Assembly (NCBI GenBank): GCA_021836865.1
Contig: JAKBHH010000019.1
Span: forward strand, 1 to 48,255
Reading direction: 5' to 3'
Length of the DNA: 48,255 bases
Origin: Acidobacteriota bacterium
GTDB lineage: Bacteria > Acidobacteriota > Terriglobia > Terriglobales > Acidobacteriaceae
Positions 1 to 48,255 of this stretch are shown here, piece by piece. Every line of letters begins with the position of its first letter. The first letter of the stretch is position 1. The translations under genes and the position numbers were made by a program. Below the pieces are notes generated by a model. It was not told where the DNA came from, ran no database searches, and saw nothing but the letters and a program-made list of their open reading frames with translations.

Positions 1-136
1 TCTGCATGGAGCAAACTCCAGAATGGTAGAGTCAGGCCTGCCCGCTGCATCCGCGCAGGATGCTGAGAACACGTGCAGCGGCTCGCTGCCTTTCAGTGAT
101 GCTCCAGACAATTGCGCGGATGCAACCAGAGGAGAA

Positions 137-799
137 TTACTGCGGAGTCATGAGGTGATGTGCGATGGCGAACAGTGCGAGTTCCAGTCTGGTGGAGACG
201 CCGGTCTTGTCGAAGATGTTGGAAAGGTGTCGTTTGATCGTTTCTTCGCTCAGGCCGAACTGTTTGGCGATATCGCGATTGCTGCAACCTTCCACAATGC
301 AGCCAACGACTTCCAATTCGCGTGGCGTGAGGCCGTAGGTCTTGCGCTGCGGGGGAGCAGCCTGCTGCATCAGGTCGTGCAATGCGGCAACCAGGTTCAC
401 GACGCGCTTGCCGCCAATCCAGAAGTCACCGGCGTGCACCGTACGGATGGCGACCTTCAGGTGGCCGGCCAGAGCATCCTTGAGCACGATGCCGCGCGCG
501 CCAATGTGAAGCGCTTCAATAATCTGCTGCGTGGAGATCGTCGAGGTCAGCAGGAGAATCTTGACCTCCGGCGAGCCTTTCATGATGGCGCGCATGGCCT
601 CAAGGCCGGGGAGCCTCGGCATTGCAACGTCGAGCAGCAGGATGTCCGGTTTGAGTTCGAGTGCCTGGGTGATGGCTTCGTCGCCATCGTCGGCTTCGCC
701 AACTACGCTGAAGCCTTCTTCAACCATCAGCATGTTTCGCACGCCAATGCGCACCACTGGATGGTCATCCGCGAGTACAATTCGGATCGTTCGTTCCAC
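137..799 (-). CDS. NarL/FixJ-family response regulator (receiver + LuxR HTH)
   Basis: This 220-residue protein is a two-component transcriptional regulator. The N-terminal receiver shows the acidic pair D11-D12, the phospho-acceptor D57 (in LLLDVAMP), T85 and K107 (GIVLKD), so all residues of a working receiver are present. A LuxR-type helix-turn-helix follows at about residues 155-215 (LTPRELEVV, then SEETIKRHLSNIF). The family binds DNA as a dimer after phosphorylation by a histidine kinase. No kinase lies in the window. It lies 89 bp downstream of the receiver-Hpt gene on the same strand, so the two may be co-transcribed and the Hpt protein could feed phosphate to it; that link is inference. 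The target genes cannot be told from the sequence. Confidence 0.95.
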   Translation of the reverse strand: MERTIRIVLADDHPVVRIGVRNMLMVEEGFSVVGEADDGDEAITQALELKPDILLLDVAMPRLPGLEAMRAIMKGSPEVKILLLTSTISTQQIIEALHIGARGIVLKDALAGHLKVAIRTVHAGDFWIGGKRVVNLVAALHDLMQQAAPPQRKTYGLTPRELEVVGCIVEGCSNRDIAKQFGLSEETIKRHLSNIFDKTGVSTRLELALFAIAHHLMTPQ

Positions 800-888
800 G
801 CGAGCCCGTAACCTCCGACAGCCAGTTTGTATCGCGGGGCCTGGCTACCCCTGCGGCTGGCCGTAAACCCTTGACCAGAAACCTACTC

Positions 889-1635
889 TTACATTGTCTG
901 CGCCGGAAACTCAGCCTCAAGCATACGCTCAAGACTATGGGTCGCCGTGTACAAATCTTGCAGGACCGCACGTGAGTTATCCAGTTGGTCACTCTCGCAC
1001 TCCAGCATTGCGCCCAGCATGGCAGCCTGGCGAGCGCCAGCCATGCCGCAGCCGCCCTTGATCGCATGACCAATGCGGCGTACAGCCGTTGCGTTGCCGG
1101 CCGCAATGGCCTCCTTGAGCGCCTCGCTGCGCTGTTTCAGGTCGGCGGCCACGGCAACATAGACCTCCTTCACCATCGATTCCGGCATCAGCTCTCGGAA
1201 TCGGGCGAGAGTCTCCTGGCTCAGGACCGGCTCAGCAGCCTCTGGGATCACCGACGCGGTCAGCGGCGCGCGGCCCTCAATCAGCTTGGTGAGTGCTTCG
1301 GCCCCGAACGGTTTCATCAGGAATCCATCTGCGGCGGCAATGACATCCTTTGCTCCATCACTCGCACTGATCGCAAAGATGCTGCCGTTGCAGCGCGCGC
1401 GCAGTTGGCGAATCAGCTCGATGCCGCTCAGGCCGGGAAGCTGTGCGTCCATCAGGATGACCTGGGGCACGACAGCGCCACCATCGAGCATTTCAATTGC
1501 GGAAGCACCGTTCTCTGCGCTGTGTACGGTGTAGCCATGCAAGGTCAACAGCGTTGCAATGACTTCGCGACTGATCATGTCATCGTCGATCAGCAAAATC
1601 AGGGGAAGATCGCGGTCTGCACCAATTCGAAACAT
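889..1635 (-). CDS. Receiver-Hpt fusion protein (phosphorelay response regulator)
   Basis: The protein (248 residues) has a CheY-like receiver at about 10-122, with acidic residues D17-D19, phospho-acceptor D63 (VILMDAQLPG) and K108-P109. An alpha-helical Hpt domain follows at about 140-235, with the phosphorylatable H190 in HAIKGGCGMAGA. There is no kinase catalytic domain and no DNA-binding domain, so it should shuttle phosphate between a kinase and another receiver. This layout normally forms the C-terminal part of hybrid kinases; here it stands alone. It lies 33 bp downstream of ftsK and upstream of the LuxR-type regulator, all on the minus strand. The partner kinase is not in the window. 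Confidence 0.92.
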   Translation of the reverse strand: MFRIGADRDLPLILLIDDDMISREVIATLLTLHGYTVHSAENGASAIEMLDGGAVVPQVILMDAQLPGLSGIELIRQLRARCNGSIFAISASDGAKDVIAAADGFLMKPFGAEALTKLIEGRAPLTASVIPEAAEPVLSQETLARFRELMPESMVKEVYVAVAADLKQRSEALKEAIAAGNATAVRRIGHAIKGGCGMAGARQAAMLGAMLECESDQLDNSRAVLQDLYTATHSLERMLEAEFPAQTM

Positions 1636-1668
1636 TCGCTTCTCTCACCATCCAGGCTATCGGGCCCG

Positions 1669-4245
1669 TTACTCGTTGGAAACGGCAACCTCGTGCAGCC
1701 ATCCCGGCGCTTTAAGTAGCTCGCGAGGTCTCGAGCCATCCGCCGGCCCTACAAGGCCGTCGCGTTCCATTAGATCAATCAAATGTGCTGCACGGCCATA
1801 TCCGATGCGCAACCGACGCTGGAGCAAGGAGGTTGACGCCTTGCCAAACTCGAAGACCAGCCGTATCGCATCGTCAAACATGGGGTCGTTCTCGTCCTCG
1901 CTGCTGCTGCCGCCCTCGCTGGCGGGCCGCTCGTCGCGCGGCGACTCAAGGAAGCCTTCAGCATATTCGGCTGTTCCCTGATCTTTCCAGAAGGAGACGA
2001 TCGCGGCAGTCTCCTTTTCGCTCACATAGGGTGCGTGCAGACGCATGAGACGACTGGTGCCCGGCGGCAGAAAGAGCATGTCGCCGCGGCCCAGCAGCGC
2101 TTCGGCTCCGTTGGTGTCGAGGATGGTCCGTGAGTCTACCTTGGTAGCCAGGCGGAAACTGATGCGCGTGGGTACGTTGGCCTTGATGAGCCCAGTGATC
2201 ACATCCACGCTGGGCCTTTGCGTGGCCAGCACCAGATGAATGCCGACCGCGCGTGCCATCTGGGCCAGTCGTGTGATGGACTCTTCCACATTGGCGCGGT
2301 CAAGCATCATCAGGTCTGCCAGCTCGTCGATGATGATGACGATGTACGGCAGCGGCTCCTCGGGTTCGGCTTCGTCGAAGAGGGAAGGCATGGTGCCTTC
2401 AAACAGCCTGTTGTACTGGTCAATGTTCCGTACGCTGCGGCTGGCCAGCAGCTTCAGGCGCCGCTCCATCTCGCGCACGGCATTGCGCAGCGCGTTGGCG
2501 GCCAATTTGGGCTCGGTGATGATGGGCGTGAACAGGTGCGGAATGCCCTCATACATGCCCAGTTCCACGCGCTTGGGATCCACCAGTATCAATCGCACCT
2601 GTGCCGGTGTGGTGCGGAAGAGCAGGCTCATGATCATGGCGTTGATGGCTACGGATTTGCCCGACCCCGTGGAGCCCGCGATGAGCACGTGGGGCATGGA
2701 GGCCAGGTCGGCCGTTACAATGCGGCCGTTAATGTCTTTCCCCATGGCCAGCGTCAGGCGCGATTTTGCCTTGGCGAAGGTCTCCGACTCCAGCACATCG
2801 CGCAGGTGGATGGTTTCGCGCTCGTGGTTGGGAACCTGGATGCCGACGGTGCTTTTGCCCGCCATGCGTTCAATCAGAATGCTCTCCGCGCGCATGGCCA
2901 GGCAGAGGTCTTCTGCCAGTCCGGTGACGCGGGAGTATTTGACGCCGGCTTCCGGCTTGAACTCGTAGGTTGTCACCATGGGGCCGGGGTTAATCTGCGT
3001 GATCTGGCCGCGCACGTCGAACTCGGCGCATTTCTCAACCAGCACCTTGGCTTCTTCACGCAGGGCATCCTCGCGGACTACCTGCGGCCCTTCGCCGGGG
3101 TTGAGCAATGTGCTGGGCGGCAGCTTGAATCCGCTGACGCGCTTCGGAGCGACGGTGGCGCTGCGTATGTCGGCGTCTGCGCGCTCGTGGATCGCAATCT
3201 CTTCTGTCGCCGGTGCCGGAGCCGGCGCTGGAGCCGGGGGCGGAGTTGAAGTCACGGAACGCATCTCCACCAGGCGCGGGGCCGGTTGCGCCGCATAAGC
3301 GGCGGCGGTCGGCTGCTTGATCTCGGCTGCCTGGGCTGCGGGCTCAGGCCGTTCCCAGATGCTGCGGCGGGGCGATGGTTGAATCGGTATCTGCTCCTCT
3401 GGCGGCCTTGTGGCCGCGCGTTGGAAAGCAGGAATGTCTTCCACCGGATCGGGCTCCGGCACATGTTTGGGTCGGCCAAACAGGGCCGCAAGGCGGCTGG
3501 TCCGCGTTCGGACGGGAGCCTCGGGCGCGGAGGGTTCATCGCCATCGAGAGTGCCGGTGAACAGCCGCTGATCAGGCCCTGGCGACTCCTGCTCGGCGCG
3601 AAGAATTTCTGCCTCCGCCTTGCGCTCGGCCCGCTCTTCACGCCAGTTGCGCCAGCCGTCGCGCCATGCCTGCACATGAATCCAGCGATCTTCCAGGAAC
3701 TGCTTCAGCGCCCAGAGGCTGATGTCGGAAGCAAAATACAATCCTCCCGCGGCCAGCGCCACCGCCACCACCCACGCGCCCTGCGTGTTCAGGTAGGTGA
3801 CCAGCAGCTCCGCAACCAAGCGGCCGGCGACGCCTTCCACGGGTACTGCGTGCATCCAGCGCAGGTGCCAGGGCACCAGGCCAAGAAGCGCCGGTACAAA
3901 CGTGAGAGCCAGAATGTAGCCCGTCCAGCGAAGCCACACAGGGCCTCCCGACTGGGAGCGGATCCAGTCCCAGCCCAGCAACCCGAGCCAGAGGGGCAGC
4001 AGAAACGCGGCAAGCCCCAGCCATTGCAGAAGCAGATCGCTGAGCCGGGCGCCCAGCACCCCTACCCAGTTGTGAACGACGTGTGCAAACGCCGGGTCCA
4101 CCGAGGTGTTCCATGACGGATCTGTTGGATGGTAGGTTGCCAGAGAAAGGAAGAGGAGGATCGAGACAAGCATCGCCGCAAGCCCCAAAAAGAGTTCGAG
4201 GGCGCGATTACGCTTCGGCGGCAAAGCGATGGGGATCGGTTTCAT
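1669..4245 (-). CDS. ftsK: FtsK/SpoIIIE-family DNA translocase
   Basis: This protein pumps double-stranded DNA through the closing septum and directs dimer resolution near the terminus. About 858 residues are read from ATG 4245, chosen because a GGAGG lies 10 bases upstream and the next in-frame ATG further up (4323) would add a non-conserved 26-residue tail. The N-terminus has about four hydrophobic membrane segments (first roughly residues 20-40). A proline- and alanine-rich linker follows. The motor domain has a Walker A (GSTGSGKS), a Walker B region (IIIDELADLMM) and the ATQRPSVDVITG stretch typical of FtsK. A C-terminal winged-helix gamma domain (about the last 70 residues, LLQRRLRIGYGRAAHLID) should read KOPS sites. 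The domain set is complete. Confidence 0.96.
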   Translation of the reverse strand: MKPIPIALPPKRNRALELFLGLAAMLVSILLFLSLATYHPTDPSWNTSVDPAFAHVVHNWVGVLGARLSDLLLQWLGLAAFLLPLWLGLLGWDWIRSQSGGPVWLRWTGYILALTFVPALLGLVPWHLRWMHAVPVEGVAGRLVAELLVTYLNTQGAWVVAVALAAGGLYFASDISLWALKQFLEDRWIHVQAWRDGWRNWREERAERKAEAEILRAEQESPGPDQRLFTGTLDGDEPSAPEAPVRTRTSRLAALFGRPKHVPEPDPVEDIPAFQRAATRPPEEQIPIQPSPRRSIWERPEPAAQAAEIKQPTAAAYAAQPAPRLVEMRSVTSTPPPAPAPAPAPATEEIAIHERADADIRSATVAPKRVSGFKLPPSTLLNPGEGPQVVREDALREEAKVLVEKCAEFDVRGQITQINPGPMVTTYEFKPEAGVKYSRVTGLAEDLCLAMRAESILIERMAGKSTVGIQVPNHERETIHLRDVLESETFAKAKSRLTLAMGKDINGRIVTADLASMPHVLIAGSTGSGKSVAINAMIMSLLFRTTPAQVRLILVDPKRVELGMYEGIPHLFTPIITEPKLAANALRNAVREMERRLKLLASRSVRNIDQYNRLFEGTMPSLFDEAEPEEPLPYIVIIIDELADLMMLDRANVEESITRLAQMARAVGIHLVLATQRPSVDVITGLIKANVPTRISFRLATKVDSRTILDTNGAEALLGRGDMLFLPPGTSRLMRLHAPYVSEKETAAIVSFWKDQGTAEYAEGFLESPRDERPASEGGSSSEDENDPMFDDAIRLVFEFGKASTSLLQRRLRIGYGRAAHLIDLMERDGLVGPADGSRPRELLKAPGWLHEVAVSNE

Positions 4246-4359
4246 GTTGGGGACGCCTCCGCTCCCTGACTGCCGCGACGCACACGTTCCAGCCTTCAGG
4301 ACGGACGAGAGATCCCAGAGCAATTCCTATTATCTGTGTTTGTTGGCCCTGACAGCGGC

Positions 4360-4412
4360 AAAACCAGGCAGGGGGAACCTTGGTGTCCACCCCCGCTCAA
4401 GCCCCTGGTTGA
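4360..4412 (-). terminator. Probable rho-independent terminator after uppP
   Basis: Just beyond the uppP stop codon, the arms AACCAGG (4362-4368) and CCTGGTT (4404-4410) form a 7 bp outer stem, and an inner GGGGG/CCCCC pairing extends it. Read on the minus strand the hairpin is followed by a short run of T. It would separate uppP from ftsK. The pairing is visible; termination is inferred. Confidence 0.5.
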
Positions 4413-4417
4413 ATGGG

Positions 4418-5296
4418 CTAACCGCCGATGTACCGCGTGCCGAAGAGCAACAGAGCGATGCCCAGCACGATGCGGTAAAGGGCAAACACACCGAATCCGT
4501 GCCGGCGTACCCACATAAGGAACCACTCAACCACGCCCAGGGCCACAATGAAGGAAACGACGAAGCCGATGGCCAGGACAACCCAGCGCTCCGAGTTCAT
4601 GACCACATGCGCCGCGACGGCCACACCGCCCTTCGCCTTGCCAGGGTGAATCTCCTTGAGCAGGTCGTAGCCGGTGGCCGCCAGCATGGTGGGGATCGAC
4701 AGCAAAAAGCTGAATTCCAGCGCCGAAGGACGGTCAAGGCCGACGATCTGCCCGGCGGCTATGGTGGACATGGAACGCGAGACGCCTGGAAAGATGGCCG
4801 AAAGCGCCTGGCAGAGCCCGATCCAGATGGACTGGCCAAGGGTCATCTCCTCAACGTGGGTGGTTGTGGCTTCCTGGCGCGAGAACCATGCATCGACGAC
4901 CCACATGATGACGCCGCCGATCAGCAGAGCCAGCGCCATTACCGTGATGCTGCCAAGATTATGGTCGCTCCATTTCTTCAGCAGCAGGGCAGGAGCGGAG
5001 GTACAGGCAAAAGCGATGAAGGTGAGCGAAATGGGATGCGTGAGCCAGTTGCGGTCGCCGTTTTCACCCTCAGGGAAGGTGCGCATGAAGCCTACGATGC
5101 GGCTCAGATAAAGCAGCAAAAGGGCCAGAATTGCGCCCGCCTGAATGACGATGGAGTACATCTTCCAGTACTCATCGTCCAGTGGAATCCGCATCAGCGC
5201 CTCAGTAATGCGCAGGTGTGCCGTGGAGCTGACAGGGAGAAACTCCGTCAGGCCTTCGACGATGCCTAACAGGACAGACTGAATGTAGACGTTCAA
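4418..5296 (-). CDS. uppP: Undecaprenyl-diphosphatase (UppP/BacA)
   Basis: This integral membrane phosphatase converts undecaprenyl diphosphate to undecaprenyl phosphate, the lipid carrier for peptidoglycan and surface glycans. It also gives bacitracin resistance. The 292-residue protein carries both family motifs: EGLTEFLPVSSTAH at residues 14-27 (E14, E18, H27) and PGVSRSMST starting near residue 170 with its conserved arginine. About eight hydrophobic segments are spread along the chain. Length fits the family, which is usually around 265-290 residues. It lies 18 bp downstream of the SH3/TPR-like gene and upstream of ftsK, a placement that suits an envelope-and-division cluster. Confidence 0.97.
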   Translation of the reverse strand: MNVYIQSVLLGIVEGLTEFLPVSSTAHLRITEALMRIPLDDEYWKMYSIVIQAGAILALLLLYLSRIVGFMRTFPEGENGDRNWLTHPISLTFIAFACTSAPALLLKKWSDHNLGSITVMALALLIGGVIMWVVDAWFSRQEATTTHVEEMTLGQSIWIGLCQALSAIFPGVSRSMSTIAAGQIVGLDRPSALEFSFLLSIPTMLAATGYDLLKEIHPGKAKGGVAVAAHVVMNSERWVVLAIGFVVSFIVALGVVEWFLMWVRRHGFGVFALYRIVLGIALLLFGTRYIGG

Positions 5297-5314
5297 GAAG
5301 CCTCCGTGATTGGC

Positions 5315-6322
5315 TCAGGGGTGATCGATTCCGTAGACAGGAATACCTTGATCCAATTTGAACACGAGAGCCTCTGCGCGCCACGCGTAATCCGATTGAG
5401 GAAACTTATCTTTCAACTGTGCGGCGAGGGCACGCGCATGGTTTTGGGCATCGCTCTGGTGTTTGTCGTTGCCGTCGGCGTGATACATATCGGTCAGCAC
5501 GGCCTGCCGATACGCTGCCTCATAGAGCGCCCTTGCCGTGCGCGGGCCATTGGGATGCTCGTAGGCATATTTCTCGTAGACATCCGACTCGCGCTCGGGG
5601 CACTTTTCCTGTCCCTGCCAGTCCCCGCACAGCTTGTTGTCGATCAGATCAAAGTCGGCGAGATCGGCCCAGCGGGTATGCGGAAAGTACTTGATTACCT
5701 TTTTCAGCTCATCGTCATCCATATGGTTGCGCAGGGCCGGATCGCGCAGTTTGGCCGAAGGCAGCGAGCTATAGTCAGCCTTCTGAAGCTGCCAGCGAAT
5801 GTCGGCGGAGCGCCAGGCGGCCTCTCCGGCCAACGGCGAGTTGGGAAACATCTCGACCAGTCGGCGATAGAGCAGGCGCGCGCTTTGGGCGGCATTGGCA
5901 GGGCCGCGCGGGTCCGCGGCAAGAGCTTCCTCGTTGGCGGCTGCGCCCAGCAGGACCTGGTCGCCGTTGGGCGTGGTTTCCACAACGACACCTTTCGCCT
6001 CCATCCACCCTGAGATAGGCGGGGGCGTGTCATTGCTGCCAAAGATAGGCGTGTCGCTCTCGTGCTCCTCTTCAATGTCGGTGTTGGCGTAGACGCGAAT
6101 CCAATCGCCGCTTTTCTCGGCAATGACCATCTCCCGGCCCATCTGCACGCGGTCCACCTTTTGCGTGCTCTTGTCGGGAGTGATGTAGAGCCAGGTGACG
6201 CGCAGAGCAGTGGCACGCGGACCGGCCATCGGCTTGACCATCTGCGGCGGAGTTCTCTGGCCCTGTGCAATAGCAGCCGCATAAGCAAAGGCGAAAACGA
6301 GAGCGAGAGGCCGAAGTTTCAT
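5315..6322 (-). CDS. Secreted SH3-like / TPR-like protein of unknown function
   Basis: About 335 residues are read from ATG 6322, whose product starts with a good signal peptide (MKLRPLALVFAFAYAAAIAQG). An earlier ATG at 6337 would add five residues. After the signal there is a region of about 35-110 resembling a bacterial SH3 domain (VTWLYITPDKSTQKVDRVQ, then GDWIRVYA and GWMEAKGVVV). The rest is helical and resembles tetratricopeptide-like repeats (RLLYRRLVEMFPNSPLAGEAAW and ARALAAQLKDKFPQSDYAW). Such proteins often sit in the periplasm and bind peptidoglycan or partner proteins. The position next to uppP and ftsK hints at an envelope role. I do not recognise a named family and assign no enzymatic function. 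Confidence 0.85.
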   Translation of the reverse strand: MKLRPLALVFAFAYAAAIAQGQRTPPQMVKPMAGPRATALRVTWLYITPDKSTQKVDRVQMGREMVIAEKSGDWIRVYANTDIEEEHESDTPIFGSNDTPPPISGWMEAKGVVVETTPNGDQVLLGAAANEEALAADPRGPANAAQSARLLYRRLVEMFPNSPLAGEAAWRSADIRWQLQKADYSSLPSAKLRDPALRNHMDDDELKKVIKYFPHTRWADLADFDLIDNKLCGDWQGQEKCPERESDVYEKYAYEHPNGPRTARALYEAAYRQAVLTDMYHADGNDKHQSDAQNHARALAAQLKDKFPQSDYAWRAEALVFKLDQGIPVYGIDHP

Positions 6323-6349
6323 CACAGGGAAAATCATAGTCGAACGACG

Positions 6350-7339
6350 CTACCCAGCGGCTTCTGTGAGCACGGCGGCCAGCAACTCGGGAGCAACGTT
6401 GCCCCCGCTGACCACGGCTACGGCCTTGCGATAGGGCGGCAACTCAGCGGCATGGAAGAGCAGGGCGGCGGTGGCTACGGCTCCGCTGGGCTCGGGCACC
6501 AGACGCGAGGTCGCGACGATCGCGCGCATCGCAGCGCGAATCTCAGCTTCGGTCACGGTGATGATGCCGTCCACAAACGCCTGGATATGGGCATAGTTGC
6601 GCTGCCCGACGCTCTGCGTGCGCAGGCCGTCGGCAATGGTGCGGCAGGTCAGCTCTGCCGGCCACTCGACAATCTTGCCTGTGCGGAAGCTCTCTGCCGT
6701 GTCGCCGGCCAGCTCGGGCTCGACGCCGAAGACCCTGGCCTGCGGGCGAACTTGCCTGACGGCCGCGGACACGCCGCTCAGCAGGCCGCCGCCGGAGACG
6801 GGCGACAGAACCAGGTCCACGTCAGGCAAAGTCTCCACGATTTCCAATCCGCAGGTAGCCTGGCCGGCGATGATCTGCTCGTCATCGTAGGGCGGGATGA
6901 CGATGTAGCCATGCTTGCGCACCAGCTCCTCGGCCTTGGCCAGGCGCTCGCTGGAGGCTGGGCCAACGTCTACCACCTCAGCACCCAGCGCCAGCGTGGC
7001 TGCGCGCTTGATGGCGGGCGCATTCGAGGGCATCACAATAACGGCCTTCGCACCGACCGTGCGGGCAACATAGGCCACGCCCTGCGCGTGGTTGCCGCTG
7101 GAATAGGTAATGACGCCGCGGGCGAGTTCGTCCGGTGTGAGCTGCAGAATCTTGTTGGCCGCGCCGCGGATTTTGAAGGCGCCGATGGGCTGGAGAGATT
7201 CTGCCTTGAGCCAGACCTCGTCTGAGGCGCTGGGGAAGGGCGCGCGGATGAGCGGGGTTTTAATGGCGATGCCGGAGATGCGAGCGGCGGCGGCACGGAT
7301 GGCGTCCAGGGAGACAAGCGATTCGGTGGCTGCGCTCAT
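6350..7339 (-). CDS. PLP-dependent threonine/serine dehydratase (or serine racemase)
   Basis: This is a fold-type II pyridoxal-phosphate enzyme of about 329 residues. The start at ATG 7339 gives the usual family N-terminus; ATG 7402 would add 21 non-conserved residues. The PLP lysine is K56 in GAFKIRGAANK. A glycine-rich phosphate-binding loop (PVSGGGLLSG) and a substrate loop (SSGNHAQGVA) are present. The likely reaction is deamination of L-threonine or L-serine to 2-oxobutyrate or pyruvate. There is no C-terminal ACT regulatory domain, so it matches catabolic or racemase-type enzymes better than biosynthetic IlvA. Serine racemase activity cannot be excluded from sequence. It lies between RNase J and the SH3/TPR-like gene on the same strand. 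Confidence 0.9.
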   Translation of the reverse strand: MSAATESLVSLDAIRAAAARISGIAIKTPLIRAPFPSASDEVWLKAESLQPIGAFKIRGAANKILQLTPDELARGVITYSSGNHAQGVAYVARTVGAKAVIVMPSNAPAIKRAATLALGAEVVDVGPASSERLAKAEELVRKHGYIVIPPYDDEQIIAGQATCGLEIVETLPDVDLVLSPVSGGGLLSGVSAAVRQVRPQARVFGVEPELAGDTAESFRTGKIVEWPAELTCRTIADGLRTQSVGQRNYAHIQAFVDGIITVTEAEIRAAMRAIVATSRLVPEPSGAVATAALLFHAAELPPYRKAVAVVSGGNVAPELLAAVLTEAAG

Positions 7340-7419
7340 GGCAAAGGCTACTCCGGGCAGGCGCGATAGCGACTGATGCGTGGTCTCCGGTCCTGGAGAC
7401 AAGGAAAGCGCCGTCGCCT

Positions 7420-7438
7420 GGACCGGAAAACCGGATCC
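7420..7438 (-). terminator. Small hairpin after the RNase J gene
   Basis: GGACCGG (7420-7426), a 4-base A loop and CCGGATCC (7431-7438) form a short stem with one bulge directly downstream of the RNase J stop codon. It could attenuate read-through into the dehydratase gene. There is no clear T-tract, so the call is weak. Confidence 0.3.
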
Positions 7439-7439
7439 T

Positions 7440-9095
7440 TCAGATTTCCATAATCACCGGCATGATCATCGGCCGCCGTCCGGTGGTCTTCTGGATGAGG
7501 CGCTTCAGCTCAGCGCGGATTTTGTCCTTGACCATGCCGTAGTCGGACTTTTGCTCGCCGCTTAACTCGTCCAGTGTCTTCAAGACGGCTTCTCTGGCCT
7601 GGTCGGTAATGTCTGCACCGCCAAAGCCGCGCATGACAACCTCGGGCGCCAGCTCCAGCTTGCCGGTGCGCTTGTTAATGGCCAGGACCACCAGCACGAT
7701 ACCGTCTTCCGACAGGATGCGGCGATCGCGGATGACCAGGTCTTCCACGACGTCGATGGAGGAGCCGGAGTCAATGAGAATGCGGCCCGCGGTGACCTTG
7801 TCCTTCTTGCGGGCGTCGTTCTTGTCCAGTTCCAGCACGTCGCCGTCTTCGATGACGATGGCATGTTCCACGGCACCCGTTTCCATGGCCACCTGGGCAT
7901 GACGGCGCAGGTAGCGATAGTCGCCGTGGACGGGAATAAAGAACTTGGGCCGTACGAGGTTGATGAGCAGACGCTGCTCTTCCTGACTTCCGTGCCCGCT
8001 GACGTGGATGAGGCCGCTGGAGCCGTCGTCACAGATGACGTTGGCATCGCGACGGTAGAGGTGGTCCATGACGCGGAAGATGGCCTTCTCGTTGCCGGGA
8101 ATGATGCGGGAGCTGAGGATCACGGTATCGCCCGCGTCAATGCGGGCGTGCTTGTGATTGTCCACTGCGGCGCGACTGAGGGCGCTCATCGGCTCGCCCT
8201 GCGTTCCGCTGATGAGCACCAGAAGCTGGTCGGGCGAGTAATCGCGCATCTGGCCGGGTTGGATGACGAGGCCGGGCGGGATATCGATGTAGCCCAGGTC
8301 CTGCGCAATTTCCGTGCTCTCCATCATGGAACGGCCCACTACGGCAACTTTGCGGCCGTGGGCGCGCGCCAGTTCCATGGCGATCCGGATGCGGTAGATC
8401 GAGGAGGAGAAGCAACTGAAGAACAGCTTCTTTTTGGCGCGGGAGAATATCTCGTCAAGGCGAGGAACGACGGCTCGCTCGCTGGGCGTGTAGCCGGAGC
8501 GTTCGACGTTGGTCGAGTCCTGCAGCAGGGCCAGCACGCCGCGCTTCCCGTATTCGGCAAAGGTGTGCAGGTCAAAGGCCTTGTCGTCCAGCGGCGCGAG
8601 ATCGATTTTGAAGTCGCCGGTGTGGATGACGACTCCAACCGGTGTCTCGATGGCCAGAGCCACGCAGTCCACCAGGGAGTGGGTCACGTGGATGGGCTCG
8701 ATCGTGAATGGGCCGATGGAGAATTTTTCCCTGGGCGTAATCTCGATCAGCTCGGTCTCGTCCAGGAGCTGGTTCTCCTCGAGGTTGCCCTCGACATAAG
8801 CCAGGGTGAACTCAGTGGCGTAGACCGGGACCTTGAGTTCGCTGAGGAACCAGGAGAGTCCGCCGATATGGTCCTGATGGCCGTGGGTGAGAATGATGGC
8901 GCGGACATGGGACTTGTTTTCAACAAGATAAGAGATGTCTGGGACAACTACATCGACGCCCAGAAGTTCCGACTCAGGGAACATCAGCCCGGCATCGATC
9001 ACGATGATGTCGTCTTCCCAGCGCAGCGCGAGGGAATTCATGCCGAACTCGCCCAGTCCGCCGAGGGGGATGATTTTCAGTTTTTTGGTATGCAT
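7440..9095 (-). CDS. rnj: Ribonuclease J
   Basis: RNase J is a metallo-beta-lactamase/beta-CASP ribonuclease with endo- and 5'-3' exonuclease activity in mRNA decay and rRNA maturation. The 551-residue protein shows the zinc-binding HxHxDH signature at 71-76 (H71, H73, D75, H76). Other beta-lactamase-fold motifs (HVTHSLVD, HTGDFKID) follow. The beta-CASP region has the SGTQGEPMSALSR stretch, and HVSGHGSQEEQ lies further on, followed by the C-terminal domain. Length is normal for the family. The protein begins MHTKKLKIIPLGGLGEFGMN, as most RNase J proteins do, so the start is secure. It is the first gene of the minus-strand series running to 137 and is divergent from the chitinase gene. Confidence 0.97.
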   Translation of the reverse strand: MHTKKLKIIPLGGLGEFGMNSLALRWEDDIIVIDAGLMFPESELLGVDVVVPDISYLVENKSHVRAIILTHGHQDHIGGLSWFLSELKVPVYATEFTLAYVEGNLEENQLLDETELIEITPREKFSIGPFTIEPIHVTHSLVDCVALAIETPVGVVIHTGDFKIDLAPLDDKAFDLHTFAEYGKRGVLALLQDSTNVERSGYTPSERAVVPRLDEIFSRAKKKLFFSCFSSSIYRIRIAMELARAHGRKVAVVGRSMMESTEIAQDLGYIDIPPGLVIQPGQMRDYSPDQLLVLISGTQGEPMSALSRAAVDNHKHARIDAGDTVILSSRIIPGNEKAIFRVMDHLYRRDANVICDDGSSGLIHVSGHGSQEEQRLLINLVRPKFFIPVHGDYRYLRRHAQVAMETGAVEHAIVIEDGDVLELDKNDARKKDKVTAGRILIDSGSSIDVVEDLVIRDRRILSEDGIVLVVLAINKRTGKLELAPEVVMRGFGGADITDQAREAVLKTLDELSGEQKSDYGMVKDKIRAELKRLIQKTTGRRPMIMPVIMEI

Positions 9096-9238
9096 CTGTC
9101 AGGTCTGATGCTAACACCCTCAGGGTTTTTGCGGTGAGTCCCTTGTACGGCCCCAAGGCACTCGCCGGTGCCGAATCGGTTTCTATTGCGTCGATAGGAT
9201 AAGGGCGAGCGGCGACATGCGCGGAGTCCGATCATTCC

Positions 9239-10393
9239 ATGAACAGCCTCCGGTCCTGTCTCCCCGCATTCATCGTCGCCTTAGCTGCCATCGTTGCCGG
9301 TACTGGGGCGGTCGCCGCAACCCCTGTTGTCGCCGCTTATGTCTTTCCACAAAATGCTCTTTTGCAGCCGGGCCAGATCGACGCGCACCAACTGACGCGC
9401 ATCAACTATGCCTTTGCGCGGATCAAGGACGGCCGCATGGTGGAGGGATTTTCCACCGACCCGGCCAATCTGGCGCAGGTGACGGCGCTTAGGCAGGAAA
9501 ATCCTGGGCTCGCAGTGCTGATTTCAGTGGGCGGATGGACCTGGTCGGATGGCTTCTCTGACGCGGCGCTCACCGCGCAAAGCCGGGCGGCATTCATTGA
9601 CAGCGCGATGGATTTCCTGAAGCGCTATGACCTTGACGGGCTCGATGTGGACTGGGAATATCCCGGCCAGGCAGGCGCAGGCAATCGCTTTCGCAGCCAG
9701 GACAAGCAGAATTTCACGCTGCTGCTGAAGGGCTTGCGTGCGCGGATCAAGGAAGAAGCGAAGAAGACGCACCGGCACCTTTATCTGACGATTGCCGCAG
9801 GCGCGTCGGATGATTATCTGGCGCACACCGAGATGGCCCAAGCGCAGCGATATGTGGATGCCGTGAACCTGATGGCCTACGACTATTACAGCCCGTCCTC
9901 CGATTCTGTGACCGGCAATCATGCGCCCTTGCTGGACGATCCCGATGACCCGAAAGGAGTCTCCGCAGATGCCAGCGTTCGTGCATTCGAGAAAGCCGGC
10001 GTTCCAGCCGCAAAGATCCTGCTGGGTATTCCATTGTATGGACGCATCTGGGGCGACGTGCCGGACGTGCGGCACGGCCTCTTTCAACCCGGTAAGCCTG
10101 CGCCAGGGGGTGACCTGCCTTACAGCGCAATCAAAGCTTCCTTGCTTGATGCCGGATTCACACGATTCTGGGATGCGTCAGCGCAGGTGCCGTACCTCTA
10201 CAACGCGGAAAAGCGCCAGTTTGTGAGTTATGAAGATGCGGAGTCTGCCGCGGGCAAGTGTCGCTATGCGTTGCGGCAGCGTCTGCAGGGCGTCATGTTC
10301 TGGAGTTATCTCAACGATCCCTCAGGCGAGTTGCGGCAGGCCATTGCGAATGCGATCCACGAGGCGCCTGCCGGATCAGAGTCCACTCGCTGA
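9239..10393 (+). CDS. Secreted GH18 chitinase
   Basis: The protein (384 residues) begins with a signal peptide (hydrophobic 9-26, cleavage probably near AVA-AT). A single glycoside hydrolase family 18 barrel follows. The family signature DGLDVDWE spans 133-140, and E140 is the catalytic acid. The SVGGW substrate-binding strand is at 96-100, and MAYDYYS further on is the third conserved GH18 barrel strand. No carbohydrate-binding module is present. The enzyme should cleave beta-1,4-GlcNAc polymers outside the cytoplasm by substrate-assisted catalysis. The gene is divergent from RNase J and convergent with the Gfo/Idh/MocA gene (gap 19 bp). Activity on chitin rather than other GlcNAc polymers is inferred. 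Confidence 0.95.
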   Translation: MNSLRSCLPAFIVALAAIVAGTGAVAATPVVAAYVFPQNALLQPGQIDAHQLTRINYAFARIKDGRMVEGFSTDPANLAQVTALRQENPGLAVLISVGGWTWSDGFSDAALTAQSRAAFIDSAMDFLKRYDLDGLDVDWEYPGQAGAGNRFRSQDKQNFTLLLKGLRARIKEEAKKTHRHLYLTIAAGASDDYLAHTEMAQAQRYVDAVNLMAYDYYSPSSDSVTGNHAPLLDDPDDPKGVSADASVRAFEKAGVPAAKILLGIPLYGRIWGDVPDVRHGLFQPGKPAPGGDLPYSAIKASLLDAGFTRFWDASAQVPYLYNAEKRQFVSYEDAESAAGKCRYALRQRLQGVMFWSYLNDPSGELRQAIANAIHEAPAGSESTR

Positions 10394-10412
10394 GTTGCGC
10401 GGTTGTGGCGGC

Positions 10413-11405
10413 TCATTCGCCGGGGAAACGAACACCTAAAGCCGTGCGCGCTGCTTCCAACAGCCGCGCCATTCCCACGGAGAGCTCGTGGGTAATCTCC
10501 GGGCTCTCCAATTTGCCTTCGCGAATCAGGTCACAGAAGTGGGATGTTTCGTAGTTGAATCCCCCTGCCGTGAAGGGCTCATTCAGTTCCACACGGCGGC
10601 CGTCGATGAAGTGAATCGTCGCGTGTACCGGGTTCCACCAGTTAGCGTGCAGAATCACATAGCCGCGCGGCGCCGCCAGCAGAGCATCTCCGCGGCTCAG
10701 CAGGTCCAGTCCCGTGTGCAGTTGCGCCATACCGCGCTCGTGTTCTGTCTGGAAGACGGCAAAGGCGTCCACCCCGGAGGGGCTGAGGCGTCCCATCGTC
10801 TGCACGCGCTTCAGCGGCCCCAGCCAGTCCAGGGCCAGGAAAGCCTCATACGGACCGATGCCCATAATGCCGCCCCCGGCCAGCGCCGGAAAGTGCAGGG
10901 GGTAGTCGGGCGCCAGCGTCGCATCGCAATGCCCGGCGCGGACATAGCCGATGGGGCCGATGGGATCAGCCAGAAGCTGCTGGCGCAGACGCCGGTAGAG
11001 CGGAAAAAAAGGAGGCTTCATCGCTTCCATGAACAACCGCCCGTGGCGGCGCGCGGTGGCGATGACCTCAAGCAACTGGCGTTCGTTCATCGCAGCGGGC
11101 TTTTCGCACAGCACATGCTTGCCGGCCGCCAGCGCCTTGCAGCAGATCTCCGCATGGGTGTCAGGATGCGTGGCAACGTAAACGGCGTCGATCTCCGCGG
11201 CAAGCAGTGCATCCAGCGAGGGCGCGACAAATGGCGTGTCGAAGCGGTTCGCGAAGGCCTCGGCCTTTTCGAGGGTTCTGCCCCACACGGAGGTGAGCGC
11301 CGCGCCGGGAACAGCGGTGAGACCCTGCGCAAAGCGCGCCGCAGCGCGGCCCGGGCCGGCTACGCCCCAGCGGATCAACGGCAGGGATGGATCTGTTGTT
11401 GTCAC
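10413..11405 (-). CDS. Gfo/Idh/MocA-family NAD(P)-dependent oxidoreductase
   Basis: A Rossmann-fold oxidoreductase of about 330 residues. The dinucleotide loop is GVAGPGRAAARF near the N-terminus. The family EKP motif appears in HVLCEKPAAMNERQ, and the C-terminal half has the alpha/beta substrate domain (GGGIMGIGPYEA). The family oxidises or reduces sugars, inositols and dihydrodiols. I chose the GTG at 11405 because it gives the normal short lead-in to the Rossmann strand and has a GAGG upstream, though its spacing is short; an ATG at 11438 is the alternative. It lies about 80 bp downstream of dapD on the same strand. The substrate cannot be told from sequence. Confidence 0.88.
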   Translation of the reverse strand: MTTTDPSLPLIRWGVAGPGRAAARFAQGLTAVPGAALTSVWGRTLEKAEAFANRFDTPFVAPSLDALLAAEIDAVYVATHPDTHAEICCKALAAGKHVLCEKPAAMNERQLLEVIATARRHGRLFMEAMKPPFFPLYRRLRQQLLADPIGPIGYVRAGHCDATLAPDYPLHFPALAGGGIMGIGPYEAFLALDWLGPLKRVQTMGRLSPSGVDAFAVFQTEHERGMAQLHTGLDLLSRGDALLAAPRGYVILHANWWNPVHATIHFIDGRRVELNEPFTAGGFNYETSHFCDLIREGKLESPEITHELSVGMARLLEAARTALGVRFPGE

Positions 11406-11484
11406 ATTCCTCGTGCAATGGCCGGGTTGTAGTTTCAAAACCGCCGCAGAAGCCGCACGCGGCAGGTGGTGAGCCGAAGAGCAC

Positions 11485-12345
11485 CTATCGCAGCAAATCT
11501 TCGAGCGTCGTACTCAGGTCGGTCTTTTCGTCGCGGTACTTCACAATCACGGGCGCATAGAGGGACAGGCCCCAGCTGTCGCTCGACGGATGGCCCTTTC
11601 CCTTGGCCACCGCCCTGGAACCAGGAACAACGACCGCGTTCTCGGGGATGATGAGGGGCCGCTCTGCCGTGGCACGCAGGACTGTGCCATTGACCAAGTC
11701 GAAAACGGGAGTTCCGCGGGTAAGAATCGTCCCGGCGGCAAGAACTGCACTGCGGCGCACGATGGTTCCTTCATACACGCCTGCGTTGCCGCCGATAAGC
11801 ACATCTTCTTCAACGACAACGGGGCTTGCATTCACAGGCTCGAGCACGCCGCCGACCTGTGCTGCCGCACTCAGATGAACGCGCTTGCCAATCTGCGCGC
11901 AGGAACCGACCAGAGCGTGAGAGTCGATCATTGTGCCCTCGTCGACCCACGCGCCCGCGTTGACGTACATGGGTGGCATGCAGACAACGCCGCGGGCCAG
12001 ATAGGCTCCCGCGCGCACCGAAGAGCCGCCCGGAACCATGCGGACCCCATCCGCCGCGACGAATCGGCGCACCGGGTAGGTGTGTTTATCCACGAAGGAC
12101 AAGCTGCCCGCGGAGCTATCCGCCAGCGCTCCCAGGCGGAAGCCGAGCAGGATGCCCTGCTTGACCCATGCATTCACGCGCCAGCCGGTGGGAGCGGAAG
12201 CATCGGGCGCAGCGGCGCGAACCTCACCGCGCTCCAGCGCCGTGCGCAGTTCAAGGAATGCGTTCATGGCGTTGTCGTTGCCGATAGCGGCCTGACCGGC
12301 GGCAAACGCCTGTTCAATGGCCTGCTGAAGTTGGGTAAGGGTCAT
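11485..12345 (-). CDS. dapD: Tetrahydrodipicolinate N-succinyltransferase (DapD)
   Basis: DapD transfers succinyl from succinyl-CoA to 2,3,4,5-tetrahydrodipicolinate, a step of the succinylase route to meso-diaminopimelate and lysine. The 286-residue protein has the family N-terminal helical region ([16 protein letters not shown]). A left-handed beta-helix of hexapeptide repeats covers roughly 105-235 ([55 protein letters not shown]). The family motif [20 protein letters not shown] is recognisable. Length is slightly above the usual 270-280. It is followed on the same strand by the Gfo/Idh/MocA oxidoreductase. The other dap genes are not in the window. Confidence 0.96.
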
Positions 12346-13165
12346 CGCTCTTTGAGTTTATCAAGCACAAGGCCAAGCCGTTGGGCGCTGGGGCCACCGT
12401 CATGGGCACGGTGTTCCTGGTACGCACAACAACCCGATGACGCTGCGACGGAGGAAGCGTCATCGGGAGTTGAGGCGAATTCAGGCCGCAGACTGCTGCG
12501 CCTGCCTGGTTCTGCCGTGAAGGTGTCCGTTGCGCTCGACTGGCTGAAGTCGGAAGGAGTTGTTGCCTGCCGGAATCATCGCGAGAGGAACGGGACCGCG
12601 GTCACACTTTCCGTGAAGATGCCGAGCCTCAAGCCAGGCGCAGAGCCTTGGATCGAAGATGTCAGGCTGTCCATGCCAGAAATCCGGGGTAAGCCCGCAT
12701 TGAATCCGGAGATGGTCCAGTTGCAGCTCGATGACAGAGATATCCCTGGGAAAATAGCGACGAACGTTGTTGACACCCACGTGCAAACCCGTGATGCCGC
12801 GACCTTTACAATGCGTTCTAACCACCATAGCGTACCTGCTTCTTCAATGTTGAATGCAGTCAGCTCAGTAAGCCTGGTTAGGGGAGGCCGGTTCGGATGG
12901 CGGTGATTGCCCATCCGGTGGAACGCTCTTATGGCACGATAGTGCGCTGCCTTCCAAACCATGTCAAGGGTCATCTGGCGGACCCGTCAGCTATGGTCTT
13001 TCTGGCTGTGCACGTCAGGGAGATCTCGTTGCAATAAAGTGCAACCGAATCTGCCCCACTTGGTTATAGATGCAGGGAGAGGCGTTTTCGTGAGCCGAAA
13101 TCCCGCGCTTTATGGCACGAACGACGATGTTCGTACAAGCGAAAGATACCGCAAATTGCAGCGAA
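12346..13165. other. 820 bp gap without a recognisable gene
   Basis: This stretch lies between dapD and the DegT aminotransferase gene. Open frames exist on both strands (for example 12576-12974 minus and a plus-strand frame running to about 12906), but none gave a protein I recognise and none has a convincing ribosome binding site. A 6 bp inverted repeat (ACGAAC at 13117-13122, GTTCGT at 13129-13134, spacer 6) is the clearest structural element. The region could hold a decayed gene or a regulatory RNA; I cannot support either. Confidence 0.5.
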
Positions 13166-14296
13166 CTACTCTTGGTCCCTCACTGCTTTGGCCAGCGCAT
13201 CGGACACGGCTTGCTGCTGATCGACTGCGATGCGGTTAAAGAAGGGCAGTGCGAGGGTGCGTCGGGCGACAGACTCAGTCAGCGGCAATGCAGCAATGGC
13301 GCCGGAATGATGACGCCATGCGGGCTGTAGGTGGATGGGTGGGAAATAGCGCCCGGTCGCGATGCCCCTGGACGCAAGAGCTGCCTGCACGCGGTCGCGG
13401 TTTGCCTGCTCGGGGAGGCGGACAACATAGACAAACCAGCTGATGGTACGACGGGGCAAAGCGAGGGGCGGCAGCTCCAGACCAACGATGTCGCAGAGCA
13501 GCGCCTGGTAGCGCTCGGCGGCGGCGTGGCGAAGGGTGAGAATTTCGCTGATGCGGGCGAGTTGGACGCGGCCCAGGGCGCAGGCCAGGTCGGAGAGCCG
13601 GTAGTTGTAACCGATTTCAGAATGGTCAAGCCAGCCTGCGTCGGGCTCACGACCCTGATTGCGCAGTGAGCGCATGCGGGCGGCGTGCATGGGATCGCGG
13701 GTGAGAACCGCGCCGCCCTCGCCCGTGGTGATCTGCTTGTTGGGGTAGAAGCCGAAGACCGCGATGTCGCCGAAACAGCCGACCCGGCGTGCGTGGGGTG
13801 GGTCACCGAACTGCGCGCCGATGGCTTCGCATGCGTCTTCAATGAGTGCGAGATGGTGCCGGCGGGCGATGAGGGTGAGCACATCCATCTCGGCGGGGAC
13901 GCCGAAGGTGTGGACCACGAGGATGGCGCGGGTGCGCGGCGTGATGGCATTTTCGACGGCGCCGGGCGAGAGGTTGAGGGTGACAGGATCAATCTCAACA
14001 AAGACGGGCGTTGCGCAGACGTGCCGGACGGCGTTGGCGACGGCGACAAACGCGAACGATGGCACGATGACTTCATCGCCTTCGCCGATGCCGAGAGTCA
14101 GCAGGGCGAGATGCAGGCCGGCTGTTCCGGAACTGACGGCGACGGCGTGAGGTACTGCGTGATAAGCAGCGAGAGCCTGCTCGAAGGCTGCGAGTTCAGG
14201 TCCGAGGCTGAGGTGCGGAGTGCGCAGCACGGCGGTGACCGCACCGATCTCTGCCTCTGTGATGTCGGGCGCGGAGAGGGGAATGCGGGGAGTCAT
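13166..14296 (-). CDS. DegT/DnrJ/EryC1/StrS sugar aminotransferase (LegC-like)
   Basis: This fold-type I PLP enzyme of 376 residues transaminates a keto-sugar nucleotide. The PLP lysine is K187 in GFYPNKQITTGEGG. The cofactor-binding acidic residue is in EDACEAIGA (153-161), and SSGTAGLHLAL (55-65) is the phosphate-binding segment. The domain is complete, running to the usual SWFVYVVRLP and LPLTESVARRTLALPF motifs. The start codon overlaps the stop of the 2-epimerase gene (ATGA at 14293-14296), so the two are translationally coupled. With its neighbours it probably makes a 4-amino-sugar nucleotide for a surface glycan. LegC-like assignment rests on the neighbours; a perosamine- or viosamine-type aminotransferase is possible. 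Confidence 0.93.
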   Translation of the reverse strand: MTPRIPLSAPDITEAEIGAVTAVLRTPHLSLGPELAAFEQALAAYHAVPHAVAVSSGTAGLHLALLTLGIGEGDEVIVPSFAFVAVANAVRHVCATPVFVEIDPVTLNLSPGAVENAITPRTRAILVVHTFGVPAEMDVLTLIARRHHLALIEDACEAIGAQFGDPPHARRVGCFGDIAVFGFYPNKQITTGEGGAVLTRDPMHAARMRSLRNQGREPDAGWLDHSEIGYNYRLSDLACALGRVQLARISEILTLRHAAAERYQALLCDIVGLELPPLALPRRTISWFVYVVRLPEQANRDRVQAALASRGIATGRYFPPIHLQPAWRHHSGAIAALPLTESVARRTLALPFFNRIAVDQQQAVSDALAKAVRDQE

Positions 14297-15480
14297 GACT
14301 GGTCCGCGTCATCGGGGACGGGAACCGGCTGTTTGATGAGCAGGCCTTCGAGCGGGACGGTGGCGAGGACCTCGACGATTGTGGTCGCGGCGGTCCCATC
14401 GCCGTAGGGGTTGACCATGCCGCGCAGGCCGGCGCGGAAGGCAGGGCTGAGGGCGCGCTCGATCGCGTCCAGGATTGCGCCGGTGTCTGCCGGGACGTCA
14501 AGGATGTTGCGGGCACGCTCGCGGCCCTGTTGGCGCATGCCGATGTTGACGGCGGGCAGAGCGAAGGATGCAGCCTCCATAATGCCGCTGGAGGAGTTTC
14601 CCACGATGGCATCGACCTGGCCAAGGAGACTCCAATAGGTGACGGCGTCAAGGTTTACAAAGAGATAGGTCTGCGGGCGCGTTGCGGCCAGGGCCTGAGT
14701 GCGTTCGATGAGCGCGTGGCTGCCTGCGTCGGCATTGGGGTAGACAAGGAGGAGCTGGCCGGGCGCTTGTGCCAGTGCGGCGAAGAGGGCGTCGGCCTCG
14801 GTGTTGGTGTCGCGGAGGATTGTGACGGGGTGCCACGCGGCCAGGATGGCAGGCGCAATGAGCGAGACGCCGAGTCGGGCTTCGAGGGCAGTGCGGCTGA
14901 GGAGCGTAGAGCAACGCAGATGGTCGAGTGAAGGCGCGCCTGCGCGGTGGACGCGCCAGGGTTCTTCGCCCATGGCGATGACGCGCCGGCGCGCGGTATC
15001 CGTGGACGTGAAGTGGATGTGGGCCAGCTTGGTGAGGGCGTTTCGAACATGGTCGTCGATTGCGCCCTGCGAGACTTCGCCACCCTCAATGTGGGCCATG
15101 GGGATGCGCAGGGCGAGAGCCGTACAAGCAGGCGCCAGCATTTCATAGCGGTCCGCGATGAGCAGCAGAAGGTCTGGCCGCCAGGAGGTGAGCGCGTCGG
15201 CCAGGGTGAGAATGGCGATGCCAATCGTCTTGGCCATGCCGGTGTCAGTGTCGGAGCTGAGGAGGCACTCGATGCGTGCCTTGATGGGGAACCCGTCTCG
15301 CTCGATTTCATTGAGGGTACTGCCGAACTCGGGTGAAAGATGCGGACCGAGGGCAAAGACGCCGAGATCCACCCCAGGGTTTGCGGCCAACTCGCGCAGG
15401 GGCCAGTAGAGATGGCTGTAGTCTGCGCGCGAAGTGGTGACGACACCGATGCGACGCCGGGCGGCTTGGGCTGTGTTCAT
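14293..15480 (-). CDS. Hydrolysing UDP-GlcNAc 2-epimerase family protein (NeuC/LegG-like)
   Basis: The protein (395 residues from ATG 15480) belongs to the GT-B-fold UDP-N-acetylglucosamine 2-epimerase superfamily. It most resembles the hydrolysing NeuC/LegG group. The N-terminus IGVVTTSRADYSHLYWPL is characteristic, as are HIEGGEVSQGAID in the middle and GNSSSGIMEAASF in the nucleotide-binding C-terminal half. The reaction would epimerise C2 and release UDP, giving a free N-acetylated mannose-type sugar. The start is fixed by the ATGA overlap with the stop of the upstream dehydratase gene (15477-15480); a longer reading to 15696 has an arginine-rich non-conserved tail. The downstream aminotransferase also overlaps by four bases. 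Confidence 0.92.
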   Translation of the reverse strand: MNTAQAARRRIGVVTTSRADYSHLYWPLRELAANPGVDLGVFALGPHLSPEFGSTLNEIERDGFPIKARIECLLSSDTDTGMAKTIGIAILTLADALTSWRPDLLLLIADRYEMLAPACTALALRIPMAHIEGGEVSQGAIDDHVRNALTKLAHIHFTSTDTARRRVIAMGEEPWRVHRAGAPSLDHLRCSTLLSRTALEARLGVSLIAPAILAAWHPVTILRDTNTEADALFAALAQAPGQLLLVYPNADAGSHALIERTQALAATRPQTYLFVNLDAVTYWSLLGQVDAIVGNSSSGIMEAASFALPAVNIGMRQQGRERARNILDVPADTGAILDAIERALSPAFRAGLRGMVNPYGDGTAATTIVEVLATVPLEGLLIKQPVPVPDDADQS

Positions 15481-16580
15481 GAGGAGACTCGCGGGCTGTA
15501 TTGGCCGGCAAGGCTCAGGATTGCTTTGCTGGGACTGTAATCGGGGACCAGCACGCGCATGTGATCGAGCGCCGCGGCAAAGTCGCGCACGTCGAGCGCA
15601 GCGCGTAATCGGGCCAGTTCGGCGTGCAACGTGCTGTTGGCGGGGCCGGCCGACTCGATGGAAAGCAATGCGCTGCAGTGCGCGGGTCGCGGGCACTCCT
15701 GGCGTGACCAGAGTTGCTCTGTCTCCTTATCGCCCTGTCGCAGGCGGGTGAACTCAATGGGGACATCGCGGCCCGGAGCCAGTTCCAGGGCCATATAGCG
15801 CGCGAGGTCGGCAATGAAGTGGGGCGCAGGCAGGACAGGTGCAAGGAGGCAGGGCGCATCGGGCTCAACAGCAGCGGCGAGCAGCAGATTGACGGCCTCA
15901 TCCAGGGTGAGGAAGTACCGGCGCGCGGCAGGATCGGTCACGGCAAGGGAGTCGCCCTGAGCGATCCGGCGGGCAAAGGCATCCGTGACACTGTCACGCG
16001 AGGCGAGGACGTTGCCGAGACGCAGGACGGTTCCTCCGGCGTCGAGGACGATGCACTCGGCGACGCGCTTGGTGGCGCCCATCATCGAAGCAGGCTCAAC
16101 GGCCTTGTCCGTGGAGAGCAGGACGACGCGTGCGCCGTGTGCGGCAGCTGCGCAGACGAGCGTCTGGGTGCCGAAGACGTTGTTCGCGATGGCGGCCAGC
16201 GGTTGCTCCTCGATCAGCGGCACCTGCTTGAAGGCGGCTGCGTGAAAGACGAGGCGCGGCGCGTGGAGGCTGAACACTTCGTCGAGCAGTACGCGTTCAG
16301 CAGCACTTCCAAGGATGAACGAGGCCCGTAGTCCGGGCGCGGCAGCTGCGCATTCATTCTGCAGCGCGAAGAGATGGTTTTCAGACGACTCAAGGAGCGC
16401 CAGGCGGGAGGGCGCGAGTGGAGCAAGGCGCAAGGCCAGAGCGGAGCCGATCGACCCCCCTGCACCGGTGATCAGGATGGGGGTGCCTTTGAGCAAAGCG
16501 AGCGCCTGCGCGGAGGGCGGTGGCAGATGCGGTCGTGCGAGGAACCGGTGCCAGTGGATGCTTTCGAGCGATGGAATCAC
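15477..16580 (-). CDS. CapD/LegB-like nucleotide-sugar dehydratase/epimerase
   Basis: A short-chain dehydrogenase of 367 residues. The NAD-binding loop is ILITGAGGSIGSALALRL (about 35-52). HAAAFKQVPLIEEQP is the CapD/FlaA1-type signature with its conserved lysine, and STDKAVEPASMMGATKRVAE holds the active-site region, where a methionine stands in place of the usual YxxxK tyrosine. Such enzymes are UDP-GlcNAc 4,6-dehydratases or epimerases starting deoxyamino-sugar pathways. It heads an operon with the 2-epimerase and aminotransferase genes. It begins with GTG at 16580. A TATACT hexamer on the minus strand (16592-16587) lies seven bases before this codon, so the transcript may be leaderless. 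Confidence 0.9.
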   Translation of the reverse strand: MIPSLESIHWHRFLARPHLPPPSAQALALLKGTPILITGAGGSIGSALALRLAPLAPSRLALLESSENHLFALQNECAAAAPGLRASFILGSAAERVLLDEVFSLHAPRLVFHAAAFKQVPLIEEQPLAAIANNVFGTQTLVCAAAAHGARVVLLSTDKAVEPASMMGATKRVAECIVLDAGGTVLRLGNVLASRDSVTDAFARRIAQGDSLAVTDPAARRYFLTLDEAVNLLLAAAVEPDAPCLLAPVLPAPHFIADLARYMALELAPGRDVPIEFTRLRQGDKETEQLWSRQECPRPAHCSALLSIESAGPANSTLHAELARLRAALDVRDFAAALDHMRVLVPDYSPSKAILSLAGQYSPRVSS

Positions 16581-16586
16581 CTAAGA

Positions 16587-16592
16587 AGTATA
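16587..16592 (-). promoter_or_regulatory. Candidate -10 element for the nucleotide-sugar operon
   Basis: TATACT reads on the minus strand here, seven bases from the GTG start of the dehydratase gene, so transcription would begin at or next to the start codon. No clear -35 box is seen 16-18 bases upstream. There is no Shine-Dalgarno sequence before the GTG, which fits a leaderless message. Confidence 0.4.
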
Positions 16593-16728
16593 AATTGGCG
16601 ATGGCTCGCGCTTTTGACAGGAGCAAAGGGCCGGCAGCGAGCGATGCGAAAAGGACGGCTACTCGCATACACTGGTCTGTTCCGCGGTTCTATGGGGTTG
16701 TGCGCGCCCGGCCGCGCTGGAGAAGACT

Positions 16729-19700
16729 TTGGGAACGAGTTTGGTGCGAATGGGCGGCCTTGCGGCCCTTGTGTTTGTGATGACGGCGACGGCGATGGCG
16801 GGCGCGGAGTCGCGCGACGACGCGGCGGCAATCGAGCTGAACAATCGCGGAGTTGCGCTGATGGGCCAGCAGTTCACCGAGCGGGCGGAACAGAGCTTTT
16901 CCGCTGCGTTCAAAAAGGAGCCGACGCTGGCGCAGGCGGCCATCAACGACGGCATAGCGCTGATGACGCTGCAAAAGCTGCCCGAGGCCGAGAAGGCGCT
17001 GAAGGCGGCACTGGCGCTGGATCCCGGCAATCCGCAGGCGTGGTACAACCTGGGATTGGTGCAGCACGCAAACAACGATCTGGATGCGGCGCTGGCCAGC
17101 TTTCAGCAGGCCGTGAAGTACGATCCGCGCGACGTGGATTCGTACTATTTTGAGGGCGTTTGCTACCAGGAGATGCGCCAGTTCGATCAGGCAATCGCGG
17201 TGCTGAAGCAGGCGCTGGCGATTCAGCCTCTCCATGCCTCATCGGAATTTGCCATGGCGCGCGCTCTACAGCGCTCCGGGCATACGCAGGACGCGAAAGC
17301 GCATTTCATACTCTTTCAGCACATGACCAGCACGAAGATTTCCGCGGCGATCGGGCTGGCCTATGGCGAGCAGGGCCACTATTCGACTGTGACGCCGGTA
17401 GAGGAGCCGCAGCAGGTTGAGCGGGAGATGATTCCGGTGAAGCTGGAAGCGCAGAAGATGGGTTCCGGCGCAGCGCACGGCGGCGAGACCGGTGGGGCAT
17501 GCATGTTGGACGTGACCGGGTCAGGCGAGATGGACCTGGTGCTGATGGAATCGGGCGCGCAGGCGATGCGCGTGCTGCATCGGCGTGCCGACGGCGCCTA
17601 TGAGGAACTGGATGCAGCGGCAGCGGGACTGAAAGCGGCGGGTCGTGCGGTGGCATGCACCGTGGGCGATTATGACGCCGATAACCTGAATGATCTGGCC
17701 GTGGCGATGGAGGATGGCGTTCGGCTGTTCCGGAATCTGGGCCAGGGGAAGTTTGCCGATGTGACGGCAGAGGCCGGGCTCACCGCGCGCAATCGACCCA
17801 CTGGTATCACATTTGTGGACTTCGACCACGATGGTGATCTGGATCTGTTTCTGACCGGCGAGCCGCTCAAGCCGGGCGACGAAGCGAATGTGCTTTGGCG
17901 CAACAATGGCAACAAGACTTTTACGGAGTGGACGGAACCGACGGGTCTGGGTGGCAGTGGTAAGACCGCTGCGGTCATTTTGACGGACTTCAATAACGAT
18001 CGCGCCGTGGATCTTGCGGTGACAGGCTCTGCAGCTGCGCCCATGTTTTATGTGAATCCCCGCGAGGGCAAGTATCCCACGCAGGCGTTGTATGACGAGA
18101 AGCTGCCCGCGACGGAAGGCATAGCGGTGCTGGACTACAACAAGGACGGCTGGATGGATATTGCCGTCACGCACGCGTATGCCCCGGGCCTTACGCTGTG
18201 GCGCAACGTGCCCGGACCGAACAACGTGGGCCGCCGCTTTGAGCGCGTGCCGCTTCCTCTGAAGGGTGCGCTGGGCGGATGGGGCGTTACGGCCGTCGAC
18301 ATCGACAACGATGGCTGGATTGACATTGCCGCGATTGTGCAGACGAGCGCGGGACCGCGCGTCAAGGTGTTTCGCAACCGCGGCGATGGCAGCTTTGAAG
18401 ATGTGAGCCATGTGCTGGGTCTGGATACAGTGCGGCTGCAAGCGCCGCGCGGGCTGATGGCCGCCGATGTGGACGGCGATGGAGCGGCGGATCTGATAGT
18501 GACGCAACTGAATGCGCCGCCGGTGTTGTTGCACAACGCAGGCGCGAATAAAAACCACTTTGTGCGGCTTGACCTGAGTGGTTATGCGGATAACAAGACC
18601 GCGCTGGGTTCAAAGGTGGAGATCTTTGCCGACGGCCAGTGGCAGAAGTGGGAGCTGGCAGGGGCGTCGGGCTACCAGACGCAGGCTGCGCCACAGATTC
18701 TGATCGGACTGGGCAAGGCGGATCACATCGATCTGCTCCGCATTCTTTGGCCCACCGGCATTCTGCAGGATGAGATCGACCTGCCGCATCAGCGGGTGAT
18801 TGCCATGAAGGAAGCAGACCGGCGCGGCAGTTCCTGCCCTGTGCTGTTTGCCTGGAACGGGCACAGGTACAAGCTGGTGACAGACGTGATCGGCGCCGGT
18901 GTAGTGGGGCACTGGTTTACGCCCACGCGCCGCAATACGCCCAATCCAAGCGAGTGGATCAAAGTGGACGGCGCGCAGGCGGTTCCGGTGGATGGCAAGC
19001 TGAGCCTGCGTTTCATCGAGCCGATGGAAGAAGTGAACTACATTGACCAGTTGCGGCTGGTGGCGGTGGATCATCCGGAAGATGTCGAGGTAAATCCCGA
19101 TGAGAAATTTCTCGACGATCCGCCATTTGCGACGGGGCGCGTGGTTGCCTCGCAGGGCGCGCGGCTTCCGGTCGGCGCGTGGGATGGCGAAGGGCGCGAC
19201 GTACTCGCCACCTTGAGCCACCGCGATCACGAATTTGCCAGCGGTTTTGCTCCGCTACCCTATGACGGATTTGCAAATACGCACGCGCTGACCCTGGACC
19301 TGGGTCTTGTGAATGCGGGCGCACCGTTGCGGCTGCTGATGACTGGTTATGTGAACTACTTCAGCGCAACGTCGTTGTATGCCGCGTGGCAGGCGGGGGT
19401 GAAGCCCATCTCGCCGTATGTAGAGGCGCAGTTGCCGAGCGGCGCATGGCAGCGGATTCCCGGCGAAGCGGGCTTTCCGGCAGGGTTGGAGCGCACCATT
19501 GTGGTGGACCTGACCGGCAAGCTGCCCGCGGGTACGCGTCGGATCCGGCTGATCAGCAACCTGGAAATTTATTGGGACCAGGTTCTGGTAGACAACCATG
19601 CGGATGCCCAGGTGCGCGCGACGGAGATGCCGCTGGCGCTGGCTACCGAACAGTTCCGCGGCTATCCAAAACAGTTGGACGGCGCTAGCCCCGGCGACCT

Positions 19701-20175
19701 GGACTATGACTACAATCGCGTGAGCCTCACCGGGCCATTCCAACATCAGCGCGGCAGCTATACGCATCTGGGCGACGTGACAGAACTGGTGAAGGGTATC
19801 GATGACCGCTATGCCATCTTCGGCAGCGGCGAGGAGATCGCAGCAGAGTTTGACGGGACGAAACTGCCCGCGCTGCCGGCTCACTGGAAGCGCGACTACT
19901 TGTTCTATGCCAATGGATATGTGAAGGACATGGACTGGTGGGATGCGTCGCCCTTTACGGTTTCGCAACTGCCCTTCCATACGATGAGTGCCTATCCATA
20001 CCCGGCGAGCGAGAAATTTCCGGACGATACAGACGCGCTGAACTATCAAATGGACTGGAACGATCGCTTTGATACCGGCGAGCCAGTGCGGTCGTATCGA
20101 TTCGATTACCAGTGGCTGCCGTCGACGCCGAAGGATGATGCGGCGGCAACGCCGAGTGCGGCAGACAAGCCATGA
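16729..20175 (+). CDS. Secreted TPR + FG-GAP/CRTAC1 + ASPIC/UnbV giant protein
   Basis: The 1148-residue protein has a signal peptide (about residues 1-28) and tetratricopeptide repeats at about 35-200 (EKALKAALALDPGNPQAWYN). A multi-bladed FG-GAP/VCBS propeller follows at about 255-600 with calcium-loop motifs such as DFDHDGDLDLF, DYNKDGWMDIA, DIDNDGWIDIA and DVDGDGAADLI. An ASPIC/UnbV domain spans about 609-690 (ALGSKVEIFADGQW). The last 450 residues start with SSCPVLFAWNGHRYKLVTDV and match no domain I can name. The protein should act outside the cytoplasm, probably as a binding or scaffold protein. TTG 16729 follows a GGAGAAG; GTG 16744 and ATG 16750 are alternatives. It overlaps the amidase gene by four bases. 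Confidence 0.88.
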   Translation: MGTSLVRMGGLAALVFVMTATAMAGAESRDDAAAIELNNRGVALMGQQFTERAEQSFSAAFKKEPTLAQAAINDGIALMTLQKLPEAEKALKAALALDPGNPQAWYNLGLVQHANNDLDAALASFQQAVKYDPRDVDSYYFEGVCYQEMRQFDQAIAVLKQALAIQPLHASSEFAMARALQRSGHTQDAKAHFILFQHMTSTKISAAIGLAYGEQGHYSTVTPVEEPQQVEREMIPVKLEAQKMGSGAAHGGETGGACMLDVTGSGEMDLVLMESGAQAMRVLHRRADGAYEELDAAAAGLKAAGRAVACTVGDYDADNLNDLAVAMEDGVRLFRNLGQGKFADVTAEAGLTARNRPTGITFVDFDHDGDLDLFLTGEPLKPGDEANVLWRNNGNKTFTEWTEPTGLGGSGKTAAVILTDFNNDRAVDLAVTGSAAAPMFYVNPREGKYPTQALYDEKLPATEGIAVLDYNKDGWMDIAVTHAYAPGLTLWRNVPGPNNVGRRFERVPLPLKGALGGWGVTAVDIDNDGWIDIAAIVQTSAGPRVKVFRNRGDGSFEDVSHVLGLDTVRLQAPRGLMAADVDGDGAADLIVTQLNAPPVLLHNAGANKNHFVRLDLSGYADNKTALGSKVEIFADGQWQKWELAGASGYQTQAAPQILIGLGKADHIDLLRILWPTGILQDEIDLPHQRVIAMKEADRRGSSCPVLFAWNGHRYKLVTDVIGAGVVGHWFTPTRRNTPNPSEWIKVDGAQAVPVDGKLSLRFIEPMEEVNYIDQLRLVAVDHPEDVEVNPDEKFLDDPPFATGRVVASQGARLPVGAWDGEGRDVLATLSHRDHEFASGFAPLPYDGFANTHALTLDLGLVNAGAPLRLLMTGYVNYFSATSLYAAWQAGVKPISPYVEAQLPSGAWQRIPGEAGFPAGLERTIVVDLTGKLPAGTRRIRLISNLEIYWDQVLVDNHADAQVRATEMPLALATEQFRGYPKQLDGASPGDLDYDYNRVSLTGPFQHQRGSYTHLGDVTELVKGIDDRYAIFGSGEEIAAEFDGTKLPALPAHWKRDYLFYANGYVKDMDWWDASPFTVSQLPFHTMSAYPYPASEKFPDDTDALNYQMDWNDRFDTGEPVRSYRFDYQWLPSTPKDDAAATPSAADKP

Positions 20176-21584
20176 ATGATGTTGTGTTTCAACCGGCAGT
20201 GCGGCAACTGGCGTTATTGAGCACGGGCGCGATCTCGGTCGAAGAACTTGCCGAGGCGCACATCCACCAGATTGAGCGGTTGAACCCGAAACTGAATGCG
20301 CTGGTGGACTTCGACCCGAATCGCGTGCGGGTGCAGGCGCGGCAGCTCAATGAGATGCGCGGCGCCCGCGGTGCGCTGTTTGGGCTCCCGGTGACGGTGA
20401 AGTCGTCCATTGCCACGGCGGGGTATCGCTGCGAGATCGGCAGCCTGCTTCATCAAGACGAGATTCCGCGTGAGGATGCAGTCGTGGTCAGTCGGCTGCG
20501 CGCGGCCGGAGCACTGATTCTGGGCACGACCAATTGCCCGGAGTTTCTGATGGCCTATGAGACGGCGAACCTGCTGCATGGGCGCACGGCGAACCCATGG
20601 GATCTGGAGCGCACGCCGGGCGGGTCAAGCGGCGGCGAGTCGGCGGCGATTGCGGCGGGGATGTCGGCTGCGGGCCTGGGCTCGGATAGCGGCGGCTCGG
20701 TGCGTGTGCCCGCGCACTTCACCGGGATCTGCTCACTGAAGCCGACGCCGGGCCGGATTCCTGCGCGAGGGCATCTGCCACCGTGCGTGGGGCCCTTCTC
20801 TGTGCTGGGCGCAATTGGGCCTATGGCACGGACGATGGAAGATGTGATGCTTCTGTTTCGCACGCTTGCCGGTCAGGATGCAATCGACCCGGTGAGTCCC
20901 CCTGTAGTGCTACGCGAGCCGGGTCTCGATGAACTGCGCCGCAACACCATCGGATTTTTTGAAGAGGATGGGTTGACGCCCGTGACGCCTGAGACGCGCG
21001 CCGCGGTCCATGCCGCAGCAAACGCTCTGCGCGAGGCAGGTTTCCGCGTGCAGCCTTTCCGGCCGCGCACGCTGGAGCCGCTGCGCAAGCTGTGGTGGAA
21101 GCTGTTTGTGCAGTGCGGCGCTATGTTCTATGCGCCGGCGATTGCCGGCAAAGAGCAGCAGCTCAGTCCGATCTTCAATGAGTTTCTGCGCATTGCTGAG
21201 GCCACGCCCCAGTTCACGGCTGCGCAGTTGCTCAACGCCTGGGCGGAGTTGGATCTGCTGCGCGCCAAAGCGCTGGAAGAGATGCAGGCGCATCCGGTGC
21301 TGTTATGCCCGGTGGCCAGTATTCCCGCGTTTCGTCACGGAGAGCGCCAATGGACCGTGGAGGGCCGTACCGTTGACTATCTGGATGCAGTGCGGCACAC
21401 GCAGTGGTTCAACACCCTGGCGGCTCCGGCGGCGGTGGTGCCCGTGGGGCGCTCGCCGGAAGGTTTGCCGATCGGCGTGCAAATTGTTGCCCGGCCCTTT
21501 GAAGATGAGACGGCGCTGGGTATTGCTGGCATCGTAGATAATGCGTTTGGCTATCGCGTGCCGCCCCTGGCCAATCACTCATAG
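20172..21584 (+). CDS. Amidase-signature family hydrolase
   Basis: This 470-residue protein carries the complete Ser-cisSer-Lys triad of the amidase signature family: K77 (VTVKSSIA), S152 (PGGSSGGESAA) and the nucleophile S176 (SDSGGSVRVP). The S152-S176 spacing of 24 equals that of fatty-acid amide hydrolase. The family hydrolyses carboxamides to acids and ammonia, and GatA is a relative. No signal peptide is visible, so it is probably cytoplasmic. No gatB or gatC is nearby, which argues against a tRNA amidotransferase role. Its start codon overlaps the stop of the giant upstream gene (ATGA, 20172-20175), so the two should be translated together. The substrate is unknown. Confidence 0.93.
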   Translation: MNDVVFQPAVRQLALLSTGAISVEELAEAHIHQIERLNPKLNALVDFDPNRVRVQARQLNEMRGARGALFGLPVTVKSSIATAGYRCEIGSLLHQDEIPREDAVVVSRLRAAGALILGTTNCPEFLMAYETANLLHGRTANPWDLERTPGGSSGGESAAIAAGMSAAGLGSDSGGSVRVPAHFTGICSLKPTPGRIPARGHLPPCVGPFSVLGAIGPMARTMEDVMLLFRTLAGQDAIDPVSPPVVLREPGLDELRRNTIGFFEEDGLTPVTPETRAAVHAAANALREAGFRVQPFRPRTLEPLRKLWWKLFVQCGAMFYAPAIAGKEQQLSPIFNEFLRIAEATPQFTAAQLLNAWAELDLLRAKALEEMQAHPVLLCPVASIPAFRHGERQWTVEGRTVDYLDAVRHTQWFNTLAAPAAVVPVGRSPEGLPIGVQIVARPFEDETALGIAGIVDNAFGYRVPPLANHS

Positions 21585-21692
21585 CTGGTTGCCGGCGTGA
21601 TCTCGCGTCGGAATTTCCAGGGACTCCAGGGATCAGAATGGAGGCCTGGCATTCCCCGTTCAGGATGTGCTCTGCGTCCCTCCACCTTTGGA

Positions 21693-21722
21693 TTGAGGCG
21701 AAAGCCGCATCCTCGCGATAGT
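21693..21722 (+). promoter_or_regulatory. Candidate sigma-70-like promoter before the DAHP synthase gene
   Basis: TTGAGG (21693-21698) and GATAGT (21717-21722) are separated by 18 bases in the 175 bp gap after the amidase gene. The match to TTGACA/TATAAT is partial (four of six in each box). If real, it would make 21760-31239 a separate transcription unit; otherwise read-through from 16729 is possible. Confidence 0.3.
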
Positions 21723-21759
21723 CTAACGCTTCCGCTTCCCCAGAAACGGAGCGCAGTCT

Positions 21760-22637
<878 letters not shown>

Positions 22638-22641
<4 letters not shown>

Positions 22642-24035
22642 GGGGCCGGGCCAGCGCTTTTGGAATTGCAATTAGTTTTACGTTGCTACTGGCGCCGTGC
22701 GGGTTCGCGTCCGATGCGGCGGCAAGGGTTGGCGCGGATGTGATTGTGACTGCTGCACCCGTCTATGTGCCGCTGGCCGAGTTGCGCGGGCAGGAGCGTT
22801 TTCCCAAAGGCGCGCAGTTGCTGCTGCTTCATGAAGGCCATGCCGAGCCGCTGGTGCCGGGCTTTGCGGCCAGCGCCGATGCCAACGTCTACTTTGATGG
22901 CCGTCTGGTGCTTTTTGCGGGCAAGCAGCTTACAAGCGACCCCTGGCAGATATGGGAGCTGAAACTGAAGGACCGCTCGGTGCGCAAGGTGGTGGCGACG
23001 GCTACAGATGCAGAGCGGCCGCTCTACCTGCCTGCGGGCCGCATGGTGTATGCGGTGCGTACGACGCACGGGTTCCGGCTCGACTCTACGGAAGACGGTC
23101 ACCCCTTGCCCTACACTCCTTTGAATCCGACGGCGGGACCGGGCGAGTTGGCTCTCTCTTACACGCAAGCCAATGCGTTCCCTGCGGACGTATTGAAGGA
23201 TGGCCGCGTTCTTTTTGAAGCCGGCTATCCGCTCGGCTCCGGAACGACGCCGGAGCTGTACCTGGTTTATGCGGATGGCTCGGGCGTGGAATCGTATCGC
23301 TGCGATCACGGCCGTGCACGCTGGGGCGGCGTGCAACTGTCGTCGGGCGATGTGGCGTTTACGCATGGAGTATCACTGGCACGGTTTACTTCGCCGTTGG
23401 CGCATGAAGAGCGTATTGCCGCGCCGGCTGCGCAGTATGCCGGCGCAATCGCCGAGACGGCGTCGGGAGATTGGCTGTTGAGTACGCGCGCGTCGGCCAA
23501 CGGACCCTATGTCCTGAAGCTGTGGAAGCCGGGCGCTGCTGCGATGGAGACCGTGCTGGCGAAGAACGGCGAGAGCCTTGTTGAGCCGGTACTGGTTGCG
23601 CCGCGCACGACGCCCAAGCGGCATCCCTCAGGTCTGCACCCGTGGGACTATGCCAATCTGCTGGCGTTGGATGCGCGACTGTCGCGGGATGGCGTGCTGC
23701 ATGGAACGCCTGTTGCGGTGCGTGTGGAGACGCAGGATGCGGCGCACCATGCTGTTGTGATGGGCACGGCGCCGGTCGAGAAAGACGGCTCGTTTTTCGT
23801 GCAGGTGCCGGGCGACACACCGATTCGGTTCGCGCTGCTGGATGCGAAGGGAGCGGTATTGCGCCAGGAACACGGCTGGTTCTGGTCGCGCGGCGGGGAA
23901 CAGCGCATCTGCGTAGGCTGCCACACGGGTCCTGAGCGCGCGGCAGAAAATCGAGTGCCGGCGGTGCTCCTGCGCACGACGACGCCTGCTGACATGACTC
24001 ATGCCGCGCAGCATGCATTAACGGGAGGCCGCTGA
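22638..24035 (+). CDS. Exported mono-haem protein with hydrazine-synthase-alpha-like middle domain
   Basis: The protein (465 residues) has a signal peptide (about 1-24), a propeller-like part (about 50-330; [43 protein letters not shown]), then a domain resembling the HzsA middle domain. The latter contains [33 protein letters not shown] and the [11 protein letters not shown] tail of that family. The haem c motif CVGCH spans 425-429. In anammox HzsA the haem iron is held by a tyrosine four residues after the motif histidine; here that position is glutamate (H429, E433). The C-terminal dihaem-like part of HzsA is absent. It should be a periplasmic c-type cytochrome. Start codon overlaps the DAHP synthase stop by four bases. 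Confidence 0.72.
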
Positions 24036-24036
24036 G

Positions 24037-25737
24037 ATGATAAAGAACATTCCAATTGCATTCGCCGCGGTCCTTCTTTTTGCAGCGCATCCGGCACTAG
24101 GGGCGCAGGCTGCCGCAGCTCCATCCCCTGCACAGGACGCGCGGGCTACGCCGCCCACGTCTGCCGGCGCACAGGCTCCCGTCATTCGCTTTGAAGACGC
24201 AAGCGACAAGGCGCACATCAACTTTGTGCATAGCTTCGGGTCGGCAAAACTGGGTTCGCTGCTGGAAGGCACCGGCGCGGGCTGCGTGTGGTTCGATTAC
24301 AACAACGATGGACTGCCCGACCTCTACGTGGTGAATGGTCGGCCGCTTGACGATTCGATGCACCCGTATCCGCTGAAAGAGAAGCCAGACCCGCTGCCGC
24401 ACAATTATCTCTATCGCAACAACGGCGACGGTACCTTCACGGACGTGACGGAGAAGGCCGGCCTGGCGCCCGATCTCTATGGAGTTGCCGTTACGGCGGC
24501 TGATTACGACAACGATGGATACGTCGATCTGCTGGTGACCGGTTACGGGCGTGTGATTCTCTATCACAACGACGGCAACGGCCACTTTACAGACGTGACG
24601 GCGAAGGCCGGCATTAAAGTCGATGGATGGTCGATCAGCTCAACGTTTCTGGACTACGACCGCGATGGCTGCGTTGACATCTTCATTGGCCGCTATGTGA
24701 AGTTTGACCCCAAGTACCGCGCCTTTTACGGAGCGGACAACTATCCGGGGCCGCTTGACTACGAGGGCGAGACCAATCGGCTCTACCACAACAATTGCAA
24801 TGGCACGTTCACCGATGTGACGGACAAGTCGGGCATCGGCGCCTATGTGGGCCGCACCATGGGGGTGACGGCGGCGGACTTCGATGGCGATGGATGGGAC
24901 GACATCTATGTGGCCAACGACCGCACGGAGAATTTTCTCTTCCACAATAAGCATGACGGAACCTTTGAAGAGGTAGGGAACGATACGGGCACGGCCTTTG
25001 GGCAGAATGGCGAGTCCACCTCGTCGATGGGTCCGGTATTTGCCGATCTGGAAGGACGAGGCACGCTGGACCTGTGGGTGACCGATGGGCATTACAACCG
25101 GCTGCTGCGGAACATGGGCAAGCAGGGATTCGACGACATAGGCGCGACCAACGGCGTGTCGCAGGCCAACGCGCAGTATGTCAGTTGGGGAACGGGCGTC
25201 TATGACTTCGACAACGATGGTCTTCTTGACATCCTGATCTTTCATGGTGGGCTGATTCACCTGATTCCGCAGGAACACACACTGTTTCGCGGGCTTGGTG
25301 AGGGGCGCTTCGAGGATGTTTCGCGGGAGGCGGGCGCGGTGCTGAATAAGCGCACGGTGGCGCGGGGTGCGTGCTTTGCGGATTACGACAATGACGGAAA
25401 GATGGATGCGTTTCTGGTGAATCTGGGTGCGAAGGGGACGCTGGTGCATAACGTTTCCACGAACACCGGCCACTGGGTAGCGATCAAGCTGAAGGGCACG
25501 AAGAGTAATCGAGATGGCATTGGCGCGCGCGTCGAGGTGTATGCGGCGGGCAAGCGCTACATGGAGGAGCGCGTAGCGGAATCCGGCTATCTTTCGCAAA
25601 ACGACGATCGCCTGCACTTTGGCCTGGGTGCCGCGACGACGGTGGAGAAGCTTGTGGTCCACTGGCCCAGCGGGCGCGAGCAGACGGTGTCTGGCCAGGG
25701 TGTGGATCGTGTTCTGACGGTGGAGGAGCCGCAATGA
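24037..25737 (+). CDS. CRTAC1/ASPIC-UnbV family FG-GAP propeller protein
   Basis: An exported 566-residue protein with a signal peptide (about 1-23). The FG-GAP repeat propeller has calcium-loop motifs DYNNDGLPDLY, DYDNDGYVDLL, DYDRDGCVDIF, DFDGDGWDDIY, DFDNDGLLDIL and DYDNDGKMDAF. An ASPIC/UnbV domain ends the chain (about 480-566; GIGARVEVYAAGKRY, VEKLVVHWPSGREQ). The family binds calcium and is thought to serve in adhesion or protein assembly; no enzyme activity is established. The gene starts one base after the previous stop, with a GGGAGG ribosome site inside the end of the preceding gene, and overlaps the following gene by four bases. It is a smaller relative of the giant protein at 16729-20175. 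Confidence 0.93.
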   Translation: MIKNIPIAFAAVLLFAAHPALGAQAAAAPSPAQDARATPPTSAGAQAPVIRFEDASDKAHINFVHSFGSAKLGSLLEGTGAGCVWFDYNNDGLPDLYVVNGRPLDDSMHPYPLKEKPDPLPHNYLYRNNGDGTFTDVTEKAGLAPDLYGVAVTAADYDNDGYVDLLVTGYGRVILYHNDGNGHFTDVTAKAGIKVDGWSISSTFLDYDRDGCVDIFIGRYVKFDPKYRAFYGADNYPGPLDYEGETNRLYHNNCNGTFTDVTDKSGIGAYVGRTMGVTAADFDGDGWDDIYVANDRTENFLFHNKHDGTFEEVGNDTGTAFGQNGESTSSMGPVFADLEGRGTLDLWVTDGHYNRLLRNMGKQGFDDIGATNGVSQANAQYVSWGTGVYDFDNDGLLDILIFHGGLIHLIPQEHTLFRGLGEGRFEDVSREAGAVLNKRTVARGACFADYDNDGKMDAFLVNLGAKGTLVHNVSTNTGHWVAIKLKGTKSNRDGIGARVEVYAAGKRYMEERVAESGYLSQNDDRLHFGLGAATTVEKLVVHWPSGREQTVSGQGVDRVLTVEEPQ

Positions 25738-27641
25738 GCGGACAGGCACATGGCCGGCTGCGGGCCGGTGCGGTGGGTGGAATGCTGCTGATTGCCGCGG
25801 CATTCTTTGCCGTGGCGCTGTGGACCGGCGACGAAGCACAAGCCGTGATCACGGGGCGTGTCGGCGACCCGCTCGTCTATCCATCGCCCATTGAATTGCT
25901 CTATTCGCCAAGCGGAACACAGCTCTATGTATTGTGTAACGAGAGCGACGAGTTGCGGGTATTGGATGCCGCTACCGGTGCGGCAATCAAGAGCATTCAA
26001 GTGGGTCACATCCCACGCGGCATCTCGCTCTCGCCGGATGGAAGCCGCCTCTTTGTAACCAACACATGGGACGACACGCTTTCGGTGATCGATACCGCGT
26101 CGCTGCAAGTGGTGGCGGAATGGCCGGTGGGAGCGGAGCCTTCCAGTGTGGTTGAGGATCGCGCGGGCAAGCACCTATTTGTGGCCAATCGCATTTCCAA
26201 TGACGTGGCGGTGCTGAATGCCCGGACCGGAGCGGAGGAAAAGCGCCTGGTCGCAGGGCGTGGCGCCAGCTACATCACACCGTCGCCCGATGGAAGCCGC
26301 CTCTACGTCACTCATGTGTATCCGAACCCGACCCCCCACCGGACTGCTCCGGAGTCAGAGATCACGGTGATCGATACTGCGCGCGCCGTGGTGGTTGATC
26401 GCATTCCTCTGCACAGCATTGCCCACTCGTTTCATCTTGCGTTCTCGCGTGACGGGCGTCTTGGCGTGGTGGCCGAGATGCATCCCAAGAACCTCGTACC
26501 CCTGGCGCATCTGGAGCACGGCGGCGCATTCGTGGATACGCTGACGTTGTTCGGCACGGATGTAGGCGACAAGCCGGTCGAGGTTCCGCTCGACGAGCTG
26601 GAGCGTTATGCCGCACGGCCTTTTGGTGTGCTGATTACGCCGGACAAGAAGTTCTTGTACGTTACCAGCGAAGGCTCAGAGATTGTGACCGTGGTCGATG
26701 TGCCGCGGCTGCTGCGTTACATCCACACCCATCAAGGTCCGTTTGCCGAAGATCTTTCGGCGAGCGGGAACTACGTGGTGACGCGCATCGCGGTGGGGCA
26801 CGATCCGCGTGGCATGGCACTTAGCCCGGATGGAAGTAAGCTGCTGGTGGCGAACAGGCTTGAGGATACGATCAGCGTCATCGACACGCATACCAACCAT
26901 CTCGCGTCGACCGTCCGTCTGGCAGCGCCGAAGCAGATGTCGGTGCTGCGGCATGGTGAGCAGACGTTCTATACCGCGCGCTACTCATTTCAGGGGCAGA
27001 TCGCCTGTGCGAACTGTCATATCGACTCCACGTTCGATGGCTTGCAGTGGGATCTGGAGCCGGATGGATTTGGACGCGACATTGTGGACAATCGTCCGAT
27101 TGAGGATCTCAAGGGTACCGAACCCTACAAGTGGAACGGCGGTAATCCGAATTTGCCGACCGAGTGCGGCCCGCGCACGGAGAAGTACTTCTGGCGCTCG
27201 GAGCAGTACGACGATCTGACGCTATCCGATCTTGTGACATACATTCAGAGTCTGCCTCCGCGGCCTAATCGATATAAGCTGCCCGGCTACGAATTGACGC
27301 CCGCGCAGGAACGCGGCAAGGCGCTCTTTGTGCGTGCAGTGGATAAGTTTGGCGCTCCAATCCCTCTGACAAATCGCTGCGTGTATTGCCACAGCGGGCC
27401 CAAGGGGACGAATCAGAAGTCGTTTGACGTGGGAACGAAGAAGGCGACGGATGACTCAGGATTGCTGGACACGCCGCAACTGACGAACATAGCACTGTCA
27501 GCGCCATATCTGCACGATGGGTCCGCTTCCTCGCTGGAAGAGATATGGACCGTCTTCAATCCGGAAGACAAACATGGACGAACAAACGATCTGACCAAAG
27601 ATGAACTCAACGACCTGATCGAGTATTTGAGGACGCGATGA
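25734..27641 (+). CDS. YVTN/YncE-type beta-propeller fused to MauG-like dihaem cytochrome domain
   Basis: The 635-residue protein starts with a membrane anchor or signal (about 12-30). A seven-bladed YVTN-type propeller follows at about 45-415 (GTQLYVLCNESDELRVLD, GSRLFVTNTWDDTLSVID, GSKLLVANRLEDTISVID). The C-terminal part resembles dihaem cytochrome c peroxidase/MauG, with haem motifs CANCH at 425-429 and CVYCH at 549-553 and the family end motif APYLHDGSASSLEEI. In anammox bacteria HzsB (propeller) and HzsC (MauG-like) have this pair of folds, fused in some species. The protein should lie in the periplasm and transfer electrons or oxidise a small molecule. It overlaps both neighbours by four bases. 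Confidence 0.9.
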   Translation: MSGQAHGRLRAGAVGGMLLIAAAFFAVALWTGDEAQAVITGRVGDPLVYPSPIELLYSPSGTQLYVLCNESDELRVLDAATGAAIKSIQVGHIPRGISLSPDGSRLFVTNTWDDTLSVIDTASLQVVAEWPVGAEPSSVVEDRAGKHLFVANRISNDVAVLNARTGAEEKRLVAGRGASYITPSPDGSRLYVTHVYPNPTPHRTAPESEITVIDTARAVVVDRIPLHSIAHSFHLAFSRDGRLGVVAEMHPKNLVPLAHLEHGGAFVDTLTLFGTDVGDKPVEVPLDELERYAARPFGVLITPDKKFLYVTSEGSEIVTVVDVPRLLRYIHTHQGPFAEDLSASGNYVVTRIAVGHDPRGMALSPDGSKLLVANRLEDTISVIDTHTNHLASTVRLAAPKQMSVLRHGEQTFYTARYSFQGQIACANCHIDSTFDGLQWDLEPDGFGRDIVDNRPIEDLKGTEPYKWNGGNPNLPTECGPRTEKYFWRSEQYDDLTLSDLVTYIQSLPPRPNRYKLPGYELTPAQERGKALFVRAVDKFGAPIPLTNRCVYCHSGPKGTNQKSFDVGTKKATDDSGLLDTPQLTNIALSAPYLHDGSASSLEEIWTVFNPEDKHGRTNDLTKDELNDLIEYLRTR

Positions 27642-28732
27642 AAAAAATCTTCGTGACGGCATTCTTTCTGTCGGCCAGCCTGCTGGCCTCCGCGGCGCCG
27701 GCTGATGTACCCAAAGCTGGCGCGGTTCCCAATATGCCGCGGTTCCGGTTTGAGAATTTTTCCACCGCCAATGGCTTGCCCGACAATCACGTCTACGCCG
27801 TACTGGTGGATGGGGATCGTATTTGGGCGGGAACCAATAATGGGCTGGGACTCTACGAGAACGGCAAGTGGAAGGTGTTCACTACAAAGGACGGCCTGGC
27901 GCATCGTGCGGTGCTTTCGCTGGCGCTGGACAAGAACACCGGGGATGTTTGGGCAGGGACGATGGGAGGGTTGAGTCGCATATCCGGCGGCCAGATTAAA
28001 ACCTACACGCAGTTGAATTCGGGGCTGAGCAACGACGTTGTATACGGGGTATCCATTGAAGGCGAAGACGTATGGGTCGCTACCGCGGCTGGTGCGTGCA
28101 GACTGAACCTTCGCACAGGCGCGTGGGACCTCTACAACGAGCGCAATACGCCGATGGTCGAGATCTGGGTTTACGGGGTTAGCGCTACACCTACGAAGGT
28201 CTATTTTGCGGTATGGGGCAGCGGCATTTTGGAATACGACCAAAAGACCAAGGCCTGGGACAAATACGAGGATCCCGATGGCGAAACGGAACTTGTGCTC
28301 TTCAAGGACCAGGGGCTGATCCACGAGATCACAACGTCAGTCAGCTATGTGGACCATGTGCTGTGGGCGGCAACCTACTTTGGCAACAGCCGCTACGACG
28401 GCCGCTACTGGCACAACTTCTTGATGAAGGACAGCGGGCTGCCTTCGAACTTTACCAACGCGGTGAAGGGAGTGGACGCCAATCGGGCGTGGTTTGGTAC
28501 TGACAACGGCCTGGCGTACTACGACGGCACAAACTGGGCTGTCTATCGACCATCTCTCACCACACATAAGCCGGAGATGACAGTGCGCGACGCCGCGGGC
28601 CATGTCACGGAAATCCCGGTGACGTCAGCGCCGGCACACAACTACATCCTCGGTATTGACTTTCAGGGCAAGGATATCTGGGTGGCGACTGCCGAAGGGT
28701 TGAGCCACGGAATCTTTCAACCGCAAGAATAA
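27638..28732 (+). CDS. Periplasmic two-component-regulator-type (Reg_prop) beta-propeller protein
   Basis: The protein (364 residues) has a clear signal peptide (MKKIFVTAFFLSASLLASAAPA). Repeats of the Reg_prop type follow: DNHVYAVLVDGDRIWAGTNN, LGLYENGKWKVFTTKDGL, DVWAGTMGGLSRI, NAVKGVDANRAWFGTDNGL and KDIWVATAEGLSHG. In hybrid sensor kinases this propeller forms the periplasmic ligand-binding part; here no kinase or membrane part follows, so it should be a free periplasmic protein. It overlaps the propeller-dihaem gene by four bases. The TAA stop of this gene merges with the TAAGGAG ribosome site of the RidA-like gene. Function is unknown; a binding or scaffold role within the cluster is inferred. 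Confidence 0.88.
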   Translation: MKKIFVTAFFLSASLLASAAPADVPKAGAVPNMPRFRFENFSTANGLPDNHVYAVLVDGDRIWAGTNNGLGLYENGKWKVFTTKDGLAHRAVLSLALDKNTGDVWAGTMGGLSRISGGQIKTYTQLNSGLSNDVVYGVSIEGEDVWVATAAGACRLNLRTGAWDLYNERNTPMVEIWVYGVSATPTKVYFAVWGSGILEYDQKTKAWDKYEDPDGETELVLFKDQGLIHEITTSVSYVDHVLWAATYFGNSRYDGRYWHNFLMKDSGLPSNFTNAVKGVDANRAWFGTDNGLAYYDGTNWAVYRPSLTTHKPEMTVRDAAGHVTEIPVTSAPAHNYILGIDFQGKDIWVATAEGLSHGIFQPQE

Positions 28733-28741
28733 GGAGCCAAC

Positions 28742-29251
28742 ATGATGCAGGGAATTGCAGAAGTTCTGGAGTCTATTGGGCGCGCGCCAATCCAAAAGCG
28801 TGCTATGACCAACCACGGTGTATTGAATGAGGCCTACTGCTACGACAAGCCGAGTTCGTTTTCACGCGGGATGCGCATCGACCTGAATGGGTTGACGATC
28901 CTGCTGATTTCGGGCACGGCGTCGATCGACGAGAATGGCGTCAGCGTCCATATCGGCGACTTCCGCGCGCAGATGCGGCGGACTCTGAAAAACATTACCG
29001 CGCTGCTGGAGAGCGAAGGCTGCACCTGGCACGACATTGTGCGCACCAGTTGCTATCTGCGCGACATAGACCGCGATTACGACGCCTTCAATGAAGAGCG
29101 CACGTCGTTTTTCAAGGAACAGGGACTTGATCCGCTGCCGGCATCCACGGGCATCCAAGCCAAACTATGTCGGCCTGAGCTGCTGGTGGAGATTGAAGCC
29201 ATCGCCATGTTCCGCACGGAAAAGACCTGCTGCCATAACCACAAGGAGTAG
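28742..29251 (+). CDS. RidA/YjgF-family protein lacking the catalytic arginine
   Basis: The 169-residue protein has a chorismate-mutase-like fold of the RidA/YER057c/UK114 family: GDFRAQMRRTLKNITALLESEG, DIVRTSCYLRDIDRDYDAFN and the ending LLVEIEAIAMF. RidA proteins hydrolyse reactive enamine/imine intermediates, and the residue that does this is an arginine just before the conserved Ser/Thr (ARST in RidA). Here the segment reads LPASTGI, so the arginine is missing and imine deaminase activity is doubtful. The protein is about 40 residues longer than usual, at both ends, and ends in a cysteine/histidine-rich tail (TCCHNHKE). There is no signal peptide. It is the only clearly cytoplasmic small protein in the late part of the cluster. 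Confidence 0.9.
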   Translation: MMQGIAEVLESIGRAPIQKRAMTNHGVLNEAYCYDKPSSFSRGMRIDLNGLTILLISGTASIDENGVSVHIGDFRAQMRRTLKNITALLESEGCTWHDIVRTSCYLRDIDRDYDAFNEERTSFFKEQGLDPLPASTGIQAKLCRPELLVEIEAIAMFRTEKTCCHNHKE

Positions 29252-29256
29252 CTCAC

Positions 29257-31239
29257 ATGCGCAAGGGATGGTTGTTGGCGGCCTGCGTTGGCGCCGTGTG
29301 CGCGGTCATGGGCGCGGGACAAACCACGGCCAAGGGAACGTGTGCGTGCGGGGCGCATCCTCCCGGACCGCCGAAAGACCGCACGGTGGAGCCCTATGCG
29401 GGCGAACCGGCGGATCTGAGTCCGTATGAGAAATTCTCGAAGCCGTATTACCTCTATTACACGCATCCCAACATTTACACAGGGTCGGGGCGTGATATTC
29501 CCGACCCGAAGAACCTGACCGAAGTGCGTATAGGATTTTTAGGGCCCATCGAAAACAATCCGGATCAGGTGTCTGGATTGCGGATGTTACACGGGGCGCA
29601 ACTGGCAGTGGAAGAGGCCAACGCGCGCGGCGGGTATGGCGGCAAACCCTTCCGGCTGATGTTGCATAACGACTACAACAACTGGCAGGCGAAGGCATCC
29701 TATGGCCCGGAACGGCCGACTGACCCCGGCATCTGGGGCTCGCCGTCGGATGAAGCGGTGAAGATGGTCTACGACGACCAGGACTGGGCGATCTTCGGTT
29801 CCATCAACTCCGAATCGACGCATATCATCCTGCGCGTAGCTCTGAAGGCCGAGATCCCGATTGTCAACTCGGCGTCGACCGATCCCACCATTCCTGAGAC
29901 CTATATTCCGTGGTATTTCACCGATCTGCAGGATGATCGTGTGCAGTGCTTCACGCTGGCGCGGCGCATCTTCACCGAGCTCGACCTGAAGCGCGTGGGG
30001 ATCTTGCGCGTGAACAACCGCTACGGGCGAATGGGAGTGGGCAAGTTCCGTGATGCCTCGCGAAGGCTTGGCCATCCGGTGGTGATCGAGCAGAAGTATT
30101 TGCCGGGCGATACCGACTTTACGCGGGAACTGAAAATTATTCAGGGATCGCGCACGGATTCCATTGTGTTGTGGGCCGACGAAACAGAAACCGCCAATAT
30201 CTTGAAACAGATGAAGTCTCTCGGCATGAAGCAGCGCGTCTTTGGCTCCTATCGCACGCTGGGGCCTGACATGCTTGCCGCTGCGAGTTCTGCGGCGGAA
30301 GGCTTCGAGGCGGTATTTCCATATAATCCGACGCGCAAAGATCCGCGCTGGATTGCCTTCAACCAACGCTTTTTGGCGCGCTACCATGAGCCTCCGGAGC
30401 AGTTCGCTTCCCTGGCCTACGATGCGATGAATGCGTTGCTCGATTCAATTTGCGCCGCCGGGTTGAACCGCGCGCGCATTCACGACGCACTTGCCGATAT
30501 CCAGGAGTACGACGGCGTAACCGGGCACATGGTCTTCGATCCAAACCAGAAGAATGTTGCGCCCATGTATCTGGGTACGGTCCACAACGGGGCGATCAGC
30601 TACAAGCTGGCGACAATGGACAAGGAGCGCGCCGCGCAGCCGTCCGCTGGGGAGAGCGCATTTTCAGTCCAGAGGACTGAAGATGCGTCCGTGACACCCT
30701 ACGCGCGGGTGGGCGAGGATGGTGTCAGTTATGCAGGGCCGCAACGTCCGGATGTGCCCGCCGGGCCGGTGCGCGTGGTTTTGTTTGGACCCGGAGCAAA
30801 TCTGGTGGTGGAATCGGCTGCGGTGCAAAAGCAGTTAACGGCGGGCAAGACGAGCGGCCGGGCATGGGAGTTGCTGCCGGTGGCAAGCGATCAGAACTGG
30901 GGCGCGGCATCCACGCAGCTTGTCCATGCGCTGTGGGACGAGAACGCACTCGCGATTATTGCGTTGGATCGCAACGCCGCGCATCTGTCGGAACAACTCG
31001 CGCTGAAAGCCTTTGTGCCGGTGGTCGCCCTGAGCGATGACAAGGCGCTGACTTCAACCAACGTCCCGTGGATCTTTCGATTACCTGCCGGCACTGAACC
31101 TGCAGCGGCACTGCGAATGGTGCAGACGGCGGAGGCACGCAGCGGCGCCAACCCGGAGCGGCTGCGGGATGTGCTTGCTTCCGGCGACGACGTTGCCGGG
31201 GCGGCGTTTCTTTCAACAGGTGAGCCGCGCCAGCATTGA
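29257..31239 (+). CDS. Orphan branched-chain-amino-acid/amide-type periplasmic binding protein with extra C-terminal lobe
   Basis: A 660-residue exported protein. A signal peptide (about 1-24) is followed by a short cysteine- and proline-rich stretch (TCACGAHPPGPP). A complete type I periplasmic binding domain spans about 88-455 (VRIGFLGPIENNPDQVSGLR, GAQLAVEEANARGGYGG, WAIFGSINSESTHI, SLAYDAMNALLD). The last 160 residues look like a second, partial Rossmann lobe of the same fold (VRVVLFGPGANLVVE, IAIIALDRN-like strands, FVPVVALSDD). The family captures amino acids, amides, urea or aromatic compounds for ABC importers, but no permease or ATPase gene is present. The ribosome site AAGGAG lies in the last codons of the RidA-like gene. 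It is the last gene before a strong hairpin. Confidence 0.9.
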   Translation: MRKGWLLAACVGAVCAVMGAGQTTAKGTCACGAHPPGPPKDRTVEPYAGEPADLSPYEKFSKPYYLYYTHPNIYTGSGRDIPDPKNLTEVRIGFLGPIENNPDQVSGLRMLHGAQLAVEEANARGGYGGKPFRLMLHNDYNNWQAKASYGPERPTDPGIWGSPSDEAVKMVYDDQDWAIFGSINSESTHIILRVALKAEIPIVNSASTDPTIPETYIPWYFTDLQDDRVQCFTLARRIFTELDLKRVGILRVNNRYGRMGVGKFRDASRRLGHPVVIEQKYLPGDTDFTRELKIIQGSRTDSIVLWADETETANILKQMKSLGMKQRVFGSYRTLGPDMLAAASSAAEGFEAVFPYNPTRKDPRWIAFNQRFLARYHEPPEQFASLAYDAMNALLDSICAAGLNRARIHDALADIQEYDGVTGHMVFDPNQKNVAPMYLGTVHNGAISYKLATMDKERAAQPSAGESAFSVQRTEDASVTPYARVGEDGVSYAGPQRPDVPAGPVRVVLFGPGANLVVESAAVQKQLTAGKTSGRAWELLPVASDQNWGAASTQLVHALWDENALAIIALDRNAAHLSEQLALKAFVPVVALSDDKALTSTNVPWIFRLPAGTEPAAALRMVQTAEARSGANPERLRDVLASGDDVAGAAFLSTGEPRQH

Positions 31240-31262
31240 CACCGCGCGCAAGTGGCGGCATA

Positions 31263-31294
31263 AGAAAGGGCAGCCTGTGCAGGCTGCCCTTTCT
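31263..31294. terminator. Perfect bidirectional terminator hairpin
   Basis: A 14 bp perfect stem (AGAAAGGGCAGCCT at 31263-31276 with its complement at 31281-31294) closes on the loop GTGC. The stem ends are A- and T-rich on both sides, so it can serve both the plus-strand redox cluster and the convergent porin gene, which ends at 31322. Confidence 0.85.
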
Positions 31295-31321
31295 CTATAA
31301 GCAGATGGATCTACTTCCGAA

Positions 31322-33124
31322 CTACGGCAGGTAGTAACGAAGCGAGGTTTCGATTACATTATCTGTGCCCTTCGCGCCGCCATTCGGATTCAACGGGCCA
31401 CCTGTTCCTGACCAGATGTTGCGTGTGAAGTAGCTGTACTGGAAGCCTTGGCGCAGACCGCCCTTAGGTCCCTTGTAGAAGTAGAACCAGTAGCCGGCAG
31501 TGCCTTCCTGTACATCCTTATTGTTGCCGCCGCAGTTGGCAGGGTTGCCGGGCGCATAGCCAATCGCGCCGTTGGTCGCGCCCGAGCCGGTTACCGGCTC
31601 GGTGTTGCAGCCGGACATCGCGGTCAGGGGTGAGCCGTAGCCGATTTTGCCCCAGTAATCGCGATAGACATAGTCGCCACCGTAATTCAGGTAGACGAGC
31701 AGGCGTGAATTGGGATTGAGCTCGACCGTGCTCAGCGTCGAAAAGGCCTTGAGCGGGTCAATCTGTCCGTCGGGGCGCAGCGTGATGTCTGCGATGGTGG
31801 ATGAGCCGTAACGGCCTACGCCCTTGCCGTACAGGCCCTTGAGTCCGATGGTGATCTTGTTGTTGGCCAGCGGAGCACGGAAGCCGCCGCCGATGCCGGC
31901 ACCGGGGATTGAGTCATTGTATGCGCCAGCAGCGGAAGTGGCATTGGGATAGATGCGGTCGCGGAAGAAGCGGCTGATGCCAAAGATCTCCCAGTGTCCC
32001 CAACCGGGCTCAAAGGCCATCTTGGCGATGAAGTCAGGTGCAAGGTTGAAGGAGTAGTTCGCGGTGGGGTTGAAAAGGCCGCCGCCATTGCCCGCCGAAC
32101 CGATCAGCAGATTGGTGGGCAGGTTGGAGCCGGCGGGGTTCAACGTCTGCGCATTCTCTACAGAAGCGCCCATGAAGAACTTCCGGTTGAAGTCCTTGGA
32201 TACGCGGAAGCTGTACTGACGCGTCCAGACGAAGCCGGCTTCGTACTGGGGGTCGATGGTTGCCGGCAGAATCTCAGACCCGCGGGTGAGACCTTGCGTG
32301 GTCTCAGTTGCAAGTGACCAACCCTGACCACCCGAAAAGTCCCAGCCGTTGCTCAGCTTGGCATCTGTCCAGAGCTGGCGTTGACGCAGCACGTAGCTGT
32401 TGCTCTGATTGTTGTTGGATGTGATGCCGGTACCCAGCCAATCCATCTCGTAGTAGCCGCTCAGTGTCATGTTGGCCAGTTTTCCGACAGCCTTGATCGC
32501 AAGACGCGACTGGCGGCCAGTGGCTGTGAACTCGCTCAATTGCGCGTAATCGGAATACTGCAGCGGGATACCTGTGAATGGTGTGTTGATGCCTCCGCCG
32601 GTGGCGCCGGTGCGGTTCACAGATTCAGCCGCCAGGAAGCTGCCCGTAGGCGAGATCGTGATGCCCTTGAAGTTGATCGCGTCGGGGTTTGCGATCTGCT
32701 TCTTGATGGCGGAGGTCTCATCGGAGACCGTCGTGGCCAGGGAGAGCGAATTGGACTTCAGATCGTTGACCGTGGACTGAAGTGTGGTGACCGCTGCGCT
32801 GTTCTCCGTGGTTGCCTGTTGTTGAGCGTTGGCCGCAGCCTCCGCTTTGGCCGCGGCGGCCTGCGCATCTGCGGCGGCCTGCTGAGCCTTTTGCAACTCG
32901 GCATTCTTCTCTGTCAGATCGTTTCTGAGGCTGTTGATCTGGCCTTCCATCTCCTCGCGGAGCGCCTGGATCTGGTCTTCCACGGATGGCTTCGTAGGCT
33001 TGGTAGCTTTCCTGGTTGCGTCGCTCTTCTTGGCGGACTCCTGAGGTGCGCCGGCAAAGGCAAATGAGCCGGCAAGACTGGTCGCCAGAACAACGGGAGC
33101 AACAACGCTGAGTCTCAATTTCAT
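31322..33124 (-). CDS. Porin-like outer-membrane beta-barrel with N-terminal coiled coil
   Basis: About 600 residues from ATG 33124, which has a GAGG four bases upstream; the longer open frame to 33262 is non-conserved. The signal peptide (MKLRLSVVAPVVLATSLAGSFAFA) is followed by a long coiled-coil region at about 45-130, rich in Ala, Gln and Glu (EDQIQALREEMEGQINSLR), typical of a periplasmic trimer stalk. The remainder is a chain of amphipathic beta strands ending in aromatic ETSLRYYLP, as in outer-membrane barrels. It probably allows diffusion of solutes across the outer membrane. Such acidobacterial porins are often highly expressed. The gene is convergent with the redox cluster and could supply its substrate; that is speculation. 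Confidence 0.85.
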   Translation of the reverse strand: MKLRLSVVAPVVLATSLAGSFAFAGAPQESAKKSDATRKATKPTKPSVEDQIQALREEMEGQINSLRNDLTEKNAELQKAQQAAADAQAAAAKAEAAANAQQQATTENSAAVTTLQSTVNDLKSNSLSLATTVSDETSAIKKQIANPDAINFKGITISPTGSFLAAESVNRTGATGGGINTPFTGIPLQYSDYAQLSEFTATGRQSRLAIKAVGKLANMTLSGYYEMDWLGTGITSNNNQSNSYVLRQRQLWTDAKLSNGWDFSGGQGWSLATETTQGLTRGSEILPATIDPQYEAGFVWTRQYSFRVSKDFNRKFFMGASVENAQTLNPAGSNLPTNLLIGSAGNGGGLFNPTANYSFNLAPDFIAKMAFEPGWGHWEIFGISRFFRDRIYPNATSAAGAYNDSIPGAGIGGGFRAPLANNKITIGLKGLYGKGVGRYGSSTIADITLRPDGQIDPLKAFSTLSTVELNPNSRLLVYLNYGGDYVYRDYWGKIGYGSPLTAMSGCNTEPVTGSGATNGAIGYAPGNPANCGGNNKDVQEGTAGYWFYFYKGPKGGLRQGFQYSYFTRNIWSGTGGPLNPNGGAKGTDNVIETSLRYYLP

Positions 33125-33494
33125 TGGGCCTCTCTTTTCCTCTTGAAACAGATTGATTCCTGGGTCACGCGTGCAGCCTTCACACGCGCATTCCTCCGCC
33201 GACCCTGGCATTGCCCGCCGCACGTCATGCGCATGCGGGCAGGGCTGCGGAAAAGACCGCAAGCGGCCGCGAAAGACATGAGTGGTGAAATCTGTCTTTG
33301 TTTGGCCTTCTCTGATTGAAAGGTTCGCAGAGTTTTATGAACGTATGACTAATTCATCTACTTTTAACAAGAGGAGTTAATGGGGCGACAATGATGAATG
33401 CTATGTAAATTCACTGTCTATTCACAAAATGATGGGTAGAGATGACGCGAGAGTCCACGCGTGCCGGGCAATTCCAGGCGGATTCTCGAGGCAC
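33125..33494. other. 370 bp AT-rich leader/promoter region of the porin gene
   Basis: No gene is seen here. The part from about 33280 to 33440 is markedly more A+T-rich than its surroundings, which suits a promoter region driving the minus-strand porin gene. Candidate boxes such as TTGTTA on the minus strand are present, but no pair is good enough to call. The region also carries the 3' end of the PIG-L transcript. Confidence 0.5.
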
Positions 33495-36347
33495 TCAGTT
33501 CCTGGCAGCGGTCTCTTCCTTACCTGCACTTAGAAGGTTAGCGAGCAGTCGATAGGATCCTGGCACTAATTCAGGTAACTGGCGATAGAGGGCATAGGCT
33601 GCGTAGATATAAGTTCCCTTGCCGGGATGGGCCACAAGCAGTCCGCCGCGCTGCGGGTCCTGGCCGGCGTCTGCGGTCTCGGTCAGGGCGGTATAGCCGG
33701 AATCCCATGTATCGAGGAAAGAATGCCCGCGCTCTTCGACCCAGCCATCAAAGTCGGCGGTGGTGATCGTGTTAGGCCAGGCGAGCAGGGGATTCGCAGG
33801 GTCGAGCAGTTTTACAGGCGCCTGCTCGTCCACCACACGCTCGGGAATGCGACCCATGGTCAGCGGCAGTGGGGCCGGAAAGTCTGCGCTCTGGTACTGC
33901 ACAAGGAGCGTTCCACCGCGGCGGACAAAGTCATCGAGGCGTGGCTGGGCAGCGGTGAGTTCAGGGCGCACGGAGTAGGCACGGATTCCGATCACGATGA
34001 CATTCCATGCGGAGAGATCGCCGGATGCCAGCTCGGCGGCACTCATGAGATGCGGTGTGACGCCGAGCCCCTCGATAGCCTGGGGAACCAGGTCGCCCGT
34101 GCCCATGACGTAGCCGATGCGCAGACCCGGCGCGAGTTTTACAGCGATTTTGCGGGTGCGGAGTTGGGCGGGCAAGTATTGGTTGTAGGGCCGCAGGCCA
34201 GCGTAGCCGACACTTTGCCAGCCAGTCTCGTAAGTGTGTCCGCCGGACTGCGCGACGGCCTGGATGGAGTAGGCGCCGGCCTCGCTGGTGGAAGGCGTGA
34301 CGGAGAAGAGAATCGGTTCGGTGTCGCCTGCCGCGCTGCGATGGAAATGCGCTTCAGTCGGTTCAGCGTGCCACCCTGCGGGCAGCCGAAGGGTGACTGT
34401 GCCGTCGGCAGCGGCCTGTGTGTGGACGGTGACGCGGACAGGCAGAGCACTGCCGTCGAGCGGCACGATGCGGGCCTGCGGTTCGATGCGGACACCGATT
34501 GCCGGCGTTACGACCAACGGCTCGTAGATGCCGCCCGGACCGGTGACGCGTTCCAGTGTTTGGACGACCTGGCCGATGCGGATGGGCAGGCCTTCAAACG
34601 TGAACTGCGCCCATGCTGCAAGCGGGTATGGCGCGAAGGACCGCTCGCGCCACGCTTGGTTTGAGATGTCGTAGTAGGGCTGCTCGATGGACGGCCGCGT
34701 GAAGAAGGGCGCCGTGGGTGCGGCGTCGTCCGGGGCCTGCACCTGATAGATGGGATCGGCGGCAGGCGCGGCGGGATCGATCGCGCCGCTTGCGAGGGAG
34801 TTCTTCCACGGTCCGCCTACCTGGCTTGCGAGCCAGACCTTGTCGAGGCGAGTTGCCGGCGTGGCCTGCGCCAGGTGAATGCGGACGCGGAACGCTTCTC
34901 CCGGTGCAACACTGCGCGGTGTTTCATCGGCGGAGTTGCCGCGGAAGCCGCCGTTCTGTGCATGATTCTCGTTGGTACGGAAGGCCATCAGATCGAGCCC
35001 GAGCAGATTGGCGAGCGCGGATTGAAACTGGCCAATCTTTGTGTCGAGCTCAAAGAGCAGCCCCGTCCTGGCCTGTGCATCGATCGTGCTGTCGGCGACT
35101 TTGGCGCGGAGGGCCAGTGTCTCGCCGTAGATGGGTGCGAGTCGGTGAGCCGCTTCAACGCTGTTGCGATCCACGCGGCCAGTCTTGAATTGCACCAGAT
35201 CTGCATCGATCCTGTGAAGACTGCTGGAAAGCCAGTCAGGCGCGTCAGCACCCGCGATGCGTGTGAGTCCGACAATACTGGTATCGACATTGACGCGGCT
35301 GTTGTGGAAGAGATCGTCATTTTTTGCGTTCGATCCCGCGTCGGCTTTTGCCATCGCGGACACGGCCCATAGGTGATAGCCCGACGTAGCAGGTCCGCTG
35401 AGGGAGGGATTGGCTCCGCCGTTCTGCGACTTCTGCATTCCCCAGCCCTGACGCGCAATCTGCTCATAACTGCGGCCGAGTGTGGGGTCGAACGTGCCCA
35501 CAGGAACCATGACGTCCGTGGACGGCGCGCCGGTACTCCACTCGTCTGTGACGTAGTTGTGGAAGCGTGCAGGCGCCCATTTGCCGGTAGCGTAGTCGAA
35601 GATGCCCTTGGCCGTGACCGGTGCGAAGGGTGCGCGGCTGTAGACGGCAAGGGGTTGCCACGGCTCAAGGCCATCCTTCAACTGCTCGGGAAATATCTTG
35701 GGATCACCCGCGGCTTTGAAGACTTCCTGCGCGATCTCACCCGAGACTTGATGCTGGCCATGTCCGTCACTTACTCCCCCGACAAAGGTGGCAACGATGA
35801 CTTGCGGGCGCTCACGGCGCACGGCCAGCACCGCGTCATAGAGCACGCGTTGATGGCCCCAGCGCGCGAACGACTCCTGCTGGGTCTTGGAAAAGCCGAA
35901 GTCTGCCTCGGTGCCCCACACCTGCTTGGCGCCGTAATACTCAGTGGCCTTGAGCAGTTCATTGGTACGGATGAGGCCGAGTGCGTCGTCGGTGTCGGCG
36001 GACATGGCATCCTGTCCGCCCTCGCCGCGGGTGAGGGTGAAGAGCGTGGCTCGCACGCCGAGGCCGCGTGCGAGATAAGTCAGCAGCGATCCGTCCTCGT
36101 CGTCGGGGTGGGCCACGATCATCATCACGCTGGCGGTGGTGCCCAGGCGCTTGAGCGTCTGCTCCAGCGCGGCCTGGCCGCGGTCTTCAGCCAAGGGCAG
36201 CGCGATGGAGCTAGCTTCGGCCGAGGGCAGCGGCGCAGGGTCTGAATGCTGTTGCGCGCTGAGGTGAAGAGGATCGATGAATGCGACGATCAGACCCGCC
36301 AGGGCCGCCAACACTGCTGCGCGATGAACTCTCTCGGCAATAAACAT
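33495..36347 (-). CDS. Giant exported PIG-L family (LmbE-like) deacetylase with C-terminal glutamine-amidotransferase-like domain
   Basis: About 950 residues from ATG 36347 (GAAGAG upstream); an open frame to 36503 overlaps the divergent permease gene and is unlikely. A signal or anchor helix lies at about 10-32. The PIG-L domain at about 70-300 has the zinc motif AHPDDE, then RGEGGQD and DGHGQHQ, as in GlcNAc-inositol deacetylases. Beta-sandwich-like segments occupy the middle. The C-terminal 200 residues resemble a ThuA/GATase-1-type domain (VIVIGIRAYSVRPEL, RGGTLLVQYQ). It probably deacetylates an exported N-acetyl-sugar. Long PIG-L proteins of this kind are seen in acidobacterial genomes; the substrate is unknown. 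Confidence 0.88.
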   Translation of the reverse strand: MFIAERVHRAAVLAALAGLIVAFIDPLHLSAQQHSDPAPLPSAEASSIALPLAEDRGQAALEQTLKRLGTTASVMMIVAHPDDEDGSLLTYLARGLGVRATLFTLTRGEGGQDAMSADTDDALGLIRTNELLKATEYYGAKQVWGTEADFGFSKTQQESFARWGHQRVLYDAVLAVRRERPQVIVATFVGGVSDGHGQHQVSGEIAQEVFKAAGDPKIFPEQLKDGLEPWQPLAVYSRAPFAPVTAKGIFDYATGKWAPARFHNYVTDEWSTGAPSTDVMVPVGTFDPTLGRSYEQIARQGWGMQKSQNGGANPSLSGPATSGYHLWAVSAMAKADAGSNAKNDDLFHNSRVNVDTSIVGLTRIAGADAPDWLSSSLHRIDADLVQFKTGRVDRNSVEAAHRLAPIYGETLALRAKVADSTIDAQARTGLLFELDTKIGQFQSALANLLGLDLMAFRTNENHAQNGGFRGNSADETPRSVAPGEAFRVRIHLAQATPATRLDKVWLASQVGGPWKNSLASGAIDPAAPAADPIYQVQAPDDAAPTAPFFTRPSIEQPYYDISNQAWRERSFAPYPLAAWAQFTFEGLPIRIGQVVQTLERVTGPGGIYEPLVVTPAIGVRIEPQARIVPLDGSALPVRVTVHTQAAADGTVTLRLPAGWHAEPTEAHFHRSAAGDTEPILFSVTPSTSEAGAYSIQAVAQSGGHTYETGWQSVGYAGLRPYNQYLPAQLRTRKIAVKLAPGLRIGYVMGTGDLVPQAIEGLGVTPHLMSAAELASGDLSAWNVIVIGIRAYSVRPELTAAQPRLDDFVRRGGTLLVQYQSADFPAPLPLTMGRIPERVVDEQAPVKLLDPANPLLAWPNTITTADFDGWVEERGHSFLDTWDSGYTALTETADAGQDPQRGGLLVAHPGKGTYIYAAYALYRQLPELVPGSYRLLANLLSAGKEETAARN

Positions 36348-36387
36348 ACTCTTCGCCAGTGTACAATCCGGGGAGCATATCGGCCTC

Positions 36388-37833
36388 ATGACCCCATCCC
36401 ATTCCAGACCCGACGCCAGCGACCATCTCAAGCGGCGCATCGGTCTGCGCTCCGCCGTACTTTTTAACATGCTGGAGATGATCGGAGTGGGGCCGTTCAT
36501 CACGCTACCGCTGGTGATTGCGGCAGCGGGCTACCGGCTCTCAGTATGGGCGTGGCTGCTTGGCGCGGTGATCGCGGTGGCCGACGGGTTGGTGTGGGCC
36601 GAACTGGGCGCGGCGTTTCCACGTGCGGGCGGGTCGTATGCATTTCTGCACGAGATCTACGGGGCCGAGCGTGCGGGCAACTGGCTGAGCTTTCTGTATG
36701 TGTGGCAGTTGAGCTTTTCCGCGCCGCTGTCGATTGCATCGGGCTGCATCGGGCTGTCGAGTTTTCTGGCGTGGTTCTGGCCAGGACTCAACGGCGGGCC
36801 GCTGGTTGCGTTGCCCGCGCTCCACTACGCCAACCTTGCCGCGGCGGCCGCGTGCCTGCTGGTGACAGCGCTGCTCTATCGCAACCTGAACTCGATTACG
36901 CGGCTGGCGTGGGTGCTGTTTGCCGGAGTCATGGCGGCGCTCATCGGGTTGATTGCCTCAGGCTTTGCCAATGCAGCCGCCGCGGGTGGCTGGCACATGC
37001 CGGTTTCGCCCGCGCACTCAGCCGCTGTGGCGATTGGCGGGCTTGCCCAGGCGACGCTGATTGCAACCTATGACTACTGGGGCTACTACAACATCTGCTT
37101 TCTTGGCAGTGAGGTGCGTCGGCCCGAAAAGACCATTCCGCGAGCGATTCTGCTGTCGGTACTATTTGTCGCATCGTTTTACGTGTTGATGAACCTGGCC
37201 GCCCTTCCTTCAGTGCGCGAGGCGGCCAGCCGTGCCGCTACGGGCGCAGCGGTTCACCTGCAACTGGCGGCGGAGATTGCGCGTTCCGCATTCGGTCTAT
37301 GGGCCGGGCGGCTTATGGCGGCGCTGATTGTGTGGACAGCGTTTGCGTCGGTGTTTTCGCTTTTGCTGGGCTACAGCCGGGTGCCGTATGCGGCGGCGCG
37401 GGATGGCAACTACTTTCGCGTGCTCGCGGCGGTGCATCCGAAGCACGGGATACCCCACCGCTCGCTGCTCGCGCTCGGTATTGTTGCCGCCGCGTTCTGT
37501 TTCTTTTCACTCCAGCAGGTCATCACCATGCTCGTGATCACGCGCATCCTGTTGCAGTTCCTGTTGCAGCATATCGGGGTCATCGTGCTTCGATTCAAGC
37601 GTCCGGAACTGGCGCGGCCGTTCAGAATGCCCCTGTATCCGCTACCCCCACTCATTGCGATGGCGGGTTTCATCTTCATCCTTGTCAATCGCTCCCAAGC
37701 CCTGGGCGGACTGGCGTTGGCCGCAGGCATCGGTCTCTCGGGAACGGCGATCTATCTGATACGAGCTCGAAACAAACGGCAGTGGCCCTTTGTTTCTCTG
37801 CCGCAGGGTGCCGGGGCCGGCGACAGGGGCTGA
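36388..37833 (+). CDS. APC-superfamily amino acid permease
   Basis: The 481-residue membrane protein has about twelve hydrophobic segments, starting with the family's first helix (LRSAVLFNMLEMIGVGPFITLP). The EIYGAERAGNWLSFLYVW and DYWGYYNICFLGSEVRRPEKTIPRA stretches are typical of the amino acid-polyamine-organocation superfamily; the second holds the conserved GxE of helix 6 to the following loop. Length is normal. It probably imports an amino acid or amine by proton coupling. The gene is divergent from the PIG-L gene with only 40 bp between start codons, so the promoters must overlap. Substrate specificity cannot be deduced. Confidence 0.93.
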   Translation: MTPSHSRPDASDHLKRRIGLRSAVLFNMLEMIGVGPFITLPLVIAAAGYRLSVWAWLLGAVIAVADGLVWAELGAAFPRAGGSYAFLHEIYGAERAGNWLSFLYVWQLSFSAPLSIASGCIGLSSFLAWFWPGLNGGPLVALPALHYANLAAAAACLLVTALLYRNLNSITRLAWVLFAGVMAALIGLIASGFANAAAAGGWHMPVSPAHSAAVAIGGLAQATLIATYDYWGYYNICFLGSEVRRPEKTIPRAILLSVLFVASFYVLMNLAALPSVREAASRAATGAAVHLQLAAEIARSAFGLWAGRLMAALIVWTAFASVFSLLLGYSRVPYAAARDGNYFRVLAAVHPKHGIPHRSLLALGIVAAAFCFFSLQQVITMLVITRILLQFLLQHIGVIVLRFKRPELARPFRMPLYPLPPLIAMAGFIFILVNRSQALGGLALAAGIGLSGTAIYLIRARNKRQWPFVSLPQGAGAGDRG

Positions 37834-38012
37834 CCCACGGCTCGATTTTCGCAGCATTACGCGGACCCGTGGGCCGTCTCGAACAGGCTCTTTGCACGAG
37901 TTATAGGGCATGCGCCCATCAGGCAGCCATGCTGGAATGATGGCCCCATTTAACTCCAATAAAAGCATCATCTTACAGCGAAAGTGTATGTCTTTGAATT
38001 ACCATAGTTTTG

Positions 38013-38041
38013 TTGACTTTCCGGTCCCGATTTCCTATAGT
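38013..38041 (+). promoter_or_regulatory. Strong sigma-70-type promoter
   Basis: TTGACT (38013-38018) and TATAGT (38036-38041) match the consensus at five of six positions each, and the spacer is exactly 17 bases. The predicted start site is near 38048. It faces the candidate frame at 38077 and the sigma-54 activator at 38820. It is the best promoter match I found in the window. Confidence 0.65.
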
Positions 38042-38076
38042 TCAAGGCCTGGGAGCTGCCTCCGGAAGAAGGGATT

Positions 38077-38448
38077 GTGAACGAACTGGCAGGGACCGGG
38101 GGAGTTCGGGCGGCGTATGCGGGCGCGGCTGAGACGATCGGCAGCGGGCAATTGGTAAGGCAGTGGCTCGATCAAACCTGGTGGCTGGTACCGAATTGGG
38201 AGTGGATTGACATCGGGCCGCAAGGGCATGCCTGTAGATCAACCAGCAAGCCTCCCAGTGATCAACAACCAAAACCGTTCACACTAGTTTCCACCGTCTT
38301 CAACCATGAAGCATGGAGGATTCCCATGGTCGGCAGTTTTAAGCCTGCAACGTTCCGCGACCACATGAACCTATTTGCAAAGCATCTATCTGTGCCTTGG
38401 CAAGGTCGCCTGGATTGGGGCCCTGGCTCTGACATGGACCGAGGGTGA
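38077..38448 (+). CDS. Possible small protein, unrecognised
   Basis: A 123-residue frame begins at GTG 38077, with GAAGGG four bases upstream and about 30 bases after the predicted transcription start. The N-terminal part is moderately hydrophobic with a tryptophan-rich stretch (WLDQTWWLVPNWEW). No signal peptide or family motif is visible. The position fits a real leader gene; the amino acid composition and lack of recognisable relatives do not prove one. The stretch could equally be non-coding RNA. Confidence 0.25.
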   Translation: MNELAGTGGVRAAYAGAAETIGSGQLVRQWLDQTWWLVPNWEWIDIGPQGHACRSTSKPPSDQQPKPFTLVSTVFNHEAWRIPMVGSFKPATFRDHMNLFAKHLSVPWQGRLDWGPGSDMDRG

Positions 38449-38819
38449 TTTGGACTGGGCATGCCCTGGCAGGAATAACACTGAACGCACGTTGTGCAGC
38501 ACTGCAGAATGGGAGCGGCGTACTTGCGTACGTGCAGGCACTGGGGAGCAAGGTTGAAGCGCGGAACCCCAGGGGTCTTTTGCCGTGCCGGGAACTGGGA
38601 AGGGCAACTTGAATAAGCTGAATGAATCCGCAAGGAATGCAAAGGACGCCGGTTTGACTGGGCGGACGACAACAAGAGGGATATAAGGCAGCATGCAATG
38701 GTTGGGCCGGGCGGGTCCGCTCGCAGTGTTGGCGCCGGGTATGATTTACCGACCTTGTGCAAGACCAGCGAGCTTGTGAACGCAGAATAACGGACAGAGT
38801 GTTTTGCCGAGGGTGCCTT

Positions 38820-40319
38820 GTGAAATCGCTTCTTCTCATTCTTACCGCAATTGATGATTCGAACCGACAGACGAAGGTCAATGCCCAGTTGAGGGCCTCC
38901 GGACACCGGGTGATTGAGGCCGGAAGTTTTAAGCAAGCGCAGGCCTTGATTGGCAATGGACTTCAGCCGGACCTGCTTTTCCTTGATGCAATGTCAACTG
39001 ATGTGGCTGCAACTGTGCAGGTGCGGCGCTTGCTGAAGAAGGCTCAACACATCCCTATGGCCGTGATCGCGGAGCCGGATGCGATGCAGTGGCGCAAGGA
39101 ACTGGAATCGCTGGGCGCGAGTTTTTTCGTCTCCGGCGCGCTCGCTCAGGAAGACATCGAATTCATCATGCGCTCTATAATTCAGGCAAAATCGGACTCG
39201 ATACTGCCGGCATCAGAAATGTCTGACCACGCAATGCCTGCCCCAAACGCGCACCGGGCAGAGGAGGTTTCCTGCAAAGTCTGCATGGAGGAGCTGGATG
39301 ACAACCAGTACTTCCTGGCAGCTTCTCCGGCGATGTTGAATATTTATCGCCAGGTCAAACTTCTGGCCGATTCCGATGTTCCAGTGCTTATCCTGGGCGA
39401 AAGTGGAACCGGCAAGGAAGTGATCGCAAACCTGATTCACAAGCATTCCCAGCGATCGAGGCACAAATTTCTCAAACTCAACTGTGCGGCAGTCCCCTAT
39501 GACCTTCTGGAGAGTGAGTTGTTTGGTCACCAGCGCGGCGCCTTCACCGGGGCCATAAAGGACCGTGCGGGCAAATTCGAGCAGGCCAACCGGGGAACGC
39601 TGCTGCTCGATGAGATCGGCGAGATGAGCGCACAGATGCAGGCCAAATTCCTGCACGTCCTTCAGGACGGTCAATTCACGCGGCTTGGCGCCCAGGAGTC
39701 AAGCAAGGCGGATGTTCGTGTTCTGGCCGCGACCAACGTACACATGGAAAATGCGCTCAGCGAGAAGAAATTCCGGGAAGACCTCTATTATCGTCTCAGT
39801 GTTCTCACCATTCATGTTCCTCCGCTGCGCGAGCGGCGCGAGGAGATTCCGTACCTGGTGGAGGAGATTATTCGGCGCACCTCCGCCGATCTGAAGGGCG
39901 ATTGCAAATGCATTTTTCCGCAGAAATTGCTGGATGCAGCGTTGCTGCACGACTGGCGCGGTAACCTCAGGGAATTGCGGAACTTTGTCACCCGGACCAT
40001 CATCCTGCGAGACACCGACGCCGCGTTGCAGGAGCTCGAGTCGAGGATTGCTCCGGTGCCTGTGATCGAGGATTCGCAGGAGCCCGCTGCGCATCGCTTT
40101 GCCATGCGTTCGGTCATCAGTGACATGAAGGACAGAACCGAGGCGCAGATGATTCAGGATGCCCTCGAGGTGTCCGGCTGGAATCGCCGTCACGCTGCCA
40201 AGTATCTCAACATCAGCTACCGGGGACTGCTCTATAAGATCCAGCAGCACCGCATTACTCCCAGGCTGCCGCGTGAGATCAACACAGCATCACGGGTTGC
40301 GCATTCGGCGCTGAGCTGA
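38820..40319 (+). CDS. Sigma-54-dependent transcriptional activator with degenerate receiver
   Basis: About 499 residues from GTG 38820 (GAGGG eight bases upstream); an open frame to 38757 adds 21 unlikely residues. The receiver-like N-terminal domain has D12-D13 and D56 (LLFLDAM), but the conserved C-terminal lysine is replaced (FFVSGAL), so phosphorylation control is doubtful. The AAA+ domain is complete: Walker A GESGTGKE, the sigma-54 contact loop GAFTGA, Walker B LLLDEIGEM and the RxDLYYRL motif. A Fis-type helix-turn-helix closes the chain (SGWNRRHAAKYLNISYRGLLYKIQ). It would remodel sigma-54 RNA polymerase at unknown target promoters. Confidence 0.93.
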   Translation: MKSLLLILTAIDDSNRQTKVNAQLRASGHRVIEAGSFKQAQALIGNGLQPDLLFLDAMSTDVAATVQVRRLLKKAQHIPMAVIAEPDAMQWRKELESLGASFFVSGALAQEDIEFIMRSIIQAKSDSILPASEMSDHAMPAPNAHRAEEVSCKVCMEELDDNQYFLAASPAMLNIYRQVKLLADSDVPVLILGESGTGKEVIANLIHKHSQRSRHKFLKLNCAAVPYDLLESELFGHQRGAFTGAIKDRAGKFEQANRGTLLLDEIGEMSAQMQAKFLHVLQDGQFTRLGAQESSKADVRVLAATNVHMENALSEKKFREDLYYRLSVLTIHVPPLRERREEIPYLVEEIIRRTSADLKGDCKCIFPQKLLDAALLHDWRGNLRELRNFVTRTIILRDTDAALQELESRIAPVPVIEDSQEPAAHRFAMRSVISDMKDRTEAQMIQDALEVSGWNRRHAAKYLNISYRGLLYKIQQHRITPRLPREINTASRVAHSALS

Positions 40320-40637
40320 GTTCCAAAAGCTTCTGACGGCGGGTCGTGGGGGCGGCACAAGCCATTTGGTTCAGTGTTTGGGGGTGCAGCTTTAGCCTCT
40401 TGAGATTGCACCGCGGGAATTGTTGAGGCTTGACGGCTACTCAATCATCGCGATGAGCGGTGAATGCACGACGATGAAGGACATGGCCTTCGACACCTCA
40501 TGTTTCTACCCTGCCTACTACGCACCCGGCGGCGGCAGCGATTGCCAGGCGCCCGACCGGAGCAACACGATACTTTCCCTGCACGATATTTTCAAGACGA
40601 TTGCGGCGACCTTTGGCGGCATACTTACTCGATGACG
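40320..40637. other. 318 bp gap between the sigma-54 activator and the lipoprotein gene
   Basis: A 6 bp inverted repeat (GGTGCA 40383-40388, TGCACC 40407-40412) may form a weak terminator-like hairpin after the activator gene. A short open frame lies at 40420-40635 and is listed separately. Nothing else is recognised. Confidence 0.45.
40474..40635 (+). CDS. Possible small peptide, unrecognised
   Basis: From ATG 40474 the frame gives about 53 residues (starting MKDMAFDTSCFYPAYYAPGG and ending in a hydrophobic FKTIAATFGGIL); an earlier start at 40420 would give 71. There is no good ribosome binding site and no recognisable family. The frame ends three bases before the convergent lipoprotein gene. 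It may be chance. Confidence 0.2.
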   Translation: MKDMAFDTSCFYPAYYAPGGGSDCQAPDRSNTILSLHDIFKTIAATFGGILTR

Positions 40638-42146
40638 TTACTCCGGCACGCCGTCGCTGATCTGCAGACAGTCCATGCGAAGAGTGCCCTGATCATTGAA
40701 TACCTGTCCGTAGAAACGACCGATGGAACCCACGGCCATCGGATTGAGATTCATTGACTGGGTATCAGCGCCGGCGTAGACGATGATCGTGCCGGGACGC
40801 CTGAGCAACATAGCTTGACCCGGTTGAGAGGCCAGGTCGGGGAACGAGTCATATTTCGCAAGAGAAACGGTGTATGTGGTGTAGCCGCCCGCCGAGGAGA
40901 TGGAGCGCACCGTCCCGTTCACTGTCTGCGGCATCAGCGTGACCGTGGCAACCGGCAGCGCACCGCTCCCAAAAATGGGTACGTGGGAAGTCACGGAGAC
41001 ATTCTGGCCAGCCACCATGGTCGCCGCGTCAAAGCTTGCATTAAAGGGCAGGCCATTGCGGCGATCCGAAGGTCCGGCGATCTGGAAGGTCGCGTTGCGG
41101 GCATCGATCTGCTCTCCCCCACTGTAGAAGCTTGCGCTGTCTAGATAGCCCTGCTGCTCCTGCCCGATCAACGAGAAGGATTGATAGGCGGTGGAGACAA
41201 AATTCATCGGTCCCGTGAACACATTCAAGTCAACTGTCTCAATGTCATACACGGAAACTCGCGTGGCCAGCAACGATCCATCGGGCTGAATCGCAACGTC
41301 CATGTCCACAGGCATACCCTGGGCCAGTTCTGCTGCACGGACGATGCCCTGGAACGTCGTTCCGCCGTCAGTGCTTACCTGCCAGTTGGGGCCGGAGAGG
41401 CTTGGTCCATCTGCGCCGGAGACGCTGAAAGCGCCCGTTCCCGAGGGCGTGTTGTCGATCATGCCGTGCATCCCGGTGGCCAGGCCGTTGGCAGTGCTGG
41501 TGGGTGGATTGCCGATCGAGAGGGCTGCGACGGTGAACGTGGGCGTAATGGAAAACGAGGTGCCCGTGCCGCCTTGGCAACCGGAATAGGCCGCCGACTT
41601 AGCCACATCGAGGTTCACCAGGATACCCATGGCCGATCCTGAGACTGTGATGGGAGCGGGCAGGGTGACGTTGATGTTGGAGGCCGGGACCTGCCCGTAC
41701 ACAAAGGTGCTGGTCTGCAGGCCGTTGATGGGGTCGAAGCTGGTGCAGACGAACAGGGCGCTTCCCAGGGCGACGGTCGCAGAGGTGTAGGTGCCACGGG
41801 GGATCACAGCCGAGGCCAACGGCTCAACGATGCCGTTCAGGTGCAGCACCTCCGGGTAGACCGGCGAAGAAAGGATGGAAACAGTATTGCCCGCCTGCGA
41901 AGTGAGGCTAATGTCAGTGAACTGCATCTGGAACTGGGAGAGCCGGTCATTGGCGGTGCTCGTTGCCAGAACAACAACCGTTGTGGAGTCGGAGCCGGTG
42001 GGTAGAGAGGAACTCGCGCCGAGTCGGCCGCTGTGAGAGCCGCACCCCGTGACAAAAATTACCAACAGGGTTGCCGCTGCGATCGATTGAGGTCCGCCGA
42101 TGGACTTGCGGAGCCATTTCGCGGCGATGGACCTGCAGACGGACAT
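40638..42146 (-). CDS. Lipoprotein with DUF4382/DUF5666-like domains
   Basis: About 502 residues from ATG 42146. A lipoprotein signal ends in FVTGC, giving C35 as the lipidated residue, so the protein is membrane-anchored outside the cytoplasm. A DUF4382-like immunoglobulin-type region follows (about 50-220: FQMQFTDISLTSQAGN, PRGTYTSATVAL, ITVSGSAMGILVNLDV). The C-terminal half has repeated beta modules of the DUF5666 type (VDMDVAIQPDGSLLATRV, TVNGTVRSISSAGGYTTYTV). Such lipoproteins occur in many Acidobacteriota; function is unknown. The reading frame extends upstream to 42302, but that part is non-conserved. The gene is divergent from the thiolase gene over a 215 bp gap. Confidence 0.8.
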   Translation of the reverse strand: MSVCRSIAAKWLRKSIGGPQSIAAATLLVIFVTGCGSHSGRLGASSSLPTGSDSTTVVVLATSTANDRLSQFQMQFTDISLTSQAGNTVSILSSPVYPEVLHLNGIVEPLASAVIPRGTYTSATVALGSALFVCTSFDPINGLQTSTFVYGQVPASNINVTLPAPITVSGSAMGILVNLDVAKSAAYSGCQGGTGTSFSITPTFTVAALSIGNPPTSTANGLATGMHGMIDNTPSGTGAFSVSGADGPSLSGPNWQVSTDGGTTFQGIVRAAELAQGMPVDMDVAIQPDGSLLATRVSVYDIETVDLNVFTGPMNFVSTAYQSFSLIGQEQQGYLDSASFYSGGEQIDARNATFQIAGPSDRRNGLPFNASFDAATMVAGQNVSVTSHVPIFGSGALPVATVTLMPQTVNGTVRSISSAGGYTTYTVSLAKYDSFPDLASQPGQAMLLRRPGTIIVYAGADTQSMNLNPMAVGSIGRFYGQVFNDQGTLRMDCLQISDGVPE

Positions 42147-42361
42147 GGATTCCCCACGTGAATCCGCCAGGAACTCCACGGTACGGGATGCGACACCGAA
42201 GGGAAATGGGGCCTCATAGCGGATGACACTATTATGCATCAGTGTGTACTGCGCAGGAATGTATCTTTCAGGGCATAAGGCGTGGCAAATCCTGGGATCC
42301 ATCGGCTAAGATTCCGGGTGCATGGGCTGTGCCTGAGCGGCGGTTTGCCTGAGAGTGGGAG

Positions 42362-43600
42362 ATGATGAGAGAAGCGGTGATTGTGTCGGCGGTGCGGACC
42401 GCTGTGGGAAAGTTTCAGGGGTCGCTCCAGGCTCTCCGCGCGCCGCAACTGGGCGCGCTGGTGGTGCGCGAAGCGGTGCGTCGGGCTGGCTTAGGGGAAG
42501 CCGCAAGGAGCGACGCGGAACAACGCGTGGCCGGCGCGCCCAGACTCAAAGTCATTGACGAGTGCATCATGGGCTCCGTCCTTCAGGCGGGCCTTGGCCA
42601 GCACCCAGCGCGGCAGGCGGCAATCTTTGCCGGCCTGCCACCGGAGGTCGGTGCGCTCACCATCAATATGGTTTGCGGTTCGGGATTAAAGGCTGTGTCG
42701 CTGGCTGCGCAGGCCATCCAGACCGGCGATGCGGAGATTGTGGTTGCGGGCGGCATGGAGTCTATGTCCAATGCGCCCTATCTGCTTCAGCAGGCGCGCA
42801 ACGGCTACCGCATGGGCAACGGCACGGTGGTGGATGCGATGATTCATGACGGCCTGTGGGATGTGTACAACAATTTTCACATGGGCGCGGCGGCTGAGAT
42901 GGTCGCAGAGAAGTGCGGCATCGCGCGCGAGGATCAGGACGCCTTTGCCGCCGAGTCGCATCGCCGTGCGGCGGCAGCCACTGCAGCAGGGCATTTTCGC
43001 GATGAAATTCTTGCAGTCCAGATTCCAGCTGCAAAGAAGGGCGAGTCTCCGCGCCTGTTCAGCAGTGATGAGTCTGTGCGGCCGGATACGAGCGTGGAGA
43101 TTCTTGCGCGGCTCAAGCCCGCCTTCAAGGAGGGTGGAACCGTGACGGCGGGTAACTCCCCCGGCGTGAATGACGGCGCGGCTGCCGTTGTGGTGATGAG
43201 CGCGGAACGTGCTGGCGAGCTTGGTCTGAAGCCGCTGGCCGTGATCCGCGCGCAGGCCACCAGCGGGCGCGAGCCGGCATGGTTCAGCCTGGCGCCGATT
43301 GAGGCCGCGCGTAAAGCCGTCGCCAGGGCCGGCTGGTCCCTTGCCGATGTGGACCTGTTCGAGTTGAATGAGGCCTTCAGCGTGCAGGCGTTGGCAGTGG
43401 TGCGCGATCTCGCAATCGACCCGGAGCGGGTGAATGTGAACGGCGGAGCGGTCGCCATCGGTCATCCCATTGGGGCCAGCGGAGCGCGCGTGCTGGTCAC
43501 GCTGCTCTACGCCATGCGGCAGCGCGGCGCGAAAAAGGGAATCGCCGCACTGTGCCTGGGCGGGGGCAATGCTGTGGCCCTGGCGGTGGAGCGGGTGTGA
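42362..43600 (+). CDS. Acetyl-CoA C-acyltransferase (thiolase)
   Basis: A 412-residue thiolase. The nucleophilic cysteine is in [12 protein letters not shown], the catalytic histidine in [13 protein letters not shown], and the second active-site cysteine in [10 protein letters not shown]. The start [17 protein letters not shown] is the family N-terminus (ATG 42362 or 42365, with GGGAG upstream). It condenses two acetyl-CoA or cleaves 3-ketoacyl-CoA; the sequence is closest to the acetoacetyl-CoA type by motif spacing, but degradative FadA activity is possible. A 15-20 residue insert around 45-60 ([18 protein letters not shown]) is unusual. It stands alone, divergent from the lipoprotein gene and convergent with dus at an 8 bp gap. 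Confidence 0.95.
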
Positions 43601-43607
43601 ACAGACC

Positions 43608-44876
43608 CTAGTCGCAGACCAGGGCGTCTTCAGGGAATGCCGGCGCGTCCTCGCGCTCTGACTCAGGTTCGGTTTCACCACCGTCGAGTCTTGCCTGGAA
43701 GAAGGTATCCACCTGGGCCAGCACTTCTGCTCCAGTGCGCATCTGGTAGATGGCCGCGCGCAGCTTAGCCCCGCCAGGCACACCGTGCGTGAACCAGGAA
43801 GCGAATTGCTTCATCTTGCCTGCGGTCTCGCCGTGACGCGCGTCGCGCGGCAGCGCCTGGCTGGCCGCGGCCTCGTCCAGCAGCATCTGGAAGTAGGCGC
43901 GGATCATGCGATAACGGTCCTGCACGGTGGGCAGCTCGTAGCTGCCAGTTGCGGTGTACTGGGCAATCTGACGGAAGATCCATGGGTTCGACGGTGCGGC
44001 GCGGCCAATCATCACCGCATCGCATCCGGTCTGCACCACCATGGCGGCGGCATCCTCCGGCGTCCGGATGTCGCCGTTGCCGATGACCGGAATCCCGACC
44101 GATTGCTTGATCTTTGCGATCCACTCCCAACGCGCCTGGCCCGTATAGCCCTGTTCGCGCGTGCGGGCGTGCAAAGCCACTGCGTTGAGGCCCTCGGCCT
44201 CAGCCATCCGCGCCAGTTCCACGCAGATAATCTGGGTGTCGTTCCAGCCGAGGCGGAACTTGACGGTGAAAGGAATTGTCACTGCCTTGCGCACGGCGTG
44301 AAAGATGGCGCCGATGCGGGGCAGATCGCGCAGGAGGCCGGAGCCGCCGTTGCAGCCGACGACGCGCTTGGCGGGACAGCCGAGGTTGAGATCGACAAGG
44401 TCGAAGCCGGTGTCCTGGACGATGCGCGCGGCATCGGCGAGGGTTTCCGGGTTGGACCCGAAGAGCTGGGCGCCGATGGGGTGCTCGTCGTCGTAGAAGG
44501 TGAGGTAGCGCTTGCGCTTGGACTCGCGCATGCGGCTCAACCCGTCGGCAGAGGTGAACTCGGTCATCAGGAGGCCGCAGCCGGACTGGGTGTTGGTGAC
44601 GGCGGAGTCGATGCCATTGGCATCGCTTTCCCAGGTCCCAGAATCGGGATCTGGGGCACCCAGCTCCGCATGTGGCTGAGTGGTGAAGAGGCTGGCGTGG
44701 CGAATGAAGCGGCGGAAGACGGTGTCTGTGACTCCGGCCATGGGCGCAAGGACAGTGGCCGGAGTGACCCGCACCGTGCCCAGGCACACTGCGGCGGGCA
44801 CACGTGCGTCGGCGGGCATCGCGTGATCGCGCGGATTGTCCCAGTCCTTCTTGACCGTGAAGCCCTTGCCTGCCAT
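43608..44876 (-). CDS. dus: tRNA-dihydrouridine synthase with an N-terminal insert
   Basis: This flavoenzyme reduces specific uridines in tRNA using NADPH. About 422 residues are read from ATG 44876; the frame continues to 44990 into an intergenic palindrome. The barrel begins VLAPMAGVTDTVFRRFIR. The catalytic cysteine is in LNLGCPAKRVVGC, with VKFRLGWND, HARTREQGYTG, VIGNGDIRTPEDA and MIGRAAPSNPWIF following in family order. An insert of about 40 residues (THPHAEL-type to TNTQSGCG region, roughly 65-105) separates the first two strands and makes it longer than the usual 320-350. The C-terminal helical tRNA-binding domain is present. Which Dus subgroup it belongs to is not clear. Confidence 0.94.
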   Translation of the reverse strand: MAGKGFTVKKDWDNPRDHAMPADARVPAAVCLGTVRVTPATVLAPMAGVTDTVFRRFIRHASLFTTQPHAELGAPDPDSGTWESDANGIDSAVTNTQSGCGLLMTEFTSADGLSRMRESKRKRYLTFYDDEHPIGAQLFGSNPETLADAARIVQDTGFDLVDLNLGCPAKRVVGCNGGSGLLRDLPRIGAIFHAVRKAVTIPFTVKFRLGWNDTQIICVELARMAEAEGLNAVALHARTREQGYTGQARWEWIAKIKQSVGIPVIGNGDIRTPEDAAAMVVQTGCDAVMIGRAAPSNPWIFRQIAQYTATGSYELPTVQDRYRMIRAYFQMLLDEAAASQALPRDARHGETAGKMKQFASWFTHGVPGGAKLRAAIYQMRTGAEVLAQVDTFFQARLDGGETEPESEREDAPAFPEDALVCD

Positions 44877-44963
44877 GTACGCCTCGTGCTGCTTGTTGCC
44901 GAATTTCGGATTCGAGTCTGCGGCCCGCCGGCCGGGAAACGAAGACCAGTTCCGGAACGAACG

Positions 44964-44989
44964 TGGGCCTCCGCCATGGCGGAGGCCCA
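44964..44989 (-). terminator. Perfect palindrome between rpmE and dus
   Basis: TGGGCCTCCGCC (44964-44975) and its complement (44978-44989) form a 12 bp stem with a two-base centre. It lies downstream of rpmE on the minus strand, where it may end the rpmE message or act as a processing hairpin. No T-tract follows, so a classical terminator is uncertain. Confidence 0.5.
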
Positions 44990-45016
44990 ATCGTATCAGC
45001 CGGTTGCGGACGCCGC

Positions 45017-45244
45017 TTACTTGGCCGGGGCGGCCTCGCCTGCCTTGGCATACTTGCGGCGGAAGCGCTCGACGCGGCCAGCCGTATCGACCAGGCGCTG
45101 CTTGCCGGTGAAGAACGGGTGGCAGGCCGAGCAGATTTCCACGTGAATGTCGCCCTTGTGGGTCGACCGGGTCTCAAAGTTGTTGCCGCAGGCGCAGACA
45201 ACGCGCACGGCGTCATAGTTTGGGTGAATCTTTTCCTTGGGCAT
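45017..45244 (-). CDS. rpmE: 50S ribosomal protein L31, zinc-binding form
   Basis: The 75-residue protein binds the large ribosomal subunit and contributes to the contact with the small subunit. The zinc ligands C17, C19, C38 and C41 (VCACG and ICSACH) mark the C+ form, which also stores zinc and is replaced by a C- paralogue when zinc is scarce. The motifs [24 protein letters not shown] are typical. A short alanine-rich tail follows. The gene stands alone between dus and the SGNH hydrolase gene, both on the same strand. Confidence 0.97.
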
Positions 45245-45321
45245 CTCTCGAAACAGACCTTTCCTGCAATTCTTTTATTGTAGGGGGATTTCGACGTCAG
45301 CGCAATTGCCGCGCCTATCTC

Positions 45322-46119
45322 TTATCTCTTCATCGCCTTCTGAATGCCGGCTTCGACGAGCGGATCCATGATGGCGTGGCCGGCCTCGTTGGGGTGGACG
45401 CCGTCCGGGCTGAGGTTCTTTGGCAGGCCGTCCTGGGCATCCTTCATGGCGGAGTGGAAATCGACGTAGACGTAGTGCTTTTGTGCCGCGTACTGCTTGA
45501 TCCACGCATTGAGGGCGTCGATTTTGGGTGCGGGTTGCATGCCGCGCTGCCACCAGTAGTCGATGGCGGGGAGGACGGAGCAGAGGACGACGCGGATATG
45601 GCTGGCGGTGGCGAGGTCGGCCATGGAGGCGATGTTGTCCTCGATCTGATCGAGGGTTTCAGGGCCGGTGTTGCCGGCGATGTCGTTGGTTCCGGCCAGG
45701 ATGACCACCGCTTTGGGCTGAAGATGAATCACGTCCTGGCGGAAGCGGAGGAGCATCTGCGGGGTGGTCTGGCCGCTGATGCCACGGTTGATGTAGGGCT
45801 TGCCGGGGAAGTCCTTGTCGAGGTGCCAGCCCTCGGTGATGGAGTCGCCTATGAAGACGACGCGCTTTTCACCGGGCGCGGGCGGGCCGAGCTTTGCGTC
45901 CTCGTCGCGGAAGCGGGCGAGCCAGGGAAAGTCTGAGAGCATGAGCGCGTCGTGCTGACGCCAGTAGGCGTTGTCTGGGTGGCCAGAGGGCGTGGTGGCG
46001 GCCGGCGCCGGGGCTTCGGGCTTGCTGCCGGGCTCCTGCGTGCCTGCGAGCTGGGCGGCAAGGAGCGCCGGAGCAAGGATGATGGCGGCAAGGAGCGAGC
46101 GCAGGGCGGCTGATTTCAT
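45322..46119 (-). CDS. Secreted SGNH/GDSL hydrolase
   Basis: This exported esterase-like protein has 265 residues with a signal peptide (about 1-22) and a proline- and alanine-rich linker. The SGNH blocks are all present: GDSITEGW (nucleophile serine), GISGQTTPQML (oxyanion glycine), AGTNDIAGN (oxyanion asparagine) and DGVHPNEAGH (catalytic Asp-His). The arrangement resembles platelet-activating-factor acetylhydrolase and acetylxylan esterase-type enzymes. It probably removes acyl groups from glycans or lipids outside the cell. The start at ATG 46119 is the only one giving the signal peptide. Substrate is unknown. Confidence 0.94.
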   Translation of the reverse strand: MKSAALRSLLAAIILAPALLAAQLAGTQEPGSKPEAPAPAATTPSGHPDNAYWRQHDALMLSDFPWLARFRDEDAKLGPPAPGEKRVVFIGDSITEGWHLDKDFPGKPYINRGISGQTTPQMLLRFRQDVIHLQPKAVVILAGTNDIAGNTGPETLDQIEDNIASMADLATASHIRVVLCSVLPAIDYWWQRGMQPAPKIDALNAWIKQYAAQKHYVYVDFHSAMKDAQDGLPKNLSPDGVHPNEAGHAIMDPLVEAGIQKAMKR

Positions 46120-46299
46120 GCAGGGAACCTCCGGTTCAGGTTAAGAAAATCGATTCTCCTCCATGGAGGGTGCAAGTGGCAACTGCGGCGGGCATCGTGC
46201 GCTGCTCTGCGTGAAAACATGCAGGCAAAATGTGGAAAGCTGCAGTTTCCTGGATGGGGGGCGGGCGGCGCATGGAGTATCCAGCGACGGTCTGATCGT

Positions 46300-46540
46300 T
46301 TAGTGCTCTTTGGCATCCTTTTTCGCGACCATGGCAATATCAACGACCGGGTCCACTCCGTTCGTGATTGCTGGAATAGTGGTCTCGAATTCCTGATAGC
46401 CCTCAGCAGTAGCTCGCAGCACGATTGCTTTTCCGGCAGGCAGCCAACAGCGGTACTTGCCGGTCAACGCGGGGCCGAACTTGATCTATTGACTTCCGGG
46501 ATTCTCTTCCTGACTCATCGTGATTTCTACAACAAAAGGG
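46300..46540 (-). pseudogene. Remnant of a carboxypeptidase-regulatory-like (beta-sandwich) domain gene
   Basis: Read on the minus strand, the stretch ending at TAA 46300-46302 translates as IKFGPALTGKYRCWLPAGKA, then IVLRATAEGYQEFETTIPAI, which follows the Ig-like carboxypeptidase regulatory domain pattern (a G-KYR-W-LP turn, then VxxxATAxGY). An in-frame TAG at 46488-46486 interrupts it, and no start codon or ribosome site precedes it. It looks like the 3' end of a decayed gene. The match is by pattern only, so confidence is low. Confidence 0.4.
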
Positions 46541-46595
46541 CGGGTGGCCGACCCTTCCCTCGCACAATGCGAACTAACCTCCGATGTGGGTACCA

Positions 46596-46618
46596 CGACC
46601 CTTCGCCCATCTGGGTCG
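46596..46618. repeat. Short inverted repeat in the degraded region
   Basis: CGACCC (46596-46601) and GGGTCG (46613-46618) are complementary over 6 bases with an 11-base loop. It lies just downstream of the RAYT relic's 3' end, where REP-like palindromes often lie. It may be a degenerate REP unit. Confidence 0.35.
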
Positions 46619-46650
46619 CGCCTATGTTCCCGCTCCCACGCCGTCTAAAA

Positions 46651-47117
46651 CTACTCGATCTCCACCGTCCCGCGCAGCCGAGTCGAGCATTGCCGACAAC
46701 TCGACCACGGCGAGTCCTCAGGCTCTGCCACCAGCCCTCGCACAACAGGATTGCGATGCATATACCGGAGCTTCTCCGAACGATTTTCTTCACTCCGCGC
46801 GTTGAAGTTGTAATACCGGCGCTGCCGGAATTGCGCCTGGTTCGCGCTCTTCCACTTTGTCGAAGTCTGCTGCTTCAACACCTGCAACGCCACTGCCGGC
46901 GACGCGATGCGTGTTTCACTCACCAGCGGGTGCGTGTGCTCGGGCATCAAGACGTCGCGCAGAACCACGAACTGATACCGCCGACGCACAATTTCGAGCT
47001 CGTGCTCAAAGCACATGCAGGCAGCAGTTGCCTGCAGCAGCGGCTGCCTGCGAAAGCACCCAAGGTAATGAAGTGCAATGCACCGGCTTTCTGGTAACGG
47101 AAGACCTTGTCCATCAT
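46651..47117 (-). pseudogene. Frameshifted REP-associated tyrosine transposase (RAYT) relic
   Basis: From 47117 the minus strand reads MMDKVFRYQKAGALHFITLG, the usual RAYT N-terminus, then loses frame at about 47050-47060. A shift restores GCFRRQPLLQATAACMCFEH, ELEIVRRRYQFVVL, MPEHTHPLVSE with the HxH metal site of HUH/Y1 transposases, RRYYNFN, EKLRYMHRNPVVRGLV, EPEDSPWSS and the terminal GTVEIE. The tail is therefore at full family length but one frameshift makes it inactive. RAYTs process REP palindromes, and a good REP-like inverted repeat (47142-47178) begins 25 bases upstream. Loss of the frame could also be a sequencing error, but conserved residues have drifted. Confidence 0.72.
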
Positions 47118-47422
47118 GGCGAAGAACGACTGTAGGTGGTTCCCATCCTTTCGACCAACCGCAGGCTGAAAGGATGGGGCACCTTCATCTGCGGCAAGTC
47201 AGCATCGCGAAGGCTGAGCCACCAGCCCAATCCGGCGGTTAATTCCTGAGTTTGTGACCATGCGTCCGTCGCGCTGGATAGCAGCCGCTCCTGCCGGGTG
47301 TCTGGGGTTGCCGGGAAGGTGTACTGATTGGGCTCGGTTGTGTTGTCTGCGGGCTTTTCCACATTGGGCGGGGGTTCTGCACGGGGGTAGGTTGCGGGCC
47401 GATGCGCTAGCCTTTGAAGAGC
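47118..47422. other. 305 bp upstream of the DnaC-like gene
   Basis: Besides the REP-like repeat at 47142-47178, this stretch shows no gene I can support. The open frame 47114-47728 on the minus strand is mostly antisense to the DnaC-like gene and is rejected. A promoter for the DnaC-like gene should lie here; no clear boxes are seen. Confidence 0.4.
47136..47183. repeat. REP-like imperfect palindrome beside the RAYT relic
   Basis: CCCATCCTTTC (47142-47152) and GAAAGGATGGG (47168-47178) are perfectly complementary over 11 bases with a 15-base spacer, and GGTG...CACC flanks extend the stem with one mismatched pair. Palindromes of this shape next to RAYT genes are REP elements. Only one convincing copy is seen in this window. 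Confidence 0.65.
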
Positions 47423-48184
47423 ATGAGTGAATGTCCTATCTGCGGTGGTGTCGGGCTGGTTCAGGCTGTTTCCACTTCTGGCCATTGGGTGACGCACGCG
47501 TGTGAGTGCCAGCAGATGCAGCGGTACCACCGGCGTCTGGCGGCGGCGCAGATTCCGGAGCGCTATCGTCACTGCTCGCTGGACACCTATGAGACGGCCT
47601 TCAATGGAGCGAATCCTTCCCTGGCCCATGCTCTGCTTCATGCGCGCAAGTTTGCCGAGGCTTATCCGATTGATACGGCGGGCAACGGGCTTCTGTTCGT
47701 GGGCACGGCGGGGCTGGGCAAGACGCACCTGGCGGTGGGCGTGCTACAGCGGTTGGTGCAGGAGCGTGGCGTGAAAGGGCTGTTTTGCGACTACCGGGAG
47801 CTTCTCAAGAAGATCCAGAACAGCTATAACCCGCAGGTGAATACGACGGAGCTGGAGTTGCTGAAGCCGATTTTTGCGGCCGAGGTGCTGGTGCTGGACG
47901 ATCTCGGCGCGCAGAAGCCGAACGAGTGGGTGTGGGACACGGTGGCACTCATTCTGAACACTCGCTATAACGACCGGCAGACGACGATCATAACGACCAA
48001 CTATCCGGATCAGCCGGCGGGGTCTGGCTTCAAGGCGGAAGGGAACAAGCCAGCCCGCAATGAAGACACGCTGGGAGACCGGATCGGAGACAGGATGCGC
48101 TCCCGGCTGGCGGAGATGTGCGTGCGCGTGGAGATGAACGGCGTGGATTTTCGCCAGACGGTGAAGCGGGCGCGGTTCGGGTGA
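47423..48184 (+). CDS. DnaC/IstB-like AAA+ ATPase
   Basis: The protein (253 residues from ATG 47423, GAAGAG upstream) has an N-terminal cysteine cluster (CPICGG and CECQQM), probably zinc-binding. The AAA+ core has Walker A GTAGLGKTHL, Walker B VLVLDDLGA and sensor motif TIITTNYPD, then an arginine-rich end (RIGDRMRSRLAEM). This is the DnaC/DnaI helicase-loader or IstB-like group. No istA or transposase gene accompanies it, and replication proteins are not adjacent in the window, so a loader role is plausible but not shown. A short gene start follows 41 bases later on the same strand. Confidence 0.9.
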   Translation: MSECPICGGVGLVQAVSTSGHWVTHACECQQMQRYHRRLAAAQIPERYRHCSLDTYETAFNGANPSLAHALLHARKFAEAYPIDTAGNGLLFVGTAGLGKTHLAVGVLQRLVQERGVKGLFCDYRELLKKIQNSYNPQVNTTELELLKPIFAAEVLVLDDLGAQKPNEWVWDTVALILNTRYNDRQTTIITTNYPDQPAGSGFKAEGNKPARNEDTLGDRIGDRMRSRLAEMCVRVEMNGVDFRQTVKRARFG

Positions 48185-48225
48185 GGGGCATTTCTTGGTC
48201 AATGCGGCATCGCCAGGAGGATTTG

Positions 48226-48255
48226 ATGCGCAGAACGCTGGACTTGCTGGGCTGG
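48226..48255 (+). CDS. Start of a further gene (truncated by the window end)
   Basis: ATG 48226 is preceded by a perfect AGGAGG (48215-48220) at five bases. Only ten codons are visible (MRRTLDLLGW), too few to identify the product. The gene probably belongs to the same unit as the DnaC-like gene. Confidence 0.55.
   Translation, partial: MRRTLDLLGW

Follow-up and report, generated by a model that had tools for sequence, protein, structure and literature searches.

The window, the whole 48,255-nt stretch of acidobacterial DNA that was analysed, carries the following genes and features. Locus counts refer to the best 80 of at least 538 related stretches, and A4 is an alignment of 53 betagamma sequences hand-picked for spread.

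16729..20175, + strand, TPR-FG-GAP-UnbV protein (23 of 80 loci, mostly close relatives)
20172..21584, + strand, amidase (22 of 80 loci, mostly close relatives)
21760..22641, + strand, DAHP synthase, above the TIGR01361 cut-off
22638..24035, + strand, HzsA-like (alpha) protein of 465 aa with propeller, middle domain and one CXXCH
23910..23924, + strand, haem alphaI motif CVGCH (alpha residues 425-429), no Tyr591
24037..25737, + strand, FG-GAP/UnbV_ASPIC (CRTAC1-type) secreted protein
25734..27641, + strand, HzsB-HzsC-like (betagamma) fusion, ATG start, 635 aa plus stop; signal/anchor, 7-bladed propeller (~45-392) and dihaem domain (~398-635)
26484..26522, + strand, betagamma loop P251-G263 (PKNLVPLAHLEHG), aligned with HzsB tunnel loop 245-260
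27006..27020, + strand, haem gammaI motif CANCH (residues 425-429), conserved in 53 of 53 rows of A4
27132..27134, + strand, Trp467 at the gamma His144 position, a MauG/CcP-type Trp (53 of 53 in A4)
27165..27167, + strand, Cys478, aligned with the haem-crosslinking Cys165 of gamma
27378..27392, + strand, haem gammaII motif CVYCH (residues 549-553); both gamma CXXCH motifs are kept in 53 of 53
27638..28732, + strand, Reg_prop propeller protein, a conserved partner
28742..29251, + strand, Rid-fold protein of 169 aa with chorismatase-type residues (SGTAS, CRPELLVE)
29257..31239, + strand, Peripla_BP_6 (LivJ-like) solute-binding protein (SBP)

The end of the DAHP synthase gene overlaps the start of the alpha gene by 4 bases, and this DAHP synthase is the third copy above the TIGR01361 cut-off in the genome (three in all). 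A promoter and terminator scan of the locus gave sites no more numerous than in shuffles. A stable gene set surrounds these relatives of hydrazine synthase (HZS). Among the best 80 of at least 538 loci, Reg_prop was present in 76, the CRTAC1-type gene in 73, the HzsA-like gene in 68, Rid in 63, DAHP synthase in 43 and the last two together in 39; DAHP synthase was absent from 37, Rid from 17 and both from 13, counts on which close relatives and nine records shared by the unnamed and named locus sets weigh. The loci with neither include L096, L114, L128 and L136, all longer than 20 kb. Rid was found in four and DAHP synthase in two of the eight named loci outside Acidobacteriota, where L129, L133 (short) and L136 had neither. 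Reg_prop, often together with Rid, is kept beside betagamma in several phyla. L028 has betagamma with none of the tested partner genes, and in L123 betagamma is accompanied by alpha and a GMC oxidoreductase gene alone.

As the initial annotation held, a YVTN propeller and a dihaem domain with haem motifs at 425-429 and 549-553 lie in a single chain. Its N-terminus is a hydrophobic stretch, modelled as a helix at residues 3-31. A family search matched the ORF to YVTN/lactonase propeller families and to CCP_MauG over residues 548-606 (34.3 bits, cut-off 25.6). The proposed likeness to a fused HzsB-HzsC was borne out by sequence profile, by model fold for the propeller half and by the NCBIfam search, in which the HzsBC fusion was the top-scoring model (178.4 bits). 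With a profile of 53 betagamma sequences, chain B of 5C2V (HzsB) was the first match at 8.9e-70, a slim margin ahead of the YVTN surface-layer protein 1l0q (1.6e-68), and 5c2v_C (HzsC) was matched at 1.9e-38, far ahead of MbnH and CcP. With the single betagamma sequence, 1l0q (2e-41, in four pieces) stood above HzsB (3.7e-37, in one piece). In fold comparison the best match of the betagamma model was 5c2v_B (Z 43.5, rmsd 2.2, 335 residues aligned), the next having Z 35.2; the fold lists were filled by propeller chains, with no HzsC among the matches listed. Both halves are thus homologues of HzsB and HzsC, and among solved structures the propeller is closest to HzsB by family profile and by predicted model.

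Two other types of cluster were considered. A generic YVTN-cytochrome fusion is rejected mainly on the fold (Z 43.5 versus 35.2) together with the HzsC half. A PQQ/ABC 'ped'-type cluster came into question through the TIGR03866 match of the propeller (116.8 bits, below the cut-off of 287.3); it was rejected, with no binding-protein model of this type matching the SBP at E 0.01.

An HzsA-like gene had been placed two positions upstream of betagamma, and it is indeed there, with the CRTAC1-type gene in between. The alpha ORF matched PF18582 (HZS_alpha) with 63.7 bits (cut-off 26.6), and its model aligned with 5c2v_D, judged by length to be the alpha chain, over 420 residues (Z 31.0, rmsd 3.0). 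The protein ends 36 aa past its one CXXCH and has no haem alphaII domain; a second CXXCH occurs in four of 101 alpha homologues with the motif. None of the 101 (92 distinct) has a Tyr at +5 to +10 from it, the place of Tyr591, while GSY is present in nine of nine anammox alphas. The 101 include the L117 alpha (stop in frame), which was left out of the alpha alignment A5 (42 rows, hand-picked for spread), and do not include L090, whose open alpha piece has no CXXCH. Of 60 genomes, the window's own included, 36 had a strong betagamma match (more than 150 bits), 37 an HZS_alpha match and 36 both (Fisher p 1e-15). The pairing of alpha and betagamma is not chance, and the two probably work as one complex.

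For the trees, 31 of the 118 betagamma loci were combined with anammox and other rows; the operon family came out as a separate clade next to anammox HZS. L196-L198, whose three betagamma proteins have the highest scores to HzsC outside anammox, were left out of the first trees. With these added and the long-branched L200 and L201 removed, a later tree again showed three groups, the same as before, and each was supported at 100. One of the 36 betagamma genomes, G058 (locus L048), belongs to a different ('other') clade. The initial annotation had called for separate phylogenies of the two halves, and had named as the adverse outcome a firm grouping of both with unrelated peroxidases or lactonases. 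In these trees (L200, L201, L188 and L195 left out) the dihaem part grouped with HzsC and was split at 100 SH-aLRT from six MauG/CcP (CCP_MauG) proteins of related genomes, a comparison set without L207 (stop in frame). The propeller was split from other YVTN proteins weakly (support 71), so the adverse outcome is countered clearly for the dihaem half and weakly for the propeller.

MauG and MbnH oxidise residues of a partner protein, and the dihaem half might act likewise on the neighbour-encoded CRTAC1-type, alpha or Reg_prop protein. Such a modification system would fit the CCP_MauG match over its cut-off at 548-606, the score with the MbnH model TIGR04039 (43.4 bits), Trp467 at the MauG/CcP Trp position and the CRTAC1-type gene in 73 of the best 80 loci of at least 538. 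We nevertheless regard it as unlikely: the dihaem part goes with HzsC and is split from the CCP_MauG proteins, the MbnH score is far under the cut-off of 362.85, and DAHP synthase and Rid are left unexplained.

The HZS-type homology raises the question of whether the locus makes hydrazine. The Trp467 column, that of gamma His144, has Trp in 30 of 30 operon rows. The Cys478 column of A4 has Cys in 49, Asp in three and Glu in one of 53 rows; in the 30 operon rows it is Cys in 22, Asp in seven and Glu in one, and in anammox Cys in eight of eight. Cys478 and the PKN loop are common to the operon family and anammox HZS and occur in none of nine members of the third, 'other' group. From this alignment, haem gammaI is probably cross-linked to Cys478. 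Position 482, that of gamma Asp168, is Thr in the window and Thr, Leu, Ile or Ala, with no Asp, among the 53. The HzsB tunnel loop is numbered after PMC12607021. Model confidence is low at the corresponding betagamma loop. Its Glu column, numbered 253, which we take by a numbering offset to hold the Mg-binding Glu, is His259 in the window, His, Gln, Arg, Ser or Thr in the operon family and Glu in eight of eight anammox sequences.

The HZS models of NCBIfam were far from their curated cut-offs: 178.4 of 1250 bits for the BC fusion, 150.7 of 560 for beta, 78.7 of 625 for gamma and 51.3 of 800 for alpha, against 1639.2 bits for the fused HzsBC of an anammox-type genome used as control. The window's own genome encodes one PF13447 (HAO/HDH-type) octahaem protein, away from the locus, which scored 66 of 900 bits with the hydrazine dehydrogenase model. 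A genuine hydrazine synthase, or another N-N bond former, outside anammox bacteria would agree with the retained fold, betagamma fusion, Cys165 equivalent and tunnel loop, and with the HAO-family octahaem gene elsewhere in the genome. It is made highly improbable by the missing Tyr591 (0 of 101) and haem alphaII, by the replacements His144 to Trp, Asp168 to Thr and loop Glu to His, by the missed cut-offs and by the low dehydrogenase score; PMC12758564 also rejects hydrazine synthesis for such homologues. The initial annotation's suggestion that the fusion completes an alpha/beta/gamma HZS set is therefore not upheld: the defining residues are missing, the cut-offs are far missed and the family is a separate clade beside anammox HZS. 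Anammox in this genome is rejected on residues and curated cut-offs, the hydrazine dehydrogenase model having been applied to the PF13447 protein. The locus is almost certainly an HZS-type homologue that is not HZS.

The Rid partner hints at a different chemistry. All 93 complete operon Rid ORFs tested (85 distinct; L098 and both L117 pieces left out) carry the equivalents of Hyg5 Gly240, Cys327 and Glu334, the numbers of Gly240 and Cys327 being carried over by the Glu325/334 offset. The role of Glu334 and the subfamily Gly and Cys are described in PMC7170507, which gives Gly164 as a third chorismatase subfamily residue. The window Rid scored 54.7 and 52.4 bits with RidA-type models and 34.4 with the chorismatase model TIGR04444 (cut-off 325), and is a single domain where chorismatases have two. 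A two-domain, weakly FkbO/Hyg5-like relative lies beside the genes in L036, L127, L131 and L137 (47.8, 57.8, 66.2 and 37.4 bits with TIGR04444, all below 325). The position of the RidA catalytic Arg105 (role given in PMC4433059) is Leu in the window Rid, where the alignment register may slip because an Arg sits two columns further on. Branches in the Rid tree are very long, and the split from RidA types is supported at only 86/81. The Rid type was present in 34 of 35 genomes with the operon and three of 25 without it (35 because L048 of G058 falls in the 'other' clade); as some of the copies are not next to the operon, adjacency does not account for the whole profile.

These observations bear on another reading, a dihaem peroxidase or electron-transfer complex of stress or respiration, with DAHP synthase and Rid as incidental passengers. 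Conserved Trp467 and two CXXCH motifs would suit it, as would the genes for Crp/Fnr-type regulators that some loci carry upstream and the 13 of the best 80 loci (of at least 538) with neither Rid nor DAHP synthase. Retention of Reg_prop and often Rid beside the genes in several phyla, the Rid-type profile that tracks the operon among 60 relatives and the conserved HzsA-like subunit (68 of those 80) speak against it, and we consider it rather unlikely. A link of the operon to chorismate is a serious possibility, if short of probable.

We put forward, tentatively, a periplasmic HZS-like haem complex that makes no hydrazine and acts on a chorismate-derived compound. The HzsA-like subunit with its single haem motif and the dihaem HzsB-HzsC fusion, encoded together and each closest to HZS by profile or fold, would form the complex. 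By homology, electrons would pass from haem gammaII through Trp467 to haem gammaI, and a small substrate would be redox-activated there. Between this site and haem alphaI would lie the propeller, its loop retained; with Tyr591 missing, haem alphaI may be ligated by His in the ordinary way. Gene content suggests that substrate or product could be an aromatic or cyclohexadiene metabolite derived from chorismate. The dedicated extra DAHP synthase and the Rid-fold chorismatase-like enzyme would increase its supply in the cytoplasm, and LivJ-like proteins would bind it outside. The chorismate tie, if real, names a concrete class of substrates that can be tested, and thereby offers a way into the evolutionary origin of HZS. 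A speculative and improbable extension makes a widespread periplasmic haem complex both the ancestor of HZS and its living sister. This complex would couple a redox step at gammaI, through the propeller, to a second one at alphaI, with a chorismate-derived metabolite as substrate, and might create an N-O, N-N or C-N bond in an aromatic product.

Our literature searches, with subscription journals and preprints outside their scope, returned no chorismate link to HZS homologues, and the operon partners Reg_prop, Rid (with Hyg5-chorismatase residues) and DAHP synthase were not found in openly accessible print; the terms Rid, DAHP and chorism- do not occur in the main text of PMC12758564 (figures and supplements aside). 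According to that paper (Hagglund et al. 2025), HZS was long thought to be without relatives, and non-anammox homologues (clades I-III), with fused betagamma homologues beside alpha homologues, are already described.

Like the chorismatases FkbO and Hyg5, the operon Rid partner has the equivalents of Gly240, Cys327 and Glu334, but the window Rid is a single domain of 169 aa below the chorismatase cut-off. Like MauG, CcP and MbnH, betagamma has a related dihaem domain with Trp at the equal position, but it falls in a clade separate from the six CCP_MauG proteins, is fused to a propeller and is paired with an HzsA-like protein. With anammox HZS (HzsA, HzsB, HzsC; HzsBC fused in some) the locus shares the alpha and beta folds, two dihaem CXXCH motifs, the Cys165 equivalent, the PKN loop and the betagamma fusion. 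It differs in the missing Tyr591, haem alphaII, His144, Asp168 and loop Glu and in its reversed gene order, with alpha upstream. Clade II, as presented in PMC12758564, has the same order of alpha, CRTAC1/FG-GAP and fused betagamma, an alpha without haem alphaII and C-terminus, a gap of two residues at Ser590/Tyr591, a Trp in place of His144 and a betagamma with two haems and no extra. The Cys165 equivalent, stated there for clade I, is present here also in a clade II-like protein. By these sequence features the locus fits clade II.

The two HZS-like genes of the window are:
22638..24035, forward strand: alpha, HzsA-like protein of 465 aa
25734..27641, forward strand: betagamma, HzsB-HzsC-like fusion of 635 aa, CXXCH at 425-429 and 549-553

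As the initial annotation claimed, the propeller and both haem motifs of betagamma lie in a single ORF. The protein matched propeller families and CCP_MauG in Pfam, and its top NCBIfam model was the HzsB-HzsC fusion (178.4 bits; cut-off 1250). When the single sequence was searched against PDB, the YVTN surface-layer protein 1l0q came first (2e-41, in four pieces) and 5c2v_B, from the structure of anammox hydrazine synthase (HZS), came after it (3.7e-37, one stretch, 49-385); 5c2v_C was matched at 7.7e-20. With a profile of A4, an alignment of 53 relatives chosen by hand for spread, 5c2v_B was top (8.9e-70), 1l0q was narrowly behind (1.6e-68), and 5c2v_C reached 1.9e-38, compared with 8.1e-15 for MbnH and 3.8e-9 for one dihaem peroxidase. 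The AlphaFold2 model of betagamma (mean pLDDT 86.3, pTM 0.86) had HzsB as top fold match (Z 43.5, rmsd 2.2, 335 residues; second chain Z 35.2), and Foldseek again placed HzsB first; the dihaem half had lower model confidence and was unrepresented in both fold-match lists. The alpha model (pLDDT 88.9) matched an HZS alpha chain best (Z 31.0, rmsd 3.0, 420/465 residues), followed by TolB (Z 25.7 over 257).

Another contig of the same genome encodes an octahaem HAO-family protein (G000:C89:24828-25664, equal to L236:1285-2526) with 8 CXXCH. It scored 92.1 bits with PF13447 and 66 of 900 bits with the hydrazine dehydrogenase model; its closest solved chain was 4qo5, then HAO types.

All trees were quick trees, and anammox rows came from genomes with HzsC over the curated cut-off (26 of 392). 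In the whole-fusion tree of 47 rows, the operon (30), anammox (8) and other (9) fusions were each on one side of a branch (SH-aLRT 99, 100 and 97); with three more non-anammox rows and two long rows out, each group received 100. The proposed likeness to HzsB plus HzsC, followed through separate phylogenies, was supported for the dihaem half, from which six CCP_MauG proteins, one from the window's own genome, branched apart at 100 SH-aLRT, with no resolution among operon, anammox and other rows. In the propeller tree, the split from 11 YVTN proteins was weak (71), with one long-branched YVTN row inside. A third group of betagamma-like fusions, in Planctomycetota (L199, L202, L204), adjoins long alpha-like proteins (798-1316 aa) and has neither an equivalent of gamma Cys165 nor the PKN loop.

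Neighbourhoods were compared in 37 loci of relatives and in a second set of 80, the best 80 of at least 538; nine loci were in both. The recurring order was alpha - CRTAC1 - betagamma - Reg_prop - Rid - (DAHP synthase) - SBP, with DAHP synthase upstream of alpha in the window's genus. In tblastn searches with hits accepted up to E 1e-8, and with many of the loci truncated, the best 80 of at least 538 contained betagamma in 80, Reg_prop in 76, CRTAC1 in 73, SBP in 69, alpha in 68, Rid in 63, DAHP synthase in 43, TPR-UnbV in 23 and amidase in 22; neither Rid nor DAHP synthase was detected in 13. Among the 39 of these loci of at least 20 kb, CRTAC1 occurred in 39, alpha, Reg_prop and SBP in 38 each, Rid in 34 and DAHP synthase in 27. 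Most of the 80 were from Acidobacteriota. Eight were from Planctomycetota (L125, L126, L129, L134, L136, L137), Omnitrophota (L131) and Verrucomicrobiota (L133), L130 having no phylum label and not being counted here; Rid was present in L126, L131, L134 and L137, and DAHP synthase in L125 and L126. Exceptions in the 37-locus set were L028 (betagamma without any other operon gene), L036 (alpha, betagamma and Rid only) and L048 (alpha and betagamma only). Gene junctions in the window show 4-base overlaps at four and 1-9 base spacing at three; 175 bases separate amidase from DAHP synthase, with the start as called.

A compact second cluster in the window's genus (L036:6871-14871, genome G010) has alpha, an extra-haem betagamma and a two-domain chorismatase-like Rid, flanked on both sides by ResA-like thiol oxidoreductases, and lacks a CRTAC1 match. 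A Crp/Fnr-type regulator gene lies upstream of alpha in L042 (identified by profile) and in L043, L047, L117, L122 and L135 (by similarity to that of L042), hinting at redox or oxygen control.

Passages of PMC12758564 (Hagglund et al. 2025) describe homologues of alpha, encoded at one locus with homologues of fused betagamma, in organisms other than anammox bacteria as clades I-IV, with CRTAC1 between the two genes in clades I and II, and CRTAC1 upstream of alpha, two ABC substrate-binding genes and an extra-haem betagamma in clade III; they conclude that key HZS residues are unconserved. On the features tested, the window locus fits clade II. In the window's genus, extra-haem betagamma occurs with CRTAC1 still between (L038, L040, L041) and without CRTAC1 (L036); clade traits thus mix, because the clade III-type haem coexists with an intervening CRTAC1 in one genus. 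Longer betagamma ORFs in L028 and L058 carry two additional haem motifs (CNSCH, CGTCH) N-terminal to the propeller.

SGTAS and CRxxL[LM]xE were found in 93/93 complete Rid-like ORFs of these loci (85 distinct, the window's included); the search that collected them relied on similarity to operon Rids, so the sample is not independent. In aligned Hyg5 (5ag3), Gly240 lies in VSGTAS, and Cys327 and Glu334 lie in VCRSDLLVEIE. In the relevant passages of PMC7170507, Glu-334 is the essential acid of Hyg5, and the Gly and Cys, equivalent to Gly240 and Cys327 by numbering offset, are among the chorismatase subfamily residues. The Cys-Arg motif is missing from three other Rid-type proteins of the window's genome. 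Unlike RidA, where a passage of PMC4433059 gives Arg105 as catalytic, the window's Rid protein has Leu at the aligned position, where an Arg two columns on leaves room for a shifted alignment. A two-domain Rid relative, whose N-domain gave an FkbO/Hyg5-like match below cut-off, stands beside the genes in L036, L127, L131 and L137. A 20-row tree with very long branches placed operon Rids and these relatives with FkbO and Hyg5, apart from RidA types (86/81); curated models preferred RidA-type names for the window protein. Among 60 relatives, operon-type Rid was present in 34/35 operon genomes and 3/25 others, sometimes away from the operon. A second copy in the window's genome (L148:9508-10419, G000:C167; 89% identical) has as neighbours a CRTAC/UnbV gene, a TPR gene and the gene of a PD40-TPR protein (836 aa, a single CANCH), which suggests Rid-CRTAC pairing without HZS-like genes.

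Three DAHP synthases of the window's genome, including the one in the cluster, exceed the TIGR01361 cut-off. As an extra, apparently dedicated copy alongside a chorismatase-like gene, the cluster enzyme may serve to supply the pathway. We propose a periplasmic HZS-like haem complex that would act on a chorismate-derived compound, substrate and reaction being putative. Electrons would be transferred from gammaII through Trp467 to gammaI, whose haem is probably cross-linked, and a second step would occur at haem alphaI. Homology and gene content support this predicted frame; the link to chorismate, patchy outside Acidobacteriota, is for that reason given slightly less than an even chance.

Residue roles for the HZS comparison were taken from passages of PMC12758564 and PMC12607021, in which gamma Cys165 forms an extra haem bond. 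Betagamma Cys478 falls in this column. Position 478 was Cys in 49, Asp in 3 and Glu in 1 of 53 A4 rows, and 43, 9 and 1 of 53 in the alignment A3; in the tree set, operon rows had Cys 22, Asp 7 and Glu 1, anammox rows Cys (8/8) and other rows a gap (9/9). Asp or Glu were the sole replacements for Cys (A3 10/53, A4 4/53). Covalent attachment of haem through ester bonds is also possible for acidic residues, so Asp or Glu here may retain a haem crosslink. The PKN loop is common to operon and anammox fusions, with Asn253 in 30/30 operon, 8/8 anammox and 0/9 other rows. Unlike HZS, the Asp168 column had no Asp in any of 53 betagamma rows, the beta loop Glu is unconserved in operon betagamma, and no Tyr591 equivalent occurred among 101 alpha homologues with the haem motif, the window alpha having a two-residue gap there. 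At the His144 position of HZS, all 30 operon rows have Trp467.
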